A stretch of DNA of 64,000 nt, from the NCBI GenBank assembly GCA_029975295.1, contig JARKPK010000005.1, forward strand, positions 1 through 64,000, in the 5' to 3' direction. Position 1 is the stretch's first letter; each line of letters starts with the position of its first letter. Position numbers and translations under genes: made by a program. Source of the DNA: Thermoguttaceae bacterium. GTDB taxonomy: Bacteria > Planctomycetota > Planctomycetia > Pirellulales > Thermoguttaceae. Below the pieces are notes generated by a model. It saw nothing but the letters and a program-made list of their open reading frames with translations. It was not told the DNA's origin and did not search any database. Positions 1 to 64,000 of the stretch are shown here, in pieces.

Positions 1-54
1 GACATGCAGTCGGGTTCCGTCCGCGGCGGGCCAAATCCACTCGGTCTGCGTCAT
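1..54 (-). CDS. N-terminus of a protein running off the left edge; possibly an alpha/beta hydrolase
   Basis: Eighteen open codons begin at an ATG at 54 and run off the window edge. An AGGAG lies about 11 nt upstream of the ATG, so the start looks real. The visible peptide contains ADGTRLHV, which resembles the first strand of alpha/beta hydrolases of the monoacylglycerol-lipase type. This is too short to assign a family firmly. It would be the next gene downstream of the metal-transport operon on the same strand, about 100 nt after the last permease stop. Confidence 0.35.
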   Translation of the reverse strand, partial: MTQTEWIWPAADGTRLHV

Positions 55-160
55 CGCAAGCGTCACTCCTCCAATGCCCGCGTCGCCCGCCGAGGAACCT
101 CTGGGCGAAGCGGTGTGCTTCGGCAGCCCTGACTGGCCCGCCCCCCGAAGCCACTCTGCG

Positions 161-1498
161 TTAGCTCGGCGAAGACGACGCCGAATCGTCGCCCGATTGT
201 TGCGCGGGAATCGGCCGGCCGTGCGGATCCCGCGGCAGGTCATCCAATTCGGCAGCCAATTTGGCTTCGAGTTCCGGGGCGATATAGTGTTCCATCCGCA
301 TGGCCGGTTCGTGAACATGATCGGCGGGCAGCCCCAGTTTTGCCGAAAGGAACGACTCCCACAACCGATGCGAACGCACCAACGCGCGTGCCCGCTGCCG
401 GCCCTGTTCAGTCAACGAAAGAGCCGAGCCGTCTCGGCGGACTTCGCCCCGCCACAGCAACGCATAGCGAGCGCACGCGGCGAGCCAGCCGCCGCCGAGC
501 GATTGAATCGCTTCACGAGCGCCCAACGGCCGACTGTCTCCGATCTCTTCCCAGCGATAGAGCAGGGCTAGCAAATCTTCTCGAACAACGCGCAACGCGT
601 CGGCCGTGTTCTTCGCCAACACGCTCACAACGCCATATCGGGGCGAGAACAGCGCGGCGGCTGAATAGAGCGCGCCAACCACCACCGCCATCGTGCCGGC
701 TGTATTCGTGTTCAGCCACACCGACAAAAGATGGCCCAAGACGGCCGAGGCTGCTGCAATCAGAACGGACAAGGCAAGCATTCGACCCAGCCGATCGGTC
801 AGAAGGTGAGCCGTCGCTCCCGGCACGATCAGCATGGCAATCACCAAGATCGAGCCCACCTGTTCAAACGAAGCCACGGTTGTCAACGCAACCAGGGCCA
901 ACAAAGCGTAGTGCATCAGGTTGGCTCGTATTCCCATCGCCACGGCGCTGGCCGGATCGAACGAACTGACAAGCAGTTCCTTCCAGAAGAGAACGATGAA
1001 AGCCGTGTTCACCGACAACACCAAACCCATTCGCGGCAACGCTTCGGGGATTTCGTAAGGGCCAAACTGCACCAAGTTGAAGGCGGTGTATTCCAGCAAA
1101 CCGTACAGGACGCAATCGGGATCAAGATCAACGCGATGCGCATACCTTTTGATCAAGACAACGCCCAGCGCGAACAGCGACGTGAACACCACGCCCATGC
1201 TGACATCTTCGGGCACGTCGGCTTGCCGGTGCAGGCTTTGAGTAAGAGCGCCGGTAAGCAGACCCACGACCAGCGCGCCGAGAAACATCGCCCAAAGATT
1301 CAGACTGCCCGAAAACACGAACGCCATGACCAACCCGGGCAAAACGGCATGCGAAATGGCGTCGCCCAAAAGGCTCATTCGGCGGAGAACCAGGTAGCAT
1401 CCAACAAGTGCGCAAGCCGAGTTCGTCAAAACAGCGACGCTGACGACCCAAAGGTCGTTCTGTCTGTCCAAGCTTAGGCTGTTGAACCAATCAACCAT
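161..1498 (-). CDS. Metal ABC transporter permease fused to a C-terminal DtxR/MntR-like domain (second permease)
   Basis: A 445-residue membrane protein. Residues 1 to about 285 form the multi-helix ABC-3 permease of Mn/Zn/Fe (TroC/D, ZnuB) importers, with a conserved glycine-rich segment around SILVIAMLIVPGAT. Residues of about 300-370 look like a winged helix. About 370-430 match the DtxR metal-binding and dimerisation domain: SHRLWESFL, then HVHEPAMRMEH, then DPHGRPIP. The EH pair and the HRLWE motif of DtxR are kept, while the position of DtxR Cys102 is Met. It is last in the operon binding protein-ATPase-permease-permease, 141 nt after the first permease. The start ATG lacks a clear ribosome site. 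A cytosolic regulator attached to a permease suggests metal-dependent control of transport (inference). Confidence 0.88.
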   Translation of the reverse strand: MVDWFNSLSLDRQNDLWVVSVAVLTNSACALVGCYLVLRRMSLLGDAISHAVLPGLVMAFVFSGSLNLWAMFLGALVVGLLTGALTQSLHRQADVPEDVSMGVVFTSLFALGVVLIKRYAHRVDLDPDCVLYGLLEYTAFNLVQFGPYEIPEALPRMGLVLSVNTAFIVLFWKELLVSSFDPASAVAMGIRANLMHYALLALVALTTVASFEQVGSILVIAMLIVPGATAHLLTDRLGRMLALSVLIAAASAVLGHLLSVWLNTNTAGTMAVVVGALYSAAALFSPRYGVVSVLAKNTADALRVVREDLLALLYRWEEIGDSRPLGAREAIQSLGGGWLAACARYALLWRGEVRRDGSALSLTEQGRQRARALVRSHRLWESFLSAKLGLPADHVHEPAMRMEHYIAPELEAKLAAELDDLPRDPHGRPIPAQQSGDDSASSSPS

Positions 1499-1639
1499 CT
1501 AATCGTTCATCCCGATCTATCTTCCGCAACTCGGCCCCGATGCGACAAACGCCGCGCCGCCGTTCGTCCAACCGCCAATATCGTTTTGATTCGCCGCCGC
1601 GGTGTACGGCAGCCACGATGATCCAGGGCCATTCGTTGC

Positions 1640-2941
1640 CTAATGCGGCGACCGCGGCACTTCGCCCGCCGCCGCGGCTCCGAACCGCAGTTCCAGTTCG
1701 GCAAGAATCTCAGGGGCAAGCACGTGTTCCATGGTGTCGGCATCACGATCGACGTGGTCCGGCGCGATCGAAGCCCCGTGAATTAGGAACAGTTCCCAGA
1801 GCCGGTGAGCGCGCACGAGACGTTCCGCCTCGGCGCGGCCGACGGGCGTCAATTCCACTCCGCCATCAACGCGCCGCACCCATCCCCTGAGAATTGCTCG
1901 CCATAGTCGCCAATTCGCCTGCCAACGGCTCCACGCCCGCGCGGAAGTCAACTCGCTTGCGCCGACTGGCCGGGCGCCGGCCGCGGCACCTTCGGTGAAT
2001 TCGTATAAGGTGCGCAGCAGGTTCTCGTCTCCCGTCTTCGCGCGCAAACGCCACCAGCGCCACACGCGCGCCGCAAGCCCCCGATTGGGGGCAAACAACA
2101 TGGAGAAAACGAACACACCCGTTCCGCAAAGCACGATCACCGGACCGGTAGGCGCCGTCTGGCCTTCGGCAAAGCCCAAAGGATCGAAACCCAACCACCA
2201 CCGCGCCACTCCGGCGGAAATCAACGAACCAATCGCTCCGGCCGCCGCGCCCAAAAAAGCCGACAACAGCAGCATGCGCTCCAACCGATCCGTCCAAAAA
2301 CGGGCCGCCGCGCCGGGCAGAATCAGCATCGCCGCCATCAGCACCACGCCGACGATGGGCAGCCCCATCACTGTCACCAGCGTCAGGCTTCCCATCAACG
2401 TCAAATCGAGAGTTAGAGTGGGCCATCCCTGCGATTGCGCGAAGCCGGGATCGAAGCTCAAAAGCTTGAACTCCTTGTAAAATGCCGCCAGAACCGCCAA
2501 CACTAAGGCCGACACGGCGATGATCAGGACCAGGTCTTCGCGCAACATGCCCGCGGCCTGGCCGTAAATGTACGTTTCCAACCCCGCGCGGCTGCCGCCG
2601 CCATCCATGTTCTGTATGTACGACGACAGCATGATTCCCGCGCCGAAGAACGTGCTGAGCACCAACCCCAAGGCGGCATCTTCTTTGGTCCGAGTCCAGC
2701 GGCAAACGATGGTCATAAGAGCAATGCCGGCCAGCCCGGCCAAAAAAGCGCCGAAAAGCATCCCGACAAAGTGGCGAGCGCCGATCACCAAAAAGGCGAG
2801 ACATAGACCGGGCAGGGCCGCGTGCGCCACCACGTCGCCCACCAGGGCGCGCCGCCGCAGCACGGCAAAGCTGCCCAGAACGCCGGCGGTGCCGCCCAGC
2901 AGCGCAGTGCCGATCATTACTAGCCACGTCAGGTAACTCAC
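1640..2941 (-). CDS. Metal ABC transporter permease fused to a C-terminal DtxR/MntR-like domain (first permease)
   Basis: A 433-residue paralogue of the next permease. An ABC-3 family membrane domain fills the first 285 or so residues (GLPIVGVVLMAAMLILPGAA is the diagnostic stretch). A winged-helix-like region and a DtxR-type dimerisation domain follow at about 370-420, seen as RAHRLWELFL and then DADTMEHVLAPE. Compared with DtxR the EH pair is kept, but the equivalent of His98 is Asp and of Cys102 is Asp, so metal preference may differ from its partner. It has a shorter tail without the DPHG motif of the second permease. Its ATG overlaps the stop of the ATPase gene by 4 nt (ATGA), which indicates translational coupling. 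Two different permeases suggest a heterodimeric channel, as in TroC/TroD. Confidence 0.88.
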   Translation of the reverse strand: MSYLTWLVMIGTALLGGTAGVLGSFAVLRRRALVGDVVAHAALPGLCLAFLVIGARHFVGMLFGAFLAGLAGIALMTIVCRWTRTKEDAALGLVLSTFFGAGIMLSSYIQNMDGGGSRAGLETYIYGQAAGMLREDLVLIIAVSALVLAVLAAFYKEFKLLSFDPGFAQSQGWPTLTLDLTLMGSLTLVTVMGLPIVGVVLMAAMLILPGAAARFWTDRLERMLLLSAFLGAAAGAIGSLISAGVARWWLGFDPLGFAEGQTAPTGPVIVLCGTGVFVFSMLFAPNRGLAARVWRWWRLRAKTGDENLLRTLYEFTEGAAAGARPVGASELTSARAWSRWQANWRLWRAILRGWVRRVDGGVELTPVGRAEAERLVRAHRLWELFLIHGASIAPDHVDRDADTMEHVLAPEILAELELRFGAAAAGEVPRSPH

Positions 2942-3705
2942 GACGACCGATTCCCTGTGCGAACGGCTTCGGCGGCTTCCTCCAAAATCGTCAATCGCCC
3001 GCCGAACGTGTTTTGCAGATTCGCCGCGGTGAACACCTCTTCGACCGGACCAGCCTCAACCAACCTCATGTTGATCAGTACGACGTGGTCGAAGTAATGC
3101 CGCACGGTCTGAAGATCGTGATGAACAACGACCACCGTCTTCCCGTCGGCCCGCAAGCTCCGCAGCAAGCGAACGACGGCCTGCTCGGTCGCGGCATCGA
3201 CACCGACAAAAGGCTCGTCCATGAAGTAGATTTTCGCATCCTGGGCGAGCGCTCGGGCCAAGAACACCCGCTGCTGCTGGCCCCCGGAAAGCTGGCGGAT
3301 TTGACGCGAGGCGTAGTCGGCCATGGCCACCTGTTCCAGGCATTGCCGGGCCCAACGACGCTCGGTCTCGCCGGGCCGCCGAAACCAACCGAGCCTTCCG
3401 TAGGTGCCCATCAAGACCACGTCGAGCACAGTCACCGGAAAGTCCCAATCAACCGACTCGCGCTGCGGCACATAGCCGACAAGATGCCGCTGCCGCGAAT
3501 AGGGCTGACCATAGAACTCCACCTTGCCGCTCGCCAAAGGAACCAAGCCCAAGGCAGCCTTGATCAATGTGCTCTTGCCTGCGCCGTTGGGCCCCACGAT
3601 GCAAATCAGCTTGCCCTCGGGCAAGATCAAATCGATATCCCAAAGCACCGGCTTGCGGTGATAGGCAACGGTCATATCGTGAATCTCGATGGCCGGAGCG
3701 GTCAT
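2938..3705 (-). CDS. Metal ABC transporter ATP-binding protein
   Basis: A 255-residue ABC ATPase of the Mn/Zn/Fe importer group. Visible motifs: Walker A GPNGAGKST near residue 40, Q-loop in GYVPQRESVDWDFP, signature LSGGQQQRVFLARAL, Walker B IYFMDEPFVGVD, and the switch histidine in VVVHHDLQTV. The Q-loop context SVDWDFPVTV is characteristic of manganese/zinc importers (ZnuC, MntA, TroB). It sits between the binding-protein gene (23 nt upstream) and the first permease (4-nt overlap), so it powers those two fused permeases. Substrate metal cannot be settled from sequence. Confidence 0.93.
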   Translation of the reverse strand: MTAPAIEIHDMTVAYHRKPVLWDIDLILPEGKLICIVGPNGAGKSTLIKAALGLVPLASGKVEFYGQPYSRQRHLVGYVPQRESVDWDFPVTVLDVVLMGTYGRLGWFRRPGETERRWARQCLEQVAMADYASRQIRQLSGGQQQRVFLARALAQDAKIYFMDEPFVGVDAATEQAVVRLLRSLRADGKTVVVVHHDLQTVRHYFDHVVLINMRLVEAGPVEEVFTAANLQNTFGGRLTILEEAAEAVRTGNRSS

Positions 3706-3728
3706 GGCCTATGTCCTGCGCCTTCGTG

Positions 3729-4850
3729 CTATTTCAGGGCCCAAACGATCGTCTCGACATTGTACTCGATCATGCCCCGATACGTTTCGCCGCGGCTGCC
3801 GGGTTGTCCCAACGAGTCGGAAAACAATTCGCCGCCGATCACGACCCGATGGCCGCGGGCGGCACAGCCTTCGATCAGGGCGCGAATGTTCTTGATTGGC
3901 ACGCTGCTTTCGACGAAAACTGCCTTGATTTCGCGTTCAACCAATAGGTTGATGATCTGGTTGACATGGCCCAAGTCGGCCTCGGCCACCGTATTGATCC
4001 CCTGCAACGCGAACACTTCGATGTCGTAGGCCGCTCCAAAATAGTTGAAGGCGTCGTGGGCCGTCACAAGAACTCGTCGGCGTGCTGGAATCTGGGCGAG
4101 CATTTCGCGGCAACGATCGTGAAGCTCCAGCAACGACGCCCGATACTCGATGGCGTTTTGCCGATACGACGCGGCCCGATCCGGGTCGAGCCGGGCCAAC
4201 GCGTCGGCCACCGTCAGGGCGCACTCAGCCCAAAGCGATACGTCCATCCAAACGTGCGGATCGTAAACGCCGTGGCTCTCGATCAGGCGAGATCGGCGCG
4301 GCTGGCGATGGCCTGCGTTCGATCGTTCTCCTATTGTTCCCGCTTCGCCGTCAGCAAGGGCGCCAGTTTCGTCGGGCGAAGGTGGGCGTTCGTTTGAGTC
4401 GTCGACGACCGGACTATGATGGTCGATCAGCCCTTGGGTCACTGCCGTTGACGGCTTCCAGCGGTCTAATCGCGAGAGAAGATCGGCTAATCGGCCCTCG
4501 AGATGCAGGCCGTTGTAGAACACGGCATCCGCCGCCGTCAGCCGGCGGACGTCGCCGGGCGTCGGTTTGTAAAGATGGGGGTCAACCCCCGGCCCCATCA
4601 GCGTTGTAACATGGACATGCTCGCCGCCGACATGGCGAACCAAGTCGGCCACGATGCCCGTCGTACACACCACTTGCATGGGATAGCGACGAATCGAATC
4701 GGCTCGCTGATCGGCTCGGCGGCAACCCAACAGCACAATCAGCACGCAGGCCCACGCGGCAATCGCGGCAAACCCGATCAGCCGCCGGGTGCGCAGCGGG
4801 TGCGGCTTCTGAAAACGGTCGCCTCGCTCGGTCATCCGGAACCCCAACAT
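3729..4850 (-). CDS. Metal ABC transporter substrate-binding lipoprotein (TroA/ZnuA family)
   Basis: The ATG at 4850 was chosen because GGGAAGGGG lies just upstream; a longer frame to 4952 has no such site. The product is about 373 residues. An N-terminal helix ends in the lipobox LLGC, so it is a membrane-anchored periplasmic lipoprotein. Cluster A-1 (TroA/ZnuA) features include metal-ligand histidines in DPHLYKPTPGD, DPHVWMD and TAHDAFNYFG, and an Asp in LFSDSLGQPG, giving a His3-Asp type site. A charged linker with histidines (LIDHHSPVVDD) between the first two ligand motifs resembles the metal-loop of zinc-binding members. First gene of the importer operon. Mn, Zn and Fe are all possible substrates. 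Confidence 0.92.
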   Translation of the reverse strand: MLGFRMTERGDRFQKPHPLRTRRLIGFAAIAAWACVLIVLLGCRRADQRADSIRRYPMQVVCTTGIVADLVRHVGGEHVHVTTLMGPGVDPHLYKPTPGDVRRLTAADAVFYNGLHLEGRLADLLSRLDRWKPSTAVTQGLIDHHSPVVDDSNERPPSPDETGALADGEAGTIGERSNAGHRQPRRSRLIESHGVYDPHVWMDVSLWAECALTVADALARLDPDRAASYRQNAIEYRASLLELHDRCREMLAQIPARRRVLVTAHDAFNYFGAAYDIEVFALQGINTVAEADLGHVNQIINLLVEREIKAVFVESSVPIKNIRALIEGCAARGHRVVIGGELFSDSLGQPGSRGETYRGMIEYNVETIVWALK

Positions 4851-4926
4851 GGCCCCTTCCCAAGAGCACGCATGCTTGAAACGCTCGTAAGCCGCTGCCG
4901 CCAACCCGCGGAATTCTGCCCGTGCA

Positions 4927-4948
4927 CCGATGGCAGCTTCGCCATCGG
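4927..4948. promoter_or_regulatory. Perfect inverted repeat upstream of the metal importer operon
   Basis: Eight-base arms CCGATGGC and GCCATCGG are separated by 6 nt, 77-98 nt upstream of the binding-protein start. It could be an operator for a metal regulator or a leader hairpin. It does not match the DtxR, MntR, Fur or Zur consensus as I know them, so the role is inferred from position only. Confidence 0.35.
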
Positions 4949-5178
4949 CCATTGGTCATGAGTCAATCGCGGAACGAAAGCGGCGCCGCTTGAGACTGCC
5001 CGTCGGCGAAAGCGATTATTGTCGCCCAGACCTTGACCGTTGAGAATAGGTGCCTTGCGATCGTTGCGAAGAAGTGCAACGCCGGCGCGGTAGTGGTCGG
5101 CTCGCATCGCCCCGATGTTGTGCTCGCCGAGCGCAAGATTCAGCCGAACCAGTCGGCGATTCGAAAATACGGGCGCTG

Positions 5179-5208
5179 TTGCATAGGATCGCTCAAAGCT
5201 TCTATAAT
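5179..5208 (+). promoter_or_regulatory. Candidate sigma-70-type promoter
   Basis: TTGCAT and TATAAT are separated by 18 nt. The -10 box is a perfect consensus, which stands out in GC-rich DNA. It points toward the membrane-protein gene at 5457, leaving a leader of about 240 nt, or it could drive a short untranslated RNA. Confidence 0.45.
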
Positions 5209-5456
5209 GTGCCCCGACGGCGTTTTTGTTGCGATTTTTCGCATCTCCTTGTCGGCCCGTTTTTCGGACTCCTTTGGCGCGAACCAATCGGGCGGCCGTG
5301 CCCCGGACGATGGCGTGTTAGGCGGCTGGCGGTTCGGTCGAGTGCGACGAGCAACGAAACGGATCGAAGCGGCCTCCTTGAATTCGGCCGACGACCGTGC
5401 CAAACGATAGCCGTGACAACGACCCGCTGAATGACCGTTTGCACTGTGGAACTACA

Positions 5457-6809
5457 ATGTCTCATAGCGAACAAGCTTTGCGAAGCGTCGTGTGGACTCA
5501 AGTTTTTCCCTGGCTGATCATCGCCCGGGTCTTTCGAATCGCCGTCAGCGCCCGAATGCTAATTCTCGGAGCGGCGGGAATTTTGCTGATGCTGAACTAT
5601 TGGGCGCTGCTGGCCACCGTGTTTACGGTGCCCGAGAGGGATCGCCCTTGGATCGCCCCGGCCGACGGCTGCCCGTGGCTGGCCATCGATCACGCAGTGG
5701 CCGATCACTGGACTGAGCAACTCGCCCGAGACGTTTCGCCCCCGCTGCCCTCGGACGCCCGCGGTTCAGCCGGCGTCCTCGATACAAGCTTCTTCGGCGC
5801 TTGGCGGCAATTCTCGGCCCCGATGGTCGCGATGTTCTCGCTTGACGCATCGGTTTCCGATGTGGCCGTACTGCTTCTGGCGGCCTTTGGCTCGTTGGCG
5901 ATTTGGGCTTTTTTCGGCGGCGCCATGGCCAGGATTGCCGCGGTGCACTTGGCCTGCGACGAATATGTGGGGCTCGCGGCGGCGTTGCGGTTCGCCTGCC
6001 GCAAATGGGTTCCGCTCTTTGCCGCCCCGCTGATTCCCGCCTGCGGCATCGTCGCTGCCGGGGCTCCTTTGTGGGTGTTGGGGCTCTTGCTCCGGAGCGG
6101 GGTGGGAATGTTTCTTGTGTCGCTCATTTGGCCGGTGGCCCTGGTCTTCGGAGCGATCATGGCCTTGCTCGCCTTGGGGCTGCTGTTCGCGTGGCCTTTG
6201 ATGTGGGCGACGATCGCTGCCGAAGGATCCGACAGCTTCGACGCGCTCAGCCGAGCCTACGCTTATCTCTTTCAGCGGCCGATTCACTACCTCTTCTACG
6301 CTCTTGTGGCCGCAGTGCTCGCTTGGCTCAGTTGGATTGTAGTAGGCGCGATCACATCCGGCGTGGTCGGAATGGCTTATTGGTCGGCCAGTTGGGGCAG
6401 CGGCGCGACGGTTGTTTCCACGGTCACTCCGCGCGTGGGCGAGATCGAAGGCGTGGGGCGCGCCGGGGCCGTTGTCATTCGGTTCTGGGCAACGGCGGCC
6501 AAGTCGCTCGGCGTGGGATTTGTTTACGGGTTCTTCTGGAGCGGCGTTGCCGCAATTTACTTGCTGCTTCGGCGGGATGTTGACGCAACCGAAATGGACG
6601 AAGTCTTCCTCGAAGCCGATCAGAGCGAAACCGCCGCCCCCGTGGCCGCCGCTGAAGAACCGCAAACGCTCGCCGCGAAGCCCGACGAACCGGCCGTCGA
6701 ACCAGCAGCGCCCTCGGCCACTGCACCGGATGCCGCGGCCGTCGCCAACCCGCCCAGTGAGACCTCGGCCCCCGCGCCCGAGGAACCCAAGGGGCCGGCT
6801 GTCTCGTGA
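5457..6809 (+). CDS. Polytopic membrane protein of unknown function with Pro/Ala-rich tail
   Basis: About 450 residues from the ATG at 5457 (GTGGA lies about 8 nt upstream; an upstream ATG at 5397 has less support). I do not recognise a named family. The sequence shows roughly seven hydrophobic segments between residues 20 and 380, a soluble loop after the first (about residues 55-120, with many Asp/Pro), and a cytosol-like C-terminus of about 80 residues that is almost entirely Ala, Pro, Glu and Thr. The helical core with paired small residues and a DALSRAYAYLFQRP segment resembles conserved planctomycete membrane proteins of unknown role. The next gene, a tiny lipoprotein, follows on the same strand. 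Confidence 0.8.
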   Translation: MSHSEQALRSVVWTQVFPWLIIARVFRIAVSARMLILGAAGILLMLNYWALLATVFTVPERDRPWIAPADGCPWLAIDHAVADHWTEQLARDVSPPLPSDARGSAGVLDTSFFGAWRQFSAPMVAMFSLDASVSDVAVLLLAAFGSLAIWAFFGGAMARIAAVHLACDEYVGLAAALRFACRKWVPLFAAPLIPACGIVAAGAPLWVLGLLLRSGVGMFLVSLIWPVALVFGAIMALLALGLLFAWPLMWATIAAEGSDSFDALSRAYAYLFQRPIHYLFYALVAAVLAWLSWIVVGAITSGVVGMAYWSASWGSGATVVSTVTPRVGEIEGVGRAGAVVIRFWATAAKSLGVGFVYGFFWSGVAAIYLLLRRDVDATEMDEVFLEADQSETAAPVAAAEEPQTLAAKPDEPAVEPAAPSATAPDAAAVANPPSETSAPAPEEPKGPAVS

Positions 6810-6905
6810 TCGGTCGAGCGCGTTGCCTGCGGTTGCGGGCAACGGCCCCCGTTTCGCGGCAGCCTCGGAAAGTCATGTCTGCGAGATCATCGCACAAGTT
6901 CGATC

Positions 6906-7094
6906 ATGTCGATGCACCCGTTGCTGCCTGTTTTCCTGCTTGTCGTGATCCTGTCCGGCTGCGGCCCAGCGATCGATACGAAAGACATGGGAACGATTGT
7001 GTTTGAAATGCCGCAAGTGACGGGAGCCGATCAGCCTTATGAGCTTCCGCCCCAGGCCGGTCCATTGCCGCCCGAGCCGGCAATTCGCGATTAG
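6906..7094 (+). CDS. Small lipoprotein, 62 residues
   Basis: A short reading frame beginning MSMHPLLPVFLLVVILSGC, a textbook lipoprotein signal with lipobox LSGC. The mature part is about 43 residues, rich in Pro and Gln, with no recognisable domain. It lies 96 nt downstream of the membrane-protein gene and may be co-transcribed. An ATG at 6912 is an alternative start. No function can be proposed. Confidence 0.6.
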   Translation: MSMHPLLPVFLLVVILSGCGPAIDTKDMGTIVFEMPQVTGADQPYELPPQAGPLPPEPAIRD

Positions 7095-7341
7095 TGCGAG
7101 CGGGCGGCAGGTTGAGGACGCGGTTGTTTGCGGCAACCAACGGCGTTGTAGCCGAAGAAAAGACGGCCGGCCCTCCGCGAGTGCAGAAGGCCGTTGGTTT
7201 CCAGTAGAGAAGTGGTGCGATACGTTGGCGTTTTGGCCGATGAGTCGAGCGGCGGCAGGTTGGCCTTGATGCAACTGTTTTACTAAGCGGCGATAGCCGG
7301 GGAAGTCGTTTGACGACGCAAGACACACGGAGAACCTTCCA

Positions 7342-8793
7342 ATGGCCGAAACCAAAGGCCTCCCGATGACTCAGACCCGCGACCCCGAAGCCGTCCAACG
7401 CGAGATCGCCGAACTAAAAGCGTTGGAAAGCCTGCCGCTTCCCTCGCGAACACTGGGCTATTTGAAGCGAACCGGCCCCGGCCTGCTGCAAAGCGCGATG
7501 ACGCTGGGGGCGGGCAGCGCCGTGGCGTCGGTTGTGGCCGGAGCATCGTTCGGCTATCAGTTGTTGTGGGTGCAGCCGGTGGCCATGTTGCTGGGCATTT
7601 TCATGCTCGGGGCGCTGGGGAACGTCGTGCTGTCGCGGGGCGAAAGGCCCTACTATTCGTTCGGGCGGCAGATTCATCCGATCGTCCCGTTGCTTTGGGC
7701 CCTTGCCACAATCGCCTCGTCCGTGATTTGGCATTTCCCCCAATACGGTCTGGCGGCCGGCGCGGCTCGCGATTTGGCCGAGATGGCCGGATTGACCGTA
7801 AGCCAAACGGCAGCCGACGGAAAAACGGGAATGACGCCGACCGGCTACGCCGTCAGCTTCGGCATCGGGTTCCTGATCCTCGGCCTGAACATCTTCACCA
7901 CGTGGAATTACGGCGGGCGAACGCGCGGAACGAAAATCTACGAGTGGTTCCTTCGCTGCACCATCGCGGCGGTGATTATCGCCTTCGCCCTGGTGGTTGT
8001 CTTCACCGGGGTCAAGTGGTCGGAGTTCTTCCGAGGGTTGTTCGGCTTCTATTTGCCGAGCGATCAGAAGGGAATTGAAACCGTCTTGGGCGCCATCGGC
8101 GCAGCCGTCGGAATCAACATGACGTTTCTCTACGGCTACTCGTTGTTGGCCAAAGGCTGGGGCGAACACCACAAAACCCTTTCCCGTTGGGATTTGGTCA
8201 TGTCGATGTTCCTGCCCTTCGTTATCGCCACGTCGTTGATCATCATCGCCATGGCCAACACGGTTTACGATCCGTCGCTCGGCAACACCGTGCGAGACAA
8301 TCTCAAGCCGCTCGATGCCGCCAAGGCCCTGGTGCCGGTGATGGGCGACAACTTCGGTCGAATCGTATTCGACCTGGGCTTCATCGCCATGACGTGCGGG
8401 GCCGTCAGCGCGCACATGGTCGTGTGCGGATTCACCATGTGCGAACTGCTCGGGCTCGAATACACGGTTTGGCGTTATCGCATTTTCACCCTGACGCCGG
8501 CCATCGGCCTTCTCGGCGTGGTCACCACAACTCCGCTTTGGCTTCCGGTCGCCGCATCAGCGATCGCTTTCACGATGCTGCCGATTGCCTACATCACCTT
8601 CTTGGTGATGAACAACAAGCGCAGTTACCTGGGCGAATCGGTCGGCAGTGGCTGGAGACGGGCGTCGGTCAATGTCGTGCTTGCCGTGGCGGTGGTGATG
8701 TCGGTCGTCGGCGCCTCGATCCAAATCAACAACCGTGTCGTCAAACCGATCCGCGACTGGCTCTCGCCCCCAGCGGCCGTTGCCCCGAAGTAG
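7342..8793 (+). CDS. NRAMP-like divalent-metal transporter lacking the canonical DPGN motif
   Basis: 483 residues with about eleven membrane segments, preceded by GGAG 9 nt before the ATG. The start of helix 1 reads GPGLLQSAMTLGAGS and is followed by AGASFGYQLLWV, the layout of the NRAMP/SLC11 family, in which a proton-coupled carrier moves Mn2+ or Fe2+. The metal-binding DPGN of helix 1 is replaced by LGAG, and the helix 6 region reads NMTFLYGYSLLAKGWGE with no MPH motif. This places it in a divergent NRAMP-related group with related GAGD-type members. Substrate and coupling are therefore uncertain. The final cytosolic tail is short. It stands alone as a transcription unit. Confidence 0.75.
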   Translation: MAETKGLPMTQTRDPEAVQREIAELKALESLPLPSRTLGYLKRTGPGLLQSAMTLGAGSAVASVVAGASFGYQLLWVQPVAMLLGIFMLGALGNVVLSRGERPYYSFGRQIHPIVPLLWALATIASSVIWHFPQYGLAAGAARDLAEMAGLTVSQTAADGKTGMTPTGYAVSFGIGFLILGLNIFTTWNYGGRTRGTKIYEWFLRCTIAAVIIAFALVVVFTGVKWSEFFRGLFGFYLPSDQKGIETVLGAIGAAVGINMTFLYGYSLLAKGWGEHHKTLSRWDLVMSMFLPFVIATSLIIIAMANTVYDPSLGNTVRDNLKPLDAAKALVPVMGDNFGRIVFDLGFIAMTCGAVSAHMVVCGFTMCELLGLEYTVWRYRIFTLTPAIGLLGVVTTTPLWLPVAASAIAFTMLPIAYITFLVMNNKRSYLGESVGSGWRRASVNVVLAVAVVMSVVGASIQINNRVVKPIRDWLSPPAAVAPK

Positions 8794-9099
8794 AGTCGGC
8801 GCCTTGCGTCAATTCCATTCGATTCCGCTAAGCGATCCGGCGGTCCGGCCGCTTTTTATCTGGAAGGAGTCGTCCGGCAATCGCGCTGTCTCCGACCGCC
8901 CATCGGCGGAGGCGATCGCCTGGTGCGATCTTTTTGAAGTCATCAAACATGCTCGCTCTGACGGCGAAGCCGCCGATTGCGTTCCGCGCCGGCGGGTTTC
9001 TGTCCCCATAATCGAGAGGACGGCGACGATCGCAGCGAATCAGCGGCCGAGTTCGCTGCGCACCGCGACGGACGCCATCGCCCGCCCGCAAGGTCGCAT
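8794..9099. other. Intergenic, nothing recognised
   Basis: About 306 bases between the converging NRAMP-like and DUF2200 genes. Short frames exist in all registers but none has coding support. A GCGAAGCCGCCGATTGCGT stretch near 8959-8977 resembles one half of the dispersed repeat described elsewhere in the window, but the second half is absent. No clear terminator hairpin with a T-run was seen. Confidence 0.4.
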
Positions 9100-9453
9100 T
9101 CAAGTCCGCATGATCTTTTCGATGGCCTTCCCTTTGGCCAACTCATCGATCAACTTGTCAAGACAGCGAATCTCCCGCATCATTGGATCTTGAATCTCTT
9201 CGACTCGGACGCCGCACACCACTCCTTTGATCGACAGGCGGCAGGGGTTCGGCGCAGGGGCTTCCCCGAAAAACGTCTCGAAGTCAACCTGCTTCTCCAG
9301 TTGACTGTCCAACTGCGCGGGACTGTAGCCGGTCAACCAGCAGATGAGGGAATCGACCTCTTGCCGAGTGCGTCCCTTCTTCTGCGCCTTCGCAACGTAG
9401 AGGGGATACACGCTGGCAAAACTCGTCGTGAGAATACGATGCTTTGCTGTCAT
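9100..9453 (-). CDS. DUF2200 family protein
   Basis: About 117 residues starting MTAKHRI at 9453; a start six codons earlier is possible. The whole protein matches the small cytosolic DUF2200 family: [17 protein letters not shown], then [19 protein letters not shown], then [25 protein letters not shown] and [13 protein letters not shown]. Length is normal for the family. The biochemical function is unknown. It lies 55 nt downstream of fabG on the same strand, where acpP is often found, so it may be co-transcribed without a pathway link. Confidence 0.9.
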
Positions 9454-9508
9454 CGGCCAAATCGCCCTCACAACGCCCGGCGGGCGCCGCGTACAGTCCG
9501 GTGTTCCA

Positions 9509-10279
9509 TCAGACGGTCAAACCGCCGTCGACCGTGAGAACATGGCCGGTAATGAACTCGGCCGCCGGGCTGGCCAGGAAGAGAACCGCGTCAGCCACAT
9601 CTTGGGGCTGGCCCATGCGCCCCAGCGGGATTTCCTTGCGAATCAGTTCGAGCGTTTCTTCGCCCAACTTGGCGGTCATGTCGGTGGCGATGAACCCGGG
9701 CGCAACAGCGTTGACCGTTACTCCCCGCGAGGCCAATTCCCGCGACGCGGTCCGAGTAAGCCCAATCACGCCCGCTTTCGATGCGGAGTAGTTGGCCTGC
9801 CCCGGATTGCCCATCAGTCCCGATACGCTGGCAATGTTGATAATTCGGCCTCGCGGGCTCTTCATGATCGGCCGCGCCGCCGCCCGCGTAAACAGGAACG
9901 TTCCCTTGAGATTGATATTGAGCACTGCGTCCCACTGATCATCCTTCATGCGGATCAGCAAGCCGTCGCGAGTAATCCCTGCGTTGTTGACGAGAATGTC
10001 GAGCTGACCGAAACGCTTGACCACTTCGTCGACAACCTGCGATACTCGATCGCCGTCGGTGACATCGCAAGCCCACGGCTCCGCCTCCGTGCCCATCGCC
10101 CGGATGGCTGCAATAGCATCGCCCAACAACTCAGTGTTGATATCAATGCAGGCCAAGCGGGCGCCGCACCGCGCCAACGCTTCGGCAATGGTGCGTCCCA
10201 ACCCGCGAGCCGCTCCGGTGACCAAAGCCACCTGACCGGAAAGATCAACACTCAATCGCGGCTTCATGCATTCCGACAT
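9509..10279 (-). CDS. fabG: 3-oxoacyl-ACP reductase FabG
   Basis: 256 residues, a classical short-chain dehydrogenase. [15 protein letters not shown] near residue 22 is the NADP-binding turn, followed by NNAG. The catalytic residues are Asn in NINLKG, Ser in INIASVSG, and Tyr/Lys in YSASKAG. The C-terminal [13 protein letters not shown] is typical of FabG. The enzyme reduces 3-oxoacyl-ACP in each cycle of fatty-acid synthesis. It is downstream of fabD on the same strand (175 nt gap), which supports FabG over other SDR roles. GGGAGG about 10 nt upstream of the ATG supports the start. Confidence 0.92.
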
Positions 10280-10454
10280 TTCGAGTCAACCTCCCAACCA
10301 TTCTCCGTGGCGCACGGCGAGAAATCGAGTTCTCGCCGACATTGAAACGCTTTCACCCGACAACGAATCCGATGCCGCCCTTGCGCCGCGTCCATCCCGG
10401 CGACCGCCACAACGCATTTCACGCCGTCCCTCGCCGCCGTCGACGTAAGCCGCC

Positions 10455-11363
10455 CTAAACCTGAACGGAATGACAAGGCAGCTTTCGGTCGATCCGCCGC
10501 AGCAAACCCAGCAGAACCCGGCCCGGCCCCACCTCATAGAACTGGCCGAACCCTTGCCCGATCAGGTAGCGCATCGAATCTTCCCAAAGCACGGGCGAAA
10601 TCACTTGGCGAATCAACAGCCGACGGATTTCCTCGGGGTCGTCGTGCGGTTGGGCATCGACATTGGAAATCACGGGAATTCGGGGCCGTTGAAGCTCAAC
10701 CTTCGCCAACGCGGCTGCCAGCTCTTCGTCGGCCGGCCGCATGATCTGCGTATGAAACGCGCCGGCGACTGCCAACGGGACGGCTTTCATGGCGCCCAAC
10801 TTCGGCGCCAGTTCTGCAGCACGCTCGCACGCTCCCACCGTTCCGGAAATGACGATGTTGCCCGGGCAAAGCAAGTTGGCGATCTCCAGCACTTCGCCGC
10901 CGCGGACTTGCTGGCAAAGCTTCTCCACTTCGCTGCGCTCAAGCCCCAAAATGCTCACCATGCCGCCAGCCGTCGCGTCGGCCGCTTTCTGCATGGCCAT
11001 ACCGCGTTGCTGCACCACCCGCAGCCCGTCCTCGAAACTGAGAACGCCGGCGAACACCAACGCGGTGTATTCCCCCAGGCTCAGCCCAGCCACCGCTTCG
11101 CACGACAGCACAACGTCGGGCAACTCCGCTCGGAGCGACTCGATCGCCGCCAAGCTCGTGACAAACAATGCCGGTTGGCTATAAACCGTCGAATCGAGAT
11201 CCTCGGTCGGCCCTTCCAAACAGAGCTTCGCCAGGTCGTAGCCAAGGATTTCACTGGCGCGATCATACATCGCTCGGGCTGACGGGAAGTTCTCGACGAG
11301 TCGCCGCCCCATGCCAACCGATTGGGCCCCTTGGCCCGGGAACAAGAAACCGATTCTCGTCAC
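10455..11363 (-). CDS. fabD: Malonyl-CoA:ACP transacylase FabD
   Basis: 302 residues, full length for FabD, starting at a GTG with AGGAG about 9 nt upstream. Active-site features: GQGAQ near residue 11, the nucleophilic Ser in GLSLGEY near residue 95, and the catalytic His in AGAFHTQIM near residue 200. It moves malonyl groups from CoA to acyl carrier protein. It sits between rpmF and fabG, a layout common in bacteria, although plsX, fabH and acpP are not present here. Confidence 0.95.
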   Translation of the reverse strand: MTRIGFLFPGQGAQSVGMGRRLVENFPSARAMYDRASEILGYDLAKLCLEGPTEDLDSTVYSQPALFVTSLAAIESLRAELPDVVLSCEAVAGLSLGEYTALVFAGVLSFEDGLRVVQQRGMAMQKAADATAGGMVSILGLERSEVEKLCQQVRGGEVLEIANLLCPGNIVISGTVGACERAAELAPKLGAMKAVPLAVAGAFHTQIMRPADEELAAALAKVELQRPRIPVISNVDAQPHDDPEEIRRLLIRQVISPVLWEDSMRYLIGQGFGQFYEVGPGRVLLGLLRRIDRKLPCHSVQV

Positions 11364-11859
11364 GGCGGAATTCTCCTGAACTCAGTCCGGGGCAGGTTCA
11401 ACTCTCAAAAGCCAATCTTCTCGCCGCACGTCACTTCAGTTCGTCTCGCCCGCCCCGATTTCGTGCCGCTCAGGCCGCCTCGCCGCGGTCCCTCTTGCCG
11501 CCAACGGGCGCGCTTGATGGGCGAGACTCGCCGCAAACCTCGGCGCGAACATCCCGCGACAAGCTCCGGCGTCTTCGTCGCCGATGTCCGACTGTCAACG
11601 CCACGATCGTCTGGAACAGCATATCTCGCGGTCAACAGCGCTGCATGGTTTGAATCGCCGTGCACCCATGCGTCCCGACTTCGACGGCGATCGAGCCTTA
11701 ATTCAGGGCGTTACCGCTCGGCTTGGGCGCGGAACCAGCCGATCTATCGACAAATCGGTTTCCCAGCGCGGCAAAGGTGCTCTAGACTGGCGCAATTCCC
11801 ATCGGTTGAGCAGCCCCATTGCGCAGCCGCAAACGGCGGCCGCCCCAAAGCTTGCCCGA
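11364..11859. other. Long gap between fabD and rpmF, nothing recognised
   Basis: 496 bases in the position where plsX and fabH lie in many genomes. No frame here resembles either gene. The minus-strand frame at 11405-11665 is Arg-rich and lacks a ribosome site, so I treat it as non-coding. The fabD promoter probably lies in this gap if it is not read from rpmF. Confidence 0.4.
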
Positions 11860-12069
11860 CTACAGCTTCTTCTTTTTGCCCTTCGACTTCTTCTCTTTCG
11901 GAGCGACCACACCTTGAGCGTTATAGTAGCCGCACTTCGGGCACACGGCGTGCGACAGGGCAGGGCTGCTGCACTCGGGGCACGTGACGACGGCCTTGGG
12001 CTCCTTGTGGTCGTGCGCACGACGCTGACCGGTCTTGGAATTGCTTTGTCTTCTCTTGGGGACAGCCAT
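11860..12069 (-). CDS. rpmF: 50S ribosomal protein L32
   Basis: 69 residues from the ATG at 12069 (GGAG 7 nt upstream). It begins MAVPKRRQSNSKTGQRRAHD, the standard L32 start. It carries a four-cysteine zinc ribbon, CPECSSPALSHAVCPKC, and ends in a long lysine-rich tail. It is a structural protein of the large ribosomal subunit. The retained cysteines mark the zinc-binding (C+) form. It is the first gene of a run toward fabD and fabG, though a 496-nt gap follows. Confidence 0.96.
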   Translation of the reverse strand: MAVPKRRQSNSKTGQRRAHDHKEPKAVVTCPECSSPALSHAVCPKCGYYNAQGVVAPKEKKSKGKKKKL

Positions 12070-12132
12070 GGTCAAACTCCACTTCGACGTCCTGCCCTAA
12101 ATAGGCCCACACAATGACATTCGCGGCTGCTG

Positions 12133-12200
12133 GCGCGAAGCGGCCGCTTGCGTGCTGCGCGAGCCTGGGCCGCTCCGATTTTCCGCGGTTTTATTCAACC
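12133..12200. repeat. Dispersed repeat, copy A
   Basis: One of three related segments in the window. On the plus strand it reads GCGAAGCGGCCGCTTGCGTG, then 48 nt after the first base a TTCCGCGG core leading to GGTTTTATTC. It lies 64-131 nt upstream of the rpmF start, within the likely promoter region. Copies B (43607-43676) and C (16405-16466) share the same two blocks at 49-nt spacing. Confidence 0.5.
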
Positions 12201-12344
12201 AAGCCGGCCGCACCGACCGCATGATCATCAGCGAAACCAAGCAGTTTAGGCCAGATCGCCAGTAGTGTCAATCACCGGCACAGCACAATGTTGCGGCGTT
12301 TTCCACCGAAAAATCCCCCTCCCGCCGCTCAACCAGCAAAGCCG

Positions 12345-13631
12345 TCACGATTTGGGTTTCGCCAGCGGATCGGGCAGGGTTCGCTCCGTTTCCAGGCCGC
12401 GATCCCCGTTCTGTTTCATCCAGTCGTCCAACTTTGTCCGCAGCGATTTCAATTGATCGGTGCAGGCGGAGTCGGCGGCCAAGTTGCGCAGCTCCCAAGG
12501 GTCGTTGGCCAAGTCGTACAACTCTTCAGCCGGACGCGACCGATATCGCGTAACCACGGCGGCTGCCGCAGCGTCGTTTTCGGCCTTCCGCAACCAGGAA
12601 TCGAAGTAGGAACGGCCGTCAGTTCCTTCGTTGCCCTTGTCGATGTGCGTTGAGTGGACTGCCCCCGGGTCAAGATTTCGGATGTATTTCCATTGGGCCG
12701 TGCGAACCGCCCGAATGGGATAGCGGTTCATTCGGCCGTCGCCGCTATGGGTCAGAAAGACCGCTTCGCGGTGTTTGTCCTTTCGGCCGACAAGCACATC
12801 CAGGAACGACGAACCGCAAATGTCCCTCGGCGGTGAACCGCCGCACGCTTCGATCAGCGTGGGCATCAGGTCGATCCAACTGACCAGGGCGTCGCACCGT
12901 GTTCCCGGCCGAATCCGCCCCAGCCAGCAAACGATCAAGGGCGACCGGACGCCCGCGTCGTAACAATTCCACTTGCCGAAGGGGAACTGCGATCCATGAT
13001 CGCTGGTGAATACGAAAAGCACATCTGGGCCCAGGCGATCAAGGGCCGCGTCGTAAACCAGCCCCAGATCGCGGTCGGCCTCGGCCACTGCCGCCAAGTA
13101 CCGTTCCCACGCTCGACGCGTTTCGGGCGTGTCGACCAAATTCGGCGGCAAGCCGTCGCGCGAGGCAACGCCCTCCTTCGGCCAGGGAACATGCGGCCAA
13201 TTGGTTCCCACCAGCAAGCAAAGGGGCTTCTGCGACCTCCGATGGGCCAGCCATCGAACCGCCTCGGCAACACAAACGTCTTCGTGATACCCGAAATGAC
13301 TGGCATGGTCGAAGCCATACTCCTTCACCTGGGCGTAATGCGCCACTTTGCCGATGGCGACCACCTCGTAGCCCAGCTCGCGAAAAAACGCCGGCCATTT
13401 CTTCAGCTCCGCGCGAGGACGCGCATGATTGAGCATCGCCCCATTCCGCATCGGGCAAAGGCCGGTCAGCAAGGCGGCACGGCTGGGTGCGCAACTCGGC
13501 GACGCGACGAAGGCGTTGGTCAACGACATGCCCGCCTTGGCCAAACGCTCCATGTTTGGAGTTGCCACACCCTTGCCGCCGAAAGGCGAGCAGTCGGCAA
13601 CGCTCAGATCATCCGCCAAGAAGACCACCAC
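12345..13631 (-). CDS. Sulfatase (formylglycine-dependent); signal peptide lies out of frame
   Basis: About 428 residues of a type I sulfatase. The metal-site start is VVFLADDLS, the formylglycine motif is CAPSR in SPSCAPSRAALLTG near residue 45, and the metal-binding FTSDHGSQFP lies in the middle. The C-terminal part ends with ELYDLANDPWELRNLA, typical of planctomycete secreted sulfatases acting on sulfated glycans. The only open start is a GTG at 13631, directly at the first beta strand. An ATG at 13695 with a GGAGG site and a signal peptide is in another frame, so a one-base shift probably separates the two. The gene is either inactive for export or affected by a sequencing error. Glutaminase-like gene upstream on the same strand. 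Confidence 0.88.
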   Translation of the reverse strand: MVVFLADDLSVADCSPFGGKGVATPNMERLAKAGMSLTNAFVASPSCAPSRAALLTGLCPMRNGAMLNHARPRAELKKWPAFFRELGYEVVAIGKVAHYAQVKEYGFDHASHFGYHEDVCVAEAVRWLAHRRSQKPLCLLVGTNWPHVPWPKEGVASRDGLPPNLVDTPETRRAWERYLAAVAEADRDLGLVYDAALDRLGPDVLFVFTSDHGSQFPFGKWNCYDAGVRSPLIVCWLGRIRPGTRCDALVSWIDLMPTLIEACGGSPPRDICGSSFLDVLVGRKDKHREAVFLTHSGDGRMNRYPIRAVRTAQWKYIRNLDPGAVHSTHIDKGNEGTDGRSYFDSWLRKAENDAAAAAVVTRYRSRPAEELYDLANDPWELRNLAADSACTDQLKSLRTKLDDWMKQNGDRGLETERTLPDPLAKPKS

Positions 13632-13695
13632 GTTGGGTGTCGCCTCGGCCGCACGTCGGCGCCAGCGCCACGATCAGCAGAATCATCGATCGCAT
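13616..13695 (-). other. Detached signal-peptide segment of the sulfatase gene
   Basis: The ATG at 13695 follows GGAGGGTGAGAAG and encodes MRSMILLIVALAPT, an obvious signal peptide, then runs to a stop near 13615. If one base is removed between 13673 and 13632, the reading passes into AAEATPNVVVFLADD, the normal beginning of an exported sulfatase. The sulfatase frame itself is closed upstream by TGA at 13676-13674. Confidence 0.7.
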
Positions 13696-13799
13696 CTTCT
13701 CACCCTCCGAGAGCGCGCCGCGAGAGTTCGAACGCGACTCCCGTCAGAAAACGGTCTGCTCAGAGCCGCCCATTCTGATTCCGTCAACGCCGATCGCCG

Positions 13800-15989
13800 T
13801 CAACTGGCAGGTTGAGCAGTCTGAGTTTTTGCCGGCGACGGAGCCCAGGGCAACAAACGGGATTGATCTCGACGCGACCATTTGGTCCATACGGCCTTGT
13901 CGTACAACAGCCCGAGAAAAACGCCGCCAACAATGCTCCTCGCCTGAAACCCCCGCTTACGTGCGTTCTCGGTCCAATACCAGTCCGTCATCGGCACTCG
14001 ATCGGGCGTATGATTGAGCATGTCATACACCGGATCGACCAACGCCTCGAAATCGGCGCGTTTGCCCGTCAACGTGGCAGTCCAAAGAATCCAGTCCAAC
14101 TTGGTGTACGTTGTGCGATTGTCCAGCGGCAGACCGAAGCGGTTCTGAACCTTTCGGTAGTGGGCCATTTCGCGCTCGGCCACTTCCGCCGGAAACAGGT
14201 TCAAGCCCAAGAGGCGATCCCAAACCAAGTTGTACTTCTGGCTCCATGTGCCGGGCTTGTCGAATGCCAGTCGGAAATGGTCGCCGTCATCGGCCTCTTT
14301 GATCCATCGCGCCGCCATTTGGCGAGCCAGTTGACTGTAGTGCTCAGCCGATCTCAAATCCCCGCGCATCTGGCACAGCTTGCCGTACGCCCCGAGCGCG
14401 ACGATGGCTTTCGCCGACAGGTTCACGTTTCTGGCCAAGTGGCCGGCAAAGTCGTCCGTACACAATTGATTCTCCGGATCGAACCCTTTCTCTTCCAGAT
14501 AGACGGCCCAGCGGGCGATCAGGGGCCAATAGCGGCTCGCGAAATCGGCGTTCCCCTCCAGTTGGGCCAGCGCAGCCAGCATGATCAGCATGTTGCCCGT
14601 TTCTTCTACGGGCATTTGGTTCTCCTCGCTCCGTTCGCCGCCGCCGTAACGCTGACCGTTCGCCCAGGGATATTGCCCAAGGTCGTGCGGTGCAAACGGG
14701 AATCGCCACCGCGGCGACGAAGCATAGTCCAACACCGGCACGAGCATGGCCTTGGTCAGGGCGGGGCTCGTCAACAAGATCAGCGGCGAAGCCGGGTAGA
14801 TCACGTCGACCGTGCCAATGCAGCCGTTGCTGAAGTTCTCTTTGCTGAAGAAAAGCGGCTGTCCGTTGGCATCGGCCGCCAATTTGTGCGCAGCGAAACA
14901 CTGCCGATAGGCCAAAGCCGCGATGCGGGCATAACGCGCACCGCCGAAGCGGGTGAGGTCGCCCATCAGTTCGGAATCGAATTCAGGACAACGACGCTTG
15001 AGGTAGTCGAGGTCTTCGGCCGAGATCTTCAACAGGTCGTCGGCCGAGGCCCCTTTGCGACGCCAATAAGGCCGCAGATTCTGTCCAAAGTATTGAATGC
15101 TATAAAGGTCGTCGTAGGCCAGCATCAGCCAACGGCTTAGCGGTTTGCCGTCCGGGGCGACTCTGCCCTCGGCTAGCATCATCGCCAGAGCGGGCCCGGC
15201 GTCGTCGGCCGCGCGCGGCATCCGCTGATCCATCTCGGGCAGTTTCTCGTTGGCGATAAACTCAGATCGGCATACCGTCCGATCGGCCGCTGAAACTTGC
15301 GACTGCGGCGCCGCAAGGTAGAAGTAACCCCAGTCGATTCGCAGATCGTCACCGCGTTTTCCCAGAATGGCCTGATCTTGAGAACCAACTCGGGCGATCG
15401 ACAATCCGTGGGCCTTCTCTGTAGTCCACTCGACCTGCTGCCGCGGTTGATCGACGGCGATTTCCGCGCCGGCGTCGAAATACAACCGAATGCGATGGGG
15501 TTTCCCGTCGCTAGAGGTGATGTTCCAAACAAGATAGGTTACGGGCCGCGAAACGAAATCGAGACTCTCCGGCAAGGTCGCTGTAAGGAACACCAGTTCC
15601 ACTTCGACGCCCGCGCCGCGAAATCCGTAGATCGTCCGCGTCGGCAGCACTTCGAGTCGGGTTTGCTCCAGCGCCGGCACATCCGGCGGCTGATCGCCCA
15701 TCAGTCGGTGCGTCTTGCCGTCGATGCGAATCAGACAGGTCAAGGGGTGAACCTTGCCCGTCCAGTGGCGCGTTGGTCCGTCGGTCAGCCGATCGGCCAT
15801 CGACCAGATGCTGAAATAGGGATCGCACGCCACCAATGGCGAGGCCGGCGGGGTCAAACCGCCATCGCTGCGAATCACTCGAGCGGGCGGCTCGTTCTTC
15901 GGCGGACTCTCCGCGCCGCGAGCCGAATCGACCCCGACCAATGCCACCGCTGCCAGCAACCATCTGCCCACAACACGTTCCCAGGCCAT
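13800..15989 (-). CDS. Exported glutaminase-A-like protein (DUF5127/DUF4965/DUF1793)
   Basis: 729 residues with GGGAGG 6 nt before the ATG. An N-terminal signal peptide (about residues 1-26, ending around SARGAES) is followed by the layout of GtaA-type glutaminases: a beta-rich N-terminal domain (PLVACDPYFSIWS, DGKTHRLMG), a central DUF4965-like region (YRQCFAAHKLAAD, STVDVIYPASPLI-like) and a helical C-terminal barrel (LCTDDFAGHLARNVNLSAKAI). Fungal relatives release ammonia from glutamine, but many bacterial members are untested and may act on glycans. It has its own likely promoter, and the sulfatase gene follows 168 nt downstream on the same strand. Confidence 0.85.
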   Translation of the reverse strand: MAWERVVGRWLLAAVALVGVDSARGAESPPKNEPPARVIRSDGGLTPPASPLVACDPYFSIWSMADRLTDGPTRHWTGKVHPLTCLIRIDGKTHRLMGDQPPDVPALEQTRLEVLPTRTIYGFRGAGVEVELVFLTATLPESLDFVSRPVTYLVWNITSSDGKPHRIRLYFDAGAEIAVDQPRQQVEWTTEKAHGLSIARVGSQDQAILGKRGDDLRIDWGYFYLAAPQSQVSAADRTVCRSEFIANEKLPEMDQRMPRAADDAGPALAMMLAEGRVAPDGKPLSRWLMLAYDDLYSIQYFGQNLRPYWRRKGASADDLLKISAEDLDYLKRRCPEFDSELMGDLTRFGGARYARIAALAYRQCFAAHKLAADANGQPLFFSKENFSNGCIGTVDVIYPASPLILLTSPALTKAMLVPVLDYASSPRWRFPFAPHDLGQYPWANGQRYGGGERSEENQMPVEETGNMLIMLAALAQLEGNADFASRYWPLIARWAVYLEEKGFDPENQLCTDDFAGHLARNVNLSAKAIVALGAYGKLCQMRGDLRSAEHYSQLARQMAARWIKEADDGDHFRLAFDKPGTWSQKYNLVWDRLLGLNLFPAEVAEREMAHYRKVQNRFGLPLDNRTTYTKLDWILWTATLTGKRADFEALVDPVYDMLNHTPDRVPMTDWYWTENARKRGFQARSIVGGVFLGLLYDKAVWTKWSRRDQSRLLPWAPSPAKTQTAQPAS

Positions 15990-16466
15990 TGCTTACCTCC
16001 CAATCTCAAACGTTGATTCTCTTGCGCGTCGCCCATCGCGAGCAACGACGAGCGTCGTACCGACCTTGACGAACGTCGCGAAAACGTCGCCCAGCGCCGG
16101 TCCAACACAAACGAGCAGCGACGGCCCAACGACCAAGCATGTTTTGTTGATCGAATGGTGCGAGCCCTTCGCCGATGCGGCCGCGGCCTCGATCGGTGCG
16201 AATCTGCCGCCTTGCCTCAGCCGTCATCGTGGTTGTTATACGGCCTGACCGATCCAAAAGAAAGGCGCGGGCCACTGGGGCGCACGAAGGAACGGACAGC
16301 AGGCGGCGAACAGGCCGATTTGCCGAACGATCTCAGTGACAAACCGTTGATGCTTCGGCCTTGGTCGAAAAGGTTCGAAGCACACAATTGGCGGTCGCCG
16401 ATTCTGCCAAGCAGCCGACGGAGTGTTTCGCCCGCTCAGACTACTTTTCGTTTTCCGCGGTTGCGT
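15990..16466. other. Intergenic between glutaminase-like and TIGR01777 genes
   Basis: 477 bases upstream of the glutaminase-like gene and downstream of the epimerase gene. Its only notable content is copy C of the dispersed repeat at its right end. Long plus-strand frames crossing here are antisense shadows of the epimerase gene. Confidence 0.4.
16405..16466. repeat. Dispersed repeat, copy C
   Basis: The plus strand shows GCCAAGCAGCCGACGGAGTG, then TTTTCCGCGGTTGCGTTC. The CCGCGG core is 49 nt after the first block, as in copy B. It abuts the stop codon of the epimerase gene. It is the most diverged of the three copies. Confidence 0.45.
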
Positions 16467-17369
16467 TCACCAGTGATGCAGCAAGCGTCGGAGCGATGCG
16501 CCGATTTCTTCGTCGCCGAAACGGAATCCCGCCTCGGTCAGCCTCTGAGGCATCGCCCGAGCCCCCCGAAGCAACAGGGCTTCGGCCATTTCTCCAAGGG
16601 CCAGAGACAAGACCAATCGGGGAACGCGGAAGATGGTTGGACGGCCAAGGGCTGCGCCCAACGCACGGGTGAACTCGCGATTCGTTGCCGGCCGCGGCGC
16701 GGTCAGATTGATCGGCCCGGCCAAACGGTCATCATTCAGAATCCATTCGACAGCGGCGGCGACATCATCGTTTGTGATCCAACTGATATACTGCCGCCCG
16801 TCGCCCAATACGCCGCCCATACCCCAGCGAAACACCGGCAGCATTTTGGCCAGCGCCCCGCCGGCAACATCGAGAACCATCCCAATGCGCAGGCAGACGA
16901 CTCGGCAACCATGCGACTCGGCCTTCAGCGAGGCAGTCTCCCATTGGCGGCAGAGGTCGGCCAGGAAGCCGACGCCCGGCGAGCTTTGCTCCGTGAGCAC
17001 TTCGTCGCCGCGACTGCCGTAGTAGCCGATGGCCGATGCCGACACGAACACCCGCGGCCTCGGCTGCGCGGAAGCGATGGCCTGAACCAACAATTCGGTC
17101 GCCTGCAAGCGGCTCGATGCGATGCGCTGCTTGACGCTTTCCGTCCACCGCGCCTGTGCGATGTTCTCGCCGGCAAGATTGACAACGGCATCGATGTCGC
17201 GCAACGCCTCGGGATCGATTCGCCCGAAGCCGGGATCCCAAGCATACTCGTCGCGATCCGGCTGCCGAGGCGGCCGAACAAGCCGCAACACGCGATGACC
17301 GGCCGTCGCAAAGCGGCGAACCAACCGCCCGCCAATCAACCCGCCCGCCCCGGCAATAAGAATGCGCAT
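16467..17369 (-). CDS. TIGR01777 family NAD(P)-binding epimerase-like protein
   Basis: 300 residues. MRILIAGAGGLIGGRLVRRF is the Rossmann start of the TIGR01777/YfcH (SDR39U1) family. The family signature VVNLAGENIAQARWTESVKQ follows near residue 60, then SASAIGYYGSRGDEVLTE and a C-terminal DUF1731-like domain (FRVPRLVLSLALGEMAEALL, GARAMPQRLTEAGF). Length is normal. The substrate is unknown in all members. The start lies 142 nt downstream of the PilM-fusion stop on the same strand. Confidence 0.92.
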   Translation of the reverse strand: MRILIAGAGGLIGGRLVRRFATAGHRVLRLVRPPRQPDRDEYAWDPGFGRIDPEALRDIDAVVNLAGENIAQARWTESVKQRIASSRLQATELLVQAIASAQPRPRVFVSASAIGYYGSRGDEVLTEQSSPGVGFLADLCRQWETASLKAESHGCRVVCLRIGMVLDVAGGALAKMLPVFRWGMGGVLGDGRQYISWITNDDVAAAVEWILNDDRLAGPINLTAPRPATNREFTRALGAALGRPTIFRVPRLVLSLALGEMAEALLLRGARAMPQRLTEAGFRFGDEEIGASLRRLLHHW

Positions 17370-17511
17370 GGAGATGGCCCCCGCGACAAGACCACGGCCT
17401 AAGCTGCCAAAGAAAGGATTGCCACGTCAGTTCATTATCGCCGCTTAGACAAGTGCGGCAATAAGGCTGCCGGACTGGGCGCGGGTTCGCCGCTGAACAC
17501 GGGCGAGGCGA

Positions 17512-20055
17512 TCAGCGACCGGTGCGCAGCAGGCGCAACAGACCGTGCAGCCGAGCGCCGCCGCCGGTCAGAAGCATTCTTGAGAAAACGACCTCCGGGA
17601 ACGATTTGCCCAACATGTCGATGCAATGGCCCAGTTCTGCCATCAAGTCGGCATGCACGGGCGCCATCGCCTTGAACAACGGATAGAGCAGGGGGGCTTT
17701 GAAGGGTTGTTGCTTCAACTCTTCAGCTTGCTGGAAGGTAAGGTTGAAATGCTGCACTAGCGCTCGCGTGTAGCTTTGGCCGCCGACGCCTAGGCTGCGC
17801 GTCCAAAGCAGCTTCGGCCCGCAGGCGATCACGCTCGATGAATCGGCTCCGATGTCGACGATCAACAGATTGCCGCCTTTATCGCCGAGCAACTCCCCAT
17901 TCGACTTTTCCGCCGGGCCGCTCTCGCCGCCCCGTTCGAAACGATCGACAAAAACCGCATTGTACAATGCCAGAGCATCGGCCTGCGCCGCGTCTACGGA
18001 AACGCCCAGCGACTGAAACCGCCCCAGCAGCCGCATCAGCAGCGCCCGCTTCGCCGCCGCAACAACGACTTCGTACTCGCGGCGCGGGGCAGCCGTCTTG
18101 TCGGGGCTTCTCGCTGCGGCGGCCCCAACCGCGAATTCGTCGATCGTTTGGAACCCCCAAACCAACTCCTCCAAAGCGATAGGCACTTGAACCCGCGACT
18201 CGAACTCGACAAGGGCTGCCAGCTTGTGCGTGTCGATCGGCGGAAGCTTGAACTGCCTCATCAGCAGCCAACGCGAGGAAAAGGCGACACCCACCCGATC
18301 CCCGCTGATTGGAGCCTGGGAGAGCAACTGCTTGAGCGACTCCTCGACCAAGCGGTCTTCCTCGGCATCGTTGACCGCCTGGTTCAACGGTTTGCGGTGA
18401 GCGACAGTCAAAGCGGTTTCGATCACCGCCGCCTGCGGCGCATCGGCAGGCGCCAGCTTGACCGCCTTGATGCACGAACGGCTCACATCGATTCCCCAAG
18501 CCGAGCGGGCGCGGAAACGCATCAACTGCTTCACGCGCCCAAAGACGGAATGGTAGTCGGGCGGAAGCAGATTGACTTTGACCGGCCCAAGGCCCAACAC
18601 CTGAAGCGCCATGCCCACGGCCGCCATAAAACCGCCCGGGTGTTGCGCCAAAACGGCCCCGTCGCACGAATCGGCGGGCCGAACGCTGGACAACCGCCAA
18701 AGCCAGTCGATCGGCATCCGAAAGGGCGTCTCCTTCGGCGCGGCCGCCCAGGCAACCGGAGCATACGATGGTTTTCGCGGGGCTTGAACGCGGGCCGCCA
18801 GTTGCGCGCACATCTTTGCGAGTTTCTCATCTTCTGGCATCTGCTTGCGACAGCGGGCCGCCATGTCCACCAGCGTGTCGTCAATGTACGGCGCGTTGCG
18901 AAGATCGTACAGCATCAGCGCCGTCTCGGCCACGCGATCGATCAGGACCGAAAGCTTTTCGCTGCGCACGGCCGCGGGCACTTGCTCCAACCATTGCAAC
19001 GCCTTCTCGAACTGCCGTTCCGCCGCAAGCTTTTCGGCAGCACGGCAGAGATGATCTTGTATTTGGATCGCGAGCTGGCGCGCGTGCGCGTGATCGGGTT
19101 TGAGGGCCAAGAGCCTTTCGATCTTCGGAAGCACGCCATCGAACCGTTTTGTCGCCACCGCAGTCTTCAGGTCGTGTTCCAACGACTCGATCTCGTCGAT
19201 CTTAGCGCTGCACTCGGAAATCAGCTCGCGGACCGGATCGGTTCGCAGCGCGTCGGCCACGGTTCGCAGCAACGTCAGCGCGCCGAGGTAGTCGTTCCGA
19301 GCCGCCATCGCCTGCGCTTCGGCAAGTTTTTCGTCGGCCGTGACCTTCCGACGATCGCGCTGCGCGGCCAAGTGCCGAATCATTTCGCCGGCGCGCTTGG
19401 CCCAATCGGTCAACCGCGGATGCTCCAATCGCGAAATGACCGCGAGTTGGTCGATGGCTTCGTCGAACCGGCTCTCGGCCTGCATCGTGGCGATCGAGGC
19501 GAAGATCGATTCGATTCGATCGACTTCGGCGTCGATCGCGCTTTCGATATTGGCGCCGCAGGCCCCGCAGAACTTCTCGCCCGACGCGCAAATCGTGTTG
19601 CAGCGAATGCACGGTTCCCACAAATGCAAGCCGCACTGAGCGCAGAACTTGCGGGTCGCCGGATTCGGGCTGCGGCAACGCCGGCATCGCAGAGTCGATC
19701 CTCGCGTTGCCGTATCTGCGGCAATGTCGGGAGGGGCGCCCGCAGCCAAAGAGTTCTGCAACGCCAAGTCGTACGCCGCCTTGCGGTCGGGATCGGTCAA
19801 CGTGTCGATGGCTTCCTCCAGCTCCTCGCGAATCTGCCGCCAAACCTCAGGCAACGCGTCGTGCCGGTGAGCCAACAGCGCCGCCCGCTGCGAAGCGGCC
19901 GCGGCGTGAATGATCTCCAAATCTTCTTCTCCGTTGGGCAAGAGCAACAACTGATAGGCGTTCAACGGACGCCGCAGCTCGCGCACCCCCAACCAGGCCC
20001 GATAGGGATCGAAGCCGATCGGTCGATCAAGTTCAGCAGCGGGATAATTGGACAT
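17512..20055 (-). CDS. J-like / double zinc-ribbon / helical / PilM-like fusion protein, PilM part apparently permuted
   Basis: About 847 residues from the ATG at 20055 (an upstream ATG at 20121 is possible). Residues of about 32-96 resemble a J domain (NAYQLLLLPNGEED to TDPDRKAAYD) but lack a visible HPD. Two zinc ribbons follow, with cysteines near 124/127/138/141 and 149/152/163/166. About 175-430 is helical with TPR- or coiled-coil-like repeats. From about 519 the type IV pilus PilM actin-like fold begins (AWGIDVSRSCIKAVKL) and includes LLIVDIGADSSS and LLTGGGARLHG. It then stops abruptly about 10 residues later, short of the normal PilM C-terminus. A segment resembling that missing end, MAAVGMALQVLGLG then VNLLPP, sits just before the PilM start (about residues 478-500). 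Last gene of a lipoprotein-DUF1573-fusion run. Confidence 0.85.
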   Translation of the reverse strand: MSNYPAAELDRPIGFDPYRAWLGVRELRRPLNAYQLLLLPNGEEDLEIIHAAAASQRAALLAHRHDALPEVWRQIREELEEAIDTLTDPDRKAAYDLALQNSLAAGAPPDIAADTATRGSTLRCRRCRSPNPATRKFCAQCGLHLWEPCIRCNTICASGEKFCGACGANIESAIDAEVDRIESIFASIATMQAESRFDEAIDQLAVISRLEHPRLTDWAKRAGEMIRHLAAQRDRRKVTADEKLAEAQAMAARNDYLGALTLLRTVADALRTDPVRELISECSAKIDEIESLEHDLKTAVATKRFDGVLPKIERLLALKPDHAHARQLAIQIQDHLCRAAEKLAAERQFEKALQWLEQVPAAVRSEKLSVLIDRVAETALMLYDLRNAPYIDDTLVDMAARCRKQMPEDEKLAKMCAQLAARVQAPRKPSYAPVAWAAAPKETPFRMPIDWLWRLSSVRPADSCDGAVLAQHPGGFMAAVGMALQVLGLGPVKVNLLPPDYHSVFGRVKQLMRFRARSAWGIDVSRSCIKAVKLAPADAPQAAVIETALTVAHRKPLNQAVNDAEEDRLVEESLKQLLSQAPISGDRVGVAFSSRWLLMRQFKLPPIDTHKLAALVEFESRVQVPIALEELVWGFQTIDEFAVGAAAARSPDKTAAPRREYEVVVAAAKRALLMRLLGRFQSLGVSVDAAQADALALYNAVFVDRFERGGESGPAEKSNGELLGDKGGNLLIVDIGADSSSVIACGPKLLWTRSLGVGGQSYTRALVQHFNLTFQQAEELKQQPFKAPLLYPLFKAMAPVHADLMAELGHCIDMLGKSFPEVVFSRMLLTGGGARLHGLLRLLRTGR

Positions 20056-20211
20056 TCTCAGACGTTTGCAGGAGGGGCGTGCCACGCCGCGCCATTGATA
20101 TCGCGCGGCGGCCGGATTCAAACAGCATCAATGTCGGGCCTGCGGTTTCCTCCGCCCCACGCGGAGCCCCGACTCAGCCGACGCCCCACGCCGAGCCAAG
20201 CCCTTGCGGGT

Positions 20212-21348
20212 TCATGCCCGCGGGCTGCTGAGGATGGAGAACTCAATCTGAAACTTCACCGTCGGGCGGGTCGGGTGATCGGTTTCAATCAACACCTCGC
20301 CCATGCGCACTCCCATGTAATCGCACGCCGGCGTTTCCGGCGGAATGACCACCTCCACCCGGAACAAACCGCTCTCCGGCTGGTCAGGCTGGAATGGTCG
20401 GACCGAAACCTGCACAAGGTCCGGCTTCACGCAAATCTCTCTAATCCTGACGGGCCGATCAAGGCCGCGGAACTTGAGCACCAAGGTTTCCTTGGCTCCC
20501 TGTCCTCGAACCAAAGTGCCCAGCCGCATGATCCGACCCGTGTACATCTTGTCGCCAAACAGCCCCACTTCGTCGCGGCGGACTTCGCCGCGCAACTCAA
20601 TCGCGGTTTCCGCAACCGCATCCGGCCGCTCCGGATGGGCTGCTTTGACAACCAGCGTGTGGTGAAGGTCGGTTTCCGCAAAACTCTCGGGAAAGACGAA
20701 CCGCAGCCGCCGGGCCGATGTTGCGATGTTTTCTCCCAGCGATTTCGGCTCCGGCGGCAATTCCTGCCAACTCAGCCCCTCGATCGGCGAATCAACGGCG
20801 ACGATCTTCATCTGATCCCATAGCTGAGAGAAAACCAACACGTCGAACGCCTTGCCCGAAAGTGATCCGGCAAGCGTTACCTCGTTCGGTTTGGCGGCCA
20901 GCGTTTCACGAATTGCGCCGATAATCTTCAATGTCAGCACCGGGCGGGCGGGGTCGTTGGTGAAAATCGTCGCACTATGCGAAAAGAACCCCCGCCGTTC
21001 GATGACCTTCGACGTCAACGCGATCTCCGCCCCCTGCCCGGGCGGAATGTCCTGCTCCGGCAGAGTGCTCATGGTGCATTTGCAGGTCGTCGGCCCGCGA
21101 TGCAACCGCAACGGGGCATCGCCCTGGTTGAAGACGCGAAAGATGTGACTGACCTGTTCTTGGTGTGTAAGATCACCGAAATCGTGCTCCTCCTGCTCGA
21201 CGACGATTCGCGGCGCTCCGGTTGTCGCCGGAGCAGCGTTTACGTCATTGTCGACCGATGTGGAGCCGGCGCTCGTCAGATGAACCGCACAAATCGCGCC
21301 CACCCCGCCCAACAGAACCAACGCAACTGCGATAATCTTCTTGTTCAC
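20212..21348 (-). CDS. DUF1573 domain protein, exported
   Basis: 378 residues. An N-terminal hydrophobic segment (residues 5-22) acts as signal or anchor. The DUF1573 motif EEHDFGDLTHQEQVSHIFRV is followed by a cysteine pair in PTTCKCTMS, the usual pattern of this immunoglobulin-like periplasmic domain. A second beta-rich half (residues 150-370) has no clear name. The family is abundant in Bacteroidetes and Planctomycetes, and its function is not defined. It lies 26 nt after the lipoprotein gene and 156 nt before the PilM-fusion start, so the three likely form one transcript. Confidence 0.87.
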   Translation of the reverse strand: MNKKIIAVALVLLGGVGAICAVHLTSAGSTSVDNDVNAAPATTGAPRIVVEQEEHDFGDLTHQEQVSHIFRVFNQGDAPLRLHRGPTTCKCTMSTLPEQDIPPGQGAEIALTSKVIERRGFFSHSATIFTNDPARPVLTLKIIGAIRETLAAKPNEVTLAGSLSGKAFDVLVFSQLWDQMKIVAVDSPIEGLSWQELPPEPKSLGENIATSARRLRFVFPESFAETDLHHTLVVKAAHPERPDAVAETAIELRGEVRRDEVGLFGDKMYTGRIMRLGTLVRGQGAKETLVLKFRGLDRPVRIREICVKPDLVQVSVRPFQPDQPESGLFRVEVVIPPETPACDYMGVRMGEVLIETDHPTRPTVKFQIEFSILSSPRA

Positions 21349-21374
21349 GGCCTATGCTCCTCAGGTGCGACGGC

Positions 21375-23438
21375 CTACGGATCGTGCGATGCCGTGCTCA
21401 GCACGTCGCTCACGTCCGTTGTTTGGATGACCAACAACTCGATGGTGAGCTGTTGTTCTTCCTCTGGCGCCAGCACGACTCCCGCCTTGGCCGGCAGCAC
21501 GAATAGATCAATGCAGCACGCTTTGCCCGCCTCGGCATCGAGCCGTCCGGCCAGCCAGTAGCCTCCCTCGCAACGGCGTTCGACCAAATTGCGAATCTGG
21601 CGGCGGTAGTTCGACAAAGGCCGACTCGGCCGACCTTTTTCTTCCAAGCGAAGGTAGCACAAGCGCAACGGGGCTCCCGGACCTTGCCCCGATTGCCCAA
21701 TCGACTCTCGATCGATCTCGTACTGAACCAACGCCTCGGCACCCGCGTGCAGAGTAAACGGCCACCACGATTTCTTCGCCGACTGCTCGCCGCCGGGCGC
21801 ATCCGGCGATCGCTCAGCAGTTCGCACCGACTGCCCTCTCCGCTCCGCCAAGCGCGCTAGCCCGGCCTTGAAATAGCTGCGACACTGCTGCCGCAGCAGA
21901 TCCACGACCAGCAATTCCCAATCGTCGCTCATCGGCGGTCGCGTCAGCGCAGGCGGAGGCGACGGGCGACCGCCCGACGGCCGCGAGGCGGATTTGGTCG
22001 CGCTCCGCGTGTTTTCACGGATAACCTCGCGCACCGACAACGGAAGCGCGGGATCGAACACGCCCCCGCTGGCCAGAGTTGCGTGACGCAGAACGCCCGG
22101 GCCGTCTAAATAGTGCCGGTCCAATGTTCGCACCAATCGCTTACGCATTGCCACCGTCGGAATCGTGGCGCTCAGGGCCACCAGAGTAGGCGCCTCGGGC
22201 AACGCGCCAATCGATCGATGTCGCAAGTCGAGTACCGAAACGAATTGGTCGCTCCAAAGCAAACGCGCCACCGCGGCTGCCTGCGAAGGCTCCAGGACGG
22301 GTTCGTCGCCCTCGGGAGGCAATTCCAACCAATGTTTCAGTGCGCAGCGACTCCATGTGGCGAAGTGCCGTTCGAGCGTCAGGCTCTGGTCTTGCGGCAG
22401 CCGTGCCGTTTGAAACAGGACAACCTGCGCCGGCAGGTTTGCTAGGACCGGCTCGCTCAACAGGCCGACGATCGACGATCGCCCCGATTGATCCGCGGCG
22501 CGCTGGGCCAATCGAAGGGCCAATTGCTCGCGGACTGAAGATTGCTCTTGACCGCGCAGCAACGCCAGCGTGCGCTGGCGCAAGGCGTCGGGCGCGGCCC
22601 ACGGGCCGCCCTCGCTCGAAAACCGCTCGGGTTGGAATACAACATCAAGCAAGATCGCGTCTGCCCAGTTTGCCCTTTGCCGACCAATCGCATCCAGCGC
22701 GGCCTCGGCCGCTGCTTTAGCGTCTGCCGTCGGAATCGTTCCCTGAATCATCGCCACCAACGCTTGGCGGGCCATCGCGGTGCCGTTGGCGGCCAAGGCA
22801 TCGGCTGCCCGGGCCAGCAGCGAGGCATCCTCCGGTTTCGAGCCGCGCCCCCGCGGGCCGGAGGCGGTGGGGGCGATGGCACTTGGCCCATTCGGCTTCA
22901 GTGCAATCAAGTCGATGAGCATCCTCGCTTCCGCCTCAGTCTTCTGGGGACGCAGGGCCCTTACCGCTACGGCCTCAACCAATCGGCGGTCCGAGATCAA
23001 TCGCGCCACATGGAAGTCGTGCTCGTCCCATTGGGCTAGGTCGGCCGGAGGCGGCAAAGGCGGTGGCAGCGGTGGCGGCGAACCATCCGATGACTCCTCG
23101 CCTGAAGTAGCGCTGGGATGCTTCGACGCACTCGGATTCGCTTTCTGCCCGGATTGCCCGCTCTCCGATGGCGGCGCGGGCTGAGTTGCTTGTCTCGCCG
23201 CTTTCGCCGTTGGTCGTTTGCCTGGCTGAGTCGCTTCCCGGTCGGCATCTGCCTCGCGCTGTTTCTTTTCCTTCAACGCCTTGACGAATTCCTCCTGGCT
23301 CTTGCCGCCATAGGACCCGCTTTGCTCGCTGCTGCACCCTCCGCAGCCGGAGAAAGACACGGCCAACAGAGCAACGATCGACAAGATCGCCAGGCGCAGA
23401 CAAGACAACCGGTCGCTCCGTCGAACTGCTGTGTCCAT
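21375..23438 (-). CDS. Large lipoprotein with low-complexity N-terminus, unknown function
   Basis: About 687 residues from the ATG at 23438; a longer frame to 23531 lacks signal logic. The leader ends in the lipobox FSGC, followed by GGCSSEQ. Residues of about 30-130 are low complexity (Lys/Gln/Pro/Ser, including PPPLPPPLPPP). About 135-480 is alpha-helical with HEAT-like character (AARADALAANGTAMARQALVA type repeats). A final globular part begins near SDDWELLVVDLL and contains basic and Trp-rich segments. I do not recognise a named family. It is first in the operon with DUF1573 and the PilM-like fusion, so a role in an envelope or secretion machine is possible (inference). Confidence 0.78.
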   Translation of the reverse strand: MDTAVRRSDRLSCLRLAILSIVALLAVSFSGCGGCSSEQSGSYGGKSQEEFVKALKEKKQREADADREATQPGKRPTAKAARQATQPAPPSESGQSGQKANPSASKHPSATSGEESSDGSPPPLPPPLPPPADLAQWDEHDFHVARLISDRRLVEAVAVRALRPQKTEAEARMLIDLIALKPNGPSAIAPTASGPRGRGSKPEDASLLARAADALAANGTAMARQALVAMIQGTIPTADAKAAAEAALDAIGRQRANWADAILLDVVFQPERFSSEGGPWAAPDALRQRTLALLRGQEQSSVREQLALRLAQRAADQSGRSSIVGLLSEPVLANLPAQVVLFQTARLPQDQSLTLERHFATWSRCALKHWLELPPEGDEPVLEPSQAAAVARLLWSDQFVSVLDLRHRSIGALPEAPTLVALSATIPTVAMRKRLVRTLDRHYLDGPGVLRHATLASGGVFDPALPLSVREVIRENTRSATKSASRPSGGRPSPPPALTRPPMSDDWELLVVDLLRQQCRSYFKAGLARLAERRGQSVRTAERSPDAPGGEQSAKKSWWPFTLHAGAEALVQYEIDRESIGQSGQGPGAPLRLCYLRLEEKGRPSRPLSNYRRQIRNLVERRCEGGYWLAGRLDAEAGKACCIDLFVLPAKAGVVLAPEEEQQLTIELLVIQTTDVSDVLSTASHDP

Positions 23439-24009
23439 GTACTCAACCCGATCGCGTGCGAATACCGGCGCCTTCGGCCGCTGGGAAAGCCACGGCCCAA
23501 CGCAACGAACTCTCGAAATGACGAGAGACATTGGGCGATTCTAAACGCGGTCCGTTACCTGCCCATGAGCCCCGTATTAGAAAAAAGCGAGCCTGTTTGG
23601 GGCCCGTTCATTGCTTTGAAGAAGCAATTCCATCAGCGGGAAAAGGCAGAAAGTCAAGATAGAGAAGGCAGAGCCATTGGACTAACCGGATATACTTACT
23701 TGCCGCGTCAGCAGCGTAAAAGCAGTGCGCATTTTGAGCTCACAAAACCTCTGTGTTTGATCGCCGAATACCTTTTGTTTCAACTGGCTAAATTGAACGA
23801 TCAATAGGCACGAAACCGCGAATACGAGACGAGTTGGTCGTGCGTGATCGGCCCCGGCCCGTCGGCATTGGGGCCAGGCAGCTTTCCCGAATGTCTAAGA
23901 CCGTTTGAGCTCTCGGTGGTGGAGCGGCGTGTTGAGGGCGGTTGAAAATGGCGACGACGGACAGCGAGCCGTCGACACAATCCGCAACAATTTTGTATGC
24001 GAGCCTTTC
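23439..24009. other. Divergent intergenic region with an AT-richer core
   Basis: 571 bases between the minus-strand lipoprotein gene and the plus-strand YyaL-like gene. Bases of about 23560-23810 are visibly poorer in GC than the surroundings, consistent with promoters or a short acquired tract. No gene, RNA family or repeat was recognised. A minus-strand frame crossing here into 25503 is an antisense shadow. Confidence 0.4.
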
Positions 24010-25809
24010 ATGTCCAATCGTCTTGCCGGTGAACTGAGCCTCTATCTTCGCCAACATGCCGACAATCCCGTCGATTGGCGGCCTTGGTCTCCCGACTGTC
24101 TGCGTTTGGCACAAGAGCAGCAGAGGCCGATATTTCTCTCCATCGGGTATTCTTCCTGCCACTGGTGCCACGTGATGGCCGAGGAGAGCTTTTCGAACGC
24201 GCACGTTGCCACACTGTTGAACGAGCGGTTCATACCCGTCAAGATCGATCGCGAGCAACGTCCCGACCTGGACCAGATTTGCATGGAGGCCGTGCAACTG
24301 ATGACCAGCCACGGCGGTTGGCCGCTGTCGGTATTTTTGACCCCGTCGGGCGAACCGTTCTTCGGTGGAACCTATTGGCCGCTGGCGGGCCGAGACGGCA
24401 TTCCGGGGTTTGCCGACATCCTTCGCGCTGTGGACGACGCATGGCAGAACCAACGGCCGCGCGTGGACGCCCAGGCGGCGCAATTGAGCGACGCCGTTCG
24501 TAGTGCGACTTTCGATCGTCCTGGGCAGACCGAATCGTTGCCGCTGCTGCGCGAGCAAGCGTTTGCGGCGGCCGAGGTCGAGTTGCGCGACATGTTCGAC
24601 CCGCAATGGGGCGGATTCGGTCGAGCGCCGAAGTTTCCGCAGGGCGTCTTGCTGCTTTGGCTGGTTCATCGCGCAACGGAAACAAATGACGCCGCGCTTT
24701 GGGCGATGCTCGGCAAGACGCTCGACGCGATGGCCGTCGGCGGCATTCATGACCACTTGGGCGGCGGGTTTCACCGCTACAGCACCGATGCCCAATGGCT
24801 CGTGCCGCATTTCGAAAAGATGTTGTACGACAATGCGTTGCTTGCGCAAGTGTACGCCAGGGCTTGGTGCAGACATCGGCGTCGGCTGTGGCGGCGGGTT
24901 GCCGAAGCCACGTGCGACTACATGATCCGCGATCTGCAATCGGTCGGCGGCGGCTTCTTTGGCAGTGAAGACGCCGACAGCGAGCACGAAGAAGGGCGGT
25001 TCTATCTGTGGACGCCGGACCAAGTGGCCCAAACCCTGGACGACCAACACCGCGCCACCCGCTTTTGCCGTGAATACGGAGTGTACCCCGGGGGCAATTT
25101 TGAAGGCCGTTCGATCCTCCACCTTCCGCTGAAGAAGGATTCGGCGGAAACGGGAGAAGCGGACGCGATCGACGCCGCGCTGGCGCCCGACCGCGCCGCG
25201 CTGCTTGCCGCGAGGTCGGGCCGGGTGCGCCCGCTGCGCGATGACAAGATCATTGCGGCGTGGAACGGGCTGGCCATCGCCGCTTTGGCGCGATGCGGGG
25301 AAATACTCGACCGCAGTGATTATGTCGAAGCGGCAAATCGGGCGGCTTCGTTTGTACGCGAGGAGATGAAGGACGATTCTGGCCGGCTCTGGCGATGCTG
25401 GCGCGATGGTCGCCGAGACCCGCCGGGCTTCCTCGACGACTACGCCTCGGTGGCCCTTGGATACTCGGCTCTCGCTCAAGTCACTGGGCAAAAGACATGG
25501 CAATCGGCCGCCGCCGGTTTGGCCAGCTCAATGCTTGCCCGGTTCGCCGATTCGACTGGGGGCTTTTTCTATACCCCAAACGACCACGAACCATTGTTCG
25601 CCCGAAAGAAAGACGTGATCGACACAGCGGAGCCCAGCGGCAACGGACTGGCGGCAACGTTGCTAATAGACCTGAGCGCGGCCACCGGCGATCAGCAATG
25701 GCGCCTGGCTGCCGAGAGAACCCTGGCCGTATTTGCCCACTGGTTGCGAATCCGACCGACCGCCTCGCCGCAAATGCTGCTTGCCCTGGCGAGCTGGCCA
25801 GGGGGGTGA
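24010..25809 (+). CDS. YyaL/SSP411-type thioredoxin-domain protein (DUF255), C-terminus short
   Basis: 599 residues starting MSNRLAGELSLYLRQHADNP, the usual start of the family. The thioredoxin-like DUF255 domain (residues 1-165) has SSCHWCHVM with a CxxC, and HGGWPLSVFLTPSGEPFFGGTY. The rest is a six-hairpin-type helical domain (GGIHDHLGGGFHRYS, WLVPHFEKMLYDNALLA, FFGSEDADSEHEEGRFYLW). Bacterial relatives are about 680 residues; this one stops at LALASWPGG and lacks roughly the last 80-100 residues. A run of seven G at the stop codon is a possible slippage or error site. Function unknown; relatives are linked to redox or sugar-epimerase-like folds. Confidence 0.88.
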   Translation: MSNRLAGELSLYLRQHADNPVDWRPWSPDCLRLAQEQQRPIFLSIGYSSCHWCHVMAEESFSNAHVATLLNERFIPVKIDREQRPDLDQICMEAVQLMTSHGGWPLSVFLTPSGEPFFGGTYWPLAGRDGIPGFADILRAVDDAWQNQRPRVDAQAAQLSDAVRSATFDRPGQTESLPLLREQAFAAAEVELRDMFDPQWGGFGRAPKFPQGVLLLWLVHRATETNDAALWAMLGKTLDAMAVGGIHDHLGGGFHRYSTDAQWLVPHFEKMLYDNALLAQVYARAWCRHRRRLWRRVAEATCDYMIRDLQSVGGGFFGSEDADSEHEEGRFYLWTPDQVAQTLDDQHRATRFCREYGVYPGGNFEGRSILHLPLKKDSAETGEADAIDAALAPDRAALLAARSGRVRPLRDDKIIAAWNGLAIAALARCGEILDRSDYVEAANRAASFVREEMKDDSGRLWRCWRDGRRDPPGFLDDYASVALGYSALAQVTGQKTWQSAAAGLASSMLARFADSTGGFFYTPNDHEPLFARKKDVIDTAEPSGNGLAATLLIDLSAATGDQQWRLAAERTLAVFAHWLRIRPTASPQMLLALASWPGG

Positions 25810-25958
25810 CCGTTTGGCGCAGTGCCCATCTCCCTCGAACCCCTCGAACCAATCGGCTGGAGAGACGCCTGGGGGGCGACTCGAAAACCCGCTGTTTTCT
25901 GTTATGCTCGATAGAGGAAAACAGCGAAAACCCCCAAGCGAAGCGGCAGCAAAACGCC

Positions 25959-27101
25959 ATGGAACTGCAACGGGTGCGGATTCTGCTGGTTGAAGACGAT
26001 CCCGACGATGTCTGGCTGATGCGGAACCTGCTGGGCGACCGCTGGGACGGCCCCTTCGAGCTGATCCATGTCGAGTTGCTTTCCGCGGCCATTGAACTGT
26101 GTCGGGAGCAGTCGTTCGATGTCGTGTTGCTGGATCTCGGCCTGCCTGACAGCCGCGGCCTGGGCACGTTCCTGAGGATGCAATCGGCGGTAAACGATCT
26201 GCCCATCGTGGTGCTCTCCGGCTATGCCGACGAGGCCATGGCCGTCAAGGCTGTTCAGGCCGGCGCCCAAGACTACTTGGTCAAGGGCCAAGTTGACGAC
26301 AACTCCCTGGTTCGTTCCTTGCGTTACGCCATTGAACGCACCCGCCGTCGCACCGCGGAAGAGGCCCTGCGGCAAACCAAAGAAGAATTCAGACTCGCAC
26401 AAGAGATTCAGCAGCGGCTCTTTCCTGCGTCTGCACCGAATGTACCGGGATTCGAAATTGCCGGATCGCTCTTTCCGGCGAAGTCGGCCGCGGGCGATTA
26501 TTACGACTATTTCCCGCTCAGCGACGGGTCGACTGCATTGGCTGTTGGCGATGTCAGCAGCCACGGCATGGGGCCGGCGCTGTTGATGTCGGAAACTCGG
26601 GCCTGCCTGCGCACGCTTGCGCAAACCCTCGATGATCTTGGGGACATCCTCACAAAGGCCAACCACCTCCTCACGGCCGACACAAGCGATTTCCACTTCG
26701 TTACGCTCGCCGTTGTGCGATTGAACCCCAGCGATCGAACCCTTGTGTACGCCGGCGCCGGTCAACGCAGTTATTTGCTCCGCAACGATGGGCGACTTGA
26801 GCTTCTCGACACGGCGAGCTTGCCGCTGGGGGTTCGCGACGATCTGGTCGTTGCCGCCAGCGATCCGATTCCCTTGAATCCCGGCGATCTGGTGGTGCTG
26901 ATGACCGATGGTGTGTACGAGGCCGAATCCCCGCGTCAGGAACGCCTGGGAATCGATCGCGTTTTCTCGGCAATCCGACGAGTTCGAGACCGCTCGGCCC
27001 AGACTATCCTCGACGAGGTGTTCGCGGAAATCCGGCGGTTCACCGCGGGCAGCCCTCCGCAAGACGACGTTACCATGGTCGTCGCCAAGGTTCTCGGCTG
27101 A
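25959..27101 (+). CDS. Response regulator with PP2C-type serine phosphatase output (RsbU-like)
   Basis: 380 residues from the ATG at 25959. The N-terminal receiver has acidic EDDPDD near residue 12, phospho-acceptor Asp in VVLLDLGLPDS near residue 57, and Lys in DYLVKGQ near 108. A short helix links to a PP2C/SpoIIE phosphatase (residues 145-380) with motifs AQEIQQRLFP, SAAGDYYDYF, VGDVSSHGMGPALLM, LVLMTDGVYEA and QDDVTMVV. Such proteins dephosphorylate anti-sigma antagonists in partner-switching pathways. No partner sigma, anti-sigma or histidine kinase is adjacent. It begins 150 nt after the YyaL-like gene. Confidence 0.93.
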   Translation: MELQRVRILLVEDDPDDVWLMRNLLGDRWDGPFELIHVELLSAAIELCREQSFDVVLLDLGLPDSRGLGTFLRMQSAVNDLPIVVLSGYADEAMAVKAVQAGAQDYLVKGQVDDNSLVRSLRYAIERTRRRTAEEALRQTKEEFRLAQEIQQRLFPASAPNVPGFEIAGSLFPAKSAAGDYYDYFPLSDGSTALAVGDVSSHGMGPALLMSETRACLRTLAQTLDDLGDILTKANHLLTADTSDFHFVTLAVVRLNPSDRTLVYAGAGQRSYLLRNDGRLELLDTASLPLGVRDDLVVAASDPIPLNPGDLVVLMTDGVYEAESPRQERLGIDRVFSAIRRVRDRSAQTILDEVFAEIRRFTAGSPPQDDVTMVVAKVLG

Positions 27102-27282
27102 CGGCCAAGAGGGCGAAGTTGCCTTGGCAAACGTTCCCCGCCCGAAGAAGCGACCCAATCTGACGACGGTTCCGCCTCGCTACGACAAGACGACTTCCCA
27201 GTACGGCGTCGTTAGCAGTTCCTGACCAAAGACGAAATCACTCGATCGTCTTGATCACGATCGCAAAGCCCCGCTGATCGCC

Positions 27283-28122
27283 ATGCCTGAATTGCCCGAA
27301 GTCGAAACGATGCGGCGTTGCATCGAACCTGTCGCAGGATCGCTGATTGTCCGCGCATGGCAACCGTCGAGCAACTTGCAATCGATCCGATTCATTCCCT
27401 CATGGCGAGTGGTCCGCGATGGACTGAAAGGGCGGCGCATCAGCGAGGTTGCCCGACTGGGCAAACGATTGATTCTCCATCTCGACGACTCGCGATGCTT
27501 GGTGATCGAACCGCGGATGACTGGCTTGGTCATGCTAGCCAGCCCGCCCAACCGGAGCCATTTGCGTCTCGTTCTGGAGTTGAGCCGCCCCGACGCGCCG
27601 CGTCTGCTTTTCTGGGACCAACGCGGCCTCGGCGTCGTGCAATTGCTGACCGAGGCGGAGTTCGCACACCAGTTCGGGCCCGATCGGATCGGTCCCGACG
27701 CACTGACTGTCGCTAGAAGAGATTTCGTTGCCCGTTTCCAGAACTCCCGCCGTCCGATCAAGGTAGCCCTGCTCGACCAGAAGGCGCTGGCGGGCATCGG
27801 CAATCTCTACGCTTCTGAAATGCTTCATCGGGCCCGAATCCATCCCTGCACACCATGCGATTGCCTTCCTATCGTCCAATGGGTTCGGCTTTGGAAGGCA
27901 ATGCGCGTCATTCTCACCGAAGCCATCGCCCACCAAGGGACCACCTTGCGCGACGGTACCTACCGGATTGCGGCGGACGAGCCGGGAACCCACCAGCATC
28001 ATCTTCGCGTCTATCAGCGTCAGGGCCAGCCCTGCTTTCAATGCCGGCGTGGCCGGATCGTGCGAATCGTTCAGGCGCAGCGATCCACCTTCTTCTGTCC
28101 CCGTTGCCAGGCCGAGCTGTAG
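27283..28122 (+). CDS. mutM: Formamidopyrimidine-DNA glycosylase MutM (Fpg)
   Basis: 279 residues, full length. MPELPEVETMRR gives the catalytic N-terminal Pro and Glu. The helix-two-turn-helix region includes DQKALAGIGNLYASEMLHRARIHP. The C-terminal zinc finger CFQCRRGRIVR ... FFCPRCQ has all four cysteines. The enzyme removes 8-oxoguanine and other oxidised purines and nicks the abasic site. A strong terminator follows at 28166. The last 33 codons or so plus 54 nt downstream are duplicated 806 nt further on (28830-28982), but this gene copy is intact. Confidence 0.96.
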   Translation: MPELPEVETMRRCIEPVAGSLIVRAWQPSSNLQSIRFIPSWRVVRDGLKGRRISEVARLGKRLILHLDDSRCLVIEPRMTGLVMLASPPNRSHLRLVLELSRPDAPRLLFWDQRGLGVVQLLTEAEFAHQFGPDRIGPDALTVARRDFVARFQNSRRPIKVALLDQKALAGIGNLYASEMLHRARIHPCTPCDCLPIVQWVRLWKAMRVILTEAIAHQGTTLRDGTYRIAADEPGTHQHHLRVYQRQGQPCFQCRRGRIVRIVQAQRSTFFCPRCQAEL

Positions 28123-28176
28123 CCGTTGCGGGCCGCCGAGGCCCAACGTAGATTCGGCCCGATCCGGGGACCGCAC
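28024..28176 (+). repeat. Direct repeat, left copy (mutM 3' end)
   Basis: 153 bp identical to 28830-28982 except one base (C at 28107, T at 28913, silent in mutM). It covers the end of mutM, its stop, and the left arm of the mutM terminator. It is part of the intact gene, so it is the likely original copy. Confidence 0.95.
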
Positions 28177-28205
28177 GGTGACGCACCGTGCCGCGTCCCC
28201 TTTTT
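28166..28205 (+). terminator. Intrinsic terminator after mutM
   Basis: The outer stem GGGGAC/GTCCCC and inner stem CACGGTG/CACCGTG with loop ACG form a long hairpin, followed by TTTTT at 28201-28205. It lies 44 nt after the mutM stop. The right end of the 153-bp repeat (28176) falls inside the left inner arm. Confidence 0.85.
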
Positions 28206-28248
28206 CGCCCTTCTGCGCACGCGGTTCTAGGTCCAATCTCAGGCGGGT

Positions 28249-28277
28249 TTGCTGAGACGAATGCCTGCAGCTACAAT
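28249..28277 (+). promoter_or_regulatory. Candidate promoter of hicBA
   Basis: TTGCTG and TACAAT with 17-nt spacing, ending 38 nt before the hicB start. It lies just after the mutM terminator, so hicBA appears to be an independent unit. HicB-type antitoxins often repress their own promoter, but no operator was identified. Confidence 0.5.
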
Positions 28278-28315
28278 TAATGAGTCGGATTGGCCCGAGA
28301 AATGAGAGGCGCAGC

Positions 28316-28507
28316 ATGCAGCTCGTCAAGATCGTGATTTGGCAGGAAGGCGACGTCTGGGTCGGCTATCTCCAGGATTACCCTGATTACTGGACGCAGG
28401 GCGAAAGCATTGATGATCTCAAGGAGCATCTGAAAGACCTCTATGCGGATTTGACTGCGGGATTGATTCCCGGTGCACGTCGAGTCGAGGATCTGGTCAT
28501 TTCATGA
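28316..28507 (+). CDS. hicB: HicB-like antitoxin, minimal form
   Basis: 63 residues from the ATG at 28316 (GAGAGG about 7 nt upstream; a start at 28280 is less likely). It has the HicB partial RNase-H-like fold: VKIVIWQEGDVWVGYLQDYP, then the TQGESIDDLKEHLKDLYADL helix. It lacks the C-terminal helix-turn-helix or ribbon-helix-helix domain found in longer HicB proteins. Its stop overlaps the hicA start by 4 nt (ATGA), so the antitoxin is translated first. It neutralises HicA by binding (family knowledge). Confidence 0.85.
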   Translation: MQLVKIVIWQEGDVWVGYLQDYPDYWTQGESIDDLKEHLKDLYADLTAGLIPGARRVEDLVIS

Positions 28508-28716
28508 AGCGCGTTGACCTGATCAAGACGATTGAAGGATTTGGCTGCGTCCTGATTCGATACGGCGCGAAGCACGACTGGTACCGCAATCCCAAAACGG
28601 GAGTCGCTCAACCAATCCCGCGTCATCGAGAGATCAACGAGAATCTTGCCCGACACATCATCCGAATGCTCCGAAACGACGATGAGCAAGGCAAAGGACG
28701 ATCGGCCGTAAAGTAG
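28504..28716 (+). CDS. hicA: HicA-like mRNA interferase toxin
   Basis: 70 residues with the double-stranded RNA-binding-like fold of HicA: MKRVDLIKTIEGFGCVLIRYG, then HDWYRNPKTGVAQPIPRHREI and NENLARHIIRML. The first His (KHDW) corresponds to the catalytic His of HicA. The toxin cleaves mRNA when not bound by HicB (family knowledge). Gene order antitoxin-toxin, overlapping by 4 nt. The pair lies between two copies of the mutM 3' end. Confidence 0.85.
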   Translation: MKRVDLIKTIEGFGCVLIRYGAKHDWYRNPKTGVAQPIPRHREINENLARHIIRMLRNDDEQGKGRSAVK

Positions 28717-28829
28717 CTTCGCTTCAATCGTGGCTGCATCACAATCGTGATGGTCTGGGTCCGTCGCATCGGCAACGCCAGCGTTTGCCTGGTTTTCACC
28801 CGGCAACCTGCCCGACTATCCGATCGGAC

Positions 28830-28982
28830 GGCCAGCCCTGCTTTCAATGCCGGCGTGGCCGGATCGTGCGAATCGTTCAGGCGCAGCGATCCACCTTCTT
28901 CTGTCCCCGTTGTCAGGCCGAGCTGTAGCCGTTGCGGGCCGCCGAGGCCCAACGTAGATTCGGCCCGATCCGGGGACCGCAC
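28830..28982 (+). repeat. Direct repeat, right copy (mutM 3' fragment)
   Basis: 152 of 153 bases match 28024-28176. It holds the final codons of mutM without the rest of the gene, so it is a gene fragment. It breaks off inside what would be the terminator stem; the following bases (28983 onward) differ from those after the left copy. Confidence 0.95.
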
Positions 28983-29101
28983 TCCGATCGACCGTCCGGC
29001 GTGCTTGGCTCATGCCGTCTCTTGATCCCCTGCCGCGTTGTGGGGCCGTGCCCGATTGCCTGGCATCCGCCGGCCCGTTGTCTGGGCTTTTCCGCTGCCT
29101 G

Positions 29102-29147
29102 GATCGTGCCACAGGCCCTAATCGATTAGGCAGTTGCCGGCACGATC
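29102..29147. promoter_or_regulatory. Nested inverted repeats
   Basis: GATCGTGCC (29102-29110) pairs with GGCACGATC (29139-29147). Between them lies a perfect 14-bp palindrome CCTAATCGATTAGG (29117-29130). The arrangement suggests a protein-binding site or a cruciform; there is no T-run, so it is not a typical terminator. Confidence 0.4.
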
Positions 29148-29193
29148 AGAAGACAGTCAGAGATTACGCCCAGAATGCACGCGCCGCGCGCAT

Positions 29194-29220
29194 GCCGTGC
29201 CCAGCACATAGGCTTTTTTT
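29194..29220 (+). terminator. Weak terminator-like hairpin
   Basis: GCC-GTGC, loop CCA, GCAC-ATA-GGC, then TTTTTTT. The stem is short with a bulge, but the seven T are unusual in this GC-rich DNA. It would end transcripts coming from the hicBA side before glnB. Confidence 0.4.
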
Positions 29221-29368
29221 GTGTCCATCGAATCGGTCCGGCCTCTCCCCCCGAAACGAGCGCGAGTCTGCACGATTTTCTTTGATCGAACACTTCTTGT
29301 TTACGGGCAAGAACTTAGAGCAACCAACCCCGGAATCGCATCCCTTAAAAACCACCCGCGAAGGGTCA

Positions 29369-29386
29369 CGGGCACACGTATTGCAT
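29369..29386 (+). promoter_or_regulatory. glnB: Candidate sigma-54 promoter of glnB-amt
   Basis: CGGGCACACGTATTGCAT matches the sigma-54 pattern TGGCAC-N5-TTGCW with GG and GC exactly 12 nt apart; only the first T and one G differ. It ends 89 nt before the glnB start. PII and ammonium-transporter operons are classic sigma-54/NtrC targets in other bacteria, so the location fits. Confidence 0.6.
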
Positions 29387-29475
29387 TGCGACTCGACAAC
29401 GCGCGTTCTCTTGTCCGTTTTCGGGCAAGAGTGTCTCTCCAACCAACTCCCTAGTTCCCTGCTGAAAGCGACGCC

Positions 29476-29814
29476 ATGAAGAAAGTGGAAGCGTTGATCC
29501 GGCACTTCAAGCTGGAAGATGTGAAAGAAGCGCTGGCGCAAGCCGGCGTAAAGGGGATGACGATTACGGAAGTTCGCGGTTTCGGACGCCAGAAGGGCCA
29601 CACCGAAGTCTACCGCGGCACCGAGTACACGGTTGACTTCGTCCCGAAGATCAAAGTCGAGGTGGCCGTGGGAGACAAAGATCTTCCGGCCGTGCTCGAT
29701 GCCATCGCGCGTGCCGCAAAGACGGGGCAAGTGGGAGACGGCAAGATTTTCGTCTCCGACCTGAGTGAAGTGGTCCGCATTCGCACCGGTGAGTCGGGCG
29801 ATGCTGCCATCTGA
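29476..29814 (+). CDS. glnB: Nitrogen regulatory protein PII
   Basis: 112 residues, standard length. MKKVEALIRHFKLEDVKEAL begins the fold. The T-loop carries VYRGTEYTVDFVPK with the uridylylation Tyr near residue 51, and the B-loop ends in TGQVGDGKIFV. PII trimers sense ATP/ADP and 2-oxoglutarate and gate the ammonium channel encoded next. The amt start is 68 nt downstream on the same strand, so they are co-transcribed. The adjacency to amt would support the name glnK as well. Confidence 0.96.
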   Translation: MKKVEALIRHFKLEDVKEALAQAGVKGMTITEVRGFGRQKGHTEVYRGTEYTVDFVPKIKVEVAVGDKDLPAVLDAIARAAKTGQVGDGKIFVSDLSEVVRIRTGESGDAAI

Positions 29815-29882
29815 CCGCCCGGCGGAGAGGGTCCCGGGCGGCTTACCTGCCAGATACATGGGAAACAAGGGTGAAATCAATC

Positions 29883-31628
29883 ATGCGATTCTTCAAGCGA
29901 TCTGTGTTCGTGCTTCTTTTGGGGGCCCTTATTCTGGGCAGCCACGGGTTGGAGATTCTGGCCGGCGAGCCGCTTCCGGCCACTGCCTCGGCAGATTCGG
30001 GAGCGGCGGGACCCACCGCGGCGGCGGATGCGGCCGGAGGCAACTCCGCTCCGTCAGCCGTCGCCGCGCCGGCCGGTCCGAGCCTGGCCGAACTGAAGGT
30101 CATGGCCGACACCGTATGGGTTCTGCTGACGGGCATGCTCGTGTTCTTCATGAACCTCGGGTTCGCCTGCGTCGAGTCGGGATTCGCTCGCGCGAAGAAC
30201 TGCGTCAACATTCTCTCGAAAAACTTCATTGTCTTCGCAGTTAGCGCCATCGGATTCTGGCTCATTGGCTGGGGTCTGATGTTCGGAAACGGATCCCCTT
30301 ATGCAGGTACCGAAGGTTTGTTGATGGTCGGCGGACGTGACAATAGTCCGGCCACGGCTTCCCTGGAAAGCTTGGTGAAGGCAGATATCAAAGACGGCAT
30401 GGGGATCGACCTCGACGACGAAGGAACCGCCAAGAAGTACGAGAAGCTCGTTGCCGAGATCGGCGATTTGAGCGAGAAGGCCCGGCTTACTGAATTCAAA
30501 GTGGTTGATGGCGCGGCAACCGGCGTGTTCCCGGTAACGCTGAACATACCCGACAAGGGAGAATTCAAAAAAGAGTATCCGGCTACAGACTTCTATTGGG
30601 GCAACTACGCGGCCATCTCTTGGTCGGGGATTCCCCTGTGGGCGAAATTCTTCTTCCAACTGGTCTTCTGCGGCACGGCGGCAACGATCGTCTCTGGAGC
30701 GGTGGCCGAGCGAATCAAGTACCACTCCTTCATCATCTTTAGCTTCATCATGGCAATGGCGGTCTATCCGATCGTCGGCCATTGGATTTGGGGTGGCGGC
30801 TGGCTGTCCAGTCTTGGATTCGTAGACTTTGCTGGCTCCACCCAGGTTCACTCGATCGGCGGATGGGCTGCGTTGGTCGGCGCAATGGTGCTTGGTCCGC
30901 GAATCGGCAAATACGGCCCGGGCGGGAAGATCAACGCAATTCCCGGCCACAGCCTGAGCTTGGCCACGATCGGCTGCTTCGTTCTTTGGTTCGGATGGTT
31001 CGGATTCAATCCTGGCAGCACGATGGGGGTCGATCCGGCGGCGATCGCTGAGATCGTCGTAACCACCAACACGGCGGCCGCGGCCGCGACGCTCAGCGCC
31101 ACCTTGGTTGCGTGGCTCCTGCTGGGCAAGCCCGACCTGGGCATGACGCTCAACGGTTGCCTCGCCGGTTTGGTGGCCATCACCGCGCCGTGCGCGTTCG
31201 TCACCGTAGGCGCTTCGGTCATTATCGGCCTGATCGCCGGGGCGTTGGTCGTAGTCGGCGTTCTCTTCTTCGATCGCATCCGGTGCGACGACCCAGTGGG
31301 CGCCACGTCGGTTCACTTGCTCAACGGGGTGTTCGGCACTTTGGCCGTCGGCCTATTCGCCACCCCCGACCGGATTGGCCGCTCGGGCAATTCGGCAGCC
31401 AAGGCCGGTTTGTTCTACGGCGGCGGTTTTGATCAGTTCATCTCACAGCTCACCGGAGTGGTGGCCTGCGCTATCTATGTGGTGGTTGTCACCGGCATCG
31501 CCTGGATGATTCTCAAGTACACCATCGGCATCCGGGTGTCGCCGGAAGAAGAACGCGAAGGCTTGGACTTGGGCGAACATGGCAACGAAGCTTACCCCGG
31601 CTTCGTCATGACCAGCGGCGTCCGCTGA
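29883..31628 (+). CDS. amt: Ammonium transporter Amt with a large loop insertion
   Basis: About 581 residues from the ATG at 29883, which has AAGGGTG in better spacing than a GTG at 29871. A signal-like first helix and an Ala/Pro-rich stretch (residues 25-65) precede the eleven-helix Amt core. The two pore histidines are visible in VHSIGGWAALVGA and VHLLNGVFGTLAVG, and the signature FGWFGFNPGST is present. Between helices 2 and 3 is a loop of about 110 residues (about 136-246), compared with about 25 in E. coli AmtB. Exported N-terminal extension and loop would both face the periplasm. Works with PII encoded just upstream. Closed by a strong terminator. Confidence 0.95.
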   Translation: MRFFKRSVFVLLLGALILGSHGLEILAGEPLPATASADSGAAGPTAAADAAGGNSAPSAVAAPAGPSLAELKVMADTVWVLLTGMLVFFMNLGFACVESGFARAKNCVNILSKNFIVFAVSAIGFWLIGWGLMFGNGSPYAGTEGLLMVGGRDNSPATASLESLVKADIKDGMGIDLDDEGTAKKYEKLVAEIGDLSEKARLTEFKVVDGAATGVFPVTLNIPDKGEFKKEYPATDFYWGNYAAISWSGIPLWAKFFFQLVFCGTAATIVSGAVAERIKYHSFIIFSFIMAMAVYPIVGHWIWGGGWLSSLGFVDFAGSTQVHSIGGWAALVGAMVLGPRIGKYGPGGKINAIPGHSLSLATIGCFVLWFGWFGFNPGSTMGVDPAAIAEIVVTTNTAAAAATLSATLVAWLLLGKPDLGMTLNGCLAGLVAITAPCAFVTVGASVIIGLIAGALVVVGVLFFDRIRCDDPVGATSVHLLNGVFGTLAVGLFATPDRIGRSGNSAAKAGLFYGGGFDQFISQLTGVVACAIYVVVVTGIAWMILKYTIGIRVSPEEEREGLDLGEHGNEAYPGFVMTSGVR

Positions 31629-32157
31629 TTTCTTCCCCTCGATCAGCCCCGTTGGGAGGCCCTCGCCCTAAGAAGATGGAAAGGAGGGCACTGTCGATTG
31701 AGAAACTGACAACTCGAAGGCGAAAACGTGCAGTCGCTCGCAGGGCGGCTGCCGTTTTCGTTTTCTTGCCGATAGCCTTTGCCCGGGGAAAAGCGTCTCT
31801 CCGATAATAAGACGGGCAGACCGCAATCGGGCGGCCCAGACGGGCCGCTTCGCTCAAGGCTCATGGCGCCTCTGCAAGCACGGCAATGGCCCGACCGGGC
31901 ACCGTTGAGCGATGCGCCGCGACATGCGTGCAACCGCTTGGGCTCGCAATAGGAAGGCAACAAGGCCGACGGCAGGACGACCAGTTTCTTTCGACCAAAT
32001 CACTTCCGCGGAGCGGCACAGACATTGACCATCGACATGCCGGACGAAACGTTGCGGCAGGCCGCCCGGGGTGGGTTCAAGTCGGGGCAGTCGCTACAAT
32101 AACCAGTTCATGGATTCGCCGCGCGGCACCGGCACGACGCAGGCAGGAGGAGCAAGC
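31629..32157. other. Intergenic between amt and moxR
   Basis: 529 bases. The first part holds the amt terminator. A TACAAT at 32095-32100 lies 58 nt before the MoxR start and could be a -10 box, but no good -35 precedes it. No other coding or RNA feature was recognised. Confidence 0.4.
31721..31767 (+). terminator. Strong intrinsic terminator after amt
   Basis: CGAAAACG pairs with CGTTTTCG and, inside them, GCAGTCGC pairs with GCGGCTGC (one G-U, one bulged T), giving a stem of about 16 bp around a 7-nt loop. TTTTCTT follows at 31761-31767. It lies 93 nt after the amt stop. Confidence 0.85.
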
Positions 32158-33186
32158 TTGTCCACAAAACCTCGCAGCTTGGGCGACGTTTTACAGGAGT
32201 TCAGCCAACACCGGCGGCTGATGCAGGAGGAATTGCAGAAGATCATCGTCGGTCAGGCCGACGTGATTGAGCAACTTTTCGCGGCCATCTTCACTCGGGG
32301 GCATTGCTTGCTCGAGGGCGTTCCCGGCCTGGCCAAAACACTGATGGTCAGCACGCTGGCCCGAATTCTCGACATCCAGTTCAAACGCATCCAGTTTACG
32401 CCCGATCTGATGCCTTCCGACATCACGGGAACGAACGTGTTGGAAGAAGACGACGCCGGCCGGCGGAATTTCCGCTTCGTCGAGGGGCCGATCTTCACCA
32501 ACATTCTGCTGGCCGACGAAATCAACCGCACCCCGCCCAAAACCCAGGCGGCTTTGTTGCAAGCCATGCAGGAACGCGAAGTGACCGTGGGCAAAACGAC
32601 CTATCCCTTGCCCGACCCGTTCTTTACCATCGCCACGCAAAACCCGATCGAGCAGGAAGGGACATACCCGCTGCCCGAGGCGCAGCTCGACCGATTCATG
32701 TTCAACATCAAAGTGGATTATCCCACGCCCGACGAGGAAGAACGCATCTTGGCGCAAACCACCCGCAGCGAGAAGGTTGAAGTGCGCAAGGTTCTTTCGG
32801 GCAAGGCGATTGTGAACCTGCAAACGCTGGTCTCAAAAGTCGCGGTCAGCGAGTACATCGTGCAGTACGTCGCCAGGTTGGTTCGCGCCACCCGCCCGAA
32901 GGACCCGTCGGCCCCGCCATACGTCCGAGAACTTGTCGATTGGGGCGCAGGTCCCCGGGCAGGGCAGTTTTTGATTCAGGGCGGCAAGTCGTTGGCGGCC
33001 ATGGATGGACGCTTCTCCGTGGCCATCGAAGACATCCAACGGATCGCGGTGCCCGTCTTGCGACACCGCCTCAGCACCAACTTCCAGGCCCAGGCGGAAG
33101 GTCTGACCACCGAAGAAATCATTCTTCGCCTCGTGCGCGAGATCCCGCCGCCGACGATCCCCAAGTACGAGAAAAGCGCGGGATGA
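32158..33186 (+). CDS. MoxR-family AAA+ ATPase
   Basis: About 342 residues. The TTG at 32158 was chosen because AGGAGGAG sits 5 nt upstream; an ATG at 32110 is the alternative. Motifs: Walker A GVPGLAKT, Walker B LLADEINRTPPKTQAALLQAMQE, sensor region FFTIATQNPIEQEGTYPLPEAQLDRF, and a C-terminal lid with arginine-rich YVARLVRATRP. MoxR ATPases act as chaperones that load or activate VWA-domain partners. The next two genes on the strand are a DUF58 protein and a BatA/VWA membrane protein, the usual MoxR partners. Confidence 0.94.
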   Translation: MSTKPRSLGDVLQEFSQHRRLMQEELQKIIVGQADVIEQLFAAIFTRGHCLLEGVPGLAKTLMVSTLARILDIQFKRIQFTPDLMPSDITGTNVLEEDDAGRRNFRFVEGPIFTNILLADEINRTPPKTQAALLQAMQEREVTVGKTTYPLPDPFFTIATQNPIEQEGTYPLPEAQLDRFMFNIKVDYPTPDEEERILAQTTRSEKVEVRKVLSGKAIVNLQTLVSKVAVSEYIVQYVARLVRATRPKDPSAPPYVRELVDWGAGPRAGQFLIQGGKSLAAMDGRFSVAIEDIQRIAVPVLRHRLSTNFQAQAEGLTTEEIILRLVREIPPPTIPKYEKSAG

Positions 33187-33396
33187 GTTCACACCGCGTC
33201 GGCGCGCAGCGCCTTCGTATTGAAGCACAGAATAGCAATGCGAACATGCGAGCCGACCGCAGGCCGACTTCCGTGCAACGCAGCGCTGCGGCCGAGCTGC
33301 GTTGTTCACTAAGCCGGTCGGTTGGACCGCGGCGGCCGAAGATCGGTGAGCTGGGCAGAATTATTCGGTTGCTTGCTCCTTCAGGGAAGTAATGGA

Positions 33397-34293
33397 ATGA
33401 GCAGTGTCGAACGGTATTTGCAGCCTTCGGTCATCAATCAGATCAAGCGGTTGGACTTGAGGGCGCAATTCATCGTCAAGGGTTTTCTGCACGGCCTGCA
33501 CGCCAGCCCTTTTCATGGATTCTCCGTCGAGTTCAGCGAGCACCGCAAATACACGCCCGGCGACGATCCGAAGGACATCGATTGGTTGATTTATGCCAAG
33601 ACCGACAAGTACTACGTGAAGAAGTTCGAGGCGGAAACCAACATCACTGGATACCTGGCGATGGACTTGAGCCGGTCGATGGCCTACACCTATCGCCAGG
33701 AGTTGACGAAATTTGACTATGCCATCTGCCTGGCGGCCGCACTTTGCTACCTGATGATTCAGCAGCAAGATCCGGTGGGTGTAGTGGCGTTCGACACTCG
33801 CATTCGCCGCAGTCTGGCGCCCAAGGCGCGCCGCAGTCAACTGGCCCATGTGCTCTCGCTGCTGGCGTCGATACGCCCCACCGGGCAAACCGACATTGCC
33901 CAAAGCCTCAATCAATTGGCGGCCATGCTCCGGCACGCCAGCTTGGTAATGCTATTCTCCGACCTGTTGGCTGATCCCGAGGGGGTGTTGCAGGCGCTGT
34001 ATCGGCTGCGTCACGGCGGACACGACGTGATCGTGTTCCATGTGATTGATGAGGCCGAAGCCCGGTTCCCCTTTGAAGGCATGGTCGAGCTGGAAGATCC
34101 GGAAAGCCGGCAACGGCTGACGCTCGACGCCGACGCTTTTCGCTCCGACTATCTTTCCGCTCTGGAAGCGTTCCGGCAACGATTCCGTCGCGAGTGTTCG
34201 CAAGCGAGAATCGACTATGTGCCTTTGGACACGAGCATGCGTTTCGACCGCGCATTGATGGAGTATTTGCAACGTCGCAGCGTGCGAAGTTGA
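33397..34293 (+). CDS. DUF58 domain protein
   Basis: About 298 residues from the ATG at 33397 (AGGGAAG upstream). The DUF58 core reads EFSEHRKYTPGDDPKDIDW, followed by a VWA-like fold with a MIDAS-type DLSRSMAY near residue 92 and PVGVVAFD. It is soluble with no membrane helix. Such proteins are partners of MoxR ATPases in a conserved cluster involved in envelope stress or surface protein assembly (family knowledge). 210 nt downstream of moxR. Confidence 0.93.
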   Translation: MSSVERYLQPSVINQIKRLDLRAQFIVKGFLHGLHASPFHGFSVEFSEHRKYTPGDDPKDIDWLIYAKTDKYYVKKFEAETNITGYLAMDLSRSMAYTYRQELTKFDYAICLAAALCYLMIQQQDPVGVVAFDTRIRRSLAPKARRSQLAHVLSLLASIRPTGQTDIAQSLNQLAAMLRHASLVMLFSDLLADPEGVLQALYRLRHGGHDVIVFHVIDEAEARFPFEGMVELEDPESRQRLTLDADAFRSDYLSALEAFRQRFRRECSQARIDYVPLDTSMRFDRALMEYLQRRSVRS

Positions 34294-34458
34294 TCGGTCG
34301 GCGGCAAACGAGCCGTTGTCCGCCGCTGTCGCTATCGTTCCGAGGAGATGACGGGTGATCGGGCTCCTTTCTCACAAGCGACCGTTGGTTGGGCTGCCAA
34401 GCCCGGGCGGTGAGCCTTCGAGCGAATTAATGCCGGCATGCGACGAGGGAGTTGCGCT

Positions 34459-36621
34459 ATGACCTTCGTCAACGCCTCGTTGCTCGCCGGCGCCGCCATG
34501 GTCGTTTTGCCGATCATCTTGCACCTGATCATGCGCAGGAAACCTCGGTTCTTCGAGTTCCCGGCTCTGCGGTGGGTGCAGCAACGGCACGAAACGAACC
34601 AACGGCGCCTGCGGCTGAGGCATCTGTTGCTGTTGATGCTCCGTGCGGCGGCCATCTGCCTGCTGGCGTTCGCGCTTTCCGGCCCAAGGGTGCGATTTGG
34701 GTCGGGCGTCGGAAGTCGGGAAGCGCCCGTGGCCGCGGTCCTCGTCTTCGACACCTCGCCTCGCATGCAATATCGGCAGGGCAACCAAACGCGACTGGAA
34801 GCCGCCCGCGAAATGGCCGTCTGGTTGCTCGGACAACTGCCGACCGACAGCCAAGTTGCCGTTGTGGACAGCCGAGGCGGCCCCGGCGCGTTTCATGCCG
34901 ACATCCTTACTGCCCGCCAGCGCATCGATCGATTAGAGACTGCGCCCGCGGCGCGTTCCTTGACGGAAACGGTCGAAGAAGCGGCGCAGTTGCTCAAGCA
35001 AAGCGAGCTCGATCGGAAAGAAGTGTACGTGTTCACCGATCAGACCCGGGCGGCTTGGCCGACCGCCGCGGCCTCGCGGATGCAGGCGCGGTTGGCCGAT
35101 CTCCGCGACGTGGGCATCTATCTAATCGACGTGGGCGTCGATCAGCCGACCAATTCGTTTCTCGGACTGCCGAGGCTCTCCGCCCAAGTGATGTCCACTA
35201 CCGGCTCGTTGGTCGTGTACACCGAAGTTGGCTTGGTCAGCCCAGCCGGCTCGGCCGAAACCCGTGCCGTCGAACTCTACCTTCTCGACGAACAGGGGCA
35301 GCCGCGCCGCGCCGGCGTGGAAACGGTTGAACTCAAGTCGGGCGAGACTCGGCAAGTGGAGTTTCGCGTCGGCAGCTTGCCGCTCGGCGTGCAACAAGGC
35401 GTGATTCGAGTGCTTGGGCAAGACGGCCTGCCGGCCGACGACGAACGGTTTTTTACCGTCTCGGTGCAAAAGCCATGGTCGTTGTTGCTCGTTGGGCCCG
35501 TGCCGGCCGACGAACACGCCTATTTTGTTCGCAACGCATTGGCGCCCGACACGGCCCGCCTGCGCGGGCAATCGCGATTTGTTTGCACTGTGCTCGACCA
35601 ACGCCGACTTGTCGAGCATGACTTGAAACCCTATTCGTCCGTGTGGCTGCTCGATCCGTCGCCTCTCGACCCGGCAGCGTGGAAGAACCTGGCCGATTTC
35701 GCCTCAGAGGGCAGGGGAGTGGGCATTTTCCTCGGAAGGAACGTCGGGCGAGTTGATTCCTTCGCGGGCACTGCCGCGCTGGAGTTGCTTCCCGGAAAGC
35801 CTTCGCTTCAAGCGCGCCGGCCCGACGGGGATTTCTACCTCGCCCCGCGCGACTACGAACACCCCGTTCTCGCGGTCTTTCGTCCGGTGGCCGGCTCCGT
35901 TCCATGGCAGGCGTTTCCGGTTTTCCGTTTCTGGCAGTTCGAGGAACTTGCGCCCAATGCGACGGTGATCCTCGCCGGGAATGACGGCAGCCCGTTGCTC
36001 TACGAACGACCGCTCGGCGCGGGCCGAGTTCTGACCCTAGCCACCCCGTTGTCCGATCGGCCCGACGCAAAGGCCTGGAATCTTCTGCCCGTGGGCGTCA
36101 TCGACAACGCCGCCCCGTTCGTCATGCTCTGTCATCAAATGGCTGAGTATCTCGTGGGGGCCACGGACGAACTGTTCAACTACACCTGCGGCCAAACAGC
36201 CGTTTTGAACCTCGGGCCGGCGGCGCAGCCGCGGCGCGGTTTTTTGCTGATTGCGCCGGGCGACCTGAGGATGCCGCTCTCCGGTGATCCTTCTGGCGGT
36301 CGCATCGCCGTTTCGGCCACGGAGCAGCCGGGCAACTATCGCGTCGTCGCCGGTGGCAGCGATGATGCAGTGGAACTCGGATTCAGTGCGAACATCGCGT
36401 CGGAACAGACCGAACTGGACCGCGCCACAATCGATGAAATTCGGGAGGTTTTCGGACCATTCTCTTTTCGCCCACCCGCACGTTCGCGAGAACAGCTCGA
36501 ACGCGAGGTCAGCAGCAACCGGGTGGGGCGCGAGCTTTTCGGGCTGATCTTGGTGGTTCTGGCTGCTGTCCTGGCGGCCGAGTATCTCACGGCCAACCGG
36601 TTCTACCGCGACGCCGAGTAG
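34459..36621 (+). CDS. BatA/VWA-type membrane protein
   Basis: About 720 residues from the ATG at 34459 (GAGGGAG 8 nt upstream). The N-terminal BatA domain has two membrane helices (MVVLPIILHLIMRRKPRFFEFPALRW, then LLLLMLRAAAICLLAFALSGP). A VWA-like domain follows with DTSPRMQY, a degenerate MIDAS in which the second Ser is Pro-Arg. The middle is a class-I-amidotransferase-like region (residues 330-560), and a final helix near residue 700 anchors the C-terminus. This is the third partner in the MoxR cluster, likely with its bulk in the periplasm. Confidence 0.87.
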   Translation: MTFVNASLLAGAAMVVLPIILHLIMRRKPRFFEFPALRWVQQRHETNQRRLRLRHLLLLMLRAAAICLLAFALSGPRVRFGSGVGSREAPVAAVLVFDTSPRMQYRQGNQTRLEAAREMAVWLLGQLPTDSQVAVVDSRGGPGAFHADILTARQRIDRLETAPAARSLTETVEEAAQLLKQSELDRKEVYVFTDQTRAAWPTAAASRMQARLADLRDVGIYLIDVGVDQPTNSFLGLPRLSAQVMSTTGSLVVYTEVGLVSPAGSAETRAVELYLLDEQGQPRRAGVETVELKSGETRQVEFRVGSLPLGVQQGVIRVLGQDGLPADDERFFTVSVQKPWSLLLVGPVPADEHAYFVRNALAPDTARLRGQSRFVCTVLDQRRLVEHDLKPYSSVWLLDPSPLDPAAWKNLADFASEGRGVGIFLGRNVGRVDSFAGTAALELLPGKPSLQARRPDGDFYLAPRDYEHPVLAVFRPVAGSVPWQAFPVFRFWQFEELAPNATVILAGNDGSPLLYERPLGAGRVLTLATPLSDRPDAKAWNLLPVGVIDNAAPFVMLCHQMAEYLVGATDELFNYTCGQTAVLNLGPAAQPRRGFLLIAPGDLRMPLSGDPSGGRIAVSATEQPGNYRVVAGGSDDAVELGFSANIASEQTELDRATIDEIREVFGPFSFRPPARSREQLEREVSSNRVGRELFGLILVVLAAVLAAEYLTANRFYRDAE

Positions 36622-36795
36622 CGGCCAGCCCCGGCAACGAATCGCGGCATTGCCGAAAGCACGGCGGAAAGCACGGTCGAACGGCCCCGGAGCCGCCCGA
36701 TCGCTTGCCATCGGCAGGCCTGGCGTCCAATCGGCTGCGCAACTCTTTCGTATGGCCGGTTGACGAAACGCTCCCGGCCACGCAGAATCACTAAT

Positions 36796-38019
36796 ATGAC
36801 GAAGAACCGGCATCTAGGCATTTGGTTGATTGGCGCGAAGGGCGGTGTTGCATCGACGGCAATCGCCGGACTCTTGGCAATGCAGCGGGGCCTGACGCCT
36901 GAAGTCGGCTTGATTTCAGGAGTTAAGCCGTTCGCCCAGCTTCCCTGGGCTCGATGGGACGAAATTGTCGTCGGTGGACACGAAATCCGCTCGCTGCGGC
37001 TAACGCAGGCAGTCGCGGAATTGGTGGACCAATCTCACACGTTGGATCGTCGCGTTTTCGATGCCATCTCCGGTCCGCTGGAGGAAATCGACCGGGAGAT
37101 CTGCCCCGGTACTGTCTTCAATGGCAACCCGACGGTGCGCAAGCTTGCTTCGCTCGGCCTGCCCAACGGCGAGACACCGGCCCAGGCGATTGAACGTTTG
37201 GCCGACGACCTCAGGCAGTTCATCCAACGCCACGGTGTTCGACACCTTGTCGTCGTCAACGTCGCTTCCACCGAACCGCCCATCAGCGCCGACCTCCCGC
37301 CACGATGGACCGATCTGCGATCGCTGCTGGACAGTCCCGGCTGCCCGTTGCCGGCCAGTTCCTTGTATGCAATCGCGGCATTCACGGCCGGCGCCTCGTA
37401 CATCAACTTCACGCCTTCATTGGGCGCAAGCCTACCTGCGCTCGACGAGTTATGCTCGGAGCAGGGCTCTCGTCACTATGGTTGCGACGGCAAGACCGGC
37501 GAAACACTGATGAAGAGCGTTTTGGCCCCGATGTTCGCGCGGCGCAATCTCGAAGTTCTCAGTTGGGTGGGCCACAACATCTTCGGCAACACGGACGGAA
37601 TCGTATTGGCAGACCCGTCCAACAAACAAAGCAAAATCGCCAGCAAGGATCACCTGATCGGAGACATCCTCGGTTACAAGCCGCAAACTCATGTCTCCAT
37701 CGAATACATTGCCAGCCTCGGCGATTGGAAGACTGCTTGGGACCACATTCATTTCCGCGGGTTTTTGGGCGTTCCCATGACCCTGCAATTCATCTGGCAA
37801 GGGTGCGATTCCGTGCTTGCTGCTCCCTTGGTCCTCGACCTGGCCCGCTTGGCCGATTTGGCACAGCGCTGTGGGCAGATCGGCCGGATGAGTTTCATGG
37901 CGCCGTACTTTAAGAGCCCGTTGGGCGTGCAAGAACAGGCGTTCGACCGGCAATTCCAGATGCTTGAACAATGGGCTTCGGAGGCCAAAGCGAGCCTCGC
38001 CCGGGCCGACGCACGATGA
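36796..38019 (+). CDS. Inositol-3-phosphate synthase family protein
   Basis: 407 residues from the ATG at 36796. GIWLIGAKGGVASTAIAGL is the NAD-binding start. The family core GKTGETLMKSVLAPMFARRNLEVLSWVGHNIFGNTDG and DHVSIEYIASLGDWKTAWDHIHF-like segment are those of myo-inositol-1-phosphate synthase (Ino1), which converts glucose 6-phosphate to inositol phosphate. The presence of SNKQSKIASKDH supports an active enzyme. Product may feed lipid or solute synthesis. No other inositol gene is adjacent. Confidence 0.9.
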   Translation: MTKNRHLGIWLIGAKGGVASTAIAGLLAMQRGLTPEVGLISGVKPFAQLPWARWDEIVVGGHEIRSLRLTQAVAELVDQSHTLDRRVFDAISGPLEEIDREICPGTVFNGNPTVRKLASLGLPNGETPAQAIERLADDLRQFIQRHGVRHLVVVNVASTEPPISADLPPRWTDLRSLLDSPGCPLPASSLYAIAAFTAGASYINFTPSLGASLPALDELCSEQGSRHYGCDGKTGETLMKSVLAPMFARRNLEVLSWVGHNIFGNTDGIVLADPSNKQSKIASKDHLIGDILGYKPQTHVSIEYIASLGDWKTAWDHIHFRGFLGVPMTLQFIWQGCDSVLAAPLVLDLARLADLAQRCGQIGRMSFMAPYFKSPLGVQEQAFDRQFQMLEQWASEAKASLARADAR

Positions 38020-38068
38020 TCGGCCTCGACTTCTCGCCCTTAGAAAACAACAAAGGATGTAAGAACGA

Positions 38069-40219
38069 ATGGATGACGAACGCCGTTCCCAAACGGATTC
38101 GGACAAGAGAGACCAACAACCGCCGCGATCGTCGGGTCGCCGCAGGCGGCGCGATACGAAACAGCCCTCGGCAGGCCCGCTAGCTGAGGGACGCAGCGAG
38201 CAATCGCCTTCGACTGGGCCGAATCGTTCGGCCCGAACCGATTCGGGCGAACGGCGCTCGGGTTCGCAACCGCAAGGCGCCAGGCCGAAGTCTTCGGTCG
38301 AACAGGGCAAGTCTGACTCCGCCTCGCAACAGGCGCGTGGCGAGAATCGCCCAAAATCGCCCAACCGATCGCGGCGAACACCTGAGGGCCGAGCCGAAGG
38401 AGGCGCGAGAGCGGCCGCCCCGCCTCGCCCGTCTCGGCCGCAAGCAGGCCCCGCGGCCAACATGCCAGTGCCCCGTGGTTACTTAGCCGCTGCGTTCGAC
38501 GAGTCGGAGGATCTCGCCGAGGACGATTTGGCCGAACCAGCCGCGCCGCCGGCGACGAAAAAGGCCGCTAAGGCGAAAGCAAGCGAACAGTCGCCTCGGC
38601 AAGAAGAAAAACCGAGAAGCGACGAATCCGCTTCTCAAGACGACCGCCGCGGAAGGCGACGAAAAAGAAAGCCGCGTAACGGCCGAGCCGGCCAAAACGC
38701 CCCTCAGTCAAAAACGGTCGAAGACGGCCCGCGCGAGAGCGCAGCCGTTTCCGGCCCAGACACACCGGCAAGAGAGCGAGGGGCTACGGCCCAGCAACCA
38801 CTGGGCGGTAGCGACGACCAAGGCTCGCGCGGCCCGGCGGCCAAAGGAGAACGTCGCCCCGCGGGTAAACGCGCGGAACCCAAACGGGCGACGATTGCGA
38901 CGAAAACAGAGGGTGATGAGCTGCCGCGTTCGGAGGAACCCTCGGCTCTAGCAAAGGCCCCGCGCCCAACAAGGGTGCGTCCGGCCGCCGGAGCCTTTGC
39001 GGCCATGGGCCTTTCGGACGACCTGCTGGAGGCCCTTTTCAAGGCCGACTACCTAGAGCCGACGCCGGTGCAAGCTGGGCTCATTCCCCGCGCCTTGGCC
39101 GGCGCCGACGTGATGGGGCAGGCCCGAACCGGAACGGGCAAGACGGCAGCCTTCGCCATTCCCATTCTTCAGCGCGTCGCTGCCGGCAAGGCAGGCGCGC
39201 AGCCCAGGGCGTTGGCGTTGGTTCCCACCCGCGAGCTGGCGGTTCAAGTCCGCGACGAATGCCAAAAACTCGCTCTGTTCAGCGAGCACCGAGTCGCGGC
39301 GGTGTACGGAGGAAAACCCATCCGCCAGCAGGCCGATCAATTGCGGCGCGGTGTCGATGTTCTGATTGGAACGCCGGGGCGGGTGATCGACATGATCAAT
39401 CGCGGATTGCTCGGCCTGGGGGATTTGCAAGTGGTCGTGCTCGACGAGGCCGATCGAATGCTCGACATCGGATTTCGTCCCGACATCGAGCGGATTCTGC
39501 GCCGATGCCCGTCGGAGCGTCAGACCTTGCTGCTGAGCGCCACGATCCCGCCGCCGGTCAAGCGATTGGCCGAACGCTACATGCGCTCGCCCGAGGTTCT
39601 CGACTTCTCGGCGGGCGACGTGGCCGTCGAAACCATAGAGCAGTTCTATTTCACGGTCGATCCCGAGCGGAAGTTCGACCTATTGATCAAACTCATCGAG
39701 CGCGAGCAGCCGCGGCAGGCGATTGTGTTTGTGCGAACACGCCGCGGCGCCGATCGGCTCTTCCGCAAGCTCAGCCCGTTGTTCGAGGCGGTTGACGCCA
39801 TTCATGGAGATTTGGCCCAAAGCGCCCGCGATCGCGTCATGCGACGGTTCCGCGAAGGGAAGTCAAAAATCCTGGTGGCCACCGACGTGGTGGGCCGGGG
39901 GATCGACGTGAGCGGGATTTCGCATATCATCAATTTCGACGTGCCGCAATTCTGCGACGATTACGTCCACCGGGTGGGCCGCACCGGCCGAATGGGGCGC
40001 GAGGGCGTTGCGTTCACCTTTGTCACCCCCGAAGAAGGAAACGAACTGACCCGCATTGAAATGCGCATCAATCGCCTGTTGAAGCGGGATGAGATTTCGG
40101 GCTTCGTCGCTTTGGAGAAACCTCAGCCGACCGAGCAACTCGACGAACCCAGCGATGGCCCCGAGCCGTCGAAGGCGGTGTTCGGCCGCCCGTCGAAGCG
40201 ATATCGTCGCGCTTTGTGA
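38069..40219 (+). CDS. DEAD-box RNA helicase with long basic disordered N-terminus
   Basis: 716 residues. The first 310 or so are low complexity (Arg, Ser, Pro, Gln, Ala, Glu) with no fold, followed by a compact helicase core. Motifs: Q-motif FKADYLEPTPVQ, Walker A ARTGTGKT, VLDEADRMLD, LLSATIP, ATDVVGRGIDVSG and HRVGRTGRMGR. It lacks the C-terminal RNA-binding tail typical of DeaD. RNA unwinding in ribosome assembly or mRNA turnover is likely (family knowledge). The start follows the inositol synthase stop by 49 nt. Confidence 0.94.
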   Translation: MDDERRSQTDSDKRDQQPPRSSGRRRRRDTKQPSAGPLAEGRSEQSPSTGPNRSARTDSGERRSGSQPQGARPKSSVEQGKSDSASQQARGENRPKSPNRSRRTPEGRAEGGARAAAPPRPSRPQAGPAANMPVPRGYLAAAFDESEDLAEDDLAEPAAPPATKKAAKAKASEQSPRQEEKPRSDESASQDDRRGRRRKRKPRNGRAGQNAPQSKTVEDGPRESAAVSGPDTPARERGATAQQPLGGSDDQGSRGPAAKGERRPAGKRAEPKRATIATKTEGDELPRSEEPSALAKAPRPTRVRPAAGAFAAMGLSDDLLEALFKADYLEPTPVQAGLIPRALAGADVMGQARTGTGKTAAFAIPILQRVAAGKAGAQPRALALVPTRELAVQVRDECQKLALFSEHRVAAVYGGKPIRQQADQLRRGVDVLIGTPGRVIDMINRGLLGLGDLQVVVLDEADRMLDIGFRPDIERILRRCPSERQTLLLSATIPPPVKRLAERYMRSPEVLDFSAGDVAVETIEQFYFTVDPERKFDLLIKLIEREQPRQAIVFVRTRRGADRLFRKLSPLFEAVDAIHGDLAQSARDRVMRRFREGKSKILVATDVVGRGIDVSGISHIINFDVPQFCDDYVHRVGRTGRMGREGVAFTFVTPEEGNELTRIEMRINRLLKRDEISGFVALEKPQPTEQLDEPSDGPEPSKAVFGRPSKRYRRAL

Positions 40220-40524
40220 ACGCGCCTGACCGGGAACCGACCTCGCGACAACTCACCGCCTCGCCGCCGCGAAATCGGCTTTGGGCCTGACGCTGCGGCA
40301 ACCCACAGCCCACTCATTTCCCCTGCTTTGGCGGTCGGAAGAACAGCTCGCCACATGCGACAAAGATCGGGCCGGAGCCCCCTATTTGCCCAAAGTCGCG
40401 CAACGGGTCAACTGTCGGCCGCCCAAACCGCCCTGCGCGGATTCGTTGGACCCATGACCTCTGTTCGGCCGAACAGACTAGAGGGGACAGCATCAGTGAC
40501 TTCGGATCGCCAGGGAGGGCGGCC
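40220..40524. other. Intergenic, nothing recognised
   Basis: 305 bases between the helicase and the methyltransferase-like gene. No hairpin with a T-run, no promoter of note and no supported frame were seen. The ribosome site GGGAGG for the next gene is at its right end. Confidence 0.4.
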
Positions 40525-41082
40525 TTGTCTATCGCTTCTCGGCTCAAGCTTTTCCATCTCTTGCATTTTTCGCAGCCTTCCAGCGAGCGTTTGATCTACC
40601 AAATCGCCTGCGAGAATCGCTGCCGACGCATTCTGGAAGTTGGGCTCGATGGCGCCCGACGAGCCCAGCGGTTGCTACAGGCAACTGACTATCGGCAAGA
40701 GACTAAGGGCGTCGATGATCGCCCGCCGATCGAGTACATCGGCATTGATCTGTTCGAGGCGGGTAACGGCCCATCGCTAAAGGACGTCTATCGCCTTCTG
40801 CGTTCAGGCGGCGCCAAGGTTCGGCTGCTGCCGGGCGAACCACTCGGCACTCTTGCGCGGTGGTCGAACGAGATCGGCCCAGTCGACTTGCTGCTTCTTT
40901 CGAACTCGGGCGGCTGGCAGCAATCGCCTCGCTTCTGGTACTTCGTGCCGCGTCTGATGTCTGAGACGAGCATTCTGCTCGTCGAACACCGTGACGGCAG
41001 CGCGAAGGCCCAATGGGAACGGCTCGGGCATCTGCAACTCGATCGGCTGAAGAAGAACGCCGACCTTCGAAAGGCTGCCTAA
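40525..41082 (+). CDS. Methyltransferase-like protein of unknown substrate
   Basis: 185 residues starting at a TTG with GGGAGG about 7 nt upstream. The sequence has a Rossmann-like start (RRILEVGLDGARRAQRLL) and an acidic turn (YIGIDLFEAG), which fit a class I SAM-dependent methyltransferase, followed by LLLLSNSGGWQQSPRFWYFVPRLM. The GxGxG loop is degenerate (VGLDG). No closer family was recognised. It is cytosolic with no signal. Convergent with the following minus-strand gene. Confidence 0.7.
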   Translation: MSIASRLKLFHLLHFSQPSSERLIYQIACENRCRRILEVGLDGARRAQRLLQATDYRQETKGVDDRPPIEYIGIDLFEAGNGPSLKDVYRLLRSGGAKVRLLPGEPLGTLARWSNEIGPVDLLLLSNSGGWQQSPRFWYFVPRLMSETSILLVEHRDGSAKAQWERLGHLQLDRLKKNADLRKAA

Positions 41083-41173
41083 CCCGATTCCAGCGCACCA
41101 AGCGGATGCGACCAGTTCGCCGACGAAGCGCGCAATCAGGCGTTAGACGCGACCGGCCGACCGCCGGCCCGCG

Positions 41174-42331
41174 CTATCGCCCACCCTGCATTTCCGCAAG
41201 TACTTTGCGAAAAGCCGTTTCGAGTTTTTCCGCAGTGGCCATCGACACCGGCTTTGTCATCGCCGGCTGCGCCGCCTCGGGAAGGAATCGCAGAGTCACG
41301 CCGGTCGGAAGTTCTTTCCCGGCGAACGCCTGACTCGACGGTATGCCCGCGGTGATCTTCGAGCCATCCACATGCAAGGCGGTTACACTCACCAGATTTG
41401 GCTGGATCAAGATCGGCTCGCTCCCTAACCGCAGATACTCGCCGGCCGAACCCAACTCAATGCGCCAGACGATCGTGGCAAGCCCGCCGGTGTGCGGCTC
41501 GACCAAGAACAGGTACCGAAAGAGCGTTTCGCGGTTCTGACCGTCGATGTGGAGCAACGTCGGGGTATCGACAATCGCCATCGAGCGACTGCGGTAGGCA
41601 ACAACCATCTTGTCCAGCCGTTGCTCGGCGTAACTGAGAACAATCGACTTGATCGGCCCCAACTCCGCGCCAAGCTTCTTGTAGGTTGCACTGGAGATGA
41701 TGACGTCGTTGGCGCCAATCCGTGTGCCGAGTCCGATGGCAACTTGGTCGAACCCCCAAACGCCTTCATCGTCGCGAACGACTCGGGCCGTCATGGCGTA
41801 GAAGATGAACTCGGCCAACTCACGGGCGAACTCGGGCAACGAATCGATGGCCCCAGAAGCCAGGCGAGAGCGCGATTTGAAGATCAAGTGCGACCAGCCC
41901 GCTGGCGGCGCATCACCAATCACCACTCCGGGCTCAATTCGCGGCAGAGGCACTGCGGGAAAAGGCCGCGACGGGTCGCTCGCCGCCGACGCCCCGCTGC
42001 CCGACATCGCTGAGCCCGGCACGTCGCCGACAGGCGAATTGATCGTTGCCGACGGAGCATCAGCACCATTGCTCCGCTGGCGGTACACCGAAGCGATGCT
42101 CAGCAGCGATACGGCCACCGCGCAAAGCAGCAACACCTTGATAGGACGCAATTTCCACCTCTTTCGAAAACCGAATCCGTTCGCCGACCCATCACGGTCG
42201 GGCGTCCTTCGAGCCTCCGTGCCATCGATCGAAAGAGCATCTCGATTGGGTTCCAATTCTAGCGTCTGAGCCTCCGTAGCGGAAGAACGATTCCACGCAA
42301 GAGAACCGCCCTGGTCTTCGCCGATCGCCAT
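41174..42331 (-). CDS. Single-pass membrane protein of unknown function
   Basis: About 385 residues from the ATG at 42331 (AGGA 8 nt upstream). After a charged cytosolic segment of about 60 residues comes one membrane helix (IKVLLLCAVAVSLLSIASV), then a Ser/Pro/Gly-rich linker and a globular domain of about 250 residues. The latter contains FIFYAMTARVVRDDEGVWGFDQVAIGLG-like and IVLSYAEQRLDKMVVAYRSRSMA-like segments, which I cannot place in a named family. The C-terminus ends in a charged helix. Likely planctomycete-specific. The FG-GAP gene lies 73 nt upstream on the same strand, so they may be co-transcribed. Confidence 0.7.
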   Translation of the reverse strand: MAIGEDQGGSLAWNRSSATEAQTLELEPNRDALSIDGTEARRTPDRDGSANGFGFRKRWKLRPIKVLLLCAVAVSLLSIASVYRQRSNGADAPSATINSPVGDVPGSAMSGSGASAASDPSRPFPAVPLPRIEPGVVIGDAPPAGWSHLIFKSRSRLASGAIDSLPEFARELAEFIFYAMTARVVRDDEGVWGFDQVAIGLGTRIGANDVIISSATYKKLGAELGPIKSIVLSYAEQRLDKMVVAYRSRSMAIVDTPTLLHIDGQNRETLFRYLFLVEPHTGGLATIVWRIELGSAGEYLRLGSEPILIQPNLVSVTALHVDGSKITAGIPSSQAFAGKELPTGVTLRFLPEAAQPAMTKPVSMATAEKLETAFRKVLAEMQGGR

Positions 42332-42404
42332 AAGTTGCATCCTAACAATAGTTTCGGCGAGCATCGCCCAAATCGCCGCGAGCAATGGCATCGGGAGGAA
42401 TCGT

Positions 42405-43706
42405 TCACCGAACGCTCAAATGAACGAAAATCCCCTTCTTGTTCCCAACGACAACATCCGGAATCTGATCGCCATTGAGGTCCGCCGCCGTCACTTGGGT
42501 GCCAACGCCCGAGTCGTCGTCGATCAGGTGGGGAATGAATTTCGCCCCCTTCTGAGCATCGCGTTTCAACTCGAACCAAACCACTACTGCCGGAGCATCC
42601 GGCTCAACATCGCCCTTGGGGCCGTGAGCCCAAAACCGTTTGCCGGTTACAAAGTCGGTCAGGCCGTCGCCATTAAAGTCGGCCACGTCGAACGCATGCA
42701 ACTGGCTGACCCTCAGTTGCGAGCTATTAAGATCGGGCTTGATCGGCAATATCTCGTGCTGTTCCCAGTCGATCGAGCCGTCGGCCTTGCTGATCTGCCG
42801 ATACCACACCAAACCGTAAAGGTGGCAATGCCAAGAGGTGATCACATCGTTTCGACCGTCCCCATCAACGTCGTAAACCAGCATCTGCGCTGCGGCGTCG
42901 GCAAATTTGAACGGATGAAACGCCCAGGGAGTGCTCGGAGCCACTTTCTCGGGCTGCTTCCACCAGCCGATCGACTCGACCAGATCGACTCGACCGTCAC
43001 CGTCAATGTCACCGTATCCGACCCCATGCGTGTACTTGTGATACCGCTTGTTTTGCGGCGAGACGGCCTGGAACTTCCAAGGTTGACCGGGCTGGGCCGT
43101 GTCAAACACGCTGTAGCCAAGGAATCCATCACGATTGAAAATTAGATCGGGCTGTTTGTCGCCCGTCACGTCGCCCCACATCGGCGATTCATTGCCCACA
43201 TTCGGATCAGCCAAGTGCTTGGTCCACATCGCTTCCTGCCCCTTCGGGTTTTCGAACCAGAAGCATTCGCGTCCCGGATGGGGCATGATAACGATGTCTG
43301 TCCAGCCGTCGGCGTTGAAATCGGCTGAGTAAACCAAAAAGTTTTCCGAATATGATTTCGGGTCGTAGGCCTTCGGCTCGTAGATCACGTGCTTCTTTTG
43401 AAAGTCGGGGCCCTCGAACCAGAACGGCCCCGAAACGATGTCCAACTTCCCGTCGCGGTTGAAATCGCCGTAGTACGCGCCTTCCGAGAAGAACTGATCG
43501 GAAAGCACCAATTTCCGATACTTGATCTGATCTGGCTCGGCGCACCACGCCGAAGCTCCGACCGCCGCAAAACAGGCGGATACGACAAGCAAAGCGGCCG
43601 CCGTCGCAGCGAAGCGGCCGATTGCGTGTTTCGTCCGACGGAATCGCTTCTCATTCTCCGCGGTTTCATTCTGAAACACCCCAACCATCCAGCAGCAAGT
43701 CCTCAT
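42405..43706 (-). CDS. Exported FG-GAP/VCBS repeat protein
   Basis: 433 residues from the ATG at 43706, chosen because GGGAGG is 6 nt upstream. A basic start and hydrophobic leader (RFAATAAALLVVSACFAAVGASA) form a signal peptide, with cleavage near WCAEPDQ. The mature part is a beta-propeller with seven calcium-binding loops such as DFNRDGKLDIVSG, DFNADGWTDIVIM, DIDGDGRVDLVES and DLNGDQIPDVVVG. Such proteins bind surfaces or ligands outside the cell in planctomycetes; the exact role is unknown. Copy B of the dispersed repeat lies within its first codons. Confidence 0.92.
   Translation of the reverse strand: MRTCCWMVGVFQNETAENEKRFRRTKHAIGRFAATAAALLVVSACFAAVGASAWCAEPDQIKYRKLVLSDQFFSEGAYYGDFNRDGKLDIVSGPFWFEGPDFQKKHVIYEPKAYDPKSYSENFLVYSADFNADGWTDIVIMPHPGRECFWFENPKGQEAMWTKHLADPNVGNESPMWGDVTGDKQPDLIFNRDGFLGYSVFDTAQPGQPWKFQAVSPQNKRYHKYTHGVGYGDIDGDGRVDLVESIGWWKQPEKVAPSTPWAFHPFKFADAAAQMLVYDVDGDGRNDVITSWHCHLYGLVWYRQISKADGSIDWEQHEILPIKPDLNSSQLRVSQLHAFDVADFNGDGLTDFVTGKRFWAHGPKGDVEPDAPAVVVWFELKRDAQKGAKFIPHLIDDDSGVGTQVTAADLNGDQIPDVVVGNKKGIFVHLSVR
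43607..43676. repeat. Dispersed repeat, copy B
   Basis: On the plus strand it reads GCGAAGCGGCCGATTGCGTG, with a TTCTCCGCGGTTTCATTC block 49 nt after the first base. It overlaps the coding sequence for the signal-peptide region of the FG-GAP protein. Compare copies A (12133-12200) and C (16405-16466). Confidence 0.5.
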
Positions 43707-44201
43707 CGCCATCCTCCCGAATCGAAGATGCAAGTGAACCTCGGTTGCCCAACCGTTCTCGATCAAAGCGCCGAAACGTCGCCGCCCGACGAAGCAACGC
43801 GGGCGTTCCTGTAAAGCGCATGTTCCTAGTCTATCCTCGTGGCGGGCCACTGAACAGCATTGGAAACAACCGGAAGGATCGTAACCGGCGAATCCGGCGA
43901 GCGAACGGCCGAAAATCGCCTCGGCCGCCGATTGGTCTTGTGCAGATCGAATCGGACGATCCGCCGCTCGGCATCGGGCCGCCGTCCTTTTCTTTCGCCA
44001 AGCCGTACGGCAGAATGGAGTTGTTGTCCGGCTCATAGGTTTCCACCGAACGTTCTTCCCCGACCCTGGCGGCAACGGCCGGACTTCCGAACAAGACAAC
44101 AATCGGGAACCGGCGCGAGCCCAAGGCAACGCCACCTGTTTTCTGCGGCGAACTGACGACCTAACCGACCGGCTGCCGATAATTGATTATTGGTGTTGAC
44201 C
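43707..44201. other. Divergent intergenic region, nothing recognised
   Basis: 495 bases between the divergently oriented FG-GAP and STN-domain genes. It should hold both promoters, but no convincing -35/-10 pair or operator was identified. The minus-strand open frame through it is a continuation of the FG-GAP frame without support. Confidence 0.4.
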
Positions 44202-45353
44202 ATGCTGCCGAGACTCGCGGGACTTGTCGCGCAAGGCGCGGTTCTATTTTGCGGACTGATTCCGTCAATATGGGCCACCGAGGGACGTGCCGGTGAGTCC
44301 GACGCGTCTGTCGCCTGGCATGAGGGGCCGGCCTTGCAGCGTCAGCTTGCTCAGCCGGCCGACCTCGTATGGTCGAATCAACCGGTCCGCGAAGGCTTGC
44401 AGCAAATCGCCAAGTTGCATCGGGTGGCGATTCTGCTCGATCGGCGCATTGATCCCGATCAAGAGATCCGTCTTCGGGCTCGGCAGGTTCCCATTGGCGA
44501 GTTGATCAAGCAGATCGCCCAGCAATGCGGCGGCGAAACGGCCTTGGTGGGCAACGTCGTCTATGTGGGCCCGCCGGCAACTGCGGAAAAACTGCGGACT
44601 TTGGCGGCAGTCCGATCCGACGAAGCTCAGAAGTTGCCCGACGATGTGCGGCGTTTAGTCTTGGCTCGCGAGCCGTTCGGCTGGCCGGAGTTGACTCAAC
44701 CGCGCGATCTTCTGGCCCAACTAGCGGCCGAGGCGCGAATGACGGTTTCGGACCCCAAGCTCGTGCCCCACGATCTTTGGCCGAGCGCGAGCCTCCCGCC
44801 GATGTGTTGGACCGATCGGCTGACCCTCGTTTTAGCCCAATTCGATCTGACTTTTTCGATTCAGGGCGGCGTCCTTCAATGGACGCCAATACCGAGCACG
44901 GTGCAACTAACCCGGAGTTATCCCGGCGGAAAACAGCCGAACGTGGCGGCCCACCGTTTTGCATCGCTCGCGCCCAAAGCGCAAGTCAAGGTGGTAGGCG
45001 ACAAAGTGCTGGTCACCGGCTCGCTGGACGATCACGACCGCATCAGCGGCAAACCGCCCGAGGTCGGCCCCAAACCGCGAGTGGCGAACGATCCGTTGGC
45101 CGATCAACGGTTCAATCTGAAAGTTGCCGAACAGCCGGTCGGCCCACTGCTTCGCGCGCTGTGCGAACATCTCAAGGTCGAATTGTCGCTCGACGAGCGC
45201 GCAATGGCCAACGCAGGCGTCGATCTGGCCCGCCGAGTTTCTTTCGAAGTCGAACAAGCTTCGATCGATGAGCTGCTTTCCGCGATGCTGAAACCCGCCG
45301 GAATGACGGCGCATCGCAATGGCATGCAGCTTGAGGTGAAGCCGGCTGATTGA
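44202..45353 (+). CDS. Exported STN-type domain protein
   Basis: About 383 residues. An N-terminal hydrophobic segment (residues 5-26) is a likely signal peptide. Two copies of a secretin/TonB short N-terminal (STN) type domain are visible: one near residues 55-120 (SNQPVREGLQQIAKLHRVAI, RLRARQVPIGELIKQIAQQ) and one near 300-383 (FNLKVAEQPVGPLLRALCEH, SFEVEQASIDELLSAMLKPAG). The middle part resembles further such folds. STN domains sit in the periplasm and contact secretins or TonB-dependent receptors; here no partner gene is adjacent. Convergent with cheY. Confidence 0.72.
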   Translation: MLPRLAGLVAQGAVLFCGLIPSIWATEGRAGESDASVAWHEGPALQRQLAQPADLVWSNQPVREGLQQIAKLHRVAILLDRRIDPDQEIRLRARQVPIGELIKQIAQQCGGETALVGNVVYVGPPATAEKLRTLAAVRSDEAQKLPDDVRRLVLAREPFGWPELTQPRDLLAQLAAEARMTVSDPKLVPHDLWPSASLPPMCWTDRLTLVLAQFDLTFSIQGGVLQWTPIPSTVQLTRSYPGGKQPNVAAHRFASLAPKAQVKVVGDKVLVTGSLDDHDRISGKPPEVGPKPRVANDPLADQRFNLKVAEQPVGPLLRALCEHLKVELSLDERAMANAGVDLARRVSFEVEQASIDELLSAMLKPAGMTAHRNGMQLEVKPAD

Positions 45354-45403
45354 CCAGAAGGAAACATCCGACGGCATCGAACGATCGGGCGACCGTCTCG
45401 GCC

Positions 45404-45426
45404 GTCGCCGAGTCGTTTTCGGCGAC
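45404..45426. terminator. Hairpin between converging genes
   Basis: GTCGCCGA and TCGGCGAC form perfect 8-bp arms around a 7-nt loop, between the converging STN-domain and cheY stops. There is no downstream T-run on either strand, so it may be a bidirectional barrier, not a full terminator. Confidence 0.35.
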
Positions 45427-45475
45427 AATCGGCGCTTCCAGCGGCAGTCGTTCGCGAGACATCGGCCCGAGACGG

Positions 45476-45838
45476 TCAGCAGCCGTGCTTGGTCAGCTTC
45501 TCGCGCAGCGTGTCGGCGGTGAACGGCTTGACGAGGTAGTCGCTGACGCCGGCCTGAATCGCCTGCATCACTCGGCTTTTCTCGGCCTCGGTCGTGATCA
45601 TGATGATCGGCACCTTGGCGTCTTGTGCGCGAATCTCTTGAATCACTTCCAGCCCGGTCTTGCCCGGCATGTTCCAATCGGTCAGCACCATATCGAACTG
45701 GCCCGGTTTGAACAGGGCGATCGCTTCCGTTCCGTCGCCCGCTTCCGTGGCTTCCGTCACGCCCACTGCCTGAAGCGATCGAAGAATGATCTTACGCATG
45801 GTGCTGGAATCGTCAGCGACAAGAACGCGTGCAGACAT
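45476..45838 (-). CDS. cheY: Chemotaxis response regulator CheY (minus strand)
   Basis: 120 residues, receiver domain only. VLVADDSSTMRKII gives the acidic pocket, the phospho-acceptor Asp is in MVLTDWNMPGKTG near residue 54, Thr in IMITTEA, and Lys in SDYLVKPF near 106. This is the CheY layout, with the NMPG motif of true chemotaxis CheY. Transcribed away from the plus-strand che genes and separated from cheW by about 720 nt. A second CheY-like gene ends the plus-strand cluster, so the two may have different outputs (motor and phosphate sink, for example). Confidence 0.93.
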   Translation of the reverse strand: MSARVLVADDSSTMRKIILRSLQAVGVTEATEAGDGTEAIALFKPGQFDMVLTDWNMPGKTGLEVIQEIRAQDAKVPIIMITTEAEKSRVMQAIQAGVSDYLVKPFTADTLREKLTKHGC

Positions 45839-46559
45839 GCTCTATTCCTTCCAAGAATCAACAACCTCAATTCACTCGAACGTCACAGCGACGTTTGCCG
45901 CGCAGCAGGCCTAAAACGATCGCCAACGCCGCGGACAGACCGCTTGCCGCTTCCCGACAACTGCCCACAAACCGCGGCGGTTGCAAGTGGCGTTACGGTT
46001 CGCCAGCCGAAGCCGGCAGCGCTGGAAATCAAGAAAGAATAGCTTGCGGAAGCTCGCGGTCAAACAGACTCATCCACCGCCCACCCGGCGGTAGATTTCC
46101 CGAGCAACTTGGAACTAGGCGTCCTCCGCTCATGGGGGAACGATGGCCGTCGATGTGCCGCCGATGCCTCGGTTGATCAGGGTGAGCCGATCCGGTCGGC
46201 CGTTGGCGGTCGCCGTCGGCCCTCATCACCCCCCGATGCTATTTCCAATCGGCGACCGAACGCAGAAATACGGCGTTTCGCCCGGGCCTCGCCGCTCGAT
46301 GCACGGGCAATTCCGGCATGAAGCGAGATCCGCCGGTCGGATTGATCTGGTCGTAACGATTCGACGATCTGGAAACGTCTTCTCCCCCCACACAGGACGG
46401 CAAGCGGCATTTTTGCATTGCGGCATTCGCAACCTATAGTTTCGAGGCGAAGAGCGGCAGGCGCAGCGCAAGCCGCCCTTCCGCCGGCCGACGAGCAAGC
46501 GGCACCGGCCGCCGGCGCAACCGTCACATCAATCCACTGTTGCTTGAAGGAGCACACAC
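45839..46559. other. Divergent intergenic region of the che cluster
   Basis: 721 bases between cheY (minus) and cheW (plus). It contains a sigma-70-type promoter match at 46413-46440 toward cheW. Short frames are present but none is supported. No receptor or cheB remnant was found. Confidence 0.45.
46413..46440 (+). promoter_or_regulatory. Candidate promoter of the plus-strand che operon
   Basis: TTGCAT and TATAGT separated by 16 nt, ending 119 nt before the cheW start. The -10 box matches five of six consensus bases. No sigma-28 (FliA) promoter pattern was seen instead. Confidence 0.4.
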
Positions 46560-47054
46560 TTGGCCACCACTCTCGAAACCCCGAACAAAACGCATCAGGC
46601 CGAAGGCGCTAGCACGATGCAATTGGTCAGCTTCCGCTTGGCCCAGGAAGAGTACGGCATCGAGATCACCAAGGTCCAGAAAATCATCTTGATGGGCGAG
46701 ATCACGCGCGTGCCGCAGACGCCGCCCTACATCAAAGGTTTGATCAACCTCCGCAGCACGGTCATCCCGATCGTTGATCTGCGATTGCGGTTCGGTCTGC
46801 CGCCCCAAGATCCGACCGACGACACGCGGATCATGGTCGTCAACGTCGGCGGCAAGACGATCGGCATCATCGTCGATGCGGTCAGCGAACTGCTCCGGGT
46901 GTCGCAAGATCAAATCGCCCCGCCGCCGGCAACGGTTTCCGGCTTGGGCCGCGACTACCTGACCGGCCTGGTCAAGCTGGAGAACCGCTTGCTGATCCTG
47001 TTGCATATCGAACGGTTGTTCAGCGAGGAAGACGTCGCTGCCGCGCTCGCCTAA
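46560..47054 (+). CDS. cheW: Chemotaxis coupling protein CheW
   Basis: 164 residues starting at a TTG with AAGGAG about 7 nt upstream. CheW fold with MQLVSFRLAQEEYGIEI, then KVQKIILMGEITRVPQTPPYIKGLINLRSTVIPIVDLRLRF and ILLHIERLF. It links chemoreceptors to CheA. First gene of the plus-strand cluster; cheR starts 189 nt downstream. An internal ATG at 46617 would remove the flexible N-terminus. Confidence 0.95.
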   Translation: MATTLETPNKTHQAEGASTMQLVSFRLAQEEYGIEITKVQKIILMGEITRVPQTPPYIKGLINLRSTVIPIVDLRLRFGLPPQDPTDDTRIMVVNVGGKTIGIIVDAVSELLRVSQDQIAPPPATVSGLGRDYLTGLVKLENRLLILLHIERLFSEEDVAAALA

Positions 47055-47243
47055 TTGACAGAGGAAAAGCTCGCGGCGCCGCATCGGCCCATGCCGTCGA
47101 AGCACGGCGGTGTTCGGGTGCGGCGCCACTGCGGCGGGCCGCTGCTTTGCGGCCGCCGCTATGGCGATTTTCTGGCCGCACTGCACCGCGCCGGCGAGCT
47201 GCCGGGCGGCCCGAATCCAACCCGTCTCACGAAAGCCTTACGC

Positions 47244-48116
47244 ATGCCCCCACTCCCCGAAATGCCCTTGCCGATCACGCCGATCTCGGGCCTGACTCAG
47301 GTGACCGACGACGAACTGAACAAGTTCGCCGAACTGATCTACACGCGCACTGGCATCCGCGTTTCGCCGCAAAAGAAGATGCTGTTGTCGAATCGCTTGC
47401 GGCGGAGGTTGCGGCAAACGGGCATCGCCAATTTTTCCGAATACTACAATCATCTTCGGCGGTTGCCCTCGAATGACGCGGAGTGGGACGCATTTCTGCA
47501 AGAGATCACCACGCACGAAACGTATCTGTTCCGCGACGAAGCTCAATGGGCATGGTTCCGCGAATCCTACCTGTCCGAGTGCGCGGCCCGCGCAGCGCAC
47601 ACCAAGCGGACGGCCCTGCGAGTTTGGTCGGCCGCATGCAGCACCGGCGACGAGCCGTTCACCATCGCCACGTGCATTGCCGCGGAGTTGACCAACGCCA
47701 GTCAATGGCGGATTCGCATCCTCGGCACCGACATCGGCGTGGGAGCCCTGGAGCAGGCGAAATCCGGCGTTTTCGGCCAGCGCGCCATGCGGTTGGTGCC
47801 CGACGATCTCCGCACGCGGTTCTTCACCAAGGCCAAAGAGGGCGAAATCTGGCAGGCAAAACCGATTCTCAGCCAGATGATTGTCTTCCGGCAACACAAT
47901 CTGCTCGAACCCCTGCGTGAGGAGCCGTTCGATCTGGTGTTTCTGAAGAACGTATTGATCTACTTCGACGCTGACTCGAAACGAACCGTGCTCAATCACG
48001 TTCGCGCAGCAATCGCCCCCGGCGGACTGTTGGTGGCCGGAGCAGCGGAAGGAGTCGGCGATTACCTGAAAGACTTTAATCGCTTGCAACCTTGGCTTTA
48101 CCGAAAGCCCGCCTGA
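47244..48116 (+). CDS. cheR: Chemotaxis protein methyltransferase CheR
   Basis: About 290 residues from the ATG at 47244; upstream codons are open but low in coding quality. The N-terminal helical domain is followed by the SAM-dependent methyltransferase fold: ITTHETYLFRDEAQW, VWSAACSTGDEPFTIA (the SAM-binding motif, usually GEEPY), ILGTDIG, and FDLVFLKNVLIYFD, where most CheR have CRNVLIYF. It methylates receptor glutamates for adaptation. No methylesterase CheB is present in this cluster. Confidence 0.94.
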   Translation: MPPLPEMPLPITPISGLTQVTDDELNKFAELIYTRTGIRVSPQKKMLLSNRLRRRLRQTGIANFSEYYNHLRRLPSNDAEWDAFLQEITTHETYLFRDEAQWAWFRESYLSECAARAAHTKRTALRVWSAACSTGDEPFTIATCIAAELTNASQWRIRILGTDIGVGALEQAKSGVFGQRAMRLVPDDLRTRFFTKAKEGEIWQAKPILSQMIVFRQHNLLEPLREEPFDLVFLKNVLIYFDADSKRTVLNHVRAAIAPGGLLVAGAAEGVGDYLKDFNRLQPWLYRKPA

Positions 48117-48186
48117 CCAACCCCAAACCATGCTCGCCCGCGGTCCATCCCACGCGGCGGCTTTCCCACCTGCCCCACGAACACCC

Positions 48187-51100
48187 ATGGCCGACACACC
48201 TGCCGTCCGCGACGAATTCTTCGAGGCGATGCTCGGCGATTTCCTCGACGAGTCGGGCCAACTGCTCGACCGCCTCAACGGCAATCTGCTCCACCTTGAC
48301 GAATGGATTCGCCAGCTTGGCGACGAACACCAAGAGCGTTGCGATCCGGAACTGCTCAACGAGATGTTCCGCGCCGCCCATAGCCTCAAGGGGCTGTCGG
48401 CCATGCTCGGCCTGAGCGACATCAACACGCTCACGCACAAGATTGAAAACGTCTTCGACGCCGCCCGAAAAAACGAACTCGTTCTCAACGCGTCGGTCGT
48501 TGAACTGGTCTTTCAATCTGTCGATCGCCTGGTGGGCATGGTCGATCAACTGAAAAACCCCGACGCAGCTCCGATCGACTGCACCGACGTGGTGGCCCAG
48601 ATTCAGACTGTTCTGCGAGACTCGGGCTGCGAGCGAAAAACCACCACCCAGGCCGACGCCGAACGCGCGCTAGCCGACCTGACCGCCGGCCCCGCCCAAA
48701 CTGCCAACGCCGAAGCGATCGCCGCAGCGCCGCCCGAGCCCTGCGGGCCTGTCCAAGCGGCATCACCACCGGCGGAAAGCGATGCTCAATCGGACGACGA
48801 TGAAGCCGCCGATCCCTTCGCGGATCTCAGCGACGACTTGGAGGCCGGATCGAAGTACCTCTCGCTGTTCGTTGACGAGGCGGCGTCATCCCTCGACGAG
48901 CTTACGGAAATCCTGCTGGCGGCCGAGAGCGGGCAAACGCAAGCCGTTGAACAACTCATGTGCGTTTCGCACCGCATCAAGGGTGCGGCCGCCTCCGTCG
49001 GCCTGATTCGCGGCGCCAAGCTGGCTCACCTGATGGAAGACGCCATGCAGGAGTTGCTCGACACCGGCCGGCCGATCACTCAGCCGCTGGCCGACGCGCT
49101 GCTGAAATGCGTCGATGGCCTGCGCGGCTACGTGGCCGGGTTGCAGTCGGGCAAGTCGTTGACCGAGAGCTTTCCCAAACTCGGCGTCGAACTCATTCAG
49201 GCAATGCGGGCTGGCCGTCAGGACCGCACCGAGCCTCCGTCCCAGGTCCCCAACCAAGAAGGCCCAACCGAACCGGGCCACCTTGCCTCCGCCAAGGCTC
49301 CTGCCGCCGATTGCTGGCGAGAGACCGTAGCGGCCGCGGCCAAAGACGCCGAACGCACGCTTATCGGCCGGGCTACCTTCCAACCGGGTTTGGCGCTAGT
49401 CGGCCTGAAAGCCCGCTTGGTGTACGAAAAACTGGCCGGGCTGGGCGAGGTCGTCCAATTCAGCCCGAGCATCGACACCGTCGATGACTTGGAGACGATC
49501 GACGAAGTTCGTTTCGCCGTCGCGACAGACTGCTCGCCCGAAGAGGTGCAACGGCGTTCGCAAGTGGCCGGCCTCGCCGAGTTCCACGTTGCCCCGCTCA
49601 AGACTGACAGAACGACATCGCTATCGCCCGCAGACGCCGAGGAGAAGGCGTTTCTTCAGCGAAATACGGCCGGCGAAGCGCGCGAAGCAACGGCGTCCAA
49701 TCGTCCGCAATCGACTGCCGCCAAGTCCGCACCGGCCGCGCCTGCCAAGTGCAAACCGTCCGCCTCTTCGGACAGCGACGACCAAAGCGCGGGCGCCAAG
49801 GCTCGCGCAGCCGAAGCCAAACCGAACGAAACACTTCGCGTCGATATCGAGCGATTAGACCAGTTGATGAACCTCACGGGCCAATTGGTCATCAGCAAAG
49901 CCCGCTTTGCGAAAATCGCCGAACAGTTGCGCATCGCGACGACCAGCCGCAGAACGGAACAGTCGCTCAGCAGCATGTCCGATTTGCTCGCGCGATTCGC
50001 GGCCGGGGCCAATGCGAGCGATTCCGGCGATTCGCAACACTCAATGTTGGCATTGGCGCGGCGCGCCGAGCAGGAACTCGACGCCCTGCGCGAAGATCTG
50101 GCCGTGCTCAGTCAAATCCGTCCCACGATCAACAACTTGTTTGAGACGATTCACCAGCTCGACCGGGTGACCGACGCGCTGCAACAAAGCGTGATGGACA
50201 CCCGAATGCTGCCGATCGGACCGCTGTTCACCCGCTTCAAACGGGTGGTGCGCGACATTTCGCGCGGCAATGGCAAACTGATCAATCTGGAGATCAATGG
50301 CGAGAAGACCGAGTTGGACAAGCGGATGATCGACGAATTGAGCGATCCGCTGATCCACATGGTCCGCAACGCCGCCGACCACGGAATTGAGTTGCCCGAC
50401 GTCCGCGAAGCCGCCGGCAAGCCGCGGCAAGGGACAATCACCCTCGACGCCTTCCATCGCGGCAACACCATCGTCATTCGCGTTAGCGACGACGGCAAGG
50501 GGCTCGATGTGGAACGGATTCGCTCAAAGGCCGTGGAGAAAGGCCTGCTCGCCGCCGCCGATGCCGAGAAGCTATCGCGCCGCGAGGTCTTCCAATTGAT
50601 CTGGGAACCGGGCCTCAGCACGGCGGAGAAGGTCACCGACATCTCCGGGCGCGGCATGGGCATGGACATCGTCCGATCCAAAATCGAGGAACTCAACGGC
50701 ACAATCGAGCTCGACAGCGAGCCGGGACGGGGAACACAAGTCACCATCAAGCTGCCGCTGACGCTGGCCATTCTGCCCAGCCTGATGGTGATGATCGACG
50801 GCGACGTCTTCGCCATGCCGATCGAAGGCGTGCAAGAGATCGTCCGCGCCGAACGCAACGAGCTGTTCACCATTCAGCAATCTCGCGTGGCGCGCGTCCG
50901 CGGGCGGGTGATTGGGGTGGTTGACCTCTCCGAAGTATTCACGTGGGCTGAAGGCCGCGGCGGCCGCGGAACCGCTGACGATGTGACGCTGGTTGTCGTC
51001 GGCGAGCGAGGCCGCGAAGTCGGTTTGATCGTCGATCACGTGATCGGCGAAGAGGACATCGTCATCAAGTCGATGGCCGAGAACTATCGCAACGTGGCCG

Positions 51101-51204
51101 GCATCGCCGGGGCCAGCATTCTGGGCGACGGCCGCGTTTCGCTGATTCTCGACCTATCGACTCTGATCGAAATGGCCGCCAAGCGCGGCGCGCGATCCAA
51201 TTAG
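48187..51204 (+). CDS. cheA: Chemotaxis histidine kinase CheA with two Hpt domains
   Basis: 1005 residues from the ATG at 48187. Two histidine phosphotransfer domains are visible: Hpt1 with RAAHSLKGLSAMLG (His65) and Hpt2 with VSHRIKGAAASVG (His262), separated by an acidic linker. A P2-like region (about 370-475), a low-complexity linker, a P3 dimerisation helix (about 550-680), the ATPase domain with HMVRNAADHGIE, SDDGKGLD and GRGMGMDIV (about 690-850), and a CheW-like P5 domain (about 855-1000) follow. Typical CheA has one Hpt and about 650-700 residues. Signals from receptors via CheW to the two CheY proteins. Confidence 0.95.
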   Translation: MADTPAVRDEFFEAMLGDFLDESGQLLDRLNGNLLHLDEWIRQLGDEHQERCDPELLNEMFRAAHSLKGLSAMLGLSDINTLTHKIENVFDAARKNELVLNASVVELVFQSVDRLVGMVDQLKNPDAAPIDCTDVVAQIQTVLRDSGCERKTTTQADAERALADLTAGPAQTANAEAIAAAPPEPCGPVQAASPPAESDAQSDDDEAADPFADLSDDLEAGSKYLSLFVDEAASSLDELTEILLAAESGQTQAVEQLMCVSHRIKGAAASVGLIRGAKLAHLMEDAMQELLDTGRPITQPLADALLKCVDGLRGYVAGLQSGKSLTESFPKLGVELIQAMRAGRQDRTEPPSQVPNQEGPTEPGHLASAKAPAADCWRETVAAAAKDAERTLIGRATFQPGLALVGLKARLVYEKLAGLGEVVQFSPSIDTVDDLETIDEVRFAVATDCSPEEVQRRSQVAGLAEFHVAPLKTDRTTSLSPADAEEKAFLQRNTAGEAREATASNRPQSTAAKSAPAAPAKCKPSASSDSDDQSAGAKARAAEAKPNETLRVDIERLDQLMNLTGQLVISKARFAKIAEQLRIATTSRRTEQSLSSMSDLLARFAAGANASDSGDSQHSMLALARRAEQELDALREDLAVLSQIRPTINNLFETIHQLDRVTDALQQSVMDTRMLPIGPLFTRFKRVVRDISRGNGKLINLEINGEKTELDKRMIDELSDPLIHMVRNAADHGIELPDVREAAGKPRQGTITLDAFHRGNTIVIRVSDDGKGLDVERIRSKAVEKGLLAAADAEKLSRREVFQLIWEPGLSTAEKVTDISGRGMGMDIVRSKIEELNGTIELDSEPGRGTQVTIKLPLTLAILPSLMVMIDGDVFAMPIEGVQEIVRAERNELFTIQQSRVARVRGRVIGVVDLSEVFTWAEGRGGRGTADDVTLVVVGERGREVGLIVDHVIGEEDIVIKSMAENYRNVAGIAGASILGDGRVSLILDLSTLIEMAAKRGARSN

Positions 51205-51285
51205 CGAATCACACGGCCCGAGGGCCGCCAGGGGGCTCCGGCTGAGCGCCCTGCGGCACGGGCCGAACAGAAAAGGAAGGCATCC

Positions 51286-51894
51286 ATGCGGACATCCAAG
51301 CTCGACAAGACAACTGAACTCGAGCTGCTCAACCAGTTGTTCAGTTGCGCAACGCACGACGCCTCGGCCGCGATGTGCCGCTGGACCGACGGTTTGATTC
51401 GTCTCGCGTTGGACGAAGTGCGCGAGATTCCCTTGCCCGAGGTCTGCTGCGAGCTGAACGTGGGCGACGATCTGTTGACGATGGTCGTACTGGAGCTGTT
51501 CGGCGAGATGTCCGGGGCGATGATCCTCGCCTTTGACGAGGTCAACGGCCGCCAACTGGCTGCCGCCCTGCTCAATCGCCAGGTCGATCCCGCTCAGCCG
51601 TGGAGCGAGTTGGAGAAGTCGGCTTTGACCGAAACCGGCAACATCCTCGGCTGCGCTTACATGAACGCCCTATCGCGTTTGATCGATCGAGAACTGGTGC
51701 CCTCGCCGCCCTACTTCCTCCAAGATTTCGGCGCCAGCGTCTTGCAGCAAGCGATTCTCGCCCAAGTCGATTCGGGCGACGAGGTGCTGGTGTGCCGCAC
51801 CCGTTTCGAACGACAAGGCGAAAATCTGAACTGGCACGTGATTTTCGTTCCGTCAAACCGGTTGCGAACCGCGTTGGAAGGAGCCCTAAGGTAG
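51286..51894 (+). CDS. cheC: CheC-like phosphatase with one degenerate active site
   Basis: 202 residues. The fold and the second active-site motif ETGNILGCAYMNALSRL match CheC, the CheY-P phosphatase that also binds CheD. The first motif at the N-terminus (ELLNQLFSCATHDASAAM) lacks the usual E..N residues, so only one of the two catalytic sites appears intact. It is followed by cheD, its usual partner, 180 nt downstream. An internal start is unlikely. Confidence 0.87.
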   Translation: MRTSKLDKTTELELLNQLFSCATHDASAAMCRWTDGLIRLALDEVREIPLPEVCCELNVGDDLLTMVVLELFGEMSGAMILAFDEVNGRQLAAALLNRQVDPAQPWSELEKSALTETGNILGCAYMNALSRLIDRELVPSPPYFLQDFGASVLQQAILAQVDSGDEVLVCRTRFERQGENLNWHVIFVPSNRLRTALEGALR

Positions 51895-52073
51895 CGGCGT
51901 GAGCGATTGGGGCCGCCCCGGGTTCGAGTCGCGTTTTCTCGCGACGAGACGCGCGGGAAGCCCCTTTTGCCGCGATTGACCGCAAGATTGCTTTGACCTT
52001 GCCCGGATTGAGACTTGATCGCACGCGACGATTCCGCCGGACGAACGCCGCGACAGATGAAGGACAGAACGGT

Positions 52074-52562
52074 ATGACCCTCGCTGCGGTGCCAATCCCG
52101 ACACAAATCACAGTCGGCATGGGGCAGATTGCGGTCGGCAACAAGGACGATCGCCTCGCCGCCGTCCTCGGTTCCTGCGTGGGAGTAGTGCTCTTCCATC
52201 CGCGGCTGAGCGCAGCCGCCCTGGCTCACGTTGTGTTGCCGGCTTCCAGCGGGCGCGACGGCGCCCCGGGCAAGTTCGCCGACACCGCCATTGCAGCGAT
52301 GATCACTGAGCTGTCGCGGCTGGGGATCAATCGCGCCGGGCTGGTGGCCAAATTGACGGGCGGAGCCTGCATGTTCGGCGCAGGCGGGCCGATGCAAATC
52401 GGCGACGCCAACATCGCCGCCACGCGCGAGGCGCTGGCCGCGGCCGGCATACCGATTGTCGCCCAAGACGTCGGCGGACGCGTGGGGCGTCGGATTACGG
52501 TGGATTGCCGCGACGGGCGAGTAACCATTGAATGCGTCAATCATCCGCCTCGAATCATCTGA
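52074..52562 (+). CDS. cheD: Chemoreceptor glutamine deamidase CheD
   Basis: About 162 residues from the ATG at 52074 (AAGGA 11 nt upstream; upstream frame has no support). Catalytic Cys in LGSCVGVVLFHP and His in LAHVVLPAS match CheD. Further conserved GLVAKLTGGACMFG and DVGGRVGRRITVDCRDG are present. CheD deamidates receptor glutamines and, with CheC, tunes adaptation. Its presence helps explain how the cluster can work without cheB nearby. Confidence 0.94.
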   Translation: MTLAAVPIPTQITVGMGQIAVGNKDDRLAAVLGSCVGVVLFHPRLSAAALAHVVLPASSGRDGAPGKFADTAIAAMITELSRLGINRAGLVAKLTGGACMFGAGGPMQIGDANIAATREALAAAGIPIVAQDVGGRVGRRITVDCRDGRVTIECVNHPPRII

Positions 52563-52682
52563 AAACGATCGAGAGGCGTCGAAGCTGTTTGCGGCCGTGC
52601 CCTGCTCAATGAACAACGGAGTTCGCACCGCGGCGCCACCAGCACCGCCACACACCCAATTCCGGGTCGAAAAGGAATGCCC

Positions 52683-53045
52683 ATGTCTAAGCGTCTTCTG
52701 ATCACCGACGATGCGATGATCATTCGCGCCATGATACGCGACGCCGCGACTGAAGCCGGCTGGGAAGTCGTCGGCGAGGCGACCAACGGGGCCGAAGCCG
52801 TAGAGCTCTACCGCTCGCTGAAGCCCGATCTCGTTACACTCGACCTGGTCATGCCTGAGTTCGACGGCCTGCACGCACTTCGCGAGATTCGCAAAATTGA
52901 CGCGGCCGCCCGAGTGGTCATCGTCAGTGCGATCAATCAGAAGCCGGCCTTGCGCGAAACATTGCGACTGGGCGCCTGCGACTTCCTGGTGAAGCCGTTT
53001 GCCAAACCGCTGCTCATCGAGACGATCACTCGAGCCATCGCCTGA
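52683..53045 (+). CDS. cheY: CheY-like response regulator (plus strand)
   Basis: 120 residues from the ATG at 52683 (AAGGA 6 nt upstream). A receiver-only protein: RLLITDDAMIIRAMIRD, phospho-acceptor Asp in LVTLDLVMPEFDG, Ser in VVIVSAIN and Lys in CDFLVKPF. The sequence differs from the minus-strand CheY (no NMPG). Last gene of the che cluster. It may be the flagellar-motor regulator or a phosphate sink. A receptor gene is not seen in the window. Confidence 0.92.
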   Translation: MSKRLLITDDAMIIRAMIRDAATEAGWEVVGEATNGAEAVELYRSLKPDLVTLDLVMPEFDGLHALREIRKIDAAARVVIVSAINQKPALRETLRLGACDFLVKPFAKPLLIETITRAIA

Positions 53046-53246
53046 AACAAGACGGTCTTCAGAAGCAGCAGCGAGAATCGCCTTTGTTGCGACGAAGCCG
53101 ATCGGCTGAGCGATCTTCCCGCCGGATAGACGTTCCGTCAGGCCGAGAACTCCAATGCCCCATCGTCGCCGGACAGTGCGTCGGCCTCGGCAAACCGCAG
53201 GCAATCGTTCAGTTGCAGCGGCTCACGGCGGATGACACCGAAAAGA

Positions 53247-54014
53247 TCAGAATACCCGGCAAGTCGCGCCCCCATCGACAACAATCACTGTGCCGGTGAT
53301 GTAACTGCCCGCCTCCGACGCAAGCAACAGCGCCGGCCCGGCCAGCTCTTCCGGACGCCCCCAGCGGCCCAGGGCCGTGCGCGCCCCCAACGCCGTTTGC
53401 TGCTCGGCAGAAAGAATCGACATCGGCATTTCCGTAGCGAACGGCCCGGGCGCCAGGCAGTTGACCGTGACGCCGTACGGCCCTAGGTCCAGCGCGCTGG
53501 CTTTGGCCAGGGCAATCAGCGCGGCCTTGGTGGCCGAATAGGCATTGCGGCCGGCGGTGCTAGCCAACGCCATGATCGACGAAATATGGATCACCCGACC
53601 CCAGCGGCGCTGCTTCATGCCGGGCGCTAGCGCCCGGGTCAGCGCCATGCAGCTGGTAAGATTCAATTCGACAAGCCGGTCCCAATCAGCGTCGCTGATC
53701 TGATCGATCGGTTGTGGAATGTTGAACCCGGCGTTGTTGATCAGGATGTCGATCTTTCCCAATTCGGCCTGTGCAGCGGCGGCCAAATCGGCCACGTCGG
53801 CGCGGCGCGTCATGTCGGCAATGCGCCACAGAACGCGCCGGCCGGTTGCCTCGGCAATCTCCGCGGCAGCGGGCTTAAGCTCTTTTTCCTTCCGGCTGCA
53901 CAGGAATAGATCGGCGCCGGCCTCGGCCAACGCCAGCGCCATCGCCTTGCCCAATCCACGGCTGCCGCCGGTAATCAGCGCGCAGCGGCCCGTCAGATCG
54001 AAGAGCCCCGCCAT
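53247..54014 (-). CDS. Short-chain dehydrogenase/reductase
   Basis: 255 residues. TGGSRGLGKAMALALAE near residue 14 is the cofactor-binding turn, followed by NNAGFN. The catalytic Ser in HISSIMALAS and Tyr-Lys in YSATKAALIAL are intact, and the C-terminus has ITGTVIVVDGGATC. It resembles gluconate-5-dehydrogenase or 3-oxoacyl-reductase groups, but substrate cannot be fixed. It starts 19 nt after the isopropylmalate dehydrogenase stop, so the two are likely co-transcribed. Confidence 0.9.
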   Translation of the reverse strand: MAGLFDLTGRCALITGGSRGLGKAMALALAEAGADLFLCSRKEKELKPAAAEIAEATGRRVLWRIADMTRRADVADLAAAAQAELGKIDILINNAGFNIPQPIDQISDADWDRLVELNLTSCMALTRALAPGMKQRRWGRVIHISSIMALASTAGRNAYSATKAALIALAKASALDLGPYGVTVNCLAPGPFATEMPMSILSAEQQTALGARTALGRWGRPEELAGPALLLASEAGSYITGTVIVVDGGATCRVF

Positions 54015-54032
54015 CGCCGCACCTCCGCTGCA

Positions 54033-55115
54033 TCAGCCCAGCGCTTCGCAAACCAAATCGCCAATCTCCGTCGTGCCGTAGCCCATCTTCCCGGCCGCCT
54101 GGCTCTTCATCTTCGTGCCGGTAACGACTTGAATGGCCTTGAACACGCGCGCCGCGGCCGCTTCGTAACCGCTCTGTTCGAGCAGCAACGCCGCCGCGCC
54201 GATCGCAGCAATCGGGTTGATCATGTTCTTGCCAGTGTACTTCGGCGCGCTGCCGCCCATCGGCTCGAACATGCTCACTCCGCCCGGGGCCGGATTGATG
54301 TTGCCGCCCGCCGCTACACCCATGCCGCCCTGAAGAATGGCGGCCAGATCGGTGATGATGTCGCCGAACATATTCGTCGTGACGATCACATCGTAGTATT
54401 CGGGGTTCTTCACCATCCACATGCAACAGGCGTCAACGTGGTTGTAGTCCTTTTCGATGTCGGGATATTCCTTGCCCACTTCCTGAAACGTCCTCCACCA
54501 AAGGTCGTGTCCGTAGGTCAGCACGTTGGTTTTGGCGACCAGCGTCAGACGTTTTCGGCGATTGCGCTTTTTGGTGTATTCAAACGCCCAGCGGATGCAG
54601 CGCTCGCAACCCTTGCGAGTGTAAATGGCCGTTTGCATGGCCACTTCGTCGGCCGTGCCCTTGCGGAGAAACCCGCCCATCCCCACGTACATGTCTTCGG
54701 TATTCTCTCGGACGACAACGAAGTCGATATCGTCGGGGCCTTTGCCCGCCAGCGGCGTTTCCACGCCGGGATAAAGCTTCACAGGCCGGAGGTTGATGTA
54801 TTGATCGAGCCGGAACCGCAGTTCGAGCAGCAGGCCTTTTTCCAGAATGCCCGGCGCAACATCCGGGTGCCCAACCGCACCCAACAAAATCGCATCAAAC
54901 GTCTTCAGCTCGTTGAAAACGGGATCGGGCAAAATCTCGCCGGTCTTCAAATATCTCTCGCCGCCGAGATCAAAGTCCTTCATCTCGTACGAGATGCCCT
55001 CCAGCCGCCCAACCGCTTTGAGCACCTTGACCGCCTCGGCCGTCACCTCCGGTCCCGTGCCGTCTCCACCGATCACCGCGATCTTCAACGCTTTGCCTTT
55101 TTTCGCTTCTGCCAT
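54033..55115 (-). CDS. leuB: 3-isopropylmalate dehydrogenase-type enzyme
   Basis: About 360 residues from the ATG at 55115; a longer frame to 55229 has no support. The isocitrate/isopropylmalate dehydrogenase family is clear: IAVIGGDGTGPEVTAEAVK, RENTEDMYVG, KTNVLTYGHDLWW, and VTTNMFGDIITDLAAILQGGMGVAAG, with GGSAPKYTGKN near the C-terminus. The arginine cluster LRFRLDQYINLRPVKLYPGV matches LeuB-type members. Most likely the leucine-pathway enzyme, but a tartrate or homoisocitrate dehydrogenase role is not excluded. Confidence 0.85.
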   Translation of the reverse strand: MAEAKKGKALKIAVIGGDGTGPEVTAEAVKVLKAVGRLEGISYEMKDFDLGGERYLKTGEILPDPVFNELKTFDAILLGAVGHPDVAPGILEKGLLLELRFRLDQYINLRPVKLYPGVETPLAGKGPDDIDFVVVRENTEDMYVGMGGFLRKGTADEVAMQTAIYTRKGCERCIRWAFEYTKKRNRRKRLTLVAKTNVLTYGHDLWWRTFQEVGKEYPDIEKDYNHVDACCMWMVKNPEYYDVIVTTNMFGDIITDLAAILQGGMGVAAGGNINPAPGGVSMFEPMGGSAPKYTGKNMINPIAAIGAAALLLEQSGYEAAAARVFKAIQVVTGTKMKSQAAGKMGYGTTEIGDLVCEALG

Positions 55116-55517
55116 CTGATGTGCTGTCCCATTGATCAAGAAACCGACGGACGTGTCACCGCCATCGAATCGGGCAGGGGGCCCTTGCCTCGCTCTGCAA
55201 CACTGTAGCGCATCGCGCAGCGCCGTCATTTGACGATGCCGCGCAAAACCTCAGTGGAGTCATCGGCTCGATGGACCATATCTACAGAACGGATTATTGT
55301 ACCCTGTTTCGGCGCGATGAGACAGACGGGTAGGACGGCGCCAGCGGGCAGCCGGGCAGCAAGGCCCGATTGCCGCCCAACACCCGTGCCGGCGCCCCGT
55401 GCGTCCGGCAGGCATCATTCTTCCACGATGGCCGCGGCCGGTCTGCCGGCGCAACCAACGACACCGAAAACGGTTGCGGCCGAAGAAACGGCGAGGAGAA
55501 CAGGGCGATGGCAGCGA
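55116..55517. other. Intergenic upstream of leuB-like gene
   Basis: 402 bases. On the minus strand a TACAAT (55301-55296) about 180 nt before the leuB-like start could be a -10 box without a matching -35. No gene, terminator or repeat was recognised. Confidence 0.35.
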
Positions 55518-56855
55518 TCAGGCGGGTTTCAAATACTCCGCGGGGAACTTCCAAGGGGCTCGGTATTCGGGGATGGCGCGCCGTGCCGCCTCGTCGTCGC
55601 CGACAATGCTCTCGGTAGCCGGATCGAATCGAATCGACCGCCCCAAGACGTACGACAGGTTGCCCAAGACTAACGGAATGTCCACCCGAACGTGATAATC
55701 GACGCAGCAATCCGGGGCGACTCGCGACTTAATCGCATCAAGCCATTGCCGCTCGTGGCCCGGCGAGGGCGCAATCGACGGCTTGGGCGGTTCCATGCCG
55801 TCCATCCGCGAGCCCTCGGGAATCACTTTGAACATCCCGTAGTTGCAGTACATCGTGCCGTTAACGCCGTGGAAGTAGATGCCCAACCTCCGTCGCGGCT
55901 GCGGCTCGCCGTGCAGGTCGAAGCCGTAGCTGTTGACCATCGATTGCGACCACGTCATTGTCAGTTTCGGATATTGCCACAGGATTTCCTGCACATCGGG
56001 CACGTCGCCCTCGTCGCTGATGATGTAGCGGCCGCCGGAACAAGCAACCATGGTCGGACATCCCAGGTCGAGGGCCCACACCGGAAGATCGATGATGTGC
56101 GGCGCCATGCCGGGCGTCCATCCGCCTGAATAGGCGAAGAAGGAACCATGATGAAACGAACTGAGCGCCAGATTCGTGCAATAAGGACGCATCGGCGCCG
56201 GCCCGATCCAAAGCTCCCAATCGAGATCGGGCGGAAGGGCCGGAGCGGTTTCGCGTCCCAACCCTTCAATTCCCTGATTCTGAACGTTGAACGTGCGGAC
56301 GCAGCCAATCGGACCGAGCTGTCCGCTTCGCACAAGCTCAACCACGCGCCGATAGTTCTCGCTCGCGTGAATCTGGGTGCCCACTTGACTGATGCGTTTA
56401 TGCCTGCGCACCGCATTGCGCACGGCAAGGCTTTCGCCCAGGTGCAAGGTCATCGGCTTCTGAAGATAGATGTCTTTTTCGGCCTCGCACGCATCGACGG
56501 CCTGCCGACAGTGCCAATGGGGCGGAGTGGCGATGATCACCCCGTCAATGTCTTTTCGTTCGAGCAGCTTCCGATAGTCGCGATACTTCTCGGCCTTGGG
56601 ATACTGCCTGCCGGTTTCGTCGAGACGCCCCTGCCAAACGTCGCAAAGGCCGACCACGTCAACGTCGGCCCCCTTGGCGCAGTTGGCCAGGTTCGCCCGT
56701 CCCATCCCGCCGCAGCCAATCAATCCGATGCGCAATCGTTCGATCGGCGGGGCCTCGCCCAGTCCCATCGCGGCCGAATCAACCACCAGAGGCGCCGCCA
56801 CCGCAACGGCCCCGCCCCCAATTGCAGCTCGCCGTGACATCTTCAACGAGTTCAT
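55518..56855 (-). CDS. Exported Gfo/Idh/MocA family oxidoreductase
   Basis: 445 residues from the ATG at 56855 (AAAGGG 9 nt upstream). A twin-arginine-type leader is visible: MSRRAAIGGGAVAVAAPLVV. The Rossmann domain reads RIGLIGCGGMGRANLANC, then DVDVVGLCDVW, with DGVIIATPPHWH and the catalytic-type EAEKDIYLQKPMTL. The C-terminal part carries GGWTPGMAPHIIDLPVWALD. Such proteins oxidise or rearrange sugars in planctomycete periplasm or cytosol. It lies 101 nt downstream of a second family member, in a sugar-catabolism run. Confidence 0.92.
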   Translation of the reverse strand: MNSLKMSRRAAIGGGAVAVAAPLVVDSAAMGLGEAPPIERLRIGLIGCGGMGRANLANCAKGADVDVVGLCDVWQGRLDETGRQYPKAEKYRDYRKLLERKDIDGVIIATPPHWHCRQAVDACEAEKDIYLQKPMTLHLGESLAVRNAVRRHKRISQVGTQIHASENYRRVVELVRSGQLGPIGCVRTFNVQNQGIEGLGRETAPALPPDLDWELWIGPAPMRPYCTNLALSSFHHGSFFAYSGGWTPGMAPHIIDLPVWALDLGCPTMVACSGGRYIISDEGDVPDVQEILWQYPKLTMTWSQSMVNSYGFDLHGEPQPRRRLGIYFHGVNGTMYCNYGMFKVIPEGSRMDGMEPPKPSIAPSPGHERQWLDAIKSRVAPDCCVDYHVRVDIPLVLGNLSYVLGRSIRFDPATESIVGDDEAARRAIPEYRAPWKFPAEYLKPA

Positions 56856-56956
56856 GGTTCGACCCTTTCGTTGATTCGATCGGCACCGGACTCTCACATT
56901 AGAGAATGCAATCTCTCACATCGGAGAGGGCGCGACCGCAAGCAACGATCGCGCTA

Positions 56957-58093
56957 CTATTTGCCAAGCAACTGTTGCGCCTCTTGCTGGGCCTTGGTCA
57001 GAACCTCAGCCACGGACACGGGCTTCCCGCCCTGCCGTTTGCTTTCGTCGGCGGCCTCCATGAAGGCATAGAGTTCCAGCGTTTCTTCCATTGCCACCGG
57101 CGGTTTGCCCGACTTGAAGAATTTCGCGATTTCCACCACCAGCGGCTTGTAGCCCTCGTAGTTGCCCGCCGAGGCGACCTCTTTCGTTCCGAACACCAAC
57201 GCGCCGTAGCTCGCCTTGCCGTCGCGGATGCCCCGAAAGACGCTGATGCGGCCGTCGTTCCACAATCCCACGACAACGTCGGCCCCGGCCGAATTCGTTC
57301 GCGTGACCGATGCGCAGCCGGGCCCCATCACCGTGTAGAGAACCTCAACACCGTGAATTCCGTACCAGAAAAGATCGGGGTGGTGCGGTTCGAGCGAGCA
57401 CGGGCTGTAGGCATGGCAGCCGCGCACCGCGCCAGCGGCCGATTCGCCGCGACGTGCCGCCTGGAAGCCACTGCTGAACCGCAGTGACGAACTCGAAAAA
57501 ATCGGAACTTGGGCGTCCGCCGCCAAACGCGCGATCACGCAACAGTCGCGAAGCGAACCGGCAAAGGGTTTATCGACAAAGACCGGCTTGCGCGCGGCAA
57601 TGACCGGCCGGACCTGCTCCAAATGAGGACGGCCATCGACGCTTTCGAGCAACACGGCATCAACGCGACCAAGAAGCTCCTCGATCGAGGGAACGATCTC
57701 CACTCCCATGTCACGAAGCTTTGCCGTGTAGCCTTCCACGCGGTCGCGGCTGTAGGGCACATCTGGGCTTCCGCCGGGGAAACCGGCCACCACGCGGACG
57801 TCCGCCAAGTCGGCCGTGTTGTTCTTTGCGTTGAGAATCTCGGTGAATGCAACCGCATGAGAAGTGTCGAGGCCGATAATCCCGACACGAATCACGCGAT
57901 CGGCCGAGGGCTGCGTTGCCGGCTCGGCCCCAATGACAGTCGTCGCCAAACAAAACACGCCCACCCCCGCCAACAACAGCCCTACGGCCCAAAACGATTT
58001 CGACGCAAGTTGGCGCCGTTGAACAACGCAGCGTGCCGCCGGCGTTCGGTCGGCCGAGCAAATGTCCCAATTCTGCGAAGAATCAGTACTCAT
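56957..58093 (-). CDS. Gfo/Idh/MocA family oxidoreductase with N-terminal signal/anchor
   Basis: 378 residues from the ATG at 58093 (GGGAGG about 8 nt upstream). A hydrophobic segment (SFWAVGLLLAGVGVFCLATTVIGAEP, residues 33-58) acts as signal peptide. RVGIIGLDTSHAVAFTEIL begins the Rossmann part, followed by DAVLLESVDGRPHLEQVRPV and KPVFVDKPFAGS, the K-P catalytic motif. The DTSHA variant of the nucleotide loop is unusual. Function is unknown; sugar dehydrogenase activity is likely. 77 nt downstream of the broken isomerase gene. Confidence 0.9.
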   Translation of the reverse strand: MSTDSSQNWDICSADRTPAARCVVQRRQLASKSFWAVGLLLAGVGVFCLATTVIGAEPATQPSADRVIRVGIIGLDTSHAVAFTEILNAKNNTADLADVRVVAGFPGGSPDVPYSRDRVEGYTAKLRDMGVEIVPSIEELLGRVDAVLLESVDGRPHLEQVRPVIAARKPVFVDKPFAGSLRDCCVIARLAADAQVPIFSSSSLRFSSGFQAARRGESAAGAVRGCHAYSPCSLEPHHPDLFWYGIHGVEVLYTVMGPGCASVTRTNSAGADVVVGLWNDGRISVFRGIRDGKASYGALVFGTKEVASAGNYEGYKPLVVEIAKFFKSGKPPVAMEETLELYAFMEAADESKRQGGKPVSVAEVLTKAQQEAQQLLGK

Positions 58094-58170
58094 CAACGCA
58101 ACCTCCCCATCAAAAGTCGTGGTTTCGCGCCGCCGTTCGGCCCGCAATCTCCCGCTGAACTGCGGCCGGG

Positions 58171-59133
58171 TCATTGGCCGGCAATGATCGCGTCGAGCCG
58201 TCGCCGATGCTCTTCCATCGAAAGATCGCCTCCTTCGATGGTCAACCAGCCTTTGTAACCAATCGCATCGATTTCCCGGCGTACGAGCGGCCAATCGACG
58301 CTGCCGTCGCGGATGTTCACGAACTTTCCGCCCTTGCCGTCGGCGTTCAGCTTGAAGTCTTTCACGTGCAGCTTGACGATCTGGTCGCCCAGTGCCCGCA
58401 ACCACTCTTGCGGCAGGGCGTATTTCACGTGATTGCCGATGTCGAAGTAGGCTTTCACCCATCGACTCTTGAACATCCGGACGAAATGGGCGAACACGGC
58501 CGGTTTGACCCAGAGATTGTTCCAGACGTTTTCCAAGGCGATGACGACGCCCGCCTTTTCGGCTGCGGGAATGAGCAGTTCGACCGCCCGTCGAGAATCA
58601 TCGACCGCCTTGTTATGCGCGGCGATGTAGTCGGCATAGGGATCATTGTCGCCCTTGACAACTCGGGTCAGGTGGCCGGTCTTTTCGTCGAACTCGATGT
58701 CGAAATCCCATGCCTCAGGAATCTTCTTCCCGCCGATTCGGCACGGGACGAGCAGCAAGGCATCGGCGCCCAAAACCGCCGCGTCGTTCAACTAAGCCGT
58801 CACATCGCGAATGTCCGTTTCAAACGACTCCGCCTTGTTGAAATTCGCCCAGCCGAAGAGCACCGAGTGAATCCGAAGCCCGAGCGAATCGGCGGCGGCG
58901 CGGGCTGCGGCGGCGTCGGCCGCCGAGGGTTTCCAATTGCGCCATTCCGACTCCATGCCGTCGTATCCTGCGGCCTTGAGGCGTTCGAGGTATTCCTTGG
59001 TCGGCTTGCCAATCAAAGCTCGTTTAAGGGGGCTGCCCTCGCTTGCTCGGCCAACGCCCGTGCAGCACCAGGCAGCGGCAGCGGCTCCGCCGAGGCGTAG
59101 GACATCGCGACGATTCCAATGGCGAATGCTCAT
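58171..59133 (-). pseudogene. Sugar-phosphate isomerase/epimerase interrupted by an in-frame amber codon
   Basis: A 321-codon frame starts at the ATG at 59133 (GGGAG 8 nt upstream) with a Tat-type leader (NRRDVLRLGGAAAAAW). It encodes the first part of a xylose-isomerase-like TIM barrel (KAAGYDGMESEWRNW, LGLRIHSVLFGWANF, ETDIRDVTA) and meets TAG at 58794-58792. The same frame continues without a shift as LNDAAVLGADALLLVPCRI through GVVIALENVWNNLW, KAYFDIGNHVKY and GWLTIEGGD to a stop at 58171. So the two halves are one gene with a single nonsense codon. It could be a recent pseudogene, a sequencing error, or a readthrough case. The downstream half could restart at the TTG at 58791. Confidence 0.87.
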
Positions 59134-59392
59134 CGAATTTCTCCCTACGGATTGAAAGCCTACAAATCTCACGTCACTCCAACGCGATGCTACAGGGGAC
59201 GACCCGAAACTTGCCGACGGGCTCGTCTGTCACAAGCGGCGGTCTCAAATGCTGGAGCATTCAGCCCCTCGTCAGGCGGGAAGGCGGCACCCGGCGTCGC
59301 CAGACGCGCGCACCACGGACAGGGCAGGGCGGGCAATGCCCGTCAGCAAGCGCCATCGGCCGCATTGTCCCCAAAAAATCTGGCGGCCGCAA

Positions 59393-62300
59393 TCATTTTT
59401 CTCCTTCCTCACCAAAATCGACCTGAACTCTCAATCGCTCGCCTGCCGCAATGATGAGCGGATCGGTGAAGCGTATTCGCAAACGGTCGGCCGAGAGTTC
59501 GTTCGTGCAAGCGACCGCGCGATCCGCCAGAGTCGCCGCCACACGCTCGTGCCGCGCCGAGTTCCGAGGCTTGAGCACCAGTTCGTTCAACCGCAAGCTT
59601 CCGTAGCGGAGATCGATGACGACCGACGATCGCCCCCCGTTGACCTCTTGCCCAATCGTCCCCCAGCCCTCGGCTGTGACAAGAAACGATCGATGGTGTT
59701 CGGGCTGCCAGACGGGCCGAAACGCCAGCACGCCGCGAGGGCCGTCCACAAACACCCCCTGACAGGCCAGCAAGAGCGACCACGAGCTCATGGCACGGGC
59801 ATAGAATTTTCCGCACTCGTCGTCGCCAAACGGATTTCCGCTGTAGCCCCACGAGGCGTAGTCGCCGGCGGTCAGCCCGGTGCGGCGTCGTCCGTCGTAA
59901 CGTACGTGAACGGCGTGCGCTGTCGTCAGGCCCTCGCGAAGCAGGCCGTTGCCGACCATCGCCGCCGCTGCGGCGTACTCAAACCCGGTCATCACCTCAT
60001 CGGCATATTGCATGTGATCAGCCGGGCGGTCGCCGCGAGGCCAACAGATCATCTGCGTTCCCGCGTCTTCCGGCGCCGCGAAAACCCGCGGCGCCTGCCG
60101 CACGCCGCGAAAGTCGGCCCGAAAATTGTGGGCGAAGATCGCTCGCAGCGCCGACTGCACGCGCGGTCGAGGATAGATTTCGCCCAAGTCCAATTGGTCG
60201 GCCCACCATTGCCCCAAGACCTGATCGATATGGCAACCTTGGCCGTAGTCTTGATAGGCTTGCCGTTCCGGAATCTGTATGTAGTACTCGCCATTGAAGA
60301 GCAGCTTGTCTTGGGCTGCGCTGCCGCGGCCGAAAATCGTCCGATATCGCTCGGCCGCAGTCGTCTCGCCTTGGAGCCGCGCCATCTCCTCTGCCGCGCG
60401 CAACGAGGCCAAATAGAGGCTTCCCAACCATGAGCTGTTGCCGCCCAGGTTTCCATCCAGCGTGTTCCACTGCGGCCCCGACAGGCATCCGTCTTCATCA
60501 CCGTCCCAGCGGGCGATCACGAATTCCATCGCGCGACGGATGCTCGGCCAGTTCTCTTTCAGCCATCGATCGTCGCTGCTGAGCAAATGCTCGCGGTACG
60601 AATTGAGCACGGCCCCGCATTGCCCGTCGCAGGCAGGGTGGCTCTTCGGCTGCCGATGCGGAATCGAACCGTTCGGCTCTTGGAATCGGAACTCCTGACC
60701 GCGCATCATCCGCGCAATCTCCGGGAACAACCGCGCATGCGCCTGAGCATAGTGCCAAACATGATTGCAGTTGCCCGGGCAGCATCCCTTGGCGGGCGAA
60801 CATCCCTCCCAGCCGCCGAAGTAGCCGTCGGCCGTCCAAAAGCATGTCGGCGTCCTCAAAACGGCCACCTGCGAGCTAATCCGTTCCAACAGCCAATAGG
60901 GCAGCGTCGAGTCGCAGAGAGTATCACGATAGAGCGCGGTTTCGCGGGCCAACCGGGGAAGGTCTTTCTCTAGGTAGTCGGCCACCGCGGCCGCGCTATC
61001 CCACCAATTGGCGTACATCACGCCTTTTCCGCCCCATAGGCCGCTGCCCAACTGCTGCCGGGGAAAGTGCCAAGCGAGAACGAACTCGACAACGCGTTTC
61101 TCGCCCGGACGGAGTTCGAAATCACTCGCCAGCGCCCCATTGAGCGTTTCGCCGCGGTTGGTGGGGCCGGCAGCGGCCGGCAGCGGCGCCGCGGCATCTC
61201 CAGCAGAGTTCCACCATTGTGTCAGCGATTCCCATGTGGCATAGTTGGTCAATGCCCGGGCAGACGGGTCCTGAACGGCCAGCACCAAGTCGCCCGACTT
61301 GCGCGCCGCCTCAAGCGACGGATTCTCGCCATGTTCGACGGCCCGCGCTGCCGTACTCTTCGGCTCCCCCGCAGTCTCGCCCAGCTCAAGGGCTGTCATG
61401 TGAATCCGCGTCGCATTGTCGGAACGCGCTGCGCGGTTGCAGTTGCCGCCGTAGTCGGGATGCCTCCGACCGTCGATCGCGCCGACGCCCCGATAGCCCA
61501 CGCAGTTCTGCTGCGATGCCAGAAGAGTGACGCGGACGGCCTGTGCCGCCGGGTTCTCCACCTCGACGCGAAAAACAGCGCAGGGAATCGACGAGTCGCG
61601 AGTGTTCAAGGGAATGAGAGGACTGAACGACTCTACCCGCACCCGCACTGAAAGTTCATCATCCACGTATTCGTGGCAACCGATCGGATAAATGCCGCGA
61701 AAGACCACTCCGGCCATCGGGGCAAGCGGCCCAGCACGGACGGTCTGCAATGCCCTGACGACCTCTCGGCCATCTCCACCTTTTGTCCGAACCGCCAAAA
61801 AACTATGGGGAATCCGCTGAGGTTCATGGTTCCCGAAGATCTGCCAACGGGCAAGTTCGCCGTTCCCGTCGATCTGAATGCAGCCGGCGCCGATCCCGCC
61901 CAACGGCATGCTGATCGCCTCAAGCGACGCACCGCGATACTCCGGCAGCGCTCCTCGCGCGGTCAATTCCGGCGAGTTGAGCATGGCCAACTTCAGCTCG
62001 TCTCGCCGTTTCTGATCGGCCAAAAGTTTTTCGCGACGCAATTGCTCCTCTTCAGCAACCGCTTTTGCCAGCGCCTGGCGGCGCTGACGACCGACAACAA
62101 CGTCGGCCCGCTCCGCGATTTCCACGGCTGTCAGCGATCGACGGTAAATCGCCACTTCATCGATCGCGCCGGTAAACCACTCCTGTCCCTTCGCCGTCGA
62201 TGCCCCGAGCAGCAGCGGGTGACCGCGCTGAGCATAGTTGAACTTCTCACCGGGCACATCGGGAGCCAACAACACTCCGTCGAGATAAAGGTGCACTTGC

Positions 62301-62929
62301 GGCTGCTGCAATCGGGAGACGACCGCCAAGTGGTGCCAACGGCCTCGCTTTAGAGTACCCGCGGGCGGCGCAAAGCGTGTGACGCTCCGTCCGTTCCAAA
62401 CGCCGATGCACGAGTAGTCGTGCCATAGATGGACGCTGAACATCGTGTTCCGATGATCGCCCTCGCCCCGCACCGCGATCAGACACGGGTTGTACCCGAC
62501 ATCCCCCGCAACATCGGCGCAGAAACTGAGTTCGACGGTCGTTTCCGCGCCGCGCAAGTCGTCGTTGTCGCCACCGAGCACAACAAAGGCGCGTTTATCG
62601 AATCGCACTGCCCGGCCTTTCGCCACACCCTCGGCAAACCCGATTGCGCCCTTGGCCTCTGTTGCGGCCGATCCCAGCGACGGCTTCAACTCGCCTTCAA
62701 ATCGCCAATAACGCGACACGCCGTCGGTGCGTCCCACAATTGTTTCGAACTCGGCCTGCGAACCCTCGGCCGCTTGAGCCGGGGGCGCCGTCGCATCCGG
62801 CTCGCCCGCGACGACATACCGCGCTGGGCCGACCAGCGTTAGCAGCCCGCAGGCGATGACAGCGGTGAGCTGGGCCCGACAAGTTGCTGCAAAAACATCT
62901 GTGCATGCCACGCCGGCAAAAGTTCTCAT
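59393..62929 (-). CDS. Exported LamG plus GH116-like (GBA2-type) glycosidase
   Basis: About 1178 residues from the ATG at 62929 (AAGGA 8 nt upstream). A signal peptide covers about residues 1-40. A LamG/concanavalin-like domain (about 65-290) includes LRGAETTVELSFCADV-like and GRWHHLAVVS, VHLYLDGVLL, GAIDEVAIYRRSL. A coiled segment (VAEEEQLRREKLLADQKRR) links to the catalytic part (about 345 to end), which starts EAISMPLGGIGAGCIQIDGN and contains WEGCSPAKGCCPGNCNHVWHYAQAHARLFPE with the Glu expected as nucleophile, and DGNLGGNSSWLGSLYLASLRAAEE. Family members hydrolyse glucosides or related sugars. It heads the sugar-catabolism run. Confidence 0.9.
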   Translation of the reverse strand: MRTFAGVACTDVFAATCRAQLTAVIACGLLTLVGPARYVVAGEPDATAPPAQAAEGSQAEFETIVGRTDGVSRYWRFEGELKPSLGSAATEAKGAIGFAEGVAKGRAVRFDKRAFVVLGGDNDDLRGAETTVELSFCADVAGDVGYNPCLIAVRGEGDHRNTMFSVHLWHDYSCIGVWNGRSVTRFAPPAGTLKRGRWHHLAVVSRLQQPQVHLYLDGVLLAPDVPGEKFNYAQRGHPLLLGASTAKGQEWFTGAIDEVAIYRRSLTAVEIAERADVVVGRQRRQALAKAVAEEEQLRREKLLADQKRRDELKLAMLNSPELTARGALPEYRGASLEAISMPLGGIGAGCIQIDGNGELARWQIFGNHEPQRIPHSFLAVRTKGGDGREVVRALQTVRAGPLAPMAGVVFRGIYPIGCHEYVDDELSVRVRVESFSPLIPLNTRDSSIPCAVFRVEVENPAAQAVRVTLLASQQNCVGYRGVGAIDGRRHPDYGGNCNRAARSDNATRIHMTALELGETAGEPKSTAARAVEHGENPSLEAARKSGDLVLAVQDPSARALTNYATWESLTQWWNSAGDAAAPLPAAAGPTNRGETLNGALASDFELRPGEKRVVEFVLAWHFPRQQLGSGLWGGKGVMYANWWDSAAAVADYLEKDLPRLARETALYRDTLCDSTLPYWLLERISSQVAVLRTPTCFWTADGYFGGWEGCSPAKGCCPGNCNHVWHYAQAHARLFPEIARMMRGQEFRFQEPNGSIPHRQPKSHPACDGQCGAVLNSYREHLLSSDDRWLKENWPSIRRAMEFVIARWDGDEDGCLSGPQWNTLDGNLGGNSSWLGSLYLASLRAAEEMARLQGETTAAERYRTIFGRGSAAQDKLLFNGEYYIQIPERQAYQDYGQGCHIDQVLGQWWADQLDLGEIYPRPRVQSALRAIFAHNFRADFRGVRQAPRVFAAPEDAGTQMICWPRGDRPADHMQYADEVMTGFEYAAAAAMVGNGLLREGLTTAHAVHVRYDGRRRTGLTAGDYASWGYSGNPFGDDECGKFYARAMSSWSLLLACQGVFVDGPRGVLAFRPVWQPEHHRSFLVTAEGWGTIGQEVNGGRSSVVIDLRYGSLRLNELVLKPRNSARHERVAATLADRAVACTNELSADRLRIRFTDPLIIAAGERLRVQVDFGEEGEK

Positions 62930-63086
62930 TCGGTCGGTCCTTGTTGCTTGGCAATCGTCAAACAATCGGCTAACGCACGCCGGCCCCCACAGCTTCGGCG
63001 TCTTCGGTTTCGCGCCACGGCCTCCCTAATCTCACCCCAATCGCGTCGAGTCCGGCGCCAATGCCCTAGTGCCCCGGCTCGTCGAT

Positions 63087-63842
63087 TCATCTTGTTCCAG
63101 CGATCGTCCGTCCGCCATCGACGGGCAAGCAAACGCCGGTGACGTAATCGTTGTCGATAAAGCTCAATACGGCTTGCGCAACATTCTCCGGTTGCCCCGG
63201 CCGTTTAAGCAAGGTGCCGGCGACAGCGCCCTGAATCTCGGGCTGCGACAGATTCTCGGGCAGCATCACCGGACCGGGCAGCACGGCGTTGACCCGAATC
63301 CGAGGGTTCTCGCGTGCGAGCTCGACGGCCAATGCGCGCGTCAACGTCGGGATCGCCCCCTTGCTCACGAAATAGGAAAAGTAACTCGGATACGGCCTTT
63401 CTATCGCCCAATCGCCCACGGCAACGATCACTCCGCCCTCGGGCTGCGCCGTCATGATTCGCCCGGCCTCAAGGCAGCACAGCGCGGTTCCCAGAGTGTT
63501 TATTTCCCATTGCCGCTGCAATTCGCTGGCAACAACCTCGCGCCAATTGCCCGGCTCCCAGACCGAAGCGCAGGTAACCAACACGTCTAGACGACCGAAG
63601 AACTCGGCAACGCCGCGGAACATCTTCGCCACCTGAACCTCATCGGCCACATCCGCTTGATAGGCTCGGCAGGGCCAGCCCGACGCTTGAAACCGCTCGA
63701 CGGTTTCGGCCGCCTCGCTCTCAGACGATCGGTAGTGCAACGCGATTGCGAAACCGCGCCGCGCCAAGGCCTCGGCAACAACATTGCCCACGCGCTTCCT
63801 GCCCGAGCCGGTCACCAAAGCCACCCGTGGAAACCCGTTCAT
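63087..63842 (-). CDS. Short-chain dehydrogenase, pteridine-reductase-like
   Basis: 251 residues, with AAAGGGA 6 nt before the ATG. TGSGRKRVGNVVAEALA is the arginine-containing cofactor loop seen in pteridine reductases and FolM, and HYRSSESEAAETV continues that pattern. The catalytic Tyr-Lys motif is in YFSYFVSKGAIPTLTRALA. The C-terminus reads VTGVCLPVDGGRTIAG. Reduction of dihydropterins is possible, but other small ketones are not excluded. It precedes the glycosidase gene on the same strand by 157 nt. Confidence 0.87.
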   Translation of the reverse strand: MNGFPRVALVTGSGRKRVGNVVAEALARRGFAIALHYRSSESEAAETVERFQASGWPCRAYQADVADEVQVAKMFRGVAEFFGRLDVLVTCASVWEPGNWREVVASELQRQWEINTLGTALCCLEAGRIMTAQPEGGVIVAVGDWAIERPYPSYFSYFVSKGAIPTLTRALAVELARENPRIRVNAVLPGPVMLPENLSQPEIQGAVAGTLLKRPGQPENVAQAVLSFIDNDYVTGVCLPVDGGRTIAGTR

Positions 63843-64000
63843 TGCATTCCCTTTCGCAACCTGCTGTCGCGCCTCGGCGGAACCATTCTACGGAACGAAG
63901 CCCGCCATTACATAATCCTCCGCAGGCGGCATCGAGCATCGATCGAGCGAAGCCGAGTTGCGGAGCCGACCGGATGCCGTGGTTTGGCGGCAACGCGTTT

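Follow-up and report, generated by a model that had tools for sequence, protein, structure and literature searches.

In the 64-kb window, i.e., the whole stretch of 64,000 nucleotides from a Thermoguttaceae bacterium that was analysed, a hicB-hicA toxin-antitoxin (TA) pair sits between two almost identical copies of the 3' end of mutM. The reading ranked most likely, with a probability of roughly one half, is an insertion of the module coupled to a duplication of the gene end. A coupled event at mutM was considered likelier because a second, independent case was found at queC in the same genome, where a restriction-modification (R-M) pair takes the place of hicBA. At both sites the module is enclosed by long direct repeats of the host target, an arrangement suggesting that a genome can acquire addiction genes through duplication of one of its gene ends.

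The two copies, at 28024-28176 and 28830-28982, differ by one mismatch in 153 bp (C28107/T28913), exactly as the first-pass annotation had stated. This mismatch is a synonymous change in a mutM Cys codon, and the longest exact run inside the repeat measures 83 bp. Similarity ends at both edges, with nothing significant beyond either end. The pair is the sole long repeat of the window, the search of which revealed no further direct repeat with at least 16 exact bases within 10 kb and no other similar repeat exceeding 32 nt. The left copy consists of 99 nt of the mutM 3' end and 54 nt beyond the stop codon. mutM itself (27283..28122, plus strand) is intact and encodes a formamidopyrimidine-DNA glycosylase with 47-60% identity to planctomycete homologues; the Fpg domains are present (PF01149, PF06831 and PF06827), the C-terminal zinc finger among them. 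The right copy encodes the last 32 residues of MutM only, and the next gene downstream is glnB (P-II; 29476..29814, plus strand; PF00543). Known RNA families were found neither in the mutM/hicBA region nor in the queC region.

The mutM terminator was used to decide which copy is native. An intrinsic terminator of about 15 pairs with bulges, followed by T5, was predicted at 28166..28205 by RNA folding and by a terminator-like match on the plus strand. In the predicted fold, the stem contains two bulged bases, and about 11 pairs span the 28176/28177 boundary. The left copy ends at 28176 in the ascending arm, and the right copy ends at the same base, without the descending arm. It is very unlikely that about 11 pairs linking the end of the left copy to sequence past the boundary originated by chance. 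Since the bulged stem pairs across its boundary, the left copy (28024..28176, plus strand), with the ascending half of the terminator stem, was taken as the native mutM 3' end. The right copy (28830..28982, plus strand), with 32 C-terminal mutM codons and half a terminator stem, was taken as derived because its end falls inside the stem, i.e., as a truncated and presumably non-functional remnant. Due to the bulges, the stem does not look like a fresh fold-back (self-) copy. Thus, repeat boundaries and RNA fold agreed with the earlier assignment of the left copy to intact mutM and of the right copy to a fragment ending in the middle of the terminator stem.

A plain target duplication fits poorly at mutM because it is the left copy alone that runs on into the rest of the terminator; this asymmetry argues against plain duplication unless the other half of the terminator arrived with the insert. 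Since the right copy does not continue into the terminator, an extra copying step or a deletion would be needed at mutM. The terminator also bears on a Campbell-type origin, in which circular or linear DNA carrying a mutM 3' end and hicBA integrated by homologous recombination in mutM. Such an integration would yield the geometry of copy, module and copy, and a donor from a close strain would explain how little the copies differ. The recipient mutM, however, would have adjoined position 28983 and lacked a terminator, whereas the donor possessed one. A donor junction 28829/28024 is further required, which would itself need an explanation, and a Campbell-type origin was regarded as improbable. 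The first-pass annotation had proposed an insertion or duplication event by recombination at the mutM end. This proposal is partly supported, by the derived nature of the right copy and by the queC case, whereas plain duplication or integration clashes with a terminator on the left only. The recent origin it had assigned to the event was based on the identity of the copies, which gene conversion could also explain.

The site where the right copy entered is associated with a palindrome. When the right copy was excised in silico, TCCGATCGGAC (28819..28829), at its left edge, met TCCGATCGACC, and a perfect palindrome with arms of 8-9 bp resulted; the uncertainty between 8 and 9 bp stems from two G residues common to donor and target. 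TCCGATCGGAC is thus the palindrome partner of 28983-28990 once the copy is removed, and TCCGATCG (28983..28990), at the right edge, is an 8-bp repeat of 28819-28826. Among randomly rejoined sites of the window, an 8-bp palindrome arose in 0.05% and a 9-bp palindrome in 0.005%. A donor end in a terminator stem and a palindromic target, both hairpin-prone, would fit template switching. The main rival reading draws on the same features: hicBA was already present, and a later template switch during replication or repair brought a 153-nt stretch of mutM into the downstream palindrome. The pairing with hicBA would then be incidental, or the repeats would have been kept since deletants lose the addiction module; if the mutM copy is independent of hicBA, it represents an ordinary template-switch duplication. 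One event suffices for this reading, which accounts for the complete terminator on the left only and relates both tract ends to inverted repeats, namely the donor terminator stem and the 8-9 bp target palindrome. The queC case is not predicted by it, however, since the gene-end copies at queC enclose a module that was itself inserted, and a later template switch was considered possible rather than likely. Removing the queC copy yielded no palindrome at the queC site, and the mutM and queC cases may therefore differ in mechanism.

The hicBA module was characterized by alignment, protein family search and structural modelling. hicB (28316..28507, plus strand) encodes a predicted antitoxin of 63 aa with a beta-beta-beta-alpha partial RNase H fold and no DNA-binding domain, as judged from the family alignment, the model and a Foldseek match to HicB of B. 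pseudomallei. hicA (28504..28716, plus strand), which overlaps the hicB stop by 4 nt, encodes a predicted toxin of 70 aa with an alpha-beta-beta-beta-alpha fold. HicA matches PF07927 (E 4e-8), and its His24, a catalytic-type residue, is nearly invariant across 15 aligned homologues. The HicA model (pLDDT 82) was closest to the solved HicA toxins of E. coli and B. pseudomallei, and the top six Foldseek matches were HicA chains; the E-values were weak (0.016 for the best), which was put down to the very short fold. The HicB model (pLDDT 88) was closest to the N-terminal domain of B. pseudomallei HicB, also with weak E-values. HicB found no match among the Pfam and NCBIfam models, and the alignment showed that hicB is kept beside hicA across the family. 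The module shares with HicAB type II systems the overlapping hicB-hicA pair, the HicA fold with its His and the partial RNase H fold of HicB, but differs in that HicB is very short, lacks a DNA-binding domain and is missed by the family models.

Compared with the homologue in the relative G015, hicB and hicA showed nonsynonymous divergence of 0.13-0.14 per site and synonymous divergence near saturation. With dN well below dS, both genes are, judging from these substitution rates, under strong purifying selection. The segment between the copies (28177..28829) has a G+C content of 55.4% versus 61.6% for the window and ranks in the lowest 1.2% of 653-bp stretches. The best hicBA homologues, with 76-80% aa identity, occupy other genomic sites in relatives of the same family, and homologues aligned in full resemble the window only in hicB, hicA and about 12 bp ahead of them. 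Low G+C content, purifying selection and the other loci in relatives indicate that hicBA was probably acquired. Thus, hicBA is most likely a real TA pair, as predicted from sequence and models, that came from elsewhere. The other open reading frames tested in 28177-28829 matched no family, and neither an integrase nor a mobility gene was found there. In the first-pass annotation, hicBA had been described as lying between the repeats with its own promoter. The genuine, foreign-looking TA pair was corroborated, whereas the search for a sigma-70-type promoter found none, with a search model that may not cover planctomycete promoters.

In 1.71 Mb of the same genome, about one third of it, direct repeats with an identity of 85% or more, a length of 35 bp or more and a spacing of 0.3-8 kb were surveyed. 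Widely spaced direct repeats were few, and among them only those at mutM and queC were copied gene 3' ends. Other long repeats were rejected as gene-end copies, being in-frame protein repeats, dispersed intergenic repeats or Hint-toxin cassettes. At locus L267 (G000:C118, 1969-4798), tandem pretoxin-Hint segments with repeats of 147 bp (94.6%) and 65 bp (95%) are joined to different toxin ends, one of them matching Tox-URI2, and were recognized as polymorphic-toxin cassettes.

At the queC locus (L240; G000:C38), queC (16768-17694) is followed by a DNA methylase gene (17751-18785, minus strand; PF01555) and by a gene (18784-19707) encoding a putative nuclease, an HTH protein whose C-terminal part is of the ExK type. 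These two genes, in the region 16768-20000, are divergent with overlapping starts. Beyond them the queC 3' end recurs over 63 bp (19713-19775 versus 17653-17715; 97%), and this copy leads on to queD (PF01242). The 1997-bp insert has the lowest G+C content of equal stretches in its 20 kb. queD follows queC directly in 24 of 29 relatives, none of which has the module or a copied queC end; these relatives are too diverged for a base-by-base alignment of the target. Based on this adjacency, an insertion of the R-M pair between queC and queD is well supported by the comparison of gene orders. Both loci thus have the layout of an intact host gene, an addiction module, a copy of the gene 3' end and the rest of the locus. 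The number of cases is two, and the gene-end class was defined after both had been seen; with mutM as the starting point, queC alone counts as independent support.

Genomic islands and integrative elements occur at the 3' ends of tRNA genes or other genes. With these, both loci share an intact gene on one side and a 3'-end fragment on the other. The mutM locus could be the remnant of a site-specific integrative element, with the two copies as attL and attR and an integrase that was lost or acts in trans. The intact gene, the distal 3' fragment with its partial terminator and the same layout at queC would be as expected for such a remnant. However, neither an integrase nor a mobility gene occurs in the 653-bp or the 1997-bp insert, the former being very small for an island. 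In addition, the two inserts have no sequence in common, and the repeat length varies between the sites (153 versus 63 bp). An integrative element was therefore judged highly improbable.

The source is a draft assembly of 5.0 Mb in 190 contigs, a state that would favour an artefact, and an artefactual second copy had been named beforehand as a possible refutation. Several contig ends overlap one another by exactly 141 bp, which indicates an apparent assembly k of 141. Since the longest exact run of 83 bp is shorter than this k, both repeat copies should resolve. Furthermore, a distinguishing base lies within the repeat, each junction region occurs once in the genome, and a whole-genome search found the 959-bp stretch once. 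Segments of the right flank were ruled out as repeated elements, as they also occur as a single copy. Together with the like pattern at queC, these findings speak against an artefact, which was deemed extremely unlikely.

For the preferred reading of an insertion coupled to gene-end duplication, we infer the coupling at mutM, a copying mechanism and addiction-based persistence. The right copy may stem from DNA synthesis that began within mutM, proceeded for 153 nt and halted in the terminator hairpin, whereupon the new strand would have rejoined at the palindrome beside the hicBA module. The copying step could have been a template switch in the course of break repair or replication. Loss of hicBA by recombination between the copies is plausible from the sequence and from general TA biology. 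Such a deletion would take hicBA and the mutM terminator and would leave the MutM protein unaltered, because the single difference between the repeats is synonymous. Cells deleting the 806-bp unit would, however, face free HicA. If the module harms cells that lose it, such recombinants would be selected against, and the repeat pair would persist.

Comparison with relatives covered both the host gene and the module. Searches with mutM, with hicA and with the whole 2.5-kb stretch led to homologues in other genera as the nearest ones (at most 60% aa identity for mutM), too distant for an empty-site comparison; the mutM-glnB neighbourhood is not kept across the family, and no clear downstream copies of mutM tails were found in relatives. 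Repeat bracketing was rejected as a general hicBA trait, since 29 loci of the family and 80 loci in viral contigs do not generally show it. Three of the 29 family loci had flank repeats at E <1e-6; two of these were low-complexity or pseudo-repetitive, and the third (31 bp, 90%) was near the background of about 1-2%. This third locus (L129; G064:C223) has intergenic repeats at 1100-1130 and 1727-1757 with a spacing of 627 and a GGGTCTCCGGGATCTGTATTA core. Two cases were met among the viral loci, of which one proved to be a dispersed element and the other was weak. The other addiction-type genes examined in the same genome (three PIN loci and one methylase at C103) were not bracketed.

Insertion with long target duplication has been described for R-M genes. 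PMC3874152 and PMC3031569 report that R-M genes insert with long and variable target duplications of about 100 bp, and PMC1643837 describes such insertions for R-M genes in H. pylori. All three sources cite Nobusato et al. 2000, Gene 259:99-108, for this mode. The loci described here share with it a small addiction module without mobility genes between direct repeats of host sequence of about 100 bp, and the R-M pair at queC fits directly. They differ in that one module is a TA pair, that the repeats are gene 3' ends with the host gene left intact, and that the distal copy at mutM breaks off inside the terminator. Moved genes in Arabidopsis lie between direct repeats of the target sequence, and a model of circle excision followed by integration has been proposed for them (PMC2869330). 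Copies of host sequence from the target site on both sides are shared with this system, which concerns a eukaryote and other gene classes.

For the question of how small TA and R-M modules can move in the absence of transposases, defined junctions are offered by this genome, in which two modules of different type each lie behind an intact gene and are followed by a copy of its end. It is doubtful, though conceivable, that a general integrase-free route operates in this lineage by which TA and R-M modules enter behind genes by copying the gene 3' end across. If it does, the host gene would never be broken, and the module would be held between repeats whose recombination it punishes. Confirmation in close strains would widen the scope of insertion with long target duplication, described for R-M genes, so as to include TA pairs as well as Planctomycetes. 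It would also allow a direct measurement of whether addiction guards a repeat-bracketed segment against deletion.

Two further observations concern the surroundings of mutM. Upstream, where the order of a PP2C-type response-regulator gene and mutM is retained in several family members, the longest open reading frame of the regulator (25395-27101) overlaps the upstream open reading frame (23905-25809) by about 400 bp, and the regulator probably starts near 25960 (MELQRVRILLVEDD). Downstream, a long intergenic region (29100-29475) precedes glnB. It contains a hairpin with a T-tract on the minus strand (29374-29353) and two copies of GTTT(A/T)CGGGCAAGA, which are possibly glnB-amt regulatory sites.
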